DNA from: a virus
Virus record (IMG/VR): IMGVR_UViG_3300036781_000178
Location: 1-36,022 of that record
Reading direction: 5' to 3' (one strand)
Length of the DNA stretch: 36,022 nt
Shown: one piece after another, positions 1 through 36,022 of the stretch
How the letters are laid out: every line of letters starts with the position of its first letter
How positions within the stretch are numbered: position 1 is the first letter of the stretch
Program-made: the position numbers and the translations under genes
Notes under the pieces: model-generated
Told to the model about the DNA's origin: nothing
Database searches by the model: none
Seen by the model: only the letters and a program-made list of their open reading frames with translations

Positions 1-7
1 CTGGAAA

Positions 8-37
8 TTGACCAAATAGCGGGTTTCCCGCTATAAT
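8..37 (+). promoter_or_regulatory. Sigma-70 promoter of tRNA-Lys
   Basis: TTGACC at 8-13 and a perfect TATAAT at 32-37 are separated by 18 bp, predicting a start near 44, just ahead of the tRNA at 50. This is a strong housekeeping-type promoter and probably belongs to the host, not the prophage. Confidence 0.8.
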
Positions 38-49
38 AGTGGGCTTTAC

Positions 50-125
50 GGGTCGTTAGCTCAGCTGGTAGAGCAGCGGACTTTTAATCCGTTGGTCGCA
101 GGTTCGAATCCCGCACGGCCTACCA
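50..125 (+). tRNA. tRNA-Lys (anticodon UUU)
   Basis: A 76 nt cloverleaf. The acceptor arm is GGGTCGT (50-56) pairing with ACGGCCT (115-121), including G-U pairs. The D arm contains AGCTCAGCTGGTAGAGC. The anticodon loop is CTTTTAA with anticodon TTT, the T arm contains GGTTCGAATCC, and CCA is encoded at 123-125. It decodes AAA and AAG lysine codons. The integrase gene beginning about 290 bp away and pointing toward it makes this tRNA the likely integration target; integration into the 3' end normally leaves the tRNA functional, as it appears here. Confidence 0.95.
100..125 (+). other. Candidate prophage attachment site (attL core)
   Basis: Tyrosine integrases commonly recombine within the T arm and 3' end of tRNA genes. 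This stretch is the expected core because the tRNA is intact and the int gene lies next to it. No second copy was found in the window, as expected if the right end lies beyond it. The exact core boundaries cannot be read from one end alone, so this is an inference. Confidence 0.45.
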
Positions 126-155
126 AAGAATCAAGTAGTTACCATATGTACTGAT

Positions 156-184
156 ACGGCTCCTTCGGGAGCCGTGTCCTTTTT
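156..184 (+). terminator. Rho-independent terminator after tRNA-Lys
   Basis: An 8 bp perfect stem (ACGGCTCC / GGAGCCGT, 156-163 and 168-175) is closed by a TTCG tetraloop and followed within a few bases by a T run. It ends the tRNA transcript and shields it from the prophage. Confidence 0.85.
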
Positions 185-263
185 GTGACCATGAAAGCGA
201 AAAATGCGCCCCGTGCCAAGTGTCGTGATCAGAAAATAGGCTTTCAACCACAGGAGGCCTACC

Positions 264-458
264 ATGGCGTCAGTCACGTTTCTCATAACGAACCCCATCA
301 TCCAAGCGATTAAGGCAAGCCCCAACAATGCGGATGCGATCGGCATGCGTGATGACTGGCTGAAAAACGCGCCGATGAGCGACGAAGTTAGGGCGGCCTT
401 GGAAGCTGCTGTCTACGAGCCGGTTTTGGCTTGGCCGGGCTCATCGACGATTTCGTGA
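264..458 (+). CDS. Small hypothetical protein, convergent with integrase
   Basis: A 64-residue frame that starts with ATG seven bases after a consensus AGGAGG ribosome binding site (251-256), which is the main reason to take it seriously. Its last 46 bp overlap the 3' end of the oppositely oriented integrase. The first half is mixed (TFLITNPIIQAIK), with no signal peptide or recognisable domain. It could be a small prophage gene near the attachment site or a chance frame. Function unknown. Confidence 0.4.
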   Translation: MASVTFLITNPIIQAIKASPNNADAIGMRDDWLKNAPMSDEVRAALEAAVYEPVLAWPGSSTIS

Positions 459-1573
459 CCATCAAAGGGCTTAAAGCTCGCAGCAAACTGCGCGAGATAG
501 CCCGGGTGCTGGTGGGCATATCGCTCGACCATAGCCTGAGTTTTCCAGCCACCAAGCTGCTGCAACACGTCGGTTGGGGTGCCGGACATTCGGTGCCAAC
601 TAGCCCAGGTGTGACGCCAGTCGTGCCAGCGGAAGTTCTTGATGCCTGCCCGGACAAGCGCGTCCTTCCAGGCCTTGGTCGATGCTTTGTCGATCGCCTT
701 GCCGCGGTAAGTAAACACAAACTTATGGCCGGCCTTCACCTGAAGTAGCCGCTCTGGCTTGTTTTTGATGATCCAGGTCTCGTATATCAGTTGCGTCTCG
801 CGGCGATCGCGTAGCAACGCCACGGCTTCGGCGTTCAGGGGAACGGGGATGGCCTCGCCACTTTTGGCGTCCTCACCCATCACCCAGGCAGCCCCACGAT
901 TCAGGTCCACCTGGCTCCATGGCATATGCAGCACGTTGGACATGCGCTGACCGATCAGCAGGGACAAGCCGGCGGCGTAGGCAAGATGGTCTGGCAGCTC
1001 GGCCAGTAGGCGCGTAACCTCCTCGCGCACCAGATATCGGACGATGCCATCTGGCTCGTCAAGTTCGCGGATCTTCGGCACGCCCGCGAGCCAGCCCCAT
1101 TCTTTGGCCGCGTGCAGCACCGCGCGCACCGATGCCATATGGCGGTTGACGGTCGAGAGGCTGACGGTCTTGGTCGGGTCCGGCACGAACGACAGGCCGG
1201 CGCGCCCGATGCCCCGGCGCACAGGCTCCGCGAGCTTGCGCGCGATCAATTCCTCACAGACGTCGACGTTGATCGATGTCAGCACCTTGCCTGCGAGGTA
1301 CTGGGATGCCCAAAGCAAGTGGTCTTTACGGTCCCGCAGGCTTTTTAGGCGGGCGTTTTCAAGGAGCCAGCGCTTGACGGCGTCTTCCCACTTTTTCTGC
1401 GGGAGTTCCTGGAGTTTGTTTTGCCGCCAAAGTTGGGCCTTAAGACGGTCGTGGTATTGCTGGGCATCGACCTTGTTGGTCGTCTCAGTAGATCGTCTAA
1501 TTCTTGGGCCGCCACCGGGAGGGCGGATGTCAACCTGCCAAAACGGGCTGTCGTCGCGCTTTTTGATAGACAT
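413..1573 (-). CDS. int: Phage tyrosine integrase
   Basis: A site-specific recombinase that integrates and excises the prophage. The 386-residue length is typical. The N-terminal part (about 1-60) begins with a short arm-binding-like segment (MSIKKRDDSPFWQVDIR), followed by a core-binding SAM-like region (about 65-165) and the catalytic domain (about 180-375). The catalytic set is visible: Arg210 (GQRMSNVLHM), a candidate Lys237, His317-x-x-Arg320 (HDWRHTWASW), Trp343 (GGWKTQ) and nucleophile Tyr352 (ERYAH). It is the last gene of the leftward operon and ends about 290 bp from the tRNA-Lys. The upstream helix-turn-helix frame overlaps its first 229 bp. Confidence 0.95.
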   Translation of the reverse strand: MSIKKRDDSPFWQVDIRPPGGGPRIRRSTETTNKVDAQQYHDRLKAQLWRQNKLQELPQKKWEDAVKRWLLENARLKSLRDRKDHLLWASQYLAGKVLTSINVDVCEELIARKLAEPVRRGIGRAGLSFVPDPTKTVSLSTVNRHMASVRAVLHAAKEWGWLAGVPKIRELDEPDGIVRYLVREEVTRLLAELPDHLAYAAGLSLLIGQRMSNVLHMPWSQVDLNRGAAWVMGEDAKSGEAIPVPLNAEAVALLRDRRETQLIYETWIIKNKPERLLQVKAGHKFVFTYRGKAIDKASTKAWKDALVRAGIKNFRWHDWRHTWASWHRMSGTPTDVLQQLGGWKTQAMVERYAHQHPGYLAQFAASFKPFDGHEIVDEPGQAKTGS

Positions 1574-1767
1574 TCAGGGAGTTCCAGAGGCGTCCGGTAC
1601 TGAGAGCGGAGCCAGTTTAGCAAATCGGCGCGAATGAAAACCCAGCACTTGCCGGGTTTGGCGCCCGGGATCTCGCGCGCGGCCGCCCGCCGCTGCAGGG
1701 TGTCGGGGTGAATTCCGAGCACGGCCGCAGCGGCGTGGAGGTCGAGGGTGTCCAACTCAGCCGTCAT
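1345..1767 (-). CDS. Helix-turn-helix protein, excisionase/AlpA-like candidate
   Basis: The first 55 residues or so form a MerR/excisionase-type winged helix: LDLHAAAAVLGIHPDTLQRR, then a basic turn and a CWVFIRADLLNWL strand-helix. This is the usual architecture of small recombination directionality factors and AlpA-like regulators. The ATG overlaps the stop of the preceding gene (ATGA). The open frame runs to 1345 and therefore overlaps int by 229 bp. Only residues before about 65 (upstream of the int start) look like a folded domain, and the remainder reads as an out-of-frame copy of int. The position just before int fits an excisionase; the exact role is inferred. Confidence 0.7.
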   Translation of the reverse strand: MTAELDTLDLHAAAAVLGIHPDTLQRRAAAREIPGAKPGKCWVFIRADLLNWLRSQYRTPLELPECLSKSATTARFGRLTSALPVAAQELDDLLRRPTRSMPSNTTTVLRPNFGGKTNSRNSRRKSGKTPSSAGSLKTPA

Positions 1768-2261
1768 TTTCCCTTGCGATCATCCATGTAGCCGCGCTGG
1801 TGCTCCGGCAGCGGCCGGCCCGCGCTGGGGTCTTTCTCGATGTCGTGCCACTTCGGCATGTCCTCGCGCAACTGAAGGTCGAAGCGCTCAGCTTCCGTCC
1901 GCCGGTACGCCGCGCCTTCGGCGGTGTAGACGCAGCCGTACATGTGGTTGTCCGTGTTCCAGGGCAGATTGGTGAGACCTTCGACCAGCCGGATCAGTTC
2001 GACCTTTTGAATCAGGTGGCGAACGTGAAGATAGCGGTGGTATCGGCCGGCGGTGTCGCTGCGCAGCCAGCAGTACCAAAACGGATCGTTGTGACCGGGC
2101 GCCAACTCGATGCCCAGATCCTCCGTGTCGCACAAATGGTGCAGGCGCGTGATCGCGCTGCCCAACCACAGCAGCCAGTGTTTGGTGGGCTGGCGATCGA
2201 GCTGGTGCCACTTGAAGCCGACGGAGCGGAGCCAGTCCTCGGTGATGAGTTCGACCGTCAT
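1764..2261 (-). CDS. Phage hypothetical protein
   Basis: 165 residues, tryptophan-rich (TEDWLRSVGFKWHQL, HWLLWLG, FWYCWLRSD), with no membrane segment. The beginning resembles a small family commonly seen in the early regions of temperate phages. Stop and start overlap both neighbours by the ATGA pattern, so it is translated as part of the polycistronic message. Function unknown. Confidence 0.75.
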   Translation of the reverse strand: MTVELITEDWLRSVGFKWHQLDRQPTKHWLLWLGSAITRLHHLCDTEDLGIELAPGHNDPFWYCWLRSDTAGRYHRYLHVRHLIQKVELIRLVEGLTNLPWNTDNHMYGCVYTAEGAAYRRTEAERFDLQLREDMPKWHDIEKDPSAGRPLPEHQRGYMDDRKGK

Positions 2262-2788
2262 GCCAGGGCGTTGTCGAAAATTTCGGTGATGGCGGCATCT
2301 GCTTCATTGAAGCCGTTGAACCTGGCGAAATGCTCCTGGCGCTCACCCTCCTCGCCCGATGAAAAAAGCACCACCTCCGCGTCGGTGAAGAAGCATCCGG
2401 CCCCCTGCATGCGTTCGACGCCTGCGGCCAGGTCCTTCATCTGCGGGATCGTTGGCGTGAAGTTGCAACTGTTGTCTTGCGCCATTTCAAGCACGAGGGC
2501 TTTTGCGATCTCGTCAGGCTTGAGTCGCTTGACGTGCTGATATGGCGCCAGGTGCTCCGGCACTGCCGGTACCCGATTGTTGTTGTCGCTGGCCGAGAAG
2601 TGCACGCAACCGGCCCAGTCCTCTGCAAGCGCGCATTGCTCGTCGGTCCAGGTGCCAATCTCGATCAGCGATGGGATGGGCGCGATGGAAACCAACATCA
2701 GGCTCAGTTGCAAAGCCTCGTCGTCGCGCGTCCAGTCTTTCAAGCGGCGCGCGATCCAGGCGCGCGAGCGGGTAGTTCCGTTTTTCAT
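2258..2788 (-). CDS. Phage hypothetical protein
   Basis: 176 residues from ATG at 2788. That start is chosen because it follows a good ribosome binding site (GAGGAT) and because the frame upstream overlaps the previous gene and is arginine-rich shadow sequence. The N-terminus is basic (MKNGTTRSRAWIARRLKDW); the rest is acidic and helical, ending FNEADAAITEIFDNALA. No recognised domain. It overlaps the next gene by 4 bp. Confidence 0.7.
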   Translation of the reverse strand: MKNGTTRSRAWIARRLKDWTRDDEALQLSLMLVSIAPIPSLIEIGTWTDEQCALAEDWAGCVHFSASDNNNRVPAVPEHLAPYQHVKRLKPDEIAKALVLEMAQDNSCNFTPTIPQMKDLAAGVERMQGAGCFFTDAEVVLFSSGEEGERQEHFARFNGFNEADAAITEIFDNALA

Positions 2789-2798
2789 GGTGCTATCC

Positions 2799-3533
2799 TC
2801 AATCTCTTTCGCCGAAGTCGGCAGGAGGTGGCGCGAACCCGCCGCCCTGTGGCACCGGGCGCGGTTCGGTTGCAGGCGCGTCTTCCGGTGACTGCCAGCC
2901 ATGCAACTTGTCGATCGCTTCGCGTAGCGTCGGCGCCACGGTGTGCTCGGGCAGCACCGGATCACAGCCATCGACCTCGATGAAGTAGCCGACACCATCG
3001 ACTACACTATCGTCGTCGGGGTCATCGTTGAACGAAATGAGCATGTGCGGGCACAACCGGAAGCCCTCTTCCAGGTAGTTCAGCCGCTGAGCATCGCTCA
3101 GCACCGCGGCAACGGCGCTCTCCCACCCGCGCGGCTTGGCGGTGCGCTTGATGCCCTTCCACGCGCGCACCGCTTGGAACAACTCGGATTTGAAAAAATT
3201 GTAATCCACGTCAGCCGCTTCGGACGCTTGGTGCAGGCCTGCGATTTCGGTCTCGTACAGGATGTCGTCGTCGAAGCCTTCCAGCGCATCGCTCGCTTCG
3301 TCGCCGAGGTCATTGGCTTCGGTGAAGCGCGCCGCCAGTTCGCAGATTTTCAGCAGTTCACCGTCCGGCGCAGGAAGAACTGCGGCTTGGGCACGAAGGC
3401 GCTCCGCCGGTTCCTCGCACATCCTAGCGGCCTGTCCAGAGCTGTCCCACGAGTTCGGCAACTCGGCGTTGATATCGCTGGCGATACTGTCCAGGATTTC
3501 TGCCTGCGCCTGCAGCAGTTTCGGGTCGGTCAT
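2799..3533 (-). CDS. Phage hypothetical protein, acidic
   Basis: 244 residues, strongly acidic (an SFNDDPDDDSVVDG stretch). It has a helical N-terminal half and a C-terminal proline-rich tail (PRPVPQGGGFAPPPADFGERD) that looks disordered. Residues near 150-175 (SDAQRLNYLEEGFRL) resemble a segment found in many phage proteins of unknown role. The start overlaps the preceding stop (ATGA). Function unknown. Confidence 0.7.
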   Translation of the reverse strand: MTDPKLLQAQAEILDSIASDINAELPNSWDSSGQAARMCEEPAERLRAQAAVLPAPDGELLKICELAARFTEANDLGDEASDALEGFDDDILYETEIAGLHQASEAADVDYNFFKSELFQAVRAWKGIKRTAKPRGWESAVAAVLSDAQRLNYLEEGFRLCPHMLISFNDDPDDDSVVDGVGYFIEVDGCDPVLPEHTVAPTLREAIDKLHGWQSPEDAPATEPRPVPQGGGFAPPPADFGERD

Positions 3534-4234
3534 GGCTTGATTCTCTTAAATTCGACTACCCAGACCCAGGAGTTTTCGTCCCAGGCGCCGGCGCCGTTGA
3601 TTTGATCCCAGAGCACCCGGTAAAGCTCATACGCGCTATCGTTGAAATGGGTCTTGCCATCGGGCATCGTGCATTCGTAGATGCCTTGGCACGCCATGGA
3701 GCGCTTTGCCCAGTGCGATACGCGGACGCCCTCCGCAACGGCATCGACTTCGCTGCATTCCTGCAGGCGCTGCACGCACACGCCGGTGACTTCGAGATCG
3801 ATGCGGCTGGCCACGCGCGGCATGAAGATCGCCGGGCGTTTCCACCAAAAGATACCGGTTCCGCCGCGCTTGCGCCGTTTGTAGTCCGCCGGCGGCTCAA
3901 ACTGATATTGCTCGCCCTTCTCGATCGTCTGGTCGACAAAGTGCCATTCCATCCGGTCCTTCTCCGCGCTCCAGCGCTGTTCCCAAAAGCCAAACGCGAA
4001 AAAGGTCTCTTTCACCCAGAGGCGATCGCCAGGCTGGCCGTAAGGGCATGCAATACCGTGGTCGCTGCGCATGCTGCCCCACATGGCGCCGCCGGTCGCT
4101 TTGTCGTAGTGCGGTGGCCATTCCGGCAAATAGCCGTCCGGCTGGGGGCGCAGGGGGCGCCGCGTCTGGGTCTTACTGCCGTCCAGGCAGGCGCGCACCA
4201 TCGGCGCAGACATCAATATCGGGCGCTCTTTCAC
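3530..4234 (-). CDS. Phage ASCH-like family protein
   Basis: 234 residues from a GTG start preceded by AAGGAG. The N-terminus (RPILMSAPMVRACLDGSKTQTRRPLRPQP) matches a widespread phage family whose first segment resembles an ASCH/PUA-like RNA-binding fold. The body carries PGDRLWVKETF and IFMPRVASRIDLEVTGVCVQRLQ, both typical of that family, and an end of the WVWVVEFKRI type. Some databases call relatives morphogenetic proteins, without good evidence. A nucleic-acid-binding role is inferred. Confidence 0.7.
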   Translation of the reverse strand: MKERPILMSAPMVRACLDGSKTQTRRPLRPQPDGYLPEWPPHYDKATGGAMWGSMRSDHGIACPYGQPGDRLWVKETFFAFGFWEQRWSAEKDRMEWHFVDQTIEKGEQYQFEPPADYKRRKRGGTGIFWWKRPAIFMPRVASRIDLEVTGVCVQRLQECSEVDAVAEGVRVSHWAKRSMACQGIYECTMPDGKTHFNDSAYELYRVLWDQINGAGAWDENSWVWVVEFKRIKP

Positions 4235-4749
4235 GCTTTCTCCTTACTTTGCGCTTCAGGCGCTTGGACGATGTTCTTGGCCACCCACGCGCGCATGCGT
4301 GTCCAGCGGCGTTGCGGGCCATCTGAAACGGCCATAAGGACCTGACGCACCCGATGGTGCCATTCGCCTTGCCAGCGAGGCAGCGGGCCGCACAGTTCGA
4401 TTTCGACCCACTCATAATCGTCGTCCTGTTCATCGTTCTCCCAAACGATTTCCCGCGCCATCGATTCGGCGATGCCAAAGGCCTTGGCTACTTGTTCGGG
4501 GTCGTCCGGGTCGAGTTTGGCAATGTCGATGCCGCGCGCCGCGCCGAGCACGCCCAACGTGCAGAATTCGCCGTCGGCGGTGACCAGTGAATCGGCCGCC
4601 AGCGCCTTTTCCGGCATGGCGTCCAACGCGACAGCCAAATCGCGGAGCAGCCCTTGGCCACGCTTGCCGCAGATCGCGCGATTTACGGCGGCGCGGTACA
4701 GACCAAGCGTGCCGCTGTCGTCATCATCGGTATATCCGCTTCTGCTCAT
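4231..4749 (-). CDS. Phage hypothetical protein
   Basis: 172 residues from ATG 4749, which overlaps the stop of the DUF5131 gene (ATGA). The segment LYRAAVNRAICGKRGQGLLRDLAVALDAMP is characteristic of a phage family of unknown function often found in early regions. The middle carries TADGEFCTLGVLGAARGID, and an acidic stretch (WENDEQDDDYEWVEIE) follows. Its last 4 bp overlap the ASCH-like gene. Confidence 0.75.
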   Translation of the reverse strand: MSRSGYTDDDDSGTLGLYRAAVNRAICGKRGQGLLRDLAVALDAMPEKALAADSLVTADGEFCTLGVLGAARGIDIAKLDPDDPEQVAKAFGIAESMAREIVWENDEQDDDYEWVEIELCGPLPRWQGEWHHRVRQVLMAVSDGPQRRWTRMRAWVAKNIVQAPEAQSKEKA

Positions 4750-5810
4750 GATGGAAGCCCGTCCCAAGTGCGGCCATCGAGCAGTCGGCCCGCAGCCTTC
4801 TTTCCGACATTGAACATTGTAGTTTCGTCATGCTCGATCGGATCGGGATCGAAGCTCCAGTTGCTCGACGTGGTATCCCACAGGTTGGCAGATCGGAACT
4901 TGCTTTCGTCGAGAGCGGCATCAGCCTCACTCAACTCGGCCGAGAAGTGGTCGCCGGGTAGCCAGTTTCCCCATTGCTTGAATAAAAATGGCAATCCAGC
5001 GGCCGCGCATTGGTCGCGCAAGCCGCGATGCCAGTCAGGATGCGCCGGGCGCGCGCCGGGGCCGCTCTCCCCGCCAGCGATCACCCAATGCAGGCCGCCA
5101 TCGGCCGGGCGGGCACTCTCGAACTGTCGCTTGGCGCCGTGCGTTCTGAAGTTTCCAGTCGGCTCGCTGTAGATGTGGAAGCGCAGGTCCACCGGGCCCA
5201 GCAGCGGTTCCGCACTGATAAATCGCACTGCTGCCGGCGTTTCCAGCAACATCGGGATGCGTTCGTCAGCGCGCTCCTGATCCTCGACGCTCACGCCAAG
5301 CCATACATTCGGCAGCGGCCATTGCTTTATCACGGGCGCCGACTGATCGCGCGGAATAAAGCCGCCATCCCAGGCCTCCATGTCATCGACGACGTTCTGA
5401 ATCCTGACGCGCAATCCCGGCGCGGACATGTAGCGCTGCATGCGATCCGCGCGCTTGGTGAGCGCCTGGAAGGTATGTCGGGAGCACAGAGCCATGACGG
5501 CGAACACCTTGTCGATGAATTCGTCGCTGACCTGCTCTTCAAAAAGGTCGGACATGGAATCGACAAAGATGCGCTGCGGCTTCTTCCAGTGCAGCGGCGC
5601 ATCGAGCATGGAAGGCACTTCGCGGACGATTCCCGTCCACTTCGGACCCTGGCTGGTCATGTGAACCAGCCCCTCGTATGGCATGCCCGGCCCGCTGAAT
5701 CGCATCGCCATGCGCTCGGCGTAGCAGTTTTTGCAGCCCGGGGAAACGCGCTTGCAGCCGCGCGTTGGATTCCAGGTCTTGTCGGTCCATTCAATGGAAG
5801 TCTCAGCCAT
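4746..5810 (-). CDS. DUF5131 family protein (phage Gp37/Gp68 type)
   Basis: 354 residues. The start MAETSIEWTDKTWNPTRGCK and the CysX6CysX2Cys cluster (Cys19, Cys26, Cys29, reading CKRVSPGCKNCYA) are the hallmark of the Gp37/Gp68 family, a radical-SAM-like fold with a probable iron-sulfur cluster. Other family motifs are RIFVDSMSDLFEE, FQALTKRADRM, NVWLGVSVEDQ, RFISAEPLLGPVDL and WVIAGGESGPGARP, ending FLFKQWGNW. The family occurs in many phages and in some defence islands, but its reaction is not established. The start overlaps the preceding gene by 8 bp. Confidence 0.9.
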   Translation of the reverse strand: MAETSIEWTDKTWNPTRGCKRVSPGCKNCYAERMAMRFSGPGMPYEGLVHMTSQGPKWTGIVREVPSMLDAPLHWKKPQRIFVDSMSDLFEEQVSDEFIDKVFAVMALCSRHTFQALTKRADRMQRYMSAPGLRVRIQNVVDDMEAWDGGFIPRDQSAPVIKQWPLPNVWLGVSVEDQERADERIPMLLETPAAVRFISAEPLLGPVDLRFHIYSEPTGNFRTHGAKRQFESARPADGGLHWVIAGGESGPGARPAHPDWHRGLRDQCAAAGLPFLFKQWGNWLPGDHFSAELSEADAALDESKFRSANLWDTTSSNWSFDPDPIEHDETTMFNVGKKAAGRLLDGRTWDGLPS

Positions 5811-6009
5811 TTGTCGTCAGCGCCTTCCGGAAGTTGTTGAGGAAGTTTTGCCATGCGCGCAATCTCTCGAGGTGAAACTTAAGCTGGCGTTCATCCTCTT
5901 CGTCGCGGTCTTGGTGCCGCAACACGGCGACCTGCCCGGCATGCCAAGCGATCAGCGCCTGTGTTTCTTCCGGGTATAGGTCGCCGAGGTCATTGATACG
6001 GTCAGCCAT
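5803..6009 (-). CDS. Small hypothetical protein
   Basis: 68 residues from ATG 6009 (MADRINDLGDLYPEETQ), overlapping the preceding stop by 8 bp. The second half is a charged helix with many Arg and Glu residues (RHQDRDEEDERQLKFHLERL), suggesting a coiled coil. It is coupled to the DUF5131 gene by an 8 bp overlap. Function unknown. Confidence 0.65.
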   Translation of the reverse strand: MADRINDLGDLYPEETQALIAWHAGQVAVLRHQDRDEEDERQLKFHLERLRAWQNFLNNFRKALTTNG

Positions 6010-6451
6010 GCATGCTCTCCAATTCAAGTTTTATTTCGGCCGTGCGCGATATCGCCTTGACCTCGTGCGCGTTCAGGCGCGCGTACGCCACGCGCTGGGC
6101 GCCTATCACCGCGGCGGCCGCCTCTACCTCACCCGGCACCATTGGCATGCCCGCATCGAGCTTCCGGCGCAGGCTGTCGAGCGGCGTCTGGTCGATGCCG
6201 AGCCGGAACCGCTCGCCGATCAACTGCCAGGTCGCAATCCAGCCTTCAAGCGCCGGGCAGATGGCGGCCCAGTGGTCTTTGCCGGCGAGGAATACGGGGG
6301 TGCCGCGCTCGGCGTCTACCTCGCCGGCGCGGAGCTGGGCGAATATCTGGTCAAGCGGTCGGAACACATGGTCGACCTCGTGCGGCAGCGAGAGCGCGAT
6401 CTGGCCGACTCTTGGACGCTGGCGGGCGCGGGGGCGGGTGCTGGTGGGCAT
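6002..6451 (-). CDS. Phage hypothetical protein
   Basis: 149 residues. ATG 6451 is preferred over an upstream ATG at 6490 because a purine-rich site (GGAAGGGAA) precedes it. The N-terminus is very basic (MPTSTRPRARQRPRVG). Then comes an LPHEVDHVFRPLDQIFAQL helix and a segment GTPVFLAGKDHWAAICPALEGWI that recurs in phage proteins of unknown role. It is divergent from the two rightward genes starting at 6489. Confidence 0.7.
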   Translation of the reverse strand: MPTSTRPRARQRPRVGQIALSLPHEVDHVFRPLDQIFAQLRAGEVDAERGTPVFLAGKDHWAAICPALEGWIATWQLIGERFRLGIDQTPLDSLRRKLDAGMPMVPGEVEAAAAVIGAQRVAYARLNAHEVKAISRTAEIKLELESMHG

Positions 6452-6488
6452 GCTAGGATTCCCTTCCGCTAAAAACCAAGGGTTTCCC

Positions 6489-6734
6489 ATGCCGACCGTC
6501 GATGGTGCCTATACGCGCAAGACCGGAAAAAAGCTGGCCTATTCCTACCGCTTGACGTTCGACTACGTGGGCGGAGACCTCATCTGGTCCGCAATCGTCA
6601 CCTCCGGCGGAGACATGAAGGGCCAGCCGGGCGGCTCTGTATTGATTCCGATAGCAGTGCCGGCCGATCTCCAGCGCCACGCGGAAGACATGACCCGGGC
6701 ATCCATCGAAAAGCTTGTCGACGTAATCGAGTAA
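6489..6734 (+). CDS. Small phage protein on the opposite strand
   Basis: 81 residues with ATG at 6489 preceded by AAGGG. It reads MPTVDGAYTRKTGKKLAYSY, has a beta-rich middle and ends SIEKLVDVIE. It is followed directly by another rightward gene (TAA then ATG). The pair is embedded in an otherwise uninterrupted leftward operon, which suggests later acquisition or separate control. No clear promoter was seen in the 37 bp between it and the divergent neighbour. Function unknown. Confidence 0.7.
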   Translation: MPTVDGAYTRKTGKKLAYSYRLTFDYVGGDLIWSAIVTSGGDMKGQPGGSVLIPIAVPADLQRHAEDMTRASIEKLVDVIE

Positions 6735-7061
6735 ATGGCGCGCGAACTCAGAACAGCAAACGACATCTGGATAGACCTGCAGGCCGAGGTCGATGCCCTG
6801 CCCGCCATCCGCGACGCCGCGAAGATCATGATCCCCGGCGACCGGCTGGGGCTGGCTGGAAAGGTCGTAACCCTCGATCGGCCGCGCCTCTTGGCCAAGG
6901 CCGACACCAGCGGCTGCAACTGGGACCTGACCCACTACCAGGGCCTTATCCCCGGCGGGTGGGACTCGACCATTCAGCCGCTGATCGACGCGGCGAAGAC
7001 GCGGTACAGCATGCGCACCGTTTTTGATCCGCCGCCGGCAGCACAGTTGAAGAAAAAGTAG
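6735..7061 (+). CDS. Small phage protein
   Basis: 108 residues. The ATG follows the previous stop with no gap (TAAATG), so it is probably translated by reinitiation. Helical start (ELRTANDIWIDLQAEVDALP), central GDRLGLAGKVVTLDR, lysine-rich end (AAQLKKK). It converges with the methyltransferase gene, whose stop is 2 bp away; no hairpin terminator is visible between them. Function unknown. Confidence 0.65.
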   Translation: MARELRTANDIWIDLQAEVDALPAIRDAAKIMIPGDRLGLAGKVVTLDRPRLLAKADTSGCNWDLTHYQGLIPGGWDSTIQPLIDAAKTRYSMRTVFDPPPAAQLKKK

Positions 7062-7063
7062 CA

Positions 7064-9145
7064 TCAGGCGCCCTGGACCGCCAGCGCCACGGCGACTGGG
7101 CGCACCCAGATCGGCATCGCGCTGAGTTTGAAGGTCTCGCCGGCCTCGGCCAGCAGGATCGTCTGGAACATCACATTGGCGATTGCCTGAGCTGCCGCCG
7201 GCGGGACCGCGTTGCCGATGCGCTCGCGCCATTCCTGATCGCTTTTCCCTTCCATTTGGAAAGCATGCCGATTCGGCACGACGTGCCATATCCCGGTGAC
7301 TTCGTCCTGTTCGTAGTCCCAGCCCCAGCATTCCTCCGGATCGACCAGGCTTTGCAGCGCCGCCAGCTCCAACGTGGTGAAGGGGCGATGCCAAGTGCCG
7401 TCAAGCGCGCGGATGTACGCCACGAGCTTTTGATTCAGCGCCGGCATGGATGCCGGACGCGGATCGGCAACGGACCATTTGCCGTTGTCATGCCCCGCCG
7501 CCGCGCTTACGGCGCCGCTGGGGGCTTCCCAGTGCTGCACGCCGTAGTGCCCTGCCGTCAGGTAAGCATCGCCCTTGCCGCGCGCCAGGTTGGGCCGGGG
7601 ATCGGCTACCGCGTAGGCGCCGCTGTCGTCACCGCCGATGACTGTGCCGGCAGACGCATCGAAAGGCGTCACCATGTACTTGCTGAACAGGGGCCCGGCC
7701 GGCGGGCGCGGATCGCTAACGGCAAAGGCGCCCTGCCCGGTCGTGCTGCCGCTGATGATCGTGCCAGCGGCGGCGCCGAAGTCGGTAACCGGATATTTCC
7801 CGAAGGTGCCCGGTGATGGGCGCGGATCAGCGACCGCCTGGCCAGGCCCGCCGGCGCTGGTGACGGCGCCGGTAGCGGCATCCCATCCGACGATGCGGAA
7901 GCAGTTGTTGAACTTCGGCGCGCCGAGGTGGCGCGGGTCTGCGACCGCGTAGGCGCCCTGGCCAGGGTTCTGCTGCCCAGCTATTGCACCGGTACTGTCC
8001 GTCCAGTTGTGGACCCCGTAGGCCTGTCCATCGGACCATTTAGCGGACTGGTCGAAACGCACATCAGCGACAGCAAAGCGGCCATTGCTGGGCAGTGATT
8101 CGCCCGCCACCGCTCCGCTTGGCTGCTCCCAACCCACCACCCCGCCGCCGGCTGCATAGAGTTCCTGGCGGGGATCGGCGACGGCGAACGCCCCATTGGT
8201 CGGCAGCCCTCGGCTGGTGATGGCGCCCATGGAATCATCCCATCCGTTGACGCCGAGGTTGGTGCGCTGCATTTCCGGCACCAGCAGGAAATCGCGCAAG
8301 TGCCCGTTTTCCACCGCCAGCTCGTTCAGGCTGCGCCAGTCGCTACCGGCTTTGACGAAAGCGAGGCGCAACCAGGTCTTCATCTGCAACTGGGGGATGC
8401 GGTGCATTGGGCCGCCGCGCAGGTCGCCGGGCAGCGGCATCTGGCTCAAAATCTCCCCGACGCCGCGAAGGTTATGCTTCTCCGGCTCGTACAGCGAGGC
8501 CGGGACCTGCTCCATGTGCCGCGCCACCAACAGGAAGCGCTTGCGGCTCTGCGCCAGTTCGCCCAGTTCGCCGCAGTCGTGCGTGGTTTCGGCGACGGCG
8601 TAGCCATAGGCGCGGAACAACGCGATGATCTGATCCAACAGGCTACGGCCGCGCGTGGCAATGCGGGGCACGTTCTCGAAGACGATCAGCTTGATCGGCT
8701 TGTCTTTGTAGGCTTCAAGCATCAGCCAGACGCCGCGCAGGGTAAGGCGGTTCAGCGCCTGGTACTTGTCGGTCTTGCTCTTACTCTCCGACAGCAGGCC
8801 GGAGAATCCCTTGCATGGCGCCGACAAGAAGACCACATCCGGGTCCTCGTTGCTGAAAGCCATGTGAATATCGGCGGTGGTCGCTTCGCGCCAGCCTGGG
8901 GGCGGCATGTGGCCATGAAAGGCGAGGTATTGTTCCAGATCGAACAGGTCCAGCACGGTGCCCCGGACGCCGGAGCGGTTTTCGAAGTCCTTGATGACGC
9001 CGGGATGCACGTCGATGCCGCCGATGCAGCGCCCGCGCGCCTCGATGTTGCCGACGCGGGCGTGGCCGCGATTGAAGCCGCGCGCGCCGCCGCCTGCGCC
9101 ACAGAAAAAATGAGCGTGTTTGATCACGCGAATGTCGAGCGCCAT
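7064..9145 (-). CDS. DNA cytosine-C5 methyltransferase with internal repeats
   Basis: 693 residues; transfers methyl from S-adenosylmethionine to C5 of cytosine in DNA. The start at ATG 9145 overlaps the preceding stop (TAATG). Motif I is HFFCGAGGGARGF (13-25), motif IV is SAPCKGFSG with catalytic Cys111, motif VI is FENV (156-159), motif VIII is QSRKR (199-203) and motif X is RIGNAVPP (642-649). The target-recognition region (about 305-565) is replaced or expanded by seven imperfect copies of a 35-45 residue unit ending AVADPR, which explains the unusual length (usual 300-450). No restriction endonuclease is adjacent, so it is probably an orphan enzyme protecting phage DNA or altering expression. 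Confidence 0.92.
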   Translation of the reverse strand: MALDIRVIKHAHFFCGAGGGARGFNRGHARVGNIEARGRCIGGIDVHPGVIKDFENRSGVRGTVLDLFDLEQYLAFHGHMPPPGWREATTADIHMAFSNEDPDVVFLSAPCKGFSGLLSESKSKTDKYQALNRLTLRGVWLMLEAYKDKPIKLIVFENVPRIATRGRSLLDQIIALFRAYGYAVAETTHDCGELGELAQSRKRFLLVARHMEQVPASLYEPEKHNLRGVGEILSQMPLPGDLRGGPMHRIPQLQMKTWLRLAFVKAGSDWRSLNELAVENGHLRDFLLVPEMQRTNLGVNGWDDSMGAITSRGLPTNGAFAVADPRQELYAAGGGVVGWEQPSGAVAGESLPSNGRFAVADVRFDQSAKWSDGQAYGVHNWTDSTGAIAGQQNPGQGAYAVADPRHLGAPKFNNCFRIVGWDAATGAVTSAGGPGQAVADPRPSPGTFGKYPVTDFGAAAGTIISGSTTGQGAFAVSDPRPPAGPLFSKYMVTPFDASAGTVIGGDDSGAYAVADPRPNLARGKGDAYLTAGHYGVQHWEAPSGAVSAAAGHDNGKWSVADPRPASMPALNQKLVAYIRALDGTWHRPFTTLELAALQSLVDPEECWGWDYEQDEVTGIWHVVPNRHAFQMEGKSDQEWRERIGNAVPPAAAQAIANVMFQTILLAEAGETFKLSAMPIWVRPVAVALAVQGA
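7450..8235 (-). repeat. Seven in-frame tandem repeats in the methyltransferase
   Basis: Each unit contains G-A/T-I/V followed some 10 residues later by a G-x-A-V-A-D-P-R-like block. On the plus strand this appears as recurring GGGCGCGGATC-type tracts (for example near 7458, 7600, 7708, 7820 and 7936). Units are divergent, so the array is old or under selection for diversity. Confidence 0.75.
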
Positions 9146-9405
9146 TAGGCGAGTTCCTTTTCTTTTGCGTTGTAGCCGGCCAAAAACGCAGCTTCCAGAC
9201 GGTTGCGGAGATACGGCCCGCTGGTGACGCCGGACTGCAAGCGCTCGCCTTCCGGGCTTGCCATGAAGACGTCGCGCGCCATCGCGATGGCGGAGCGGTG
9301 ATCTCGCTGCGCCAGGTCCGGCGCCTGGCAGGGGCCTAGGCCGCAATCAGCACAGGTGCTGGGGTAGCCGTGGCCCTCGTTATGGAGAACGTGCGCGCAA
9401 GTCAT
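9145..9405 (-). CDS. Small zinc-binding hypothetical protein
   Basis: 86 residues from ATG 9405, overlapping the stop of the YdaS-like gene (ATGA). The N-terminal part has a metal-binding pattern (CAHVLHNEGHGYPSTCADCG, then C). The C-terminal part is a helix with LRNRLEAAFLAGYNAKEKELA, a form common at the end of phage proteins of this size. The longer frame upstream is arginine-rich shadow of the neighbour. Function unknown. Confidence 0.7.
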   Translation of the reverse strand: MTCAHVLHNEGHGYPSTCADCGLGPCQAPDLAQRDHRSAIAMARDVFMASPEGERLQSGVTSGPYLRNRLEAAFLAGYNAKEKELA

Positions 9406-10028
9406 GCCGCTCTGCTCCCTGGCGACCGACAGCCGCCCCAGGCTCCGGTGCGAGGCCCAGGCGCCGCCTGTTCTTGAAGGGCGCGCAGGTAGGCCCAGTC
9501 GACGTCCGGGCGCAGGGCTTCGCAGCGCACGGCGCGGCCGGTGGCGCGTTCGATGGCGGGGCAGTGTTCGGCGGGAATGGAGCGGCGGTTGAGCCAGTTC
9601 CAGACGTGCGACTGGCTCAGCCCGATTGCCGAAGCAAGCGCAGATTGTCCGCCGCAAAAAGTGATAGCTTCTTGGAGCGCTTCCACCCCGGTCGCTATCG
9701 CCGGGCGCGGGGGCATCAGCAGCATGTACAGCTCGCTGATCAACTGCCGGCACTGCGCATGCGAAGCGGTGACTTCCGGATGGTCGACCAGGTACTCGGC
9801 GCGCGCCAGCGGGGAATCGGCGGGGCCGCGGTCGGCTTTGCCGCTGTCGCCCGCCACCGGTTGCGCCAGGCCGTGCGCGATCGGCCGGCAGACCGGACAC
9901 GGCGCGCCGGCGGCATCCTCGCCGGTGCAGTCGCAGGCGTAGCAGTGGCCGGGCTGGTATTCGCGCAGGTCGAACCAGCGATCGATCGCGGGGGCGTCGG
10001 GACCGTGGCCGTTGTGGAAATGGCGCAT
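9402..10028 (-). CDS. YdaS-type helix-turn-helix regulator with zinc-ribbon N-terminus
   Basis: 208 residues. Residues about 115-180 form a YdaS/Cro-like DNA-binding domain: ALQEAITFCGGQSALASAIG, then SQSHVWNWLNRRSIPAEHCP and IERATGRAVRCEALRPDVDW. The YdaS family includes phage Cro-like repressors. The N-terminal part has a four-Cys cluster (HCYACDCTGEDAAGAPCPVC) that probably binds zinc. A second YdaS-like protein is encoded at the rightward promoter (24644). Its place in the middle of the early operon suggests feedback control, which is an inference. Confidence 0.8.
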   Translation of the reverse strand: MRHFHNGHGPDAPAIDRWFDLREYQPGHCYACDCTGEDAAGAPCPVCRPIAHGLAQPVAGDSGKADRGPADSPLARAEYLVDHPEVTASHAQCRQLISELYMLLMPPRPAIATGVEALQEAITFCGGQSALASAIGLSQSHVWNWLNRRSIPAEHCPAIERATGRAVRCEALRPDVDWAYLRALQEQAAPGPRTGAWGGCRSPGSRAA

Positions 10029-10030
10029 GC

Positions 10031-10627
10031 TCAGGCCTCCAGCGCGCGGAAGGCCGCCACCAGCGCTGCCTTGGTGGAGTTGTAAAGATCACTGGAGGCC
10101 GAGACCTCTGCGTCGGTCGGCTCCTGCGCGGTATCGCCCTCGAAGGCCTTGTCGTCCCGCAGGTCCGCCTCATCGGCGGCGATGTGCGCGGCCGCGAAGT
10201 CCTTGGCGGCCTTGACGAACGCTTCTTCCGCCTGGTCGCGCGGCGATGGCTCAGCGGTGAAATGGGTCTCCGCCAGCATGACCCGCATCAAGTCGTCGGG
10301 GGTCGGAGCGTTCACCGGGGTCTCGCCGGATTTGGTATGCGCGAGTGAATTGATCGTGCGGATCAACTCCATAGCGCCGACCAGGGTGGCCTGGCCAAGC
10401 CCGACAGCCTTGCGCCCGTTTTTCAACTGGTAGTTCATCATCGAGAACACCAGGTCGCGCGCTTCTGCGACTTTGGCCGGCTCTTCGCCGTGAAGCTCCC
10501 GCAGGGACGCCCAGAGCCAGACCAGCGTCGGCGCGTGGCAGTCGCGGCCCAGCAGGATGAACATCGGCTCATCGGGTTTTGCGTTGGCGTAGCAGTCAAA
10601 TGCGCCAGGATCGTTTTTGGTGCCCAT
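10031..10627 (-). CDS. Phage hypothetical protein
   Basis: 198 residues. The opening GAFDCYANAKPDEPMFILLG followed by RDCHAPTLVWLWASLR is typical of a phage family of unknown function. The middle is helical; the C-terminal half is acidic and alanine-rich and ends TKAALVAAFRALEA. The start overlaps the reverse transcriptase stop (TAATG), so it is coupled to the DGR in the same message although it is not a known DGR component. Confidence 0.75.
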   Translation of the reverse strand: MGTKNDPGAFDCYANAKPDEPMFILLGRDCHAPTLVWLWASLRELHGEEPAKVAEARDLVFSMMNYQLKNGRKAVGLGQATLVGAMELIRTINSLAHTKSGETPVNAPTPDDLMRVMLAETHFTAEPSPRDQAEEAFVKAAKDFAAAHIAADEADLRDDKAFEGDTAQEPTDAEVSASSDLYNSTKAALVAAFRALEA

Positions 10628-12048
10628 TAGGCCCTCCGGTAGGTTTGGGTGAGTTGCTTGTTGATTGAGTGACCACGGCGGCGCAGGATGTTCGCCAGCC
10701 GGGCGCGGTCGTGATGGGAACCCGTGGCTTGGCCGAAAACGCCGAAATAGCTGTTGGCCGTGACGAAAAGGGCTTCGCCTGCAAGGGATTCCACGCGCGA
10801 AAGTGCTTCGCGATAGGTCCGCCGGCGGGTGTAACGGTGATGGGGCTTGATCACCTGACCGACAAAATCCACGCCCCGATCGACCGGCTGCAGGATGGTT
10901 TTCGAGGGGTTCAGGCGCACCGCCAACGCCGCAGGCAGCCAGGAGTCGAGGTCCGCGAGAATTTCGTTCAGTCGCCCGGGCTCGCCCAGGAATAGGAAGT
11001 CATCGACGTACCGGATGTAATGTCGGCTGCGCAGGACGTGCTTCGCCCGCTGGTCGAGCTCATTCAGGTAGACATTGGCCAAGAACTGGCTGGAGAGATT
11101 CCCGATCGGGAGGCCGTTTTCTGCCGACTGGTTGATCAGGCGCTTGTGCGGCGGCACCTTTTCAAGCAGCTTGGGGTTGCCGCGAAACTGGAAGTTCTCG
11201 CGAACATCGTGAAACAGGACGCGGCCGGCGAGGTCCAACCACCAAGGCTCGGGGATGTGGCGCGCCAGGAGGCCAAACAGGATCGGCTTGTTGATCGTGA
11301 CGAAGAAATTCGCCAGGTCGCACTTCAGATAGTGGACGGGCTTCGTCCAATTCTCGGTCGCGCTCCGGATCTTCGATTCCAGGCGTTGGGCGGCATAGAG
11401 CGTGCCGCGGCCCGGGATGCAGGCACACGAATCAGCGATGAACATCGCGTGGAAACGCGCGGCAACGCGGTTGTAAAGGAGATGATGGACGATCCGATCG
11501 CGAAAGTCCGCCGCCCAGACCTCGCGGGATTTTGGGCGGGTGATGACGAAACAGATGCTTCGGCCGGGCGCGTAGGTGCCGGCGCGCAGCTCGTCATCCA
11601 GCGTGCCAAGGTTGCGCTCGAGGTTGACTTCGAAGGCCAGCGCGGAGGCGGTGTTTCGCTTCGTGCGCCGGCAGTCGAAATACGCGGCTACGAGCTCCGC
11701 GAAGGTGAAGTCTGCATGGTGGCGCGCGGATGGGGTAAATTGATCTGCGGACGGCACGGGCTCGGTACTCGTTGTTCTTGTGGTTGTTGTTCTGGTTGCC
11801 GTTAGCGAAGTTCTGCATCCAGGCATAGTCCGAGTTCTGAGCGTGCTGCGTCCATTCGCGCTATCTACGTCGCCCCGCCGAGCATCGATGGCCTTCAGCG
11901 GGGAAACTGCACCGGACCGGGCCTGCTGACTCGCAGCGGTATCCGGGATGTGCATGTCCGTGGCCTTGTGAGCCAGGGGCGCGACCAGATTAAAAGTCGC
12001 ACTGTCCGGGCGGCCGTGACCACTCGGAAACTGGCGATCGCTATTCAT
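10627..12048 (-). CDS. Diversity-generating retroelement reverse transcriptase
   Basis: Copies the template repeat RNA into adenine-mutagenised cDNA. From ATG 12048, whose 8 bp overlap with avd implies coupling, the frame is 473 residues. DGR-type motifs: the motif A Asp in LKCDLANFF (Asp243), GLPIGNLSSQFLANVYLNEL (312-331) with the DGR-typical SQ in place of SP, and IRYVDDF (catalytic Asp349-Asp350). The C-terminal thumb contains NPSKTILQPVDRGVDFVGQV. The recognisable enzyme begins near residue 114 (FTFAELVAAYFDCRR). Residues 66-102 are the template repeat read in another frame and are threonine-rich. An in-frame GTG at 11757, inside the TR, would give 376 residues, the usual DGR size, so the start is uncertain. 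Confidence 0.96.
   Translation of the reverse strand: MNSDRQFPSGHGRPDSATFNLVAPLAHKATDMHIPDTAASQQARSGAVSPLKAIDARRGDVDSANGRSTLRTRTMPGCRTSLTATRTTTTRTTSTEPVPSADQFTPSARHHADFTFAELVAAYFDCRRTKRNTASALAFEVNLERNLGTLDDELRAGTYAPGRSICFVITRPKSREVWAADFRDRIVHHLLYNRVAARFHAMFIADSCACIPGRGTLYAAQRLESKIRSATENWTKPVHYLKCDLANFFVTINKPILFGLLARHIPEPWWLDLAGRVLFHDVRENFQFRGNPKLLEKVPPHKRLINQSAENGLPIGNLSSQFLANVYLNELDQRAKHVLRSRHYIRYVDDFLFLGEPGRLNEILADLDSWLPAALAVRLNPSKTILQPVDRGVDFVGQVIKPHHRYTRRRTYREALSRVESLAGEALFVTANSYFGVFGQATGSHHDRARLANILRRRGHSINKQLTQTYRRA
11743..11851 (-). repeat. DGR template repeat (TR)
   Basis: An adenine-rich repeat on the minus strand. In the target frame it would encode a run of AAC codons (AWMQNFANGNQNNNHKNNEY). 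The 3' end (plus strand 11745-11771, starting CTGCGGACGGC) is identical to VR1 and VR2 and is the candidate initiation-of-mutagenic-homing region. The rest differs from the three VRs almost only where the minus strand has A. It lies between avd and the reverse transcriptase core, inside the reverse transcriptase open frame. Confidence 0.95.
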
Positions 12049-12385
12049 AATGCTTTTTCCATCCGTTGGCCTGCTTGCCGATCGAGTTCGTGTGCTCGAC
12101 CGCCTGGGCGTATTGCGGCTGCGAAATCAGCTTCAGGTCCTGGCAAAGGCGAAGCGTGATCTGGACAACCTCAAGCCGCTCAAGGATCTTCTGCAGGTGC
12201 GGGACCTTGTCATCGGCGGAATTCGCCCGATAGATCAAGAGCACCACGGCGACGCATTCCTTGCGAAGCTCGGTGCCGAGGTCGGACTTAAAATCCCTCG
12301 GCATGTTGCGGACGAAAGCCGCGACGAGCTTGAGCAAGTCGTACGTCACCTTGTAGATCGGCAATTTGGCGTGTGGGGCGACCAT
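12041..12385 (-). CDS. avd: DGR accessory variability determinant Avd
   Basis: 114 residues, helical throughout and basic. It matches the Avd/four-helix-bundle family: LPIYKVTYDLLKLVAAFVRN, PRDFKSDLGTELRKECVAVV, LLIYRANSADDKVPHLQKIL, LEVVQITLRLCQDLKLISQ and a final GKQANGWKKHYE. Avd forms a pentamer that binds the reverse transcriptase and template RNA and is required for mutagenic retrohoming (family knowledge). It starts 16 bp after the VR1 target stop and overlaps the reverse transcriptase ATG, giving the order target-avd-TR-RT. Confidence 0.93.
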   Translation of the reverse strand: MVAPHAKLPIYKVTYDLLKLVAAFVRNMPRDFKSDLGTELRKECVAVVLLIYRANSADDKVPHLQKILERLEVVQITLRLCQDLKLISQPQYAQAVEHTNSIGKQANGWKKHYE

Positions 12386-12401
12386 GCTGAAAATTGTTAA
12401 A

Positions 12402-12923
12402 TTACTGAATGACTAATCTGCGGACGGCACGGGCTCGGTACTCGCCGCCCTTGCGGTAGCCGTACTGGTCGCCGTAAGCGAAGTCCTGCACCCAGGCACA
12501 GTCCGAGCCCTGAGCGTGCTGCTCGGAAGTCCAGTGCCAGTTTTCGGAAAACTCGCCATTGAGGTTCCGAAACAGCGTGAGGCCGTCATAGCGGGTCATC
12601 AGCGACCAGTCGTCGAAGCCTTCGGTCCGCAGATCGCCGGCCCAAGCCTTGGCCGCTTCCCAGTCAAGACGATGTTCACGCTCGGTCTGGGCGAGGACCA
12701 GGTGACACGCCCGGCCGTCATCGGTGATCGAGAGGCCGGCGTAAATGCCGCCCTGCCCCGCCCAGACTTCGCCGATCGCCGGCGGAGTCATGATTGCTGC
12801 GGGTGATGCGCCGCCCTTGCGCATGAGGTCCGCCAGCCAGAGGCGGCCCAGCGTTTCGGCATCGATCGAGACATCAGCCCCGGCAATCTTGAGGTGCACC
12901 GGGCCTTTCGTGAGAGTTTCCAT
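12402..12923 (-). CDS. DGR target protein 1 (carries VR1)
   Basis: 173 residues from ATG 12923 with an AAGGA site upstream; the longer upstream frame is shadow of target 2. The N-terminus (1-50) is helical. Residues 51-80 read IGEVWAGQGGIYAGLSITDD and CHLVLAQ, and a DDWSLMTRYDGLTLF segment follows. The C-terminal part from WHWTSEQHAQ to EYRARAVRRLVIQ is the diversified region. This is the C-type-lectin-like/DUF1566-like scaffold on which DGR variable residues are displayed. About a dozen positions between 138 and 161 correspond to TR adenines. It is a paralogue of the VR3 protein. The ligand is unknown; expression from the early promoter argues against a tail fibre. Confidence 0.9.
   Translation of the reverse strand: METLTKGPVHLKIAGADVSIDAETLGRLWLADLMRKGGASPAAIMTPPAIGEVWAGQGGIYAGLSITDDGRACHLVLAQTEREHRLDWEAAKAWAGDLRTEGFDDWSLMTRYDGLTLFRNLNGEFSENWHWTSEQHAQGSDCAWVQDFAYGDQYGYRKGGEYRARAVRRLVIQ
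12416..12522 (-). repeat. DGR variable repeat 1 (VR1)
   Basis: Aligned without gaps to the TR. In the 77 bp variable core I count 16 differences, all at positions where the minus-strand TR has adenine. The 27 bp 3' segment is identical to the TR. Identity ends upstream at about 12522. Confidence 0.94.
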
Positions 12924-12976
12924 GTAGTTCCTTCGTGAATGAGGAGGTTTTCGCCGCCGTCGAAATGGTTGAATTG

Positions 12977-13591
12977 CTAAATTTTTAACCTGCGGACGGC
13001 ACGGGCTCGGTACTCGCCGCCCTTGCGGCTGAGGTCCTGGTAGCCGCCAGCGAAGCCCTGCAGCCAGGCACACGCCGAGTCCTGAGCGCGCTGCGTAGAG
13101 GACCAGTACCAGGCCTCTTCGAACGCTTCAGCGCCGCCCGAGGCAAAGGCCGGCACCTGGGTGATTGCCGGAAGCGCATCGGTATAGGGATAGCCAGGCG
13201 GTACGCTGCTGGGGTTGTCGCCATCGCGATATCCCAGGTTTTTCCGCGTCGTCGGCTTGAAGTGGCGGTACAGCAATTCCAGTTGGTCGCGCGCAGGCAG
13301 ATGCCAATCGGTCTCGCCATCGATATCCAGGCTGAGGACGGATTGCGCCAGCGGGCTGCCAGCTTCGGCCATCGCGCGGGTGTTCGACATGCCGTCGAAA
13401 AAGCTCAGGGCGCCGGCGACGGACTTCAGGTTCTTGTTCCAGCGGACGGGCGCGAAGTCGCCGATCTTTCCGGAGACGATCAGCAGGCAGAGCTGATCAC
13501 CCTCGAGATAGCGGCCTGCGTAGTAGCCGCCGGCGAACGGGGTGCCGACGACGTCGGGGATGCTGATTGCTGCTGCGGTGAGTGCGTTCAT
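12977..13591 (-). CDS. DGR target protein 2 (carries VR2), DUF1566-like
   Basis: 204 residues from ATG 13591, preceded by a strong GGAAGGAA site. Residues 15-40 (VGTPFAGGYYAGRYLEGDQL) parallel the YAG segment of targets 1 and 3. Residues 90-110 (DIDGETDWHLPARDQLELLY) and 161-166 (WYWSST) match the DUF1566/Lcl C-terminal family, a formylglycine-generating-enzyme-like (C-type lectin) fold used by many DGR variable proteins. The VR spans about 166-201 and ends EYRARAVRRLKI. It is the longest and most divergent of the three targets and lies between rdgC and target 1. The binding partner is unknown. Confidence 0.9.
   Translation of the reverse strand: MNALTAAAISIPDVVGTPFAGGYYAGRYLEGDQLCLLIVSGKIGDFAPVRWNKNLKSVAGALSFFDGMSNTRAMAEAGSPLAQSVLSLDIDGETDWHLPARDQLELLYRHFKPTTRKNLGYRDGDNPSSVPPGYPYTDALPAITQVPAFASGGAEAFEEAWYWSSTQRAQDSACAWLQGFAGGYQDLSRKGGEYRARAVRRLKI
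12990..13096 (-). repeat. DGR variable repeat 2 (VR2)
   Basis: Gap-free alignment to the TR. I count 20 differences in the 77 bp core, 19 at template adenines and one (plus-strand 13073, G to C) elsewhere. The 27 bp 3' block is identical to the TR. It is the most heavily altered of the three repeats. Confidence 0.93.
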
Positions 13592-13653
13592 TTCCTTCCT
13601 TTCTTGGAGCGGGTTTGTGGTTGATGCAACGCGAGTGATCAACCGGAATTCTG

Positions 13654-14538
13654 TTAAGCGGAGTAACCGCCGAGGGCTTCGACCAGGCCGCTGATCACCC
13701 GGCTCATTTCGCCTGTGGTGATCGCGAAATCCGTGTCGAAGCGGTCGGCTTCTTCGAGATCGTCGGAAAAGACGCCCTCAAGGAACTTAATTTTCTTGAT
13801 CTGCAGTTGGTCGGTGAGCACGAACGAAACGCGGCCCTCGTACGCCATCGCCAGGCGCGTCGGGACCTTTCCGCCCTCGACGTGCTGCCGGACTTCGGCG
13901 ATATCCAGATGGTGACGGGCGTACTTCACGGTTGCCTGCATGTCATCGGTGGACTTCAGTTCGCATTCCCGGTCGACATCGAAATCGCCGGGCGAGCTGC
14001 GGCCGGCCAGCCAAAGTGCCATTGAGGCCGCCGGCGAGGAGGCAGTCGAGACTTGCGCGGCCGTCAAGCCCGGTACGGACTTGAACAGCAGAGTCAGCAC
14101 GTCCTCGGCCTTTTTCTGGCTGCCGACTTCGAGCGCGAGAACGCGCGCCGCGGGGTCGATCCACACCCAGATGCTTTCCTGTCGGGTGAAGGCCTGCGGG
14201 AGAAGCTGAAGGTAGGTGTCTTCGCGGATCTCGCGCGCCTGCTTCTTGCCGGGCTTGCGGCCGGTGATCTCTTCGATCTTGGCCATGCGCTCATCCGCCT
14301 TGCGGCGCACCACGGATGCCGGGAGCAGGCGCGATTCGACTTTGAACTGGAGAATCCAATGTCCACCGATGGCCTCCGCCAGGGCGCCATTCTCATCACC
14401 ACGCGGAGACACCCAGCCGGCGGACTTGTCCTGGCTGGGGAGGCATTCGGCGAAGCGCGCGGCCGTCAGACCCTCTTCCACTTGAGCGAGCGCCGGCAGG
14501 TTTGCGCCCAGGGTGTAAATGATGAGGTTTTTGAACAT
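13654..14538 (-). CDS. rdgC: Recombination-associated protein RdgC
   Basis: 294 residues from ATG 14538 (MFKNLIIYTLG), the canonical RdgC start. RdgC is a ring-shaped DNA-binding dimer that limits RecA loading and activity. Family landmarks are FVEC-like FAECLPSQDKSAGWVSPRGD, ILQFKVESRLLPASVVRRKADERMAKIEEITGR split by the GRKPGKKQAREI segment, QLLPQAFTRQESIWVWIDP, and the C-terminal RLAMAYEGRVSFVLTDQLQIKKIKFL. Phage copies are common in beta- and gammaproteobacteria. Here it stands between the exonuclease/annealase genes and the DGR targets. Confidence 0.92.
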   Translation of the reverse strand: MFKNLIIYTLGANLPALAQVEEGLTAARFAECLPSQDKSAGWVSPRGDENGALAEAIGGHWILQFKVESRLLPASVVRRKADERMAKIEEITGRKPGKKQAREIREDTYLQLLPQAFTRQESIWVWIDPAARVLALEVGSQKKAEDVLTLLFKSVPGLTAAQVSTASSPAASMALWLAGRSSPGDFDVDRECELKSTDDMQATVKYARHHLDIAEVRQHVEGGKVPTRLAMAYEGRVSFVLTDQLQIKKIKFLEGVFSDDLEEADRFDTDFAITTGEMSRVISGLVEALGGYSA

Positions 14539-14626
14539 GGTTTCTCGGTAAAGGGAGGGGCTCGGCGCTTTGGGCGCTAGAAGACAGGAGATTTTTCCCG
14601 CTGCGCTCCGCCCCATTGATCGGTTG

Positions 14627-14932
14627 CTATTTGGCTGTCACCAGCCCTTTTGATTTGAGCTTCAGGTATGTTTCGGCGTGACCGTGCCAAAACGCTATTT
14701 CGACCTCTTCGCGCGTCAGATGCGCGGGCAGCGCGTGCTGACCGTCAACCACCATGTGGCAGGGGTAGCAGGCATATGCGCCAAGTTCGTCCGCTGCCTT
14801 GTGCGCGCCGCCCTTCCCTGCCCGATGCGTATTCGGGTGGGCCAGGACGGTTTGCTCGGGATTGAACGAACAAACCTGCGGCAGGCGAACCGTGCAGTCC
14901 TCGTCGCGCGCGCTTTCGCGAATCTTGCTCAC
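14627..14932 (-). CDS. YbcO-like putative nuclease
   Basis: 101 residues from a GTG start that overlaps the preceding stop (GTGA). It reads MSKIRESARDEDCTVRLPQV, then CSFNPEQTVLAHPN and YACYPCHMVVDGQ. This is the pattern of the YbcO/DUF1364 family in lambdoid nin-like regions, thought to be HNH-like nucleases acting in phage recombination. The conserved Cys and His residues (CSFNPE, LAH, CYPCH) could coordinate metal. The activity is inferred from the family. Confidence 0.82.
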   Translation of the reverse strand: MSKIRESARDEDCTVRLPQVCSFNPEQTVLAHPNTHRAGKGGAHKAADELGAYACYPCHMVVDGQHALPAHLTREEVEIAFWHGHAETYLKLKSKGLVTAK

Positions 14933-15477
14933 GCGTCCTCCGTAAATTTCATGATCTTGTCGACCACCGCGTCCAACTCGGCCCGGCCCGCGTAGTTCGT
15001 GAGCACGCGCTCCAACAGCACGTTTGCCACCGCGTCATAAAGCTCGTTGAACTCGGGGTCTTCCATGCTTCCGAAGCTGATGGACTTCGCGACCACCTGC
15101 ATGCGGCCCTCGAGGTCCCAGTGCTGTTCGAAATAACCAGCGAGCTTCGTGATGTCCTTCCGGAACGTCTCGAAGTTCTTCTCCACCGCCATGCCGCGGT
15201 AGGTCTTGTGGACACGCTTGGCGCCCCAGTGCTCGAAACCCAGGGTCAGCAGGGCGAAGAACTTCCGGTGTTTGACCGGATCGCGCGGGATCACCATCGA
15301 GAGCGAAAACACCTCGCCTGGCTCGGCCTTCATCATCCGGCGCCAGAACCGCTTCCAGCGCTTCCCATCGTCAGGCGACAGCCCGCGCATCGAGTCGTGC
15401 AGGACCCGATTCAGCGCCGCGCGCTCGATATCGGTGAGCGCGACCTGGTGCTTTTTGACGATGGTGACGTCGGACAT
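14929..15477 (-). CDS. DUF1367-like phage protein
   Basis: 182 residues. The HRKFFALLTLGFEHW core, FETFRKDITKLAGYFEQ, and VAKSISFGSMEDPEFNELYD followed by AVANVLLERVL match the DUF1367 family, early lambdoid proteins of unknown biochemical role that are neighbours of NinB/YbcO-type genes. It ends in a charged helix. The ATG is immediately downstream of the KTSC gene (4 bp gap), so it is in the same operon. Confidence 0.82.
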   Translation of the reverse strand: MSDVTIVKKHQVALTDIERAALNRVLHDSMRGLSPDDGKRWKRFWRRMMKAEPGEVFSLSMVIPRDPVKHRKFFALLTLGFEHWGAKRVHKTYRGMAVEKNFETFRKDITKLAGYFEQHWDLEGRMQVVAKSISFGSMEDPEFNELYDAVANVLLERVLTNYAGRAELDAVVDKIMKFTEDA

Positions 15478-15481
15478 TGGC

Positions 15482-15769
15482 TCAGCTGATCCGCTTGTAT
15501 TCGAACTTGCGCTTGATGTTCTCGTCGAGGTGTTTACCCTTCGATTCGGCGGCGATCAGGGCCGCATGCTGCTCCGCCGGCACCGCGAAGTAGTGGTACA
15601 GGCTGGTCGCATCCGGCGGAGCATCCTTGCCCTTGCGATAGAACTCGACGGCGAGCGTTTGGCTAGGAATGTCGTAGCCCACAGCCTTGATCTGGCTGGA
15701 GTCAACGGCATCCAGGGCAATGGCGAGCGCAGGGGTGATGGGCGCGACGGGGGTGATCTGGGTATCCAT
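15482..15769 (-). CDS. KTSC domain protein
   Basis: 95 residues with a GGAG site ahead of ATG 15769. The KTSC signature is seen: SSQIKAVGYDIPSQTLAVEF, YHYFAVPAEQHAALIAAESK and GKHLDENIKRKFEYKRI. This small domain is common in phages, often beside recombination genes, and is thought to be nucleic-acid-related, but its function is not proven. The N-terminal 22 residues are an Ala/Pro-rich leader. Confidence 0.85.
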   Translation of the reverse strand: MDTQITPVAPITPALAIALDAVDSSQIKAVGYDIPSQTLAVEFYRKGKDAPPDATSLYHYFAVPAEQHAALIAAESKGKHLDENIKRKFEYKRIS

Positions 15770-15795
15770 GGTTTTCTCCGGTGTGGGTGTGTGAA

Positions 15796-17421
15796 TCAGT
15801 CCTGATAGGCGGGCTGGCGGCGCTCGCTGAGTTCCTGCAGGTCCATTTCCAGCAACCAGCCGATGACCTTCTGTTCGCTGACGCGGTAGGACGACGAAAG
15901 CAACAGCAGAATCGCGTCGTCGGTTGGGCGCACGCCGCCGGCGGCGACCTTGAGATACGGGCTGCTGGTAGCCTGCGGAACTGCGCCGGCCTTGGGGGCG
16001 GTAGTCGCAGCGGGGGTCAGTGCCAAATCGGGGTGAGTAGGAGTGGCCTGCGCTGGCGCCGCGGCTTGGGCAGTAACCAACTTGTCCGCCTCTTCCTTTC
16101 GGATGCGCTCCCGATCGGCTTCCAGGCGCTGGGCTTCTTTCTGCTGATGCTCAGCGACCCGCAACTTGACCAGCGACGTGAAGTCCTCTGGGGCCTTCAG
16201 GATGATTTGGAAGGTATCGGGGAAAAGGTGAGTGTGCTCGGCGCCGAACTCTTTCAGGGTTGCCATGTTGGCCCTGATCCGGTTGGCGGTCTGGTTGGCT
16301 GCGATCTTGGCGCGCGCCAGTTCGTTGGAAACCGCTTCACGCAAGCTGGCGACCGTTCGCTTACCCTTCATTGCACCTGCGAAGTCAGCAGCGATCACCG
16401 GCATGTAGGCGTGGCCCAGTTCGGCGTTTGCCGTCGCCAGGTGCTTCGTCAGGGCATCCTGACCGCCCTTGAGGATTTCAGAGCGGATATCCGCCTTTTT
16501 TTTCTCGACCAGTTTGTCAAGTTCCAGGCGTTTGGCGCGCATCAAAGCCTTGATTTCGTCCATGGCGCGGAAAACAGCGTCGATATCCGCCGCCTGCGCC
16601 TGGGCCTGTGCCTTCACCACGTCAATGCGCTTTTCCCCGTCTTCGAGGAACGTCACCATTTTGGCGGCGTCGGCAAAGGACTGGTCGTCGACCAGATTCG
16701 TGTTGATGCCATCGATCCGAGCAGCAACCACCGCGCGCCATGCGTCGATATTGGATGCGACGACGCGACCCGAGATTTCAACCGACAGCGCCGGAAGGTT
16801 GGTGATCGGTGCGGCCGCGGCGGCAGCGGGAGTCTCGACCGGCTGGAAGTTCTTGACGTCTTCCAGCAGCAGGCGCCAGGCCGGGATGATCTTCGCGCGC
16901 CATTCCGGCTCGCTTTCGTACCACTGGTGCAACATGGTGTCCCGGTTGCCGTTGGACGCCATGAACAGGCACCGCTTGGCGCCGATCACCATCATCTGCT
17001 GTTCCATCTGAGGCTTGTAAAGGTCGGGAATCACTCCGGCCTTTAGGGCTGCCGCCAGCTCGATGTTCAGGCTCTTGTGCTCGAACAGCGTCTCCTCGTC
17101 CATGGTGACGCCGTCATAGGACGACGCCAGCGGCACACCTTCCATGACGTGCGAGGCGCACACCGGGTACAAGTCTTCGCCGATGATCTCTTCGGCCCAG
17201 GGGCGCGCGATCGCTTCGAAGCGGTGGCCGGCATCGAACCGGTCCTGCTGCTCGGCGGTCGGCTCCGGGCGGTCGCCGGTCGCCAGTTGCCGGATGAATT
17301 CCGAGCGGCTGACGTAAGGCGACATGCCGAGAACTACCGGCGCCTCCGAGGCGTTGCAGAACTTCTCGCGATGGGCAAGCCATTCCGGCGTGCCTTGAAC
17401 CAGGTTGTGGATGGTGTGCAT
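15796..17421 (-). CDS. YqaJ/lambda-type recombination exonuclease
   Basis: 541 residues. The N-terminal 200 residues are a lambda-exonuclease/YqaJ fold: GTPEWLAHREKFCNASEAPV (10-29), catalytic Asp103 in SYDG and Glu114-x-Lys116 in FEHKS, then PDLYKPQMEQQMMVIGA. It degrades one strand of linear double-stranded DNA to create tails for an annealase. The C-terminal 340 residues are an unusual extension with long charged helices (coiled coil) and an Ala/Pro linker, ending in a small helical module (VSEQKVIGWLLEMDLQEL). It directly follows the annealase candidate, as in lambda red and RecET operons. Confidence 0.9.
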   Translation of the reverse strand: MHTIHNLVQGTPEWLAHREKFCNASEAPVVLGMSPYVSRSEFIRQLATGDRPEPTAEQQDRFDAGHRFEAIARPWAEEIIGEDLYPVCASHVMEGVPLASSYDGVTMDEETLFEHKSLNIELAAALKAGVIPDLYKPQMEQQMMVIGAKRCLFMASNGNRDTMLHQWYESEPEWRAKIIPAWRLLLEDVKNFQPVETPAAAAAAPITNLPALSVEISGRVVASNIDAWRAVVAARIDGINTNLVDDQSFADAAKMVTFLEDGEKRIDVVKAQAQAQAADIDAVFRAMDEIKALMRAKRLELDKLVEKKKADIRSEILKGGQDALTKHLATANAELGHAYMPVIAADFAGAMKGKRTVASLREAVSNELARAKIAANQTANRIRANMATLKEFGAEHTHLFPDTFQIILKAPEDFTSLVKLRVAEHQQKEAQRLEADRERIRKEEADKLVTAQAAAPAQATPTHPDLALTPAATTAPKAGAVPQATSSPYLKVAAGGVRPTDDAILLLLSSSYRVSEQKVIGWLLEMDLQELSERRQPAYQD

Positions 17422-17428
17422 GGCGACC

Positions 17429-18589
17429 TCAGAGCGGGTTAGCGAGAAACTTCATGGCTTGCTCGACCTGCGCCACCGTGAGACCTTCAAGCGCCTCAAC
17501 TTGAAGGTGCTTGCAAATTTCTACGTCCGTGATGGTCATGAGCTTGGCCTTCTCCCGCAGCGCCTCAATAAGGGCTGGCGCTGCGCCAGCGTTCTTGCTT
17601 GCCGCATGATCGATGGGGGTGGACTCGCCGCCACGAAGGGCGACTTTCTGCTCATCGGACAGTGCACCCTTGCTTTCCAGCATGGTGATGATCTGGTCGG
17701 GCGTCTTCTTGCCTTCGGCGATGGTCTTCTGCCAGCCCGGAAGGTTCTTTTTGAACAATTCCAGGTCATAGGGCGGCTTGGCCACGCCGGCAGGCGGACT
17801 TTTGCCCGTCGCCGCCGGATCGTCCTTGTTGAACAGCACCTCGACGGTGGTATCACCTTCCTTGATCGCGGTGAGATAACCGCGCATGGTCGCCAGGTGC
17901 TCGAGGGTGATTTCCTCGACGCCGGCCACGCCGAAGTGCTCGAATATGGTTTCGCCGCTGACGCCCCGCTTCTGGAAGTTCGCCAGGGCGGCAAGACGGC
18001 GATTGCTAAGCGTTTCGGCGGTGCCCATGATGGTCTGGCGGGCCTTGTTGTAGAGCGGTGACCAGAGAGCCTTCGGGATGACCTTGAGGATGGCGTTGCG
18101 CAGCGCGATCGAGCTGCCAGCGTTGGCCGTCACGCCGATCATGTCCGGCTTGTAACGCTTGCCCTTGGAATCGATGATGCGGCGCTGCACCTCGTAGGTG
18201 ATGGCGACATTGCGTTCCAGGTCGTGCATCACGCCTTGGGCGGTCACGAAGTCACCCACATCGCTGATTACGCGCGCGCCGGCGCGGGCATTGCCCCAGC
18301 AGGAGAAGATGATTTCGGCGAAGCGCGCGCTGGGGCCTTCCAAGGTTTTGGTTTCCCAGCGACCGGTGTCCTTGTTCATTTCCTTGCGCGGGAGGGCGTA
18401 GACGCATTCCTCGGCGACTTCTTCGGAGAGGGTCACCAGCTGCTCGGCCTCGCCCATGAACCGCTTGATGCTGCGCGGGTACTTGTGCGCAGTGGCGATC
18501 TGCTGGTCAATTTCGCTCTTATTGAGCAAAGCGACCGTGCCGGACTCGGCGGTCATGATTTCGGGAGATTCTTCGAGAACTGCGCTCAT
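17429..18589 (-). CDS. Candidate single-strand annealing protein
   Basis: 386 residues. The central block EGPSARFAEIIFSCWGNARA, GARVISDVGDFVTAQGVMHD, TYEVQRRIIDSKGKRYKPDM and NAGSSIALRNAILKVIPKAL belongs to a phage family usually labelled hypothetical. Its invariable pairing with a YqaJ-type exonuclease makes a RecT/Red-beta-like annealing role likely. The C-terminal third is linked by an AATGKSPPAGVAKPP stretch and contains two helical segments (LFKKNLPGWQKTIAEGKKTP; ITDVEICKHLQVEALEGLTV). Placed between the exonuclease and DGR target 3, it could also handle retroelement cDNA. The function is inferred from context. Confidence 0.7.
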   Translation of the reverse strand: MSAVLEESPEIMTAESGTVALLNKSEIDQQIATAHKYPRSIKRFMGEAEQLVTLSEEVAEECVYALPRKEMNKDTGRWETKTLEGPSARFAEIIFSCWGNARAGARVISDVGDFVTAQGVMHDLERNVAITYEVQRRIIDSKGKRYKPDMIGVTANAGSSIALRNAILKVIPKALWSPLYNKARQTIMGTAETLSNRRLAALANFQKRGVSGETIFEHFGVAGVEEITLEHLATMRGYLTAIKEGDTTVEVLFNKDDPAATGKSPPAGVAKPPYDLELFKKNLPGWQKTIAEGKKTPDQIITMLESKGALSDEQKVALRGGESTPIDHAASKNAGAAPALIEALREKAKLMTITDVEICKHLQVEALEGLTVAQVEQAMKFLANPL

Positions 18590-18614
18590 GATGGTCTTTC
18601 TTGAAATTGTTAAA

Positions 18615-19106
18615 TTACTGAATGACTAATCTGCGGACGGCGCGGGCTCGGTACTCGCTGCTCTTGCGGGTGCCGTACTGGCTGCCGCTGCCGAAGACCT
18701 GCACCCAGGCATAGGCCGAGTCCTGAGCGTGCTGCTCCGAAGTCCAGTGCCAGCCGTCGCCGAACTGGTCCTTGAGGTTGTTGAACAGGACAATCCCGTC
18801 ATGACGATTCGGGAGCGACCAGTCGCGGGCGTTGTCCGTGGTGGTCAATTCGGCCGCCCAGGCCTTCGCGGCTTCCCAGTTGTGCTTCAGGTCGCGGTCG
18901 GTGTCGGCGAGGACCAGGTGGCAGGGCTGGCCGTTGTCGTCGAGCGAGAAGCCCGCGTAGATGCCACCCTGCCAGCGCTTGCCGATCGTCGCCGGCGGAA
19001 GCAACGCCGCGACCGGGGCGGCTTCGCGCTGCAGGCGCTCCAGCAGGAGCTTGGTGATCTGGTCTTCGTGGATAGCTATTTCGATTCCGTTGATGATGAG
19101 GTTCAT
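18615..19106 (-). CDS. DGR target protein 3 (carries VR3)
   Basis: 163 residues from ATG 19106 (MNLIINGIEIAIHEDQI), which overlaps the HNH stop (ATGA); the longer upstream frame is shadow. It is a paralogue of target 1: IGKRWQGGIYAGFSLDDNGQ, CHLVLADTDRDLKHNWEAAK and RDWSLPNRHDGIVLF, then WHWTSEQHAQ and the VR ending EYRARAVRRLVIQ. The C-type-lectin-like variable surface is expected at 129-150. It lies about 6.9 kb from the TR, separated by six genes, so it is a remote second locus of the same DGR. Its 3' flank is identical to that of target 1 over 38 bp. Confidence 0.9.
   Translation of the reverse strand: MNLIINGIEIAIHEDQITKLLLERLQREAAPVAALLPPATIGKRWQGGIYAGFSLDDNGQPCHLVLADTDRDLKHNWEAAKAWAAELTTTDNARDWSLPNRHDGIVLFNNLKDQFGDGWHWTSEQHAQDSAYAWVQVFGSGSQYGTRKSSEYRARAVRRLVIQ
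18629..18735 (-). repeat. DGR variable repeat 3 (VR3)
   Basis: Gap-free alignment to the TR. I count 16 differences in the 77 bp core, 14 at template adenines and two adjacent ones not (18690-18691, changing an Ala codon to Gly). One silent change also lies in the 27 bp 3' block (18642). It is the least faithful of the three to the present TR. Confidence 0.92.
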
Positions 19107-19615
19107 GCTGCTTTTCTCCCGAGGTAACGCATGGCGATCACCGCTTCGGTGTGCATGCAGATTTTGTCCATGAGGCTCAGATGCCCTGCCTGCTCGTTGC
19201 ATGGCTTGTGTGCGAGCACCTTGTTGCTGATGTGGTCGGGCCCACCATGGGTGAGCGCCAACAAGTGTTCCTGCGTGATGTCGTCTCCGAGCGAGAATTG
19301 GCAGTAAAAGCAGAGGTCGCCATCGCGCTCGAGCAGGGTCTGGACAACAACACGGTCCTGGCGCCGGCGCACCGCAGGTTTGCCGACTCGATAGGCGGTG
19401 CCGCTGATGAAGGCATCCCACGCGGTTGCTGCCTCGACTTGCATGGTCAAGAGGTCGTACTTGTCGCGATAGATGATTACGACGCCGCGGCGGCCGCGAA
19501 AGCGCAGGACTTCCCATTCGCTGGTCGGCTGCAGGATCTCCGCGCCGGCAGCATCAAGCCATGCGGTGAACGATTCCAGCCGTTGCTTGAACTTCTTCAT
19601 GCTCGGCGTGCTCAT
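19103..19615 (-). CDS. HNH endonuclease
   Basis: 170 residues. The C-terminal half is an HNH/ICEA-type nuclease: Cys102-x-x-Cys105 (LCFYC), ITQEHLLALTHGG with Glu116-His117, then HISNKVLAHKPCNEQAGHLS with Asn131, His136, Cys139 and Asn140. The N-terminal half (1-90) is unrelated and may bind DNA (FRGRRGVVIIYRDKY). It starts with ATGA coupling to the previous gene and is coupled to DGR target 3 at its end. It may nick phage or host DNA in recombination; the substrate is unknown. Confidence 0.88.
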   Translation of the reverse strand: MSTPSMKKFKQRLESFTAWLDAAGAEILQPTSEWEVLRFRGRRGVVIIYRDKYDLLTMQVEAATAWDAFISGTAYRVGKPAVRRRQDRVVVQTLLERDGDLCFYCQFSLGDDITQEHLLALTHGGPDHISNKVLAHKPCNEQAGHLSLMDKICMHTEAVIAMRYLGRKAA

Positions 19616-19818
19616 GCGACCGCCTTGAGCGACCGGCGCGGCGCCAGATACTTGTTGGAATAACCCTCGACAGCGCGTGCGGCGATGCTTTTCTGCTCAC
19701 GGCGCAGGGCTTCGCGCACAATCTCGTTGTCGGCGGTCCGGTCGCGACGCTCTTGGACGCGCGGCTGGGCATCTTTGGCAATGTCCATCGCCCGGGCGAG
19801 CTTCTCGGCGTAGTTCAT
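19612..19818 (-). CDS. Small basic hypothetical protein
   Basis: 68 residues from ATG 19818 (MNYAEKLARAMDIAKDAQPR), overlapping the previous stop (ATGA). It is Arg-rich and helical, with a tail SNKYLAPRRSLKAVA. Possibly DNA-binding by charge alone. Function unknown. Confidence 0.65.
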   Translation of the reverse strand: MNYAEKLARAMDIAKDAQPRVQERRDRTADNEIVREALRREQKSIAARAVEGYSNKYLAPRRSLKAVA

Positions 19819-20399
19819 CGCGTCTCCAGCACGTAGGTGCGTACACGGGCGTCCGTAATCTTCACCGGCGGGCCGGCGTCGATGCGGCACATGACCTCGC
19901 CCTTGTGCCAGGAAGTGGCGCCGCCATCCGTCACGACCGTGCAGACCTTGCCGGCGACCGTTACCCAAGGCTCCCGGTGGCGCATGCCCATGACGTGCTC
20001 TTCCTCATGGCCCAACGCGCTCTCATCGATGGTGGAGTAGTAAATTTGGTACTCGGGACACGCCTGGACTTTCAGAGTGCAGGCGCTCGCGCCGCCGTTG
20101 CAGGCGGTCAAATCGTCGGGGTGAAAAGTGGTGAGCGTGCCGCCAACTTCAGCGACGCGCAGCGGCCCGGGCACCGTGCACCCGCTGGACAGCATGGAGA
20201 GCGCGAACAGGACGGCGACCAGACCCCAGCCGAGAATGCGCATCCAGCGTGGCGGCGGGCTGATCGGCCCTTTTTGGAAGTAGCCCTGCTGGAGTCCTGG
20301 ATCATTGCGGGCGGCCAGCGGCACGACGCAGCCGCCATCGATTGCGCAGGACTCGCCGGGCTCGCGCTTGCAGTACGTGCAGGGGCGGAGATTGCTCAC
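19815..20399 (-). CDS. Membrane-anchored putative metzincin-type metallopeptidase
   Basis: 194 residues from GTG 20399 with GAGGG upstream. The N-terminus has a small Cys cluster (CTYCKREPGESCAIDGGC). A hydrophobic segment follows at about 55-73 and ends in LSSGC, a good lipobox. An internal Met53 would turn this segment into a classical lipoprotein signal peptide, though no ribosome site precedes it. The outer part carries HEEEHVMGMRH (131-141), which fits the metzincin zinc motif HExxHxxGxxH, flanked by several Cys residues. A surface zinc protease or a degenerate relative is suggested. Such a protein is unexpected in an early recombination operon. Confidence 0.65.
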   Translation of the reverse strand: MSNLRPCTYCKREPGESCAIDGGCVVPLAARNDPGLQQGYFQKGPISPPPRWMRILGWGLVAVLFALSMLSSGCTVPGPLRVAEVGGTLTTFHPDDLTACNGGASACTLKVQACPEYQIYYSTIDESALGHEEEHVMGMRHREPWVTVAGKVCTVVTDGGATSWHKGEVMCRIDAGPPVKITDARVRTYVLETR

Positions 20400-20401
20400 T
20401 G

Positions 20402-20920
20402 TCAGCCCTCCAGCGAGCCCGGCACGCGGCCAGTGCCATTACAGTCTTCGCACTTGACCCAGTGATTGATCATGGCGACACGCGAGCGCTCGACCTGTCC
20501 ATAGCCGCCGCAGGTGGGGCATTCCCGACCATTCACCTTGGCGAGCGCGGCCCGTGCGATTTTCAGCGCCCGCACCGTGGTCATGCTCGGCTTCGTGCCG
20601 TTGCAGTTGGTGCTGATCTCCGGTGAATAGCGAAGGATCGACTCGGAGGCGTCCAGCGCGGCCAGCAGTTCGTCGCGCTGCGCCTTCAACTCAACGTAGG
20701 CCAGTTCTGGCGGTACTACCTTCGCGCCCATGATCGAGAGAATCTCGGTCGGCGCATCGACGCAGGCATTCCACGCCGCGCAAAGACGCTCGGCGTCGAA
20801 TTCTTCCTTGCCGGTCATCCACAAGTTGGCGATCGGCTTTCCGTTTTCCGCGCGCAGCGTGACATCAAGGCCGCGCGTCTCGACGTGCAGGAGGCCGGAG
20901 GTGTGGTTGGTGTCAGCCAT
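20402..20920 (-). CDS. Phage protein with DnaJ-like zinc finger
   Basis: 172 residues. The C-terminal end has two CxxCxGxG-type repeats (CPTCGGYGQVERS and CEDCNGTGRVPGS), the DnaJ central zinc-finger pattern. The N-terminal part (FDAERLCAAWNACVDAPTEI) followed by a coiled LKAQRDELLAALDASE helix is typical of a phage family of unknown role. The start overlaps the preceding gene (TAATG). Confidence 0.75.
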   Translation of the reverse strand: MADTNHTSGLLHVETRGLDVTLRAENGKPIANLWMTGKEEFDAERLCAAWNACVDAPTEILSIMGAKVVPPELAYVELKAQRDELLAALDASESILRYSPEISTNCNGTKPSMTTVRALKIARAALAKVNGRECPTCGGYGQVERSRVAMINHWVKCEDCNGTGRVPGSLEG

Positions 20921-21324
20921 TACGCCGCCACCACGTTGGTGCGGCTCAGCGCCAGTTCGGCGGCGTCGGGCATTACGCGCCGGATGCGGACGGTGACTTC
21001 CTCAAAGGCTTTGCCGTTGAGTTCGGCGTGCGCCAGCTTCTGAACTTCGATTTCGGCGAGGTCGGAGCCGAGTACCGCACGGCTGGCGGTCTTGACTGCG
21101 GCGCCATCGACGACCACCAGGACGGACCACAGCGGCAGCGTTGCCTGAAACGCCGCGTCTGCCAGGTCGATCTCGCGGCAGACGCGCGCGGCCTCGGCAA
21201 ACTTGTCGAGTACCGGGGTGGGCATCAGCGCTTGTGGAGGCAGGCAGTCCGGCAGCGCCTTGACCGGCGCGGCCTGGATGCGGTCCAGCATCCCCGGGAG
21301 GTCCTTCAGCATGACGGCGCTCAT
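20920..21324 (-). CDS. Small phage hypothetical protein
   Basis: 134 residues, alpha/beta in appearance (LPLWSVLVVVDGAAVKTASR), without membrane segments or known motif. The ATG overlaps the stop of the 31-residue gene ahead of it (ATGA). Second gene of the leftward early transcript. Function unknown. Confidence 0.7.
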   Translation of the reverse strand: MSAVMLKDLPGMLDRIQAAPVKALPDCLPPQALMPTPVLDKFAEAARVCREIDLADAAFQATLPLWSVLVVVDGAAVKTASRAVLGSDLAEIEVQKLAHAELNGKAFEEVTVRIRRVMPDAAELALSRTNVVAA

Positions 21325-21416
21325 TCAGGCGCCTTCGCGGCGCGCGCGGCGATCTGAACTTCGAGGGCGGTCTTGCGAGCCGCGATCAGTTCCAGGCAAA
21401 TGCGGGCTTTGAACAT
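21321..21416 (-). CDS. 31-residue first gene of the leftward operon
   Basis: A short frame (MFKARICLELIAARKTALEV, then QIAARAAKAPE) with a strong AGGAGAG site just upstream of ATG 21416. Its stop overlaps the next start by the ATGA pattern, the same coupling used throughout the operon. It is the first translated gene after the leftward promoter and could be a leader peptide or a small helical protein. Function unknown. Confidence 0.65.
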   Translation of the reverse strand: MFKARICLELIAARKTALEVQIAARAAKAPE

Positions 21417-21460
21417 TTCTTCTCTCCTGTCGAAGGTGACTAGCGATCACCGTGAAGAGA

Positions 21461-21503
21461 AGATTACCGTTTGGTAATTGTCGTGTCAATACCTTTTGGT
21501 AAT
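21461..21503 (-). promoter_or_regulatory. Leftward early promoter (PL-like) with two operators
   Basis: On the minus strand, TTGACA (21489-21484) and TAATCT (21466-21461) are spaced by exactly 17 bp. ATTACCGTTTGGTAAT (21463-21478) overlaps the -10 and spacer. A second site with a perfectly symmetric TACCTTTTGGTA core (21490-21501) abuts and overlaps the -35. The first site is identical to one at 24619-24634 near cI, so CI repression is very likely. The start is expected near 21454, with a 38 nt leader to ATG 21416. Confidence 0.88.
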
Positions 21504-21553
21504 ATTTTTAGCGATATTCATAGGCGGTTGATTTGATGCAGTAATATTCCCGC

Positions 21554-21778
21554 ATGAGCGGCAAAGTACTTGACTGGATCGGCTGCGCGACGGGAGTCGC
21601 GGGCGCGGGCGTGCTCGCCCTGAATCAGCCGTGGAGCGGCTGGGGCTTCGTCCTATTCCTCGTCAGCAATGGCTGCTGGTATGCGCATGGGCGCCGCGCT
21701 GGGGTGCCGGCAATGAGCGTGATGCAGGTGGGCTTTACTGTTACGAGCCTGGTCGGCGTGGCGCGCTGGCTAACCTGA
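21554..21778 (+). CDS. Small membrane protein
   Basis: 74 residues with two or three hydrophobic segments (VLDWIGCATGVAGAGVLAL; GWGFVLFLVSNGCWYAHGRR; VMQVGFTVTSLVGVARW). The pattern GWGFVLFLVSN...MQVGFTVTSL is shared with small inner-membrane proteins in many phages and resembles half of a PnuC-like protein. The ATG lies seven bases after a TAATAT (21542-21547), so the message may be leaderless; no ribosome site is visible. It is divergent from the leftward operon. The role is unknown; the position suggests a lysogeny or exclusion gene. Confidence 0.7.
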   Translation: MSGKVLDWIGCATGVAGAGVLALNQPWSGWGFVLFLVSNGCWYAHGRRAGVPAMSVMQVGFTVTSLVGVARWLT

Positions 21779-22340
21779 AATGCTTTCAGAGTGCAGACAT
21801 GTGCACTCCCTCTTTCGACTCCCTTGGGCAGGTGCGGTGCTCCGTCCATCAGTAGTCTCTCGCTTACGTTTGGCTTGCTGCCGTAAGCTACTTCACCCAC
21901 GCTTGCCGACGCTCTCGTCATTATCGTGCCACACCTCAGGAGCGATACTTGCTGCTGTAAATCCGAGCTATACGACGGTCTGCGGCATGTCAACAGTATA
22001 TTTTCATTACTAATGCCATGTTTTTTAACGACATTTTCTAGAAATTAGTTAACAGCAGACGGCGAAAGCCGAATAGAGATGCAGAAAAGTAATACTTTTC
22101 AATACTGAAATTCTGTAGACAGGGCCGAGGGTACCGCTTTACGATGCGGTCTAGACCGTAAAACAAGCCCGCAAAAAGTGTAACTTTGGGTAAGGTTTAC
22201 GACCGATCCGCCGAAATACTGGTCGTAAGCTATACATAGAGTCAGCCTCTTTCTTTTCGATTTTTAGCCTCCATTTTTGTTTCAGGTTGGGAGGCTAAGA
22301 AAGGGGCGGAACCGAGGGAACCCGTAGCTGGGGCAGCGCC
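21779..22340. other. Gene-free region with inverted TTACG motifs
   Basis: A 562 bp stretch with lower GC than its surroundings and no convincing gene. It holds three inverted pairs: GCTTACG / CGTAAGC at 21862-21868 and 21882-21888, TTTACG / CGTAAA at 22138-22143 and 22157-22162, and TTACGACC / GGTCGTAA at 22197-22204 and 22221-22228. The first two pairs have the same 13 bp gap between TTACG and CGTAA. A palindrome GGTCTAGACC (22148-22157) sits inside the second pair. TATACA at 22231 could be a -10 for the toxin-antitoxin genes. Either operators or an untranslated RNA could explain it. Confidence 0.55.
22246..22306 (+). promoter_or_regulatory. Large hairpin in the leader of the toxin-antitoxin genes
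   Basis: TTAGCCTCC (22264-22272) pairs with GGAGGCTAA (22290-22298) around a 17 nt loop. The flanks CTTTCTT (22249-22255) and AAGAAAG (22297-22303) can extend or compete with that stem. The element AGCCTC occurs twice (22244-22249 and 22266-22271), so two alternative pairings with GGAGGCT are possible. It is not followed by a T run, so it is more likely a leader structure than a terminator. Confidence 0.5.
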
Positions 22341-22865
22341 ATGCGATTTGATTTTGAGAAGTTAAAAGCAGCAATCCACTACATCTGCGAAAAGGCCACG
22401 CCTTTTCAGGATAAGTTCGACCATATTAAGCTGAACAAAGTGCTGTGGTATTCGGATGCATATGCCTATCTGCAACTGGGCTCGCCGATCACGGGCGTTA
22501 AATACATCCGCAAAAAGCACGGCCCTGTTCCGAAGCATCAGCGCATGGCTTTGGAGGTCCTGGAGCAGGAAGGTAAGATCAAGCATGGAAAGAGCATGCC
22601 TCTTTTCAGCCATCGCTACGACGTGATCGAAGACGCGGACAAAACGCTTTTCCAAGGGCAAGAACTTGCCATTATTGATGACGTGTTCAAGCGCGTCGTC
22701 TTGGATGGACACTCCATGCGCGTCAGCGAACGAACCCATGGCGAAATCTGGGAACTTGCTGAGGAAGACGAGGAGATGCCGCTCTACACCGTCTTTGCTG
22801 AAGAGCTGGGCACCATCACCGAAGAGCACAAGCGACTGGCCACCGCAGACCTGATGCCAGCGTAG
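22341..22865 (+). CDS. Panacea/SocA-type antitoxin (DUF4065)
   Basis: 174 residues. The start FDFEKLKAAIHYICEK followed by DHIKLNKVLWYSDAYAYLQL, SPITGVKYIRKKHGPVPKHQ and SERTHGEIWELAEEDEEMPL matches the Panacea (DUF4065) domain, used by antitoxins that neutralise very diverse toxins. It is encoded just ahead of a 111-residue unknown gene, the standard antitoxin-toxin arrangement. Placement between the two operator regions, like lambda rex, suggests expression in the lysogen and a role in prophage maintenance or exclusion of other phages. The upstream hairpin and TTACG motifs could mediate autoregulation. Confidence 0.85.
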   Translation: MRFDFEKLKAAIHYICEKATPFQDKFDHIKLNKVLWYSDAYAYLQLGSPITGVKYIRKKHGPVPKHQRMALEVLEQEGKIKHGKSMPLFSHRYDVIEDADKTLFQGQELAIIDDVFKRVVLDGHSMRVSERTHGEIWELAEEDEEMPLYTVFAEELGTITEEHKRLATADLMPA

Positions 22866-22871
22866 TGCTTG

Positions 22872-23207
22872 ATGCTTCCATCGCTTCGTGAAACCGACAC
22901 GGTAACTCAGGCGATCGAAGCTGCGGTTGCGATTTACCCATTTGCTGAAGATGTTTACAACTCCGCAACTTGGCGAATCGTCCACGAGCCAAGCAGTGGC
23001 GACGATCTGACCGGCTATTCACGCCCCTATCGGCTGCTATATGTCATGCCAAACCGTTATGCCGGCTCGCCCGGGCTGCTGGTACGCTACTACGAAGAGC
23101 GGCGCGGTGATAACGACCATTGGATACACATCGACTGGGTAAAGTATTTCGAACCTGACGGAAACGCTGGCGCCGAAACCCCTAAAGCATTCGATATGCG
23201 TCGATGA
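22872..23207 (+). CDS. Candidate toxin partner of the Panacea antitoxin
   Basis: 111 residues from ATG 22872, six bases after the antitoxin stop (a TTG three bases earlier is an alternative). There is no recognised toxin family. Visible are a helical N-terminus (SLRETDTVTQAIEAAVAIYP) and a beta-rich core with aromatic and basic residues (YRLLYVMPNRYAGSPGLLVR, YYEERRGDNDHWIHIDWVKY) ending in a short tail. The size and strand-rich core are compatible with a RelE/ParE-like or other small ribonuclease-type toxin, but no catalytic set can be assigned. The toxin role is inferred from its partner. Confidence 0.7.
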   Translation: MLPSLRETDTVTQAIEAAVAIYPFAEDVYNSATWRIVHEPSSGDDLTGYSRPYRLLYVMPNRYAGSPGLLVRYYEERRGDNDHWIHIDWVKYFEPDGNAGAETPKAFDMRR

Positions 23208-23210
23208 CCA

Positions 23211-23234
23211 AAGCCCGCTTCGGCGGGCTTTTTC
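23211..23234 (+). terminator. Rho-independent terminator after the toxin-antitoxin genes
   Basis: An 8 bp stem AAGCCCGC / GCGGGCTT with a TTCG loop is followed by a run of five T. It lies 3 bp past the toxin stop and separates the rightward toxin-antitoxin unit from the convergent secreted-protein gene. Confidence 0.9.
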
Positions 23235-23238
23235 TCTT

Positions 23239-23273
23239 CTAACATGTTAGAAAGTGTGCATGCGCATGCACAC
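23239..23273. repeat. Two perfect palindromes between convergent genes
   Basis: CTAACATGTTAG (23239-23250) is a 12 bp perfect palindrome. GTGTGCATGCGCATGCACAC (23254-23273) is a 20 bp perfect palindrome beginning four bases later. They lie 11 bp before the stop of the leftward secreted-protein gene. A zero-loop palindrome is a poor terminator hairpin, so a dimeric protein site or cruciform is more likely. Confidence 0.7.
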
Positions 23274-23284
23274 CCGCCGGCGCC

Positions 23285-23887
23285 CTACTTCAACTGCCCC
23301 GCCATAGCATCCTGAAAGATCGCCCAGATCATCGAGCCTTTGGCTGCCCGAACAGTTTGCTCGCCTGGCGTTACGGTCGGCCCCAGCATCAGTACATGGG
23401 CGAACTCACAAGGCGCAGTGCAATCGGCTTCCGCTTGGTTTTGGCCGTCCGACCACATGACATGGTAAGCGCCGGTGCTATCTTGGCCCTTATAAGTGAC
23501 CATCATCAACGGTTTCGTTGTAATTCCAGATCGAATGTCTTCGGCACTCAAAGCGAGCTCATAGCCATATTGTCCAGCACGCTCGACGACATAGTGGTGG
23601 GGCTTTGGACTCAGAAGTGCTTCTATTAATCTGGAAACATCTGCCTTTTTGGCAGTGCCTGCAGCGATCTCTTCCTGCAAGCCTTTGCCGCCTTGCTTGC
23701 AGATCATTCGCACCAGATCCTCATGCCGACGATTCCAGTAATCGGCGGGCAACTTTGCCTCTACAGCTAATTTTGCCAAGTTGGCCTGATAGCTTTGGGT
23801 TCCATATTCAACATCTGAGCAGGAAATAGCCGCCGAGCAATTGCACGCCAGGAGCGTCAGTGCGAGTCCTGCAATGAAGTTTTTCAT
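23285..23887 (-). CDS. Secreted protein encoded behind cI
   Basis: 200 residues with a clear signal peptide (MKNFIAGLALTLLACNCSAA) and cleavage expected after CSA or SAA. The mature part is mixed alpha/beta with several Cys residues (AISCSDVEYG, VRMICKQGGKG, EADCTAPCEF) that could form disulfides in the periplasm. No known domain was recognised. It starts 14 bp after the cI stop on the same strand, so it should be on the repressor message and made in the lysogen, as expected for a lysogenic-conversion (moron) gene. Function unknown. Confidence 0.8.
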   Translation of the reverse strand: MKNFIAGLALTLLACNCSAAISCSDVEYGTQSYQANLAKLAVEAKLPADYWNRRHEDLVRMICKQGGKGLQEEIAAGTAKKADVSRLIEALLSPKPHHYVVERAGQYGYELALSAEDIRSGITTKPLMMVTYKGQDSTGAYHVMWSDGQNQAEADCTAPCEFAHVLMLGPTVTPGEQTVRAAKGSMIWAIFQDAMAGQLK

Positions 23888-23901
23888 ATTGCCCTAAGAA
23901 T

Positions 23902-24561
23902 TTATTCCAACTCGACTTTGGCGACGACTGTCCCCAGGACTCTGAAGCGTTGATAGATCGGCTGATACTGCGAATTCAGAGGCTTCAGGAATACACGAGC
24001 GCCGTCTTTGGCAAAGACCTTGAAGGTCACCTCGTCCTCGCCGTCGATCTTTGCTATCACCCGGTCCCCGTTCACCGGATCTCGCCTGTTCGGATCGACA
24101 AAAATCCGGCACCCATCCGGGTAGCTTCTTTGCCCAGACGGGTTGAACATCGAGTCGCCGCGCACCGTCAGGGCATACATCCCCTCTCTAATTGCTAAAG
24201 GCGAGTCGACCGGCTCCCCGTCACCTGGCTGGAACGGATCGGCCGCAGCGTGCCAATCGCCTGCCCGGATCCACGATATCAGGGGCACCTTCCCGGCCAT
24301 GTCGATCGGCTCGCCAACATTGCCGATATCCCTGTCTAGATACCCGTCCGGCATTCCTGCTTGCTCCTCAAGCGCCCTTGCCTTCTTCTCACCGAAAGAT
24401 TTTTTGCCTCCAAGGATCGCTGACAGCTCACCTTGATTGATTTCTGCGCCCGTTTTTTCATGGGCCTTGCGGATGAACTCTGCTTGGCTGCCTTCGCATT
24501 CATTCTTAATCCAGGCAGAGAGACGGTGCCGGCGAAGGGCAGGAAGGTTGGTTTTGGCCAT
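23902..24561 (-). CDS. cI: CI-like prophage repressor (LexA/S24 family)
   Basis: 219 residues from ATG 24561; the frame upstream runs through the operators and is not coding. The N-terminal DNA-binding domain (about 1-75) contains SQAEFIRKAHEKTGAEINQG and ELSAILGGKKSFGEKKARAL. The C-terminal domain is an S24 self-cleaving peptidase: Ala100-Gly101 cleavage site (SWIRAGDW), nucleophile Ser137 (VRGDSMFNP), candidate general base Lys181 (VTFKVF) and GDRVIAKIDG. RecA-stimulated autocleavage would couple induction to DNA damage. It binds the operators at 24581-24634 and 21463-21503 (inference from shared sites), keeping both early operons off. Confidence 0.93.
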   Translation of the reverse strand: MAKTNLPALRRHRLSAWIKNECEGSQAEFIRKAHEKTGAEINQGELSAILGGKKSFGEKKARALEEQAGMPDGYLDRDIGNVGEPIDMAGKVPLISWIRAGDWHAAADPFQPGDGEPVDSPLAIREGMYALTVRGDSMFNPSGQRSYPDGCRIFVDPNRRDPVNGDRVIAKIDGEDEVTFKVFAKDGARVFLKPLNSQYQPIYQRFRVLGTVVAKVELE

Positions 24562-24580
24562 GACGAATTGTCTTGACCAA

Positions 24581-24636
24581 TTACCAAAATGTAAATTTCC
24601 AAAAGGTATTGACTTTGGATTACCGTTTGGTAATAT
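24581..24636. promoter_or_regulatory. Right operator cluster with rightward promoter (PR-like)
   Basis: Three related sites: TTACCAAAATGTAA (24581-24594), TTTCCAAAAGGTAT (24596-24609) and TTACCGTTTGGTAA (24620-24633). The last, with its flanks, is identical to the site at the leftward promoter. The rightward promoter is TTGACT (24609-24614) and TAATAT (24631-24636) with a 16 bp spacer, fully covered by the operators. The start is predicted at about 24643, next to ATG 24644. On the other strand TACATT (24593-24588) could be the -10 of the weak repressor promoter. Confidence 0.87.
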
Positions 24637-24643
24637 CTCGGCC

Positions 24644-24880
24644 ATGGACAAGCTCCTTGAATACCTAAATTCGCTCGCTACCAAAGACCGAGCGGACTTC
24701 TGTCTGGCTGCGGGCACCTCCGAGAACTACCTTCGCAAAACAGTCAGCCTTGGCGGCCGTTTCAAGGCCGAGCTCTGCTCCGCTATCGAAAAGGCATCGC
24801 AGGGGGAAGTGACCCGACGCGATCTCCGGCCTGACGACTGGCAGGATATTTGGCCGGAGCTCGCGGAGAAGGCTGAATAA
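24644..24880 (+). CDS. Cro-like/YdaS-type regulator
   Basis: 78 residues, the first gene of the rightward operon. It reads MDKLLEYLNSLATKDRADFC, then LAAGTSENYLRKTVSLGG and FKAELCSAIEKASQGEVTRR, and ends DLRPDDWQDIWPEL. This is the YdaS helix-turn-helix family that acts as Cro in many lambdoid phages. There is no ribosome binding site, and the ATG coincides with the predicted transcription start, so translation is probably leaderless. It should compete with CI at the shared operators. Confidence 0.85.
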   Translation: MDKLLEYLNSLATKDRADFCLAAGTSENYLRKTVSLGGRFKAELCSAIEKASQGEVTRRDLRPDDWQDIWPELAEKAE

Positions 24881-25402
24881 ATGAGCCTCGATTTTCAAAT
24901 CAGGTATTGCCACGGCTGCCGCTCGGAAAGCTTTTTCCACCGGTTTCGTCGTCGCTGCACCTTTTGCGAAGACGCGCAATTGCAAACGAAAGGATTTCGG
25001 CGCTTCAAGCCGCTGTGCGCCCATTGCAATGTCAATCGACTTCACAGCGCGCGTAACTGGTTTTGCGGCCCCTGCGCCTCTGTGCGGCTGGTAGCGCAGC
25101 AATGGGCGGTCGCCCAAGTGGCTACGGCCATTCGCAATGGCTTGTTCCAGCGCGCCGATTCGAGGTCCTGTGCCGATTGTGGCAAGCAGGCCTTCGGTTA
25201 TGACCATCGCGACTACTCGAAGCCCCTGGACATCGAGCCTGTCTGCCGCAGCTGCAACCGTCGGCGCGGCTCGGCGGCGCCTCTGAGCGGGGAGTTCCTT
25301 ACGGAGATGGTGGCCCGTCGTGACGTGATTAACGCCTATCACAAAGCCAAATGGGCGGCCTTCGATGCGCGCTCGTGCGCCACCGCCCACGAGACCGCCT
25401 GA
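24881..25402 (+). CDS. Multi-zinc-finger phage protein
   Basis: 173 residues, starting directly after the previous stop. Five CxxC pairs are visible (CHGC, CTFC, CAHC, CGPC, CADC) and a last CRSC. The C-terminal block CADCGKQAFGYDHRDYSKPL, then EPVCRSCNRRRG, looks like an HNH-type or treble-clef zinc fold. The family is common in temperate phages just after cro. Nuclease activity is possible but not shown. It is rich in Arg and probably binds DNA or RNA. Confidence 0.8.
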   Translation: MSLDFQIRYCHGCRSESFFHRFRRRCTFCEDAQLQTKGFRRFKPLCAHCNVNRLHSARNWFCGPCASVRLVAQQWAVAQVATAIRNGLFQRADSRSCADCGKQAFGYDHRDYSKPLDIEPVCRSCNRRRGSAAPLSGEFLTEMVARRDVINAYHKAKWAAFDARSCATAHETA

Positions 25403-25646
25403 CATGCGCACCCGGCACCTCCCGAACCTCCGCACCAGCCGACCGGCCCGGTGCCTACACAAGTTTGTCTCCGCCTTGATGGTTTCCCCCACGGCCCTCC
25501 CCTCCTCCGGGCCGGTCAAGGCTTGTCCGGCGCGACTTCCTCCCGCGTCGGGCCCTTTCTTCGTTCGTGTCGTTTCCATGCTGGGCATTGTCTTTTTTTG
25601 CCCGGTCGCTGTCGTTCCTAACCTCTCCTAATTATTAGGACCGTCT

Positions 25647-26009
25647 GTGTACAAGCTTTTTTACGGTGACGAAAACGAGGCTCTCCGCGCAGCCATCGAG
25701 AATGGCAAGGGCTACAAGGCCACCGCCGCTTTTCTCTGGCCGGCGCTCAAGGCCGAGACCGCGTACGCCCGTGTGAAAGCCTGTGTGAACGATGACAAGG
25801 CCGAGAAGTTCTCCTTCGCCGAAATCATCACCCTCTGCAATTTCAACGGGCGCTTTGATCCGCTGATGTATGCCTGCGACGAGGCGCATCACGACCGCCC
25901 GGTGGCCCGCGCGCCGGCCGATAAGCAGGCGCAATTGATGAGCGCTTTCAATAACGCGGTCGAGGATGTGAAAAAGATCGCAGCGCAGATGGAGCGATTC
26001 AAAGCATGA
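25647..26009 (+). CDS. Phage protein, possible CII-like regulator
   Basis: 120 residues from GTG 25647, preceded by TTAGGA. The opening LFYGDENEALRAAIENGKGY, then KATAAFLWPALKAETAYARV and NDDKAEKFSFAEIITLCNFN, resembles a family in beta- and gammaproteobacterial phages that occupies the CII position. The central helices look like a helix-turn-helix. The C-terminus is a helical tail (MSAFNNAVEDVKKIAAQMER) suited to oligomerisation. The 244 bp before it hold no convincing gene. Regulatory role inferred from position. Confidence 0.6.
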   Translation: MYKLFYGDENEALRAAIENGKGYKATAAFLWPALKAETAYARVKACVNDDKAEKFSFAEIITLCNFNGRFDPLMYACDEAHHDRPVARAPADKQAQLMSAFNNAVEDVKKIAAQMERFKA

Positions 26010-26575
26010 CCATCCCTGCCTACGAGAACCGTAGCCTCACAGACATGCCCGGGGAACTCTGGCGTGACGTGACTGGCTTCGAGGGCGCCTACATGGTCTC
26101 CAACCTTGGTCGTGTGAAGACCTTGGCGCGAACCGTCAGTAATGCAACAGGCCTGCGGAATGTGCCATCGCTCATTCGCAAGCAGTCCTTCGTCGGCAAG
26201 ATTTATCCGTATTTCGTCGTGACCCTCTATACCGCCCAACGCCGCAGCGTTTTCCCAATTCATCGGCTTGTGCTCACGGCATTCGTTGGTCCACGTCCCG
26301 ACGGCTTTCACGGCTGCCACGGCCCTCTCGGGCCAAAGATCAATGCACTGACCAACTTACGTTGGGACACCCCTGCGGGAAATAAGCAGGATCAGATGCT
26401 CGCGGGCACTTGGGCCCACGGCGAGCGCAATGGTCAGTCAAAACTGGTGGAAGCGAATGTTCGCGAAATTCGCTCATCCAGTGATTCTGCACGCAAGTTG
26501 GCGCGCAAATTTAACGTGAGCAAGACGGTCGTTCAACATGCTCGAAAAGGAATTTCGTGGAAAACGGTCAACTGA
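26006..26575 (+). CDS. NUMOD4-HNH homing endonuclease
   Basis: 189 residues. A NUMOD4 DNA-binding motif (GELWRDVTGFEGAYMVSNLG) is followed by an HNH domain (PIHRLVLTAFVGPRPDGFHG, then CHGPLGPKINALTNLRWDTP, GNKQDQM) and a C-terminal helix-turn-helix (LVEANVREIRSSSDSARKLA, RKFNVSKTVVQHARKG). This is the architecture of free-standing homing endonucleases that invade phage early regions. It overlaps both neighbours (ATGA at the start, 19 bp at the end), so insertion has been neatly accommodated. Confidence 0.9.
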   Translation: MTIPAYENRSLTDMPGELWRDVTGFEGAYMVSNLGRVKTLARTVSNATGLRNVPSLIRKQSFVGKIYPYFVVTLYTAQRRSVFPIHRLVLTAFVGPRPDGFHGCHGPLGPKINALTNLRWDTPAGNKQDQMLAGTWAHGERNGQSKLVEANVREIRSSSDSARKLARKFNVSKTVVQHARKGISWKTVN

Positions 26576-26931
26576 GCTTCTTGCCCCCGCGCCCGAACCC
26601 CAGCATCGCCACCGCTATCGCCGAGCGCGATGAGGGCATGGCCAATGCCACCGCCGGCGCGGATGCGCAGTGCCCAAACTGGTCGGACCTTGCGCTCGAA
26701 TGGCTGCGGACGTACGCGCGCGACCACGCGAGCTTTATCAGCGAACAAGCAACCGACGCCGCCCGCAATTGGGGGCTTGTCGAGCCCTCGAACCCGAAGG
26801 CCTGGGGTGGCGTCTTCAAGCGGGCCGCGCGCGACGGCGTCATCCAGCGCGATGGCTTCGGTGTCAGCAACCGTCGCCACCGCAGCCCCACACCCCTCTG
26901 GCGCTCCGCCGTCTACAAGGAACCCGCATGA
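26557..26931 (+). CDS. Phage winged-helix-like protein
   Basis: 124 residues from GTG 26557 behind an AAGGAA site. A central ISEQATDAARNWGLVEPSNP and KAWGGVFKRAARDGVIQRDG segment with a terminal FGVSNRRHRSPTPLWRS belongs to a frequent phage family near replication genes and looks like a winged helix. Upstream residues are low complexity. DNA-binding role inferred. Confidence 0.75.
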   Translation: MENGQLSFLPPRPNPSIATAIAERDEGMANATAGADAQCPNWSDLALEWLRTYARDHASFISEQATDAARNWGLVEPSNPKAWGGVFKRAARDGVIQRDGFGVSNRRHRSPTPLWRSAVYKEPA

Positions 26932-27227
26932 TCGACCAACCCACTCCGGCCCCGGCCGACGCTATGGCGCAACTGCACGCGCAGGGCCAAGCGATGATGG
27001 AAAGCCACTGGCAGCACATGGCCGCGCTGATCCTCTGGAAATGCAAGGGGAGCGTCCGTCTCGTGGTCTCGAAAAGGGATATCGAGCGCTTCGCCAAGGA
27101 ATTCGCGCCGGGTTTCCCCACGCTCTACCACCGGCCCGGCAAGGAAGCCATCGAGTTCCAGGTCGTCACCGAGGCACGCGGCACCGCGATGGTGGCGGCC
27201 GATGCGCAACCGAAGGGGACGTCATGA
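26928..27227 (+). CDS. Small phage hypothetical protein
   Basis: 99 residues from ATG 26928 overlapping the prior stop (ATGA). The first half is a Met/Gln/His-rich helix (MAQLHAQGQAMMESHWQHMA). The second half (VRLVVSKRDIERFAKEFAPG, TLYHRPGKEAIEFQVVTEAR) is mixed alpha/beta. Function unknown. Confidence 0.7.
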   Translation: MIDQPTPAPADAMAQLHAQGQAMMESHWQHMAALILWKCKGSVRLVVSKRDIERFAKEFAPGFPTLYHRPGKEAIEFQVVTEARGTAMVAADAQPKGTS

Positions 27228-27526
27228 ACATCCTCTCCCGCACCTATCTGAAGTGGCGCAAGGCCGGCCTCGAGGGCGTCGCGCGCGAGCAGTGGTCGAT
27301 CATGCAGTACCACCGCAAGGCCGCCATCTGGTACGAGGCTGGCGTCGGCGCGGAATCCAAAGCCAGCTTCGCCTATCACAACGCTGAGGCGCAACTCGCG
27401 CACAAGCGCGCAGAGGTCGCGTCGGCGGAGGCCATCGGCATCGCGGTACGCCTGAATCGGCCCTCGTTTTTTTTCGGCCGCCGAGCGGGAACGAAAGTTT
27501 CTAACTCGCAAGGCGCGCGCCCGTGA
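27224..27526 (+). CDS. Small phage hypothetical protein
   Basis: 100 residues, coupled by ATGA. The core is a long helix (EGVAREQWSIMQYHRKAAIW; KASFAYHNAEAQLAHKRAEV). The end contains a run of eight T at 27467-27474 encoding FFF, a place where a sequencing or programmed frameshift could occur. The stop overlaps the next GTG. Function unknown. Confidence 0.65.
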   Translation: MNILSRTYLKWRKAGLEGVAREQWSIMQYHRKAAIWYEAGVGAESKASFAYHNAEAQLAHKRAEVASAEAIGIAVRLNRPSFFFGRRAGTKVSNSQGARP

Positions 27527-27846
27527 ATCGACACGCAGCGAAGTACGAACACGAGCGCCTGCGCCCCGGCCTTGCGCCGGCGCCGCATCGCGTGACGCGG
27601 AAGGCACATCTGCTTCCGCCTATCGCCGAGCCCGTGGCGCCTGACCTCGCCGCCATCGCCCGCGCGGTGATGGTCGCCGTCGCCGTTGACGGTTCGTGCA
27701 TGGTCGACCTGGTGGCGGGCAAGTTCTTTGTCCGAAAGTCGTGGGTCGTGCCAATCGGGACCAAGGTGGGCGCCTATAACTCGCGGGTGAAGCTCGGTGA
27801 TGTAGCCGAGGATCTGGCGCACGCGCTTGCGGAGGCCTGCGCGTGA
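27523..27846 (+). CDS. Phage hypothetical protein
   Basis: 107 residues from a GTG start overlapping the preceding stop (GTGA). It has a basic N-terminus (RHAAKYEHERLRPGLAPAPH), then a beta-rich segment (SCMVDLVAGKFFVRKSWVVP) and a helix at the end. Function unknown. Confidence 0.65.
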   Translation: MNRHAAKYEHERLRPGLAPAPHRVTRKAHLLPPIAEPVAPDLAAIARAVMVAVAVDGSCMVDLVAGKFFVRKSWVVPIGTKVGAYNSRVKLGDVAEDLAHALAEACA

Positions 27847-30413
27847 ACGCTCGGTCGGAATCCGCCCCCGACGCCTACACGACCTTCCTGCACGCCAAAG
27901 TGCGGATGGCCGAGGAATTCGGCTTCCACGTCGAAGACTCCGAAATCAACCAGATGCTGAAGCCCCACCAGCGCGATATGGTGCGCTGGCTGGTGCGCAT
28001 GGGCCGCGCCGCCTGTTTCGCAGCCTTTGGGTTAGGGAAGAGTGTCATCCAGTTGGAAGTCCTGCGGATCATCCTCAAGATGCTCGGCCTGCAGGGTGTT
28101 GACGGCATGGGCCTGATCGTTATCCCCCTGGGTGTCCGCCAGGAGTTCATCCGCGATGCGGCGATGCTTGGCATTCCCGTCAAGTTCATCCGTCGTATCG
28201 AGGAGGCCGAGGGCCCAGGCCTCTACCTGACGAACTACGAGAGCGTGCGCGACGGCAAGCTCGATCCGCGCCTCTTCCATGTCGCCAGCCTGGACGAGGC
28301 GTCATGCCTGCGCGGCTTTGGCGGCACCAAGACCTTCCGCGAATTCATGGCGCTGTTCGCCGGCGACCGCAAGACCATGGACGCGCGGATCTTCGGCGAG
28401 GCCGTCAAGTACCGGTTCGTGGCCACGGCCACGCCCTCTCCGAATGATTTCATCGAGCTGCTGGCGTACAGCGCCTTCCTCGGCGTGATGGATATCGGCC
28501 AGGCCAAGACCCGGTTTTTCAAGCGCAACAGCGAAAAGGCTGACGAACTCACGATCCACCCGCACAAAGAGCGTGAGTTCTGGCTGTGGGTGGCGTCGTG
28601 GGCGATCTTCGTGCAGAAGCCCTCGGACCTCGGTCACTCGGATGACGGTTACGAGCTGCCGGAAATGGAAATCAACTGGCATGAGATTCCCGCCGATCAC
28701 GCCGAGGCGGGATTTGACTTCCGTGGCCAGGGGATGCTGATCAAGGAGCAAGCGATCGGCATTGTCGAGGCGGCGCGCGAGAAGCGCGAGAGCCTGCCGG
28801 CGCGCATGGCCAAGCTGATGGAAATTCGCGAGCTTAACCCACTGGCGCATCGGATCATCTGGCACGACCTTGAGGCAGAGCGCTTGGCGATCGAGCGCGC
28901 CGTGCCGGATGTCGTCAGCGTCTTCGGCGCGCTGGACGATGAGCAAAAAGCCGAACGGATCATCGGTTTCTCCGAAGGGAAGTTTCGAGAACTCGCGGGA
29001 AAACCGGTGATGCTCGGCAGCGGCTGCAATTTCCAGCGTCATTGCGCCTGGGCCGTCTTTCTCGGCATCGGCCACAAATTCAACGATTTCATCCAGGCCG
29101 TGCACCGGATTCATCGATTCCTGCAGACGCGGCGCGTCCGCATCGACCTGATTTACACGGAGGCAGAGCGGGAGGTTCGCCGATCGCTCGAAGCCAAGTG
29201 GGAAAAACACAAGTGGGCGGTCCAAAAGATGACGGAGATTATTCGCGAATACGGGCTGTCAAGCGCGGCCATGGCCGAGAGCCTGAAGCGCGCCATGGGC
29301 GTCGAGCGCATCGAGGTTACCGGCCGGAACTTCCGGATCGTCAACAACGATTGCGTTCGCGAGACCGCGGCGATGGCGGACAACAGTGTTGATCTGGTGC
29401 TCACCTCCGTGCCGTTCAGCACGCAATACGAGTACTCGCCGAACTATGCGGACTTTGGCCATACCGACAACAACGAGCATTTCTTCGACCAACTGGGGTT
29501 CCTGACGCCCCAATTGCTGCGGACGCTCAAGCCAGGGCGCATCGCGGCGATCCACGTCAAGGACCGGATCGTGCCGGGCGGCATGACCGGCCTGGGTTAC
29601 CAGACCGTCTACCCCTTCCACGCCCGCGCGATCGACCACTACACGAAAAACGGCTTCGGCTATATGGGGATGATCACCATCGTGACGGACGTGGTGCGGG
29701 AGAACAACCAGACCTACCGCCTCACCTGGTCGGAACTCTGCAAAGACAGCTCGAAAATGAGCTGCGGCATGTCGGAGTACTTGCTGCTGTTTCGCAAGAC
29801 TCCGACCGAGACCTCCGACAGCTACGCCGATGAGCGGGTCACGAAGGAAAAGGCGCGGTATTCGCTGGCGCGGTGGCAGGTGGACGCGCATGCGTTCTGG
29901 CGATCGGCCGGCAATCGGATGCTCACCCCCGAGGAGTTGGAGAGCCTCGATCATGACGTGATCTTCCGGTGGTTTCGTGACTTCCACTTGGCCAACACCT
30001 ACGACTATGAGCACCACGTCAAGATCGGCGCCGCGATGGCCGCCACCGGCCGGCTGCCGACAACCTTCATGTTGTTGCAGCCTCCCTCTCTGGTCGAAGA
30101 CGTCTGGACCGACGTCGCGCGCATGCGCACCCTGAACATGATCCAGCAGCAGAAGGGCAAAGAGCAGCATCTTTGCCCCATGCAGTTCGATATCGCTGAT
30201 CGGGTGATCGAGCGCTTCACCAATCCTGGTGAGGTCGTCTACGACCCCTTCGGCGGGATCATGAGCGTGCCCTACCGCGCGCTGCTCAAGGGCCGCAAGG
30301 CGGTGGCCTGCGAGTTGTCGCCGGCGTACTTCACGGATGGGGCCCACTACCTGCAGGCAGCCGAGCGCGAGATGAGCATGCCTAGCCTTTTCGATATCGA
30401 GGAGCCAGCGTGA
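27843..30413 (+). CDS. SNF2-like helicase fused to a DNA methyltransferase
   Basis: 856 residues from GTG 27843 (GTGA overlap). The N-terminal half is a superfamily-2 helicase: LKPHQRDMVRWL (Q-like), degenerate Walker A FGLGKS (62-67), DEAS (151-154), TATP (195-198), and the second lobe with MLGSGCNFQRH and FIQAVHRIHRF (motif VI, about 416-426). The C-terminal part is an amino-methyltransferase of circularly permuted order: motif IV TSVPFSTQYEY (from 521) precedes motif I DPFGGIMS (801-808) and KAVACELSPAYF. The catalytic motif is SVPF where most relatives have SPPF or DPPY. It probably modifies phage DNA while translocating; specificity is unknown. No restriction subunit is nearby. Confidence 0.88.
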   Translation: MNARSESAPDAYTTFLHAKVRMAEEFGFHVEDSEINQMLKPHQRDMVRWLVRMGRAACFAAFGLGKSVIQLEVLRIILKMLGLQGVDGMGLIVIPLGVRQEFIRDAAMLGIPVKFIRRIEEAEGPGLYLTNYESVRDGKLDPRLFHVASLDEASCLRGFGGTKTFREFMALFAGDRKTMDARIFGEAVKYRFVATATPSPNDFIELLAYSAFLGVMDIGQAKTRFFKRNSEKADELTIHPHKEREFWLWVASWAIFVQKPSDLGHSDDGYELPEMEINWHEIPADHAEAGFDFRGQGMLIKEQAIGIVEAAREKRESLPARMAKLMEIRELNPLAHRIIWHDLEAERLAIERAVPDVVSVFGALDDEQKAERIIGFSEGKFRELAGKPVMLGSGCNFQRHCAWAVFLGIGHKFNDFIQAVHRIHRFLQTRRVRIDLIYTEAEREVRRSLEAKWEKHKWAVQKMTEIIREYGLSSAAMAESLKRAMGVERIEVTGRNFRIVNNDCVRETAAMADNSVDLVLTSVPFSTQYEYSPNYADFGHTDNNEHFFDQLGFLTPQLLRTLKPGRIAAIHVKDRIVPGGMTGLGYQTVYPFHARAIDHYTKNGFGYMGMITIVTDVVRENNQTYRLTWSELCKDSSKMSCGMSEYLLLFRKTPTETSDSYADERVTKEKARYSLARWQVDAHAFWRSAGNRMLTPEELESLDHDVIFRWFRDFHLANTYDYEHHVKIGAAMAATGRLPTTFMLLQPPSLVEDVWTDVARMRTLNMIQQQKGKEQHLCPMQFDIADRVIERFTNPGEVVYDPFGGIMSVPYRALLKGRKAVACELSPAYFTDGAHYLQAAEREMSMPSLFDIEEPA

Positions 30414-31462
30414 CCCCATCCCAAGAAGTCGAGCAAATCCTCACTCAGCAGCATTGCACCAGCGGCTTATCATCCGAAGAGATGTGGGAGGAAATCACCA
30501 CGGTGGGCACGAAGCAGGAGTTCGTGCACCTGCTGGCGCGCTTGTCGACACAAAACGACGTGGACCGCCGCAAGTTGAGCGTTGGCCTGCGCTATTGGGC
30601 TAAGGGAAAATGCCCTCCGCACATCCAGGACGCGCCGAACGGCACGGAAAAGCCGGACCGGCACGCCCTGCCAAACCCGCGCACGGAGCAACTGCAGCAG
30701 ATCCGCGAGAACCAAATGCGACTGGTGTCGCCTGCGGAGGCTCAGTACCACCAGTCCAAGAATCAGCCGACGGACGCGCGGTTCCACAGCAGCAACCCAC
30801 CTCTGCCGCGGCAGATCGATCGCCTGGTGGCAGCCGTGATCCCCAAGCCCGGGCAGAACTGCAAGGAACTGGCCTCGGCGACGGGTATCCCGGTCAATTC
30901 CGCCGCGACAACGCTGAATACGGCGATTCGCGACAACTTACTGAGTCGCGCCCAAGTCGGCGGCGTCTGGTGCTATTGGCCGCCGGGCGCGGCGCCGGCA
31001 GATGAGGTGGCGCCGGTCAAACTCCGAACGGATATCCGCAGGCCCGCAGCACCGGCGGAGGTCGCGCGCGCCGATATCGCGGCACCGGCAGCGCTGGCAA
31101 AGGCTGATCCACCCGAGAACCTTCTGGTTGAGAGCGGCCCCTGGGTGGCCCCCGCACACGAGATTCAGCGAATGCTTAGCGATACCGCGCCCCCTGCACT
31201 GGCAGCGCCAGCCGGGCGCACTGTCGCCGGCTTCGTGATCGAGGACCGGCCGCTCACGCCGAAGATCGACGGCCGCACTGGTGACTTGATTCTCGCCCTC
31301 GATGCCCTGGGCCTGAAACAGACCCTGCTGATCACCCCTACGCACGGTGCAACGCACAACGCCCGCGAACAGTTGTTCCTGCGTGCCAAGCGCCGTCTGC
31401 CGAGCAAGAAGTTCTCCAGCCAGCAGGAGACCGACGGCCTGCGCATCGGGAGAACCGAATGA
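30410..31462 (+). CDS. Phage protein with winged-helix segments
   Basis: 350 residues from GTG 30410 (GTGA). The central region (AAVIPKPGQNCKELASATGI, PVNSAATTLNTAIRDNLLSR, AQVGGVWCYWP) looks like a winged helix. The flanks are Pro/Ala/Gln-rich and disordered in appearance. The end (ILALDALGLKQTLLITPTHG) is a second small domain. It sits upstream of a related smaller protein with a comparable N-terminal HTH. Role unknown, presumably DNA-binding. Confidence 0.7.
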   Translation: MTPSQEVEQILTQQHCTSGLSSEEMWEEITTVGTKQEFVHLLARLSTQNDVDRRKLSVGLRYWAKGKCPPHIQDAPNGTEKPDRHALPNPRTEQLQQIRENQMRLVSPAEAQYHQSKNQPTDARFHSSNPPLPRQIDRLVAAVIPKPGQNCKELASATGIPVNSAATTLNTAIRDNLLSRAQVGGVWCYWPPGAAPADEVAPVKLRTDIRRPAAPAEVARADIAAPAALAKADPPENLLVESGPWVAPAHEIQRMLSDTAPPALAAPAGRTVAGFVIEDRPLTPKIDGRTGDLILALDALGLKQTLLITPTHGATHNAREQLFLRAKRRLPSKKFSSQQETDGLRIGRTE

Positions 31463-32067
31463 CCAGCAAAGCCCAGGTCCTGCAGGCGATCCGCGCCAAC
31501 CCCGGGCTGACGCCGGCCCAGTTGGCTGCGTTGCTGCCCGGCATCCCTGCCGGCAGCGTCAGCGGGTACTGCACGATGCTCTCGAAAGAGGGCTCGGTGA
31601 CGCGCAAGTACGGAGCGCGGGCCTGGTGCTACACGGCGGCGGGCCACCGGCCGGCGAAGACGCCGCGGCCGCGCGCCCGGCCCCGGCCCCCGGTGGAGAT
31701 GGCCCGCGCGCGCGCTGCGTTTGAGGCTGCGACCGCGGGCGTCGCGCACACGAAGGATGCGCTGGAAACCGCCTGGGCATCGTTTATGGCCCTAGCGGAC
31801 GTTGACCGCCGGGCGTTCCGGCGCGCGCTGGAGAACTACGAGCTGCTGGCGGTGAGGTTCCCGGCACCGGCGCGCGCCCGACCCGTGCCTGTGCTCCCCG
31901 GGTCCGCCACGCCCTACAAATCAGCGGTGGCCACGGTCGCCCGCAAATCTACCAGGTCGGAGATTGAGGATCGGGCAGAAGAGCGGCGCATTTCCAAATT
32001 GGACGAGATACCCCAGGTCGCCGCGCGCCGGCGTGCCGAATCCCCGCGCATGGAGAGGATCAGCTGA
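31459..32067 (+). CDS. Winged-helix phage protein
   Basis: 202 residues, coupled by ATGA. The N-terminus (VLQAIRANPGLTPAQLAALL, PAGSVSGYCTMLSKEGSVTR, YGARAWCYTAA) is a compact winged helix like that in the preceding protein. An RPRARPRPP linker, a helical middle and a charged tail follow. Possibly a replication or transcription accessory protein; not identified further. Confidence 0.7.
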   Translation: MTSKAQVLQAIRANPGLTPAQLAALLPGIPAGSVSGYCTMLSKEGSVTRKYGARAWCYTAAGHRPAKTPRPRARPRPPVEMARARAAFEAATAGVAHTKDALETAWASFMALADVDRRAFRRALENYELLAVRFPAPARARPVPVLPGSATPYKSAVATVARKSTRSEIEDRAEERRISKLDEIPQVAARRRAESPRMERIS

Positions 32068-32107
32068 TCCCGTTCCGCGAAGCACTGAATTGGAAGCCCT
32101 GGAATAG

Positions 32108-32899
32108 ATGCGCGATTACTCAAAAGTTGGTCCTCAGTTCTGGATCGGAGAGACAGGCAAGCGGCTGCGCGGCGCCGGCATGGAGGCGCAGATCGTTGCC
32201 ATGTACCTGATGACCTGCCCGCACGCCAACATGATCGGCCTGTTTTACGTGTCGATGGTCTCGATCGCGCACGAAACTGGCCTGGGAATGGAAGGGGCCA
32301 CCAAGGGCCTTGCAAGGGCCATCGAAGCGGGGTTTTGTTGTTTCGATGAGGCTTCGGAGGTCGTTTGGGTGCAGGAAATGGCGGCGTACCAGATCGCCGC
32401 CGAACTCGACGCCAAGGACAACCGCTGCAAGGGTGTGCAGAACGAGTACGACTCCCTCCCCGCCAACCCTTGGCTGGCCCCTTTTTACGAGCGATACGGC
32501 ACTCCTTTTCACATGTCGCGCGCCCGCGGCCCGGGGTCGCCGCCACCCCTGGAAAAGAAAGGGCCTACCAAGCCCCTTCGAAGCCAGGAACAGGAACAAG
32601 AGCAGAAGCAGGAACAGAAAAAGACTGCCCCGCCGGCGTTGCCGGCCTGGCTTCCGATATCTGCCTGGAATTCCTGGCTGGAAGTCCGGAAGAAAAAGCG
32701 CGCGGCCCCCACCGACAAAGCCCTGGAGCTGACGCTGCGCGACCTCGACCGGTGGCGAACCCAGGGGCACGACATCGAAGAAATCATCAACCACTCGATC
32801 AAGCACAACTACACCGGGTTGTTCGAGCCGAAGCACCCACCGCGCAAGCCCGCGCAGGAGAAATCCCATGAATCAAGACCCGCAGTCGAAGCCGCTTAA
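32108..32899 (+). CDS. Phage replication initiator-like protein
   Basis: 263 residues. The N-terminal DNA-binding region (QFWIGETGKRLRGAGMEAQI, VAMYLMTCPHANMIGLFYVS, IAHETGLGMEGATKGLARAI, EAGFCCFDEASEVVWVQEMA) is the family that precedes a DnaC-like loader in many temperate phages and functions like lambda O or DnaT. A Gln/Glu/Lys repeat linker (EQEQEQKQEQKK) leads to a C-terminal part (LTLRDLDRWRTQGHDIEEII) that resembles DnaT/DnaD-type helicase-interaction modules. It overlaps the next gene by 32 bp. Confidence 0.82.
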   Translation: MRDYSKVGPQFWIGETGKRLRGAGMEAQIVAMYLMTCPHANMIGLFYVSMVSIAHETGLGMEGATKGLARAIEAGFCCFDEASEVVWVQEMAAYQIAAELDAKDNRCKGVQNEYDSLPANPWLAPFYERYGTPFHMSRARGPGSPPPLEKKGPTKPLRSQEQEQEQKQEQKKTAPPALPAWLPISAWNSWLEVRKKKRAAPTDKALELTLRDLDRWRTQGHDIEEIINHSIKHNYTGLFEPKHPPRKPAQEKSHESRPAVEAA

Positions 32900-33764
32900 A
32901 GAGCCGCTGCCAGGCGCGCCCCGCCCCGCCGAACCCGACGGCCCGGACACCTGGACAGCGGATAAGCGGGCGGAGGTCGAGCGCATGGGCGCAGAGGCTA
33001 CCACCTCATTGCTGCGGCGCGCCTCTAACCCCGGCCCGCTCCGCCCGCCCCGCGCCGCGCCGGCGTTCGTCGTCACCATGTCGAGGTGTGACGCCCACGG
33101 GGAATATGCCGCGAACGAACTCGGGCCTGACGGGGTGGAACGCTGGCACCCGCCCGGCTGCCCGACGTGCGCCCGGCAGGCAGCGGCCGAAAAGCTGATG
33201 GCGCGCGCCGCGATCAGCCCGCGCTTTACCGAATGCACGTTCGGAAACTTCCGTGCGGAAACGCCGAAGCAGCGGGAAGCCCTTGATCTCTGCCGCCAGT
33301 ACGCCGCGGAGTTCGGGAAGAACCGGGAGGCTGGCACCTGCCTGATCCTCCGGGGGAACCCCGGGACCGGGAAAAACCACTTGGCCACCGCAATCGCCAA
33401 AGCCGTGATGGTCGGCGGTCACACCGTCCTGAACGCCACGGCTTTCGAGGTCATCCGGCGCATCCGCGAAACCTGGGGGGCACGCGCCATCGAGTCGGAG
33501 GCTGACGTAATCCGCAAGTTCGGTGAACTCGACCTCCTGATCGTGGATGAAATTGGCCGCCACTACCAAGCCAAGGACGGCAGCGAAAGCATTGAGATTT
33601 TCAATGTGATCGATGAGCGGTACCGGCTGGTGCGCCCGACGATCGTGATCTCCAACCTGGACAAGGAAGAGCTGCAACGCGCAATGGGGAAGGCCGCTTA
33701 CGACCGGCTCCGCCAGGGCGGCGCAAAGATCGCGAACTTCGACTGGGATTCAGCCCGAGGCTGA
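32868..33764 (+). CDS. DnaC-like helicase loader
   Basis: 298 residues, ATG behind CAGGAG. The N-terminal 110 residues include a zinc-ribbon-like CysX2Cys (CPTC). The AAA+ domain carries Walker A GNPGTGKN (163-170), Walker B LLIVDEIG (223-230), a sensor-1 type ISN (261-263) and an Arg-rich C-terminus (YDRLRQGGAK). It loads the host replicative helicase at the phage origin together with the preceding initiator. Confidence 0.9.
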   Translation: MNQDPQSKPLKEPLPGAPRPAEPDGPDTWTADKRAEVERMGAEATTSLLRRASNPGPLRPPRAAPAFVVTMSRCDAHGEYAANELGPDGVERWHPPGCPTCARQAAAEKLMARAAISPRFTECTFGNFRAETPKQREALDLCRQYAAEFGKNREAGTCLILRGNPGTGKNHLATAIAKAVMVGGHTVLNATAFEVIRRIRETWGARAIESEADVIRKFGELDLLIVDEIGRHYQAKDGSESIEIFNVIDERYRLVRPTIVISNLDKEELQRAMGKAAYDRLRQGGAKIANFDWDSARG

Positions 33765-33822
33765 TTGTGTCGAAATATTGACAATCCATAACTTTTGACC
33801 GGTCACTAACCGATGACACAAA
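33764..33822. promoter_or_regulatory. AT-rich spacer with palindromes after the replication genes
   Basis: Between the loader and the next gene lie TGTCgaaatattGACA (33768-33783), the perfect palindrome TGACCGGTCA (33796-33805), and TTGACA at 33778 without a good -10 at the normal spacing. A small operator or a secondary promoter is possible; nothing decisive. Confidence 0.35.
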
Positions 33823-34095
33823 ATGGACAAGTTGAACCGGCCGCCGATGCCGAATTGCCGGTTCGAACACACGATCAGGACGCCGCTCGGACCGATGAAG
33901 GTGGCGTACGACATGGCGGCGCCGAAGACTGGAGAGGATTTTCTCGCGATCTTCCAGGCCGTCGTGAAGCACTTTCCGCCGACGCCGGAGCAGTTGGCGG
34001 CGGCCGAACGGCGAGAACGGAATTCGCTGATGGTCAGCACTGCTCCCTCGCCGGCAGCAGTACGGCATGCGGTGAAGCGCGGCCGCCGAACCTGA
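33823..34095 (+). CDS. Small phage hypothetical protein
   Basis: 90 residues from ATG 33823 (MDKLNRPPMPNCRFEHTIRT). It has a short beta-rich N-terminal half, then a helical segment (GEDFLAIFQAVVKHFPPTPE) and a basic tail. The other frame here (from 33813) is probably shadow up to about 34107. Function unknown. Confidence 0.65.
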   Translation: MDKLNRPPMPNCRFEHTIRTPLGPMKVAYDMAAPKTGEDFLAIFQAVVKHFPPTPEQLAAAERRERNSLMVSTAPSPAAVRHAVKRGRRT

Positions 34096-34121
34096 GTCGC
34101 CCCGCTTTGTACGAGGCGGGC

Positions 34122-34664
34122 GTGGAGCGCATGCGCGCCTTCTGCGAGTTGAACGACCTGCCGGTGCAGGTGATGTTCAGCGCTGCAGCCGATGACTGGC
34201 GGCTTGGCACTTGCGCCTACTGGCGCCCCGATGGCATCCACATCGCGGTGTCGAAGTGCGCATGGCCCGGGCTTGGCGGCCGCGCATGGTCGTGGCCAGG
34301 GTATGTGATTGACCGGACGCCGTTTGGCGTGATCGCCCACGAAATGGGGCATGCGGCTGACCACGGCAAGAGCACGCGCCGGGGCAACTATTACGGGGAC
34401 TACTCCATGCGCATGCGTGAGCGCACCGGCGAGAAGCCCATCACGACCTATGCGCCGAACGATGCGGAATGGTTCGCGGAGATATTCAGGCTGTTCATCA
34501 CGAACCCGGACTTGCTGTACTGCCTGCGCCCGAAGACGCACCAGGCGCTGATGGCCGACTTCAAGCCTGTGGAGACCAACTCCTGGGAGATCGTGCTCAC
34601 CGGCTGGGGCGCGCCGGCCCGGACGATTGACATGGCGCGCAAGAAGATCGCGGCGGCGAAATGA
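34122..34664 (+). CDS. Phage zinc metallopeptidase-like protein
   Basis: About 180 residues. The start is uncertain: GTG 34122 is favoured by GAGG upstream, with TTG 34107 and ATG 34131 as alternatives. A more upstream ATG at 33813 would overlap the previous gene for its whole length and has shadow-like composition. The motif GVIAHEMGHAADHGK gives HExxH plus a third His (HEMGHAADH), and a downstream DAEWFAEIFRLFI may supply the last ligand. This is a gluzincin-like or SprT-like layout. It could process a phage or host protein. Confidence 0.7.
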   Translation: MERMRAFCELNDLPVQVMFSAAADDWRLGTCAYWRPDGIHIAVSKCAWPGLGGRAWSWPGYVIDRTPFGVIAHEMGHAADHGKSTRRGNYYGDYSMRMRERTGEKPITTYAPNDAEWFAEIFRLFITNPDLLYCLRPKTHQALMADFKPVETNSWEIVLTGWGAPARTIDMARKKIAAAK

Positions 34665-35104
34665 CCGGCGTCCGCTGGAGCCCGGAGCAGCTTGAGGGCC
34701 ACCTCAAGTCCGGCAAGGTTCGCATCGCTGGCGCGCCGGCGCCCGAACGCCGCTGCTCGGCCTCGCGCGCCGTGGTGCAAGCCGACATCAAGCTGCCGCC
34801 GAAGGTCAGCCTGATTGAAGAGCGCTTCGCGCAGCAGATTGAGGCCGCTGGCCTGCCCGCGCCGAAGCGCGAGTACTTCCACATCCCCGGCCGCGATTTC
34901 CGGCTGGACTTCGCGTGGCCGGCGTTGCGCATTGGCGTCGAGGTCCAGGGCGGCGCCCACCGCGTCAAGGCGCGCGCTGCGGCAGATATCGAAAAGCGCG
35001 CCCTCGGTCTGCTTGCGGGCTGGCGCATCCTGGAAGTCAACGGCGCGGCCGTGCGCGATGAGCGTGGGATCGGCTGGCTGAAACAACTTGTGGAGCAGCA
35101 ATGA
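34661..35104 (+). CDS. PD-(D/E)xK-like phage nuclease
   Basis: 147 residues, coupled by ATGA. The core YFHIPGRDFRLDFAWPALRI, then GVEVQGGAHR and LGLLAGWRILEVNGAAVRD, is the restriction-endonuclease-like fold: Asp in RLDFAWP, and Glu-Val-Gln in place of the usual Glu-x-Lys, as in some Vsr/DUF559-like and Holliday-junction nucleases. It resembles phage nucleases that occupy the rusA/ninG position, so a junction-resolving role is possible. Confidence 0.78.
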   Translation: MTGVRWSPEQLEGHLKSGKVRIAGAPAPERRCSASRAVVQADIKLPPKVSLIEERFAQQIEAAGLPAPKREYFHIPGRDFRLDFAWPALRIGVEVQGGAHRVKARAAADIEKRALGLLAGWRILEVNGAAVRDERGIGWLKQLVEQQ

Positions 35105-35532
35105 AGCCAGTAATGCAGGAATTCTTACATAACCCGGAAACCGGGGTATTCGGGGACTGCTTTCGAGCGGTGATCGCCAGCCTTCTCGATCTTCCCATCG
35201 CGGACGTGCCGCATTTCTTTCTCTACGACCCCGGCCCCGAAGACGGTTGGCCCATTGTGAACCGATGGCTTGCACCGCACGGTCTTGCCTATATTTGCTT
35301 CGGTGGCTCGTTCGATATCCAGGAATGGATGAAAAATAATGGAGTCACTGATGTCTGGCACGAAATCGGCGGCCCATCACCACGGTTTGCGGATGCCTTT
35401 CACTCCGTGGTGGGCCACAACGGCAGTATTGCCCATGACCCGCATCCGGACGGCACTGGCTTGGCTGGCAATCCACGAGAAACCTGGACGTACGGGTTCC
35501 TCGTTCGCATCAATGCCGGATCGCTCAGCTAA
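35101..35532 (+). CDS. Papain-like-fold phage protein
   Basis: 143 residues. GDCFRAVIASLLDLPIADVP places Cys at the head of a helix, and AFHSVVGHNGSIAHDPHPDG supplies His and Asp. This is the order expected of a C39/NlpC-like cysteine peptidase fold. A phage family with GDC...HSVV...HDPHP is recognisable, but its substrate is unknown and it may be inactive. It overlaps the previous gene by 4 bp. Confidence 0.7.
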   Translation: MKPVMQEFLHNPETGVFGDCFRAVIASLLDLPIADVPHFFLYDPGPEDGWPIVNRWLAPHGLAYICFGGSFDIQEWMKNNGVTDVWHEIGGPSPRFADAFHSVVGHNGSIAHDPHPDGTGLAGNPRETWTYGFLVRINAGSLS

Positions 35533-35714
35533 TGGCTGACGTCGCCGACTTGGCCGACCACCAAATAGAACAAAGCCTGCAGCAGGCCCTGCGCACTCGC
35601 GCGCCCGTGATTGTTCCGCGTGGAACATGCCACAACTGCGACGAGCCAGCGCGAGGCCTGTTCTGCGACCCGGAATGCCGCGACGATTGGGAGAAGCGGG
35701 AACGCTTGACTTAG
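35532..35714 (+). CDS. Small zinc-finger phage protein
   Basis: 60 residues, ATG overlapping the previous stop (TAATG). A helical N-terminus (ADHQIEQSLQQALRTRAPVI) is followed by CHNCDEPARGLFCDPECRDD, a four-Cys zinc knuckle. The layout recalls truncated TraR/DksA-like phage proteins that bind RNA polymerase, though it is shorter. Last gene of the tightly packed rightward run. Confidence 0.75.
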   Translation: MADVADLADHQIEQSLQQALRTRAPVIVPRGTCHNCDEPARGLFCDPECRDDWEKRERLT

Positions 35715-35771
35715 GGGTCTAACAGTTTACGTTGCTCGGTTAAACCGCGACCAACGTACTGAGGACCACTG

Positions 35772-36022
35772 ATGAAGAAGATTCTCTCCCTCCTGCTGTT
35801 CTGCGCCTGCCTGGTGCCGGGCTTGGCCTCCGCCCAGGGTTCACCCAACATCTCGGGCGTGATCATCGCCTCGGCCTCCCAGACCGGTGCGACCGTCAAC
35901 GGCCCCGACCTGCCAAACGCGAACCTCAAGGGCGTCCACGTCATCATCAACGTGAGCGCGTACACCTCCGGGAGTTACACGCCCCATATTCAGGGGTGGG
36001 ACGTCGCCAGCCAAAGCTACTA
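35772..36022 (+). CDS. Exported protein, truncated by window end
   Basis: The first 83 residues of a frame still open at the window edge. GAGGA lies upstream of ATG 35772. A signal peptide (MKKILSLLLFCACLVPGLAS) ends in ASA before Gln. The mature part is beta-rich and polar (NISGVIIASASQTGATVNGP, KGVHVIINVSAYTSGSYTPH, IQGWDVASQS). TTGACT (35706-35711) upstream may belong to its own promoter. Export, absence of coupling and a new spacing suggest a different transcription unit: a moron or the first late gene. Family not identified. Confidence 0.75.
   Translation, partial: MKKILSLLLFCACLVPGLASAQGSPNISGVIIASASQTGATVNGPDLPNANLKGVHVIINVSAYTSGSYTPHIQGWDVASQSY

Follow-up and report, generated by a model that had tools for sequence, protein, structure and literature searches.

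A diversity-generating retroelement with one template and three lectin-fold targets belongs to a multi-target lineage of phage and prophage elements from Betaproteobacteria and Pseudomonas

Diversity-generating retroelements (DGRs) in phages are usually explained as switches of tail-fibre tropism. The locus described here has one template repeat (TR) and three variable repeats (VRs), each VR at the end of a separate C-type-lectin-like gene, and it raises two questions: whether one template serves all three genes, and whether their products have anything to do with the tail. The locus lies on a virus record from IMG/VR (IMGVR_UViG_3300036781_000178), and the whole stretch analysed is called the window. 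Since this record is linear and has 36,022 bases, the phage is probably incomplete. The contig starts with tRNA-Lys and an integrase, followed by the DGR and then by recombination, repressor and replication genes, and gene annotation found no virion genes on it. On the minus strand, the order of transcription is T3, a recombination block, T2, T1, Avd, an RNA element, the TR and the reverse transcriptase (RT) (Table 1). The tRNA-Lys(TTT) at 50-125 stands beside the integrase (413-1573) at the contig end and probably serves as the attachment site of the prophage. Two genes further downstream in the DGR operon, at 4746-5810 and 7064-9346, are a match to the PADLOC candidate models PDC-M41B/PDC-M30B and a large DNA methyltransferase.

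Table 1. Features of the DGR and of the genes lying among its targets, in the order of minus-strand transcription
Feature	Position in window	Strand	Evidence
Target gene T3, 163 aa, C-lectin/Lcl_C, distal target	18615..19106	-	Lcl_C 1.8e-7; 55% identity to T1
VR3	18629..18735	-	14 A-site and 3 non-A differences vs TR
AT-rich element 3' of VR3 (CATTCAGTAATTTAAC), overlaps T3 stop	18604..18628	-	common to VR1 flank
Gene between T3 and cassette	17429..18589	-	phrog_3657 9e-42, unknown function; position and PHROG only ("RecT-like" is just a working label given to a BLAST query)
RecE-like/YqaJ exonuclease between T3 and cassette	15796..17421	-	phrog_7655 1e-169; YqaJ 4.6e-9
NinB/Orf recombination mediator	14929..15477	-	phrog_319 3.3e-35
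RdgC recombination protein adjoining cassette	13654..14538	-	PF04381 3.5e-96
Target gene T2, 204 aa, C-lectin/Lcl_C	12977..13591	-	Lcl_C 1.4e-10, above Pfam cut-off
VR2	12988..13094	-	21 differences vs TR: 20 A-site, 1 non-A
Target gene T1, 173 aa, C-lectin/Lcl_C	12402..12923	-	Lcl_C 2.4e-7; AlphaFold pLDDT 91.7; Foldseek 8q4e E 1.2e-7
VR1	12416..12522	-	16 differences vs TR, 16/16 at adenines
AT-rich element 3' of VR1, overlaps T1 stop	12391..12415	-	same CATTCAGTAATTTAAC element as VR3 flank
Avd accessory protein, 114 aa	12041..12385	-	bAvd PF22296 1.9e-15; PHROG "Avd protein of DGR" 9.5e-32
RT-15 structured RNA, apparent template RNA leader	11849..12039	-	RF03018, 158.4 bits, E 3e-38, full model 1-192
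Template repeat TR, 34 adenines in 107 nt	11743..11849	-	gap-free alignment with three VRs
Reverse transcriptase, start uncertain	10627..11757	-	Pfam RVT_1 1.8e-12; PHROG reverse transcriptase 9e-101

The locus is a genuine, complete DGR with intact parts. An earlier note, made from the letters of the DNA alone, had named one TR, three VRs in C-lectin-like targets, an RT with the motifs GLPIGNLSSQ and YVDD, and an Avd gene, and all of these hold. The RT (with both motifs), Avd and the three targets are intact open frames with the profile matches in Table 1, and scans of the contig find exactly three VRs, which end 2-14 nt short of the target stop codons. Together with the adenine-specific differences between TR and VRs, these parts identify a DGR. 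When the TR is aligned with the three VRs in one gap-free 107-nt register, 50 of the 54 differences fall at TR adenines (Fisher p = 4e-25). Over the inner 94 nt the count is 49 of 53 (Fisher p = 4e-24), in agreement with the 49 of 52 that the note had counted in a 77 bp core, and the changed adenines there became G 37 times, T 7 times and C 5 times.

One component had been overlooked. An Rfam search shows that the interval between Avd and TR is filled by RT-15 (RF03018), which adjoins the TR here and in all six relatives scanned (6/6). In this lineage, the DGR template RNA apparently has RT-15 as its leader. Within 11703-12048 (minus strand) there is no ATG, GTG or TTG from the TR end to the RT core, so the RT must begin inside or upstream of the TR. 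Candidate starts are GTG 11757, ATG 11826 and, further upstream, ATG 11955 and ATG 12048, the frame being open to 12048. In most of the loci surveyed, too, the sole possible ATG, GTG or TTG starts of the RT are inside the TR or upstream of it. In 67% of loci, the RT frame runs open through the leader, compared with 0-2% for the other frames. We ruled out that RT-15 and the TR form a translated N-terminal extension of the RT, because leader substitutions are even across the three codon positions (2140/2172/2060, versus 7018/5679/21267 in the RT), i.e., there is no protein-level selection on the leader.

Two further short elements may bear on homing. A GC-rich 3' block (CCGTCCGCAG) is shared by the TR and the VRs. 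The 30 nt that follow VRs are AT-rich, with a GC content of 31%, and CATTYA is present there for 157 of 320 VRs, compared with 3 of 142 TRs; to judge from this distribution the CATTCAGTAATTTAAC/CATTYA element is a possible mark of the recipient site.

To place the locus among its kin, we confirmed 505 RT relatives among pattern-matched IMG/VR stretches, kept 80 of them and added 80 genome loci, the latter mostly from Betaproteobacteria and Pseudomonas. Annotated phages with a related RT are Magia, QDWS, Cruim01, Haboob, phPA-G and LPPA56. The VR scan took in 167 loci, from which duplicate RTs were then removed, and target counts use the 108 unique loci in which 10 kb or more precede the RT. 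Three of these have no VR, one has one, 67 have two, 33 have three and four have four, and all VRs of relatives lie upstream of the RT. With two or more targets in 104/108 and three or four in 37/108, three targets are not unusual in this lineage, contrary to what the note had supposed. We define the RT-15 multi-target phage DGR lineage, for this analysis, by an RT-15 leader and at least two stand-alone targets upstream on the same strand, all of which the window has. Its element belongs to this lineage, whose members reside in phages as well as prophages from Betaproteobacteria and Pseudomonas, and is the DGR of a temperate phage. Three loci (L166, L168 and L144) carry weak extra repeats, located relative to the RT at -1593, +8388 and -4759, which over 50 nt differ from the local TR at 4 non-A and 8-17 A positions; these are decayed VRs or chance matches.

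Adenine statistics were taken from the trimmed cores of 320 unique VRs at 148 unique loci. Changes are present at 4040 of 9684 template adenines and at 57 of 21898 other bases, which puts the substitution frequency at template adenines roughly 160-fold higher, with a measured non-A rate that is lowered by VR detection, which demanded few non-A mismatches. Against their own TR, VRs have a median of 0 non-A mismatches, versus a median of 34% against the TRs of other loci, so VRs track their TR as it evolves.

Near-identical relatives show that diversification has been recent. For example, two loci (L082 and L085) have RTs that are identical over 1050 nt and VRs that differ at 10 and 14 sites, all adenines. 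Another pair (L080 and L116) differs at 13, 15 and 16 sites in its three VRs, the distal one included, again all at adenines. Among D3-like P. aeruginosa phages, gene bodies differ at 0/338 nt and VRs at 17-20 adenine and 0-1 other sites. Differences at 10-20 template adenines per VR beside a gene body that hardly changes mean that several targets, including distal ones, have been diversified in nature. This variation was seen in relatives of the window locus; no close relative of the contig itself was found. Taking the window and its lineage together, we are nearly certain that this is a DGR with multi-target retrohoming.

By analogy with BPP-1, the template RNA would consist of the RT-15 leader and the TR, and the RT, together with Avd, would copy it and make mistakes at adenines. 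With the common GC-rich block as its guide, the cDNA would then replace the 3' end of each target gene (T1, T2 and T3). The least comfortable part of this scheme is T3, because VR3 has three non-A changes, whereas VR1 has none, VR2 has one and 37 of 42 third targets have none, so T3 may be overwritten only rarely. T3 could even be a frozen former target, with T1 and T2 still being diversified, all the more as one of the three changes falls in the 3' block needed for homing. However, A-site changes in VR3 still far outnumber the others, the 3' block (except for that one base) and the AT-rich flank are retained, and the distal VRs of relatives are as fresh as proximal ones. We consider a frozen T3 rather unlikely and prefer retrohoming into all three genes.

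What, then, are the targets? Their Lcl_C matches are above the Pfam cut-off for T2 and just below it for T1 and T3. The AlphaFold model of T1 has a small beta-hairpin/helix N-terminus followed by a C-lectin domain, and its best solved structural match by Foldseek is the C-terminal domain of Legionella Lcl. T1 and T3 are paralogues; no close relatives of T3 were confirmed in IMG/VR. In relatives, all but one of 296 complete targets are homologous and form a single cluster, with lengths of 116-269 aa, and no more than 14 exceed a hydropathy threshold, marginally so. Pfam detects no tail domain in T1-T3. The targets are short stand-alone proteins amid recombination genes.

Their setting is equally consistent. 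In annotated relatives, the DGR sits in an operon between repressor and integrase, together with recombination, methyltransferase and accessory genes. Recombination genes separate the distal target from the cassette in at least 16 of the 37 loci that have a distal target, and in QDWS the third target lies between the repressor and RecT. The integrase is downstream on the same strand in at least 33/97 loci and elsewhere in 8, both being lower bounds from BLAST, which replaced a strict-motif detection that matched only 6/99 loci. Lysis and tail matches in relatives are always on the opposite strand, downstream.

This matters because, in Roux clades 1, 4 and 6, the published targets of viral DGRs are for the most part tail proteins (PMC8144416), which makes early-operon, non-tail targets the interesting part of the lineage. 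That precedent, the C-lectin fold and the presence of a related C-terminal domain in some phage tail fibres would fit tropism switching as in BPP-1, in which the three lectins would sit on the virion and recognise host receptors, and the DGR would alter host range. However, the targets are small and soluble and lie in an early operon, which in relatives is on the strand opposite to lysis and tail genes. Scans of Magia, Haboob, QDWS, phPA-G and LPPA56 (complete apart from short terminal stretches in phPA-G and LPPA56) found VRs only in the repressor-integrase operon and none in virion genes. These observations argue against tail-fibre tropism switching, which we regard as improbable here, although the window contig has no virion genes and a further target there is possible. 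An argument from Haboob and phPA-G having the same DGR with different tails was dropped, as about 3.6 kb of their tail DNA is still common at 80%.

That the targets are not tail fibres is likely, and the same degree of confidence applies to this and multi-target retrohoming taken jointly. We infer that the targets are soluble early proteins, most likely intracellular during infection or lysogeny, and not receptor-binding fibres of the virion. Counter-defence and exclusion of rivals are examples of what such proteins might do, and a role of this kind is a tentative proposal with somewhat less than even odds. The binding partners of known DGR lectins are usually extracellular, which speaks against an intracellular role. 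The lineage is observed to encode two to four diversified lectins in an early recombination operon. Should these proteins work within the cell, phage DGRs would serve a second purpose in addition to attachment, and this question is approachable with phages that are already isolated (Haboob and the D3 relatives). The paralogy of T1 and T3 might suggest ordinary gene duplication, with gene conversion and not retrohoming keeping the repeats similar. This reading has a negligible probability given the roughly 160-fold adenine excess over 320 VRs and the RT, Avd and RT-15 alongside.

Among the closest described systems is the DGR of Burkholderia phage Magia (MT701587, PMC7883833), whose RT is 66% identical and which has the same order of RT-15, Avd and TR, three VRs by our scan and a DGR between repressor and integrase. 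Its authors noted two short lectin targets (PMC7883833). Magia differs from the window in the surrounding recombination genes, the TR and the targets. BPP-1 (mtd/brt) has the same Target-Avd-TR-RT order, adenine-specific VR, C-lectin target and Avd, but its RT is only about 30% identical and also differs in its start. In BPP-1, the TR directly follows avd, and the Phage_DGR RNA (RF03022) is 3' of the TR; the Rfam search found no RF03022 in the window, where RT-15 is 5' of the TR, so the structured part of the template RNA recognised by Rfam is on the opposite side. BPP-1 has a single target, a tail protein, whereas the window has three stand-alone targets, and no virion or tail receptor-binding protein was found among them.

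Multi-VR DGRs in Proteobacteria have already been described (PMC6642488, PMC3521204). In the accessible parts of these papers, they make up 28.6% of 948 DGRs, with G2/G4 cassettes that cluster in the RT tree and are enriched in Proteobacteria (PMC6642488), or about one seventh (PMC3521204), and DUF1566 targets are reported in Stenotrophomonas SKA14 (PMC6642488, PMC3521204). The multi-VR cassettes of Yan 2019 (G2/G4) and Schillinger 2012 resemble the window in having one TR and several paralogous targets, whereas the early phage operon, the RT-15 leader and the orphan targets without an RT are not described in those same parts. The gut phage DGRs nd4 and nd12 (tentaclins, PMC10743442) likewise have one TR and more than one C-lectin target, but their targets have two different topologies and are proposed receptor-binding proteins, in contrast to the small paralogues of the window's early operon.

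Target genes also occur in some phages that lack an RT, and there the VR corresponds to a TR found in a different phage. Such orphan genes (L089:4004-4492, L093:3956-4444, L179:5271-6579, L092:11268-12576 and others in L180-L205) show 0-1 non-A and many adenine changes. For example, the VRs of Aurca01 and Medea1 differ from the Cruim01 TR at 0-1 non-A and 12-18 adenine positions, and the first targets of these two phages differ from each other at 2/494 nt in the body, but their VRs at 15 adenine sites. For PMG1 and FBPa42 the match is to the Haboob TR, 60 nt long and free of non-A mismatches, and most D3-like contigs retrieved with the PMG1 target have no RT or Avd within the stretch covered. 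One locus (L188:10001-12400) has only a fragment of the RT and no TR match, but retains Avd and both targets, with a target body and VR identical to those of Haboob; it is apparently DGR loss caught in the act.

Recent loss of the DGR is the simple explanation for orphan targets, and diversification in trans is a possible alternative, a question that these phages raise. The broadest reading, that the lineage diversifies intracellular early lectin-fold binders against host defences or competing phages and not for attachment, with a co-resident phage's DGR acting in trans on the matching VR genes of RT-less phages, is speculative and, as a whole, unlikely.

In Aurca01 and Medea1 (L179:6599-7090, L092:12593-13087), a NUMOD4/HNH endonuclease gene, annotated "RecB" in Aurca01, stands in place of the avd-RT15-TR-RT block. 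The jumbo phage Paride (287 kb) has a VR-like match to the Haboob TR at about 3001-3480 of L090, with 4 non-A and 14 A mismatches in 60 nt, in a stretch that is annotated with small ORFs on the opposite strand.

Follow-up and report, generated by a model that had tools for sequence, protein, structure and literature searches.

Comparison of related loci indicates that, in a phage and in the whole clade of elements related to it, the mutagenesis template of a DGR and the start of its reverse transcriptase (RT) gene are one stretch of DNA, and that the RT frame through this overlap has been kept open by evolution. The reading we favour, at a probability of about 0.82, is that the window (the whole stretch of DNA analysed, a 36-kb virus record that may be a fragment) carries a DGR of the RT-15 clade in which RT would be read from the boundary between avd and the structured RNA RT-15, or from within RT-15, through the template repeat (TR), the resulting extension being passenger sequence.

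A complete DGR made of two neighbouring VR genes, avd, the TR and RT was identified on the minus strand of the window (Table 1), where avd, the RT-15 RNA, the TR and RT follow one another without gaps. The TR pairs with VRs from which it differs at TR adenines, 50 of the 55 mismatches over the three VRs falling at such positions (16/16, 14/17 and 20/22). The RT translation includes the catalytic YVDD and, within LPIGNLSSQ, the sequence IGNLSSQ, which fits the (I/V/L)GxxxSQ motif of DGR RTs as given in PMC3521204, and the Avd accessory protein was recognised both as bAvd (PF22296) and as PHROG 3206. Both nearby target genes end in Lcl_C (C-type-lectin-like) regions that carry the VRs. The third VR is located 5.6 kb from the TR-proximal VRs within a paralogous target gene (ORF end 18615), and the DGR of the window therefore has at least three targets. 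A tRNA gene (Rfam tRNA) was found near the start of the window, at 50-122 on the plus strand.

Table 1 Features of the DGR locus, in positions of the window
Feature	Position	Strand	Basis or remark
DGR RT open frame, longest form, 473 aa from ATG 12048	10627..12048	-	RVT_1, PHROG 1423
Linker, TR 3' end to RT core (7 codons)	11722..11742	-	length steps between relatives are of 3 only
Template repeat (TR)	11743..11849	-	adenine-specific mismatches to three VRs; repeat family D2
In-frame GTG inside TR, 376 aa	11755..11757	-	Shine-Dalgarno -2.5
RT-15 structured RNA (Rfam RF03018), entire avd-TR interval	11849..12039	-	158.4 bits, E=3.1e-38, full length 1-192
Alternative start ATG inside RT-15, 442 aa	11953..11955	-	Shine-Dalgarno -3.0; conserved as part of the RNA
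avd (accessory variability determinant)	12041..12385	-	Pfam bAvd PF22296 1.9e-15; PHROG 3206 Avd 9.5e-32
VR, nearer target gene	12416..12522	-	Lcl_C domain 2.4e-07, under Pfam cut-off
VR, second target gene	12988..13094	-	Lcl_C domain 1.5e-10
Third, remote VR	18629..18735	-	TR match, adenine-specific mismatches

The first-pass annotation had described a frame that starts at ATG 12048, overlaps avd and runs without a stop through the TR into RT, with recognisable RT sequence only after the TR. Both points were borne out: the frame encodes 473 aa and ends at stop 10627, the avd stop and ATG 12048 overlap by 8 nt (ATGAATAG), and similarity to the RT core is seen only from 11721 (residue 110) onward, downstream of the TR, with RVT_1 (PF00078, 1.8e-12) and PHROG 1423 reverse transcriptase (9e-101) spanning residues 114-468. 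Within the TR, the RT frame (..TATRTTTTRTTS..) runs one base off the VR frame. An extension of roughly 100 residues encoded by the TR had also been proposed as one alternative; the extension comprises about 109 codons, of which about 64 are RT-15 RNA and just 36 are TR, the linker adding 7. The in-frame GTG reported at 11757 in the TR does exist, but two further in-frame starts had been missed, ATG 11955 inside RT-15 and ATG 11826 within the TR (399 aa). Shine-Dalgarno energies of -5.7 for ATG 12048 and +0.2 for ATG 11826 were calculated, and the Shine-Dalgarno sequences of the 12048 and 11955 starts are only modest. In Burkholderia phage Magia, the ATG equivalent to 11955 gives, by arithmetic, the annotated 427 aa. 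Since 7% of Markov shuffles are open across these 109 codons, the open frame of the window is by itself weak evidence.

The whole interval between avd and the TR was found to be RT-15, of which the window is a member showing no difference from the Rfam family: its covariance-model score of 158.4 bits compares with a gathering score of 82, and the match terminates at the first TR base. No other Rfam RNA was found near the TR/RT-15 region of the window. RT-15 was present in all sixteen further clade loci scanned with Rfam, including three in which the TR is separated from RT. When 51 homologues were aligned, compensatory changes were observed in 30 of the 45 consensus pairs. In relatives, the likely start ATG, located 18 nt before the invariant AATCTGGTC, forms the 3' arm of a covarying hairpin, and this hairpin survives loss of the ATG, for example in locus L039, where CCGC...GCGG replaces CATGG...CCATG. 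Because the avd-TR stretch is RT-15, the conserved upstream 'protein' is conserved as RNA, and most of the extension is RT-15-encoded rather than TR-encoded.

In order to follow the frame beyond the window, 80 IMG/VR loci, 43 genome loci and 4 phage records were collected, giving 124 usable loci and 89 RT clusters. The TR adjoins the RT core in 119 of the 124 related loci. In 69 of 77 loci no stop interrupts the RT frame between the AATCTGGTC motif and the core, as against 10 and 1 of 77 for the other two frames, an openness far above chance; within the TR, stops occur in the RT frame in 1 of 89 clusters, compared with 36 of 89 for the frame that neither VR nor RT uses. A stop-free TR in the RT frame was nevertheless rejected as proof on its own, since the equivalent frame is likewise open in four insertion loci where it does not code for RT; our argument therefore rests on phase and on start codons. 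Ten spacings, ranging from -2 to 28 nt, occur between the TR 3' end and the RT core, all in a single phase, and all 32 length changes inferred for this interval on the RT tree are multiples of 3 (p=5e-16). The frame constraint fades going upstream from the RT core: 17 of 19 inferred length changes are in phase between the RT-15 3' motif and the TR 3' end, 16 of 27 within RT-15 (p=0.005), where the constraint is only moderate and is broken in several lineages, and 12 of 32 between the avd stop and RT-15. The last value is at chance level, so that this interval serves as a built-in control, and a fusion of Avd to RT or readthrough by frameshifting was rejected on the same count. Ties in the parsimony down-pass were resolved toward in-phase changes, which leaves the 32/32 unaffected, and the phase and start-codon statistics come from clusters that share ancestry and are not fully independent. 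As the VR frame ends with the TR, translation across the junction was the sole explanation we saw for the phase of all 32 changes. Conservation of the frame in homologues, which the first-pass annotation had named as a check, held from AATCTGGTC to the core but not from avd to RT-15; the stops or indels between avd and TR that it had counted against translation were in part encountered, about 11 frame-breaking length changes being inferred inside RT-15.

The junction phase is left unexplained if the overlap is an annotation artefact and RT starts at a non-standard codon just past the TR. Homology to the RT core does begin only after the TR, and it is there that RT starts in the insertion loci, but in-frame CTG, ATT, ATC or ATA codons just upstream of the core are present in few loci, and we regard such an artefact as extremely improbable.

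Start sites were then predicted from sequence across the clade. No ATG, GTG or TTG is present between the TR start and the RT core in 24 of 89 clusters, so initiation must lie upstream of the TR in these. The ATG 18 nt before AATCTGGTC has an unusually strong Shine-Dalgarno, with a median energy of -10.0 against a background of -2.1 (53 clusters), and in 33 clusters there is an 8-nt overlap between it and the avd stop; in the window, another upstream ATG (12048) shows an equal 8-nt overlap with avd. In each of the 15 clusters with a closed or out-of-phase RT-15, a start lies inside the TR (Fisher p=0.009). Because every one of these keeps a TR start, the two alternatives originally offered, an extended RT or a start codon in the template itself, both seem to occur, in different lineages. 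From the junction phase together with the distribution of start codons, we conclude that TR bases form part of the RT coding frame in the RT-15 clade, usually via a start located before the TR but, for some lineages, via one inside it. The identity of template bases and RT coding bases, first suggested for the window, is in this way well supported by 119 homologous loci, through the junction phase and the many loci without a start codon after the TR start. Overall, the earlier interpretation of the locus is partly supported.

An RT that starts inside the TR in the window as well (at GTG 11757 or ATG 11826), with coding sequence in the TR limited to its 3' part and RT-15 open by accident through its conservation as RNA, is in our opinion unlikely. 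A TR-internal start is the sole option in some relatives (16 loci, 8 clusters), the annotated RT lengths of phages Cruim01 and Haboob match starts within the TR, and the conserved RT-15 CGTAGATAGC alone closes both other frames. The TR-internal starts of the window are, however, poor ribosome sites (Shine-Dalgarno +0.2 and -2.5), across the clade just 4% of the ATGs lying within the TR reach -4 or better, phase is held upstream of the TR too (17/19 and 16/27), and 24 clusters are without any TR start. Annotated RT lengths differ between related records (427, 343, 386 and 369 aa), and automatic RT start calls are unreliable in these phages.

The worth of the extension as protein was judged from codon positions, structure prediction and loci that lack it. 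Substitutions at codon positions 1/2/3, counted over 42 sister pairs, numbered 104/76/300 in the RT core and 173/169/200 in RT-15, a flat distribution, while the 65/145/77 counted in the TR correspond to a third-position excess in the VR frame; the bases of the extension appear to be selected as RNA in RT-15 and as VR coding sequence in the TR. AlphaFold assigned a pLDDT of 26-42 to residues 1-110 (disordered) and mostly 82-98 to the remainder. In the four insertion loci (L023, L045, L052 and L122), another gene, methyltransferase-like in two of them by sequence reading, directly follows the TR, and RT lacks the extension; it starts at an ATG at the core or one to three codons before it, and in L023, L045 and L122 this ATG overlaps the stop of the inserted gene. 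Three of the four also keep about 35 nt after the TR that are similar to the first RT codons. The extension is probably worth nothing as protein and is predicted to be unfolded passenger sequence.

That the upstream segment is instead a functional N-terminal domain of RT could be argued from its RT-frame reading, conserved in most loci as the peptide MTERSFNLVVPLAHKATAMR..RSGAVS..GDVDST. The segment is, however, Rfam RT-15, with compensatory changes in 30/45 pairs and flat codon-position substitutions; in L012, L032, L053 and the L037 group it is conserved despite being out of frame, and it is both predicted to be disordered and missing from RT in the insertion loci. The reading of the conserved upstream peptide as a protein domain was rejected on the codon-position counts and the RNA covariation, and we consider such a domain very improbable.

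Bordetella phage BPP-1 (mtd-avd-TR-brt) shares with the window the order VR gene, avd, TR, RT, with avd immediately upstream, and adenine-specific TR/VR differences, and the two RTs belong to one broad family (30% identity). In BPP-1 (locus L136), the TR (3684-3817) is followed by a 144-nt spacer containing a structured RNA, Phage_DGR (Rfam RF03022, 3822-3954), and brt comes after the spacer, from 3962. This spacer recruits bRT-Avd and provides the priming adenine (PMC12875486). In the window, by contrast, the structured RNA precedes the TR on its 5' side, a spacer is lacking and the RT frame encloses the TR; the opposition to the separate TR and RT of BPP-1 drawn at first reading holds. Bacillus phage BalMu-1 (RT-14) and Faecalibacterium phage FP_Mushu (RT-9) are like the window in having an RT-n RNA beside the TR, but in both of them this RNA sits between TR and RT, 3' of the TR.

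A structured spacer RNA of the BPP-1 type does not separate TR and RT in the window, where the TR adjoins the RT core. By the features tested the clade qualifies as a DGR, but its layout is not that of BPP-1. No conserved fold was detected from the TR end to 165 nt into the core in the 89 clusters (4 pairs and -0.8 kcal/mol, versus 40 pairs and -49 for RT-15). Synonymous divergence is 0.25-0.29 at RT codons 1-45 and later mostly 0.30-0.42, yet again 0.25 at codons 136-150. A BPP-1-like spacer hidden in the first RT codons was rejected given the lack of a conserved fold and the just mildly reduced synonymous divergence. A priming clamp between the invariant AAUCUG of RT-15 and the CAGAU(U/C) at the TR 3' end was also rejected as no better than chance and is retained as an idea at most; this pairing was the best of the offsets tested (36/87), but its covariation was not convincing, and the clamp is doubtful because, with that many offsets, chance alone should yield a 6-bp match between a pair of conserved motifs. 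In a separate observation, 52% of the Phe codons among the first ten RT core codons (11692-11721 and homologues) are TTT, against 24% in the remaining gene; this excess may be left over from an earlier translation start or may reflect a constraint at the nucleotide level beside the TR. We tentatively suggest, while holding it somewhat improbable, that these elements are permuted DGRs, with the control RNA 5' of the TR, no 3' spacer outside RT coding sequence and a start codon in a hairpin of the template RNA. With such a layout, cDNA priming would have to differ from that of BPP-1, and one RNA would switch between RT messenger and mutagenesis template.

The bare architecture is already known: a TR overlapping the annotated RT ORF has been a structural class since 2012 (DiGReF group 3, PMC3521204), to which the window corresponds in having its TR inside the RT reading frame. 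The available part of that source gives the same overlap at annotation level; phase, starts, translation and the link to a structured RNA are absent from that part. No description of the fixed phase, the RT-15 link, the start sites or a permuted control RNA was found, and no publications on RT-15 RNA, in the literature searched, most subscription-journal papers falling outside the search. Beyond the RT-15 clade, the TR also adjoins RT, for example in Bacteroides phage F2 and MT835523. This was seen in the loci L130 (Bacteroides phage F2), L138 and L139 (28-37% RT identity): in L130 and L138 a stop closes the RT frame within the TR or shortly past it, whereas in L139 the frame stays open across the TR, and no Rfam RNA was found in these three loci. 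In Aeromonas phage phiARM81mr and Pseudoalteromonas phage ACA1 (L133/L134), the annotated RT begins at the avd end, 84-90 codons ahead of the core, and crosses a TR lying 240-123 nt upstream, which is possibly an independent instance of a TR inside the RT frame.

Based on these data, we propose that RT synthesis starts at the avd/RT-15 boundary or in RT-15, and in a minority of lineages in the TR. Ribosomes would traverse RT-15, then the TR one base off the VR frame, and then RT, so that the same bases would be template RNA and RT 5' coding sequence, and the extra 60-110 residues would remain as an unfolded passenger. The overlap, its phase locking and its RNA-type conservation are demonstrated by the comparisons above; that the long form of RT is made and that one transcript can act as both mRNA and template is inferred. 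Translation of avd and RT may be coupled, and ribosomes would melt RT-15 and the TR during RT synthesis. Folding of RT-15 or binding of RT-Avd may hide the start region, turning the RNA into template and thereby deciding between translation and templating, and, lying against the 5' edge of the TR, RT-15 would be in a good position for stopping cDNA synthesis. It is possible, at rather less than even odds, that template RNA and RT mRNA are transcribed separately, each from its own promoter, in which case the overlap would exist in DNA only and no single RNA would switch. RT-15 and the TR do stay together in the four loci with an inserted gene, but the 8-nt avd/RT overlap of the window suggests co-translation, from a transcript that necessarily contains RT-15 and the TR.

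If a single RNA is indeed used for both purposes, the same bases would be translated and reverse transcribed, and ribosomes and RT would therefore compete for it, a possible built-in control of the element's own RT level. The RT-15 clade is without the 3' spacer on which recruitment and self-priming rest in BPP-1.
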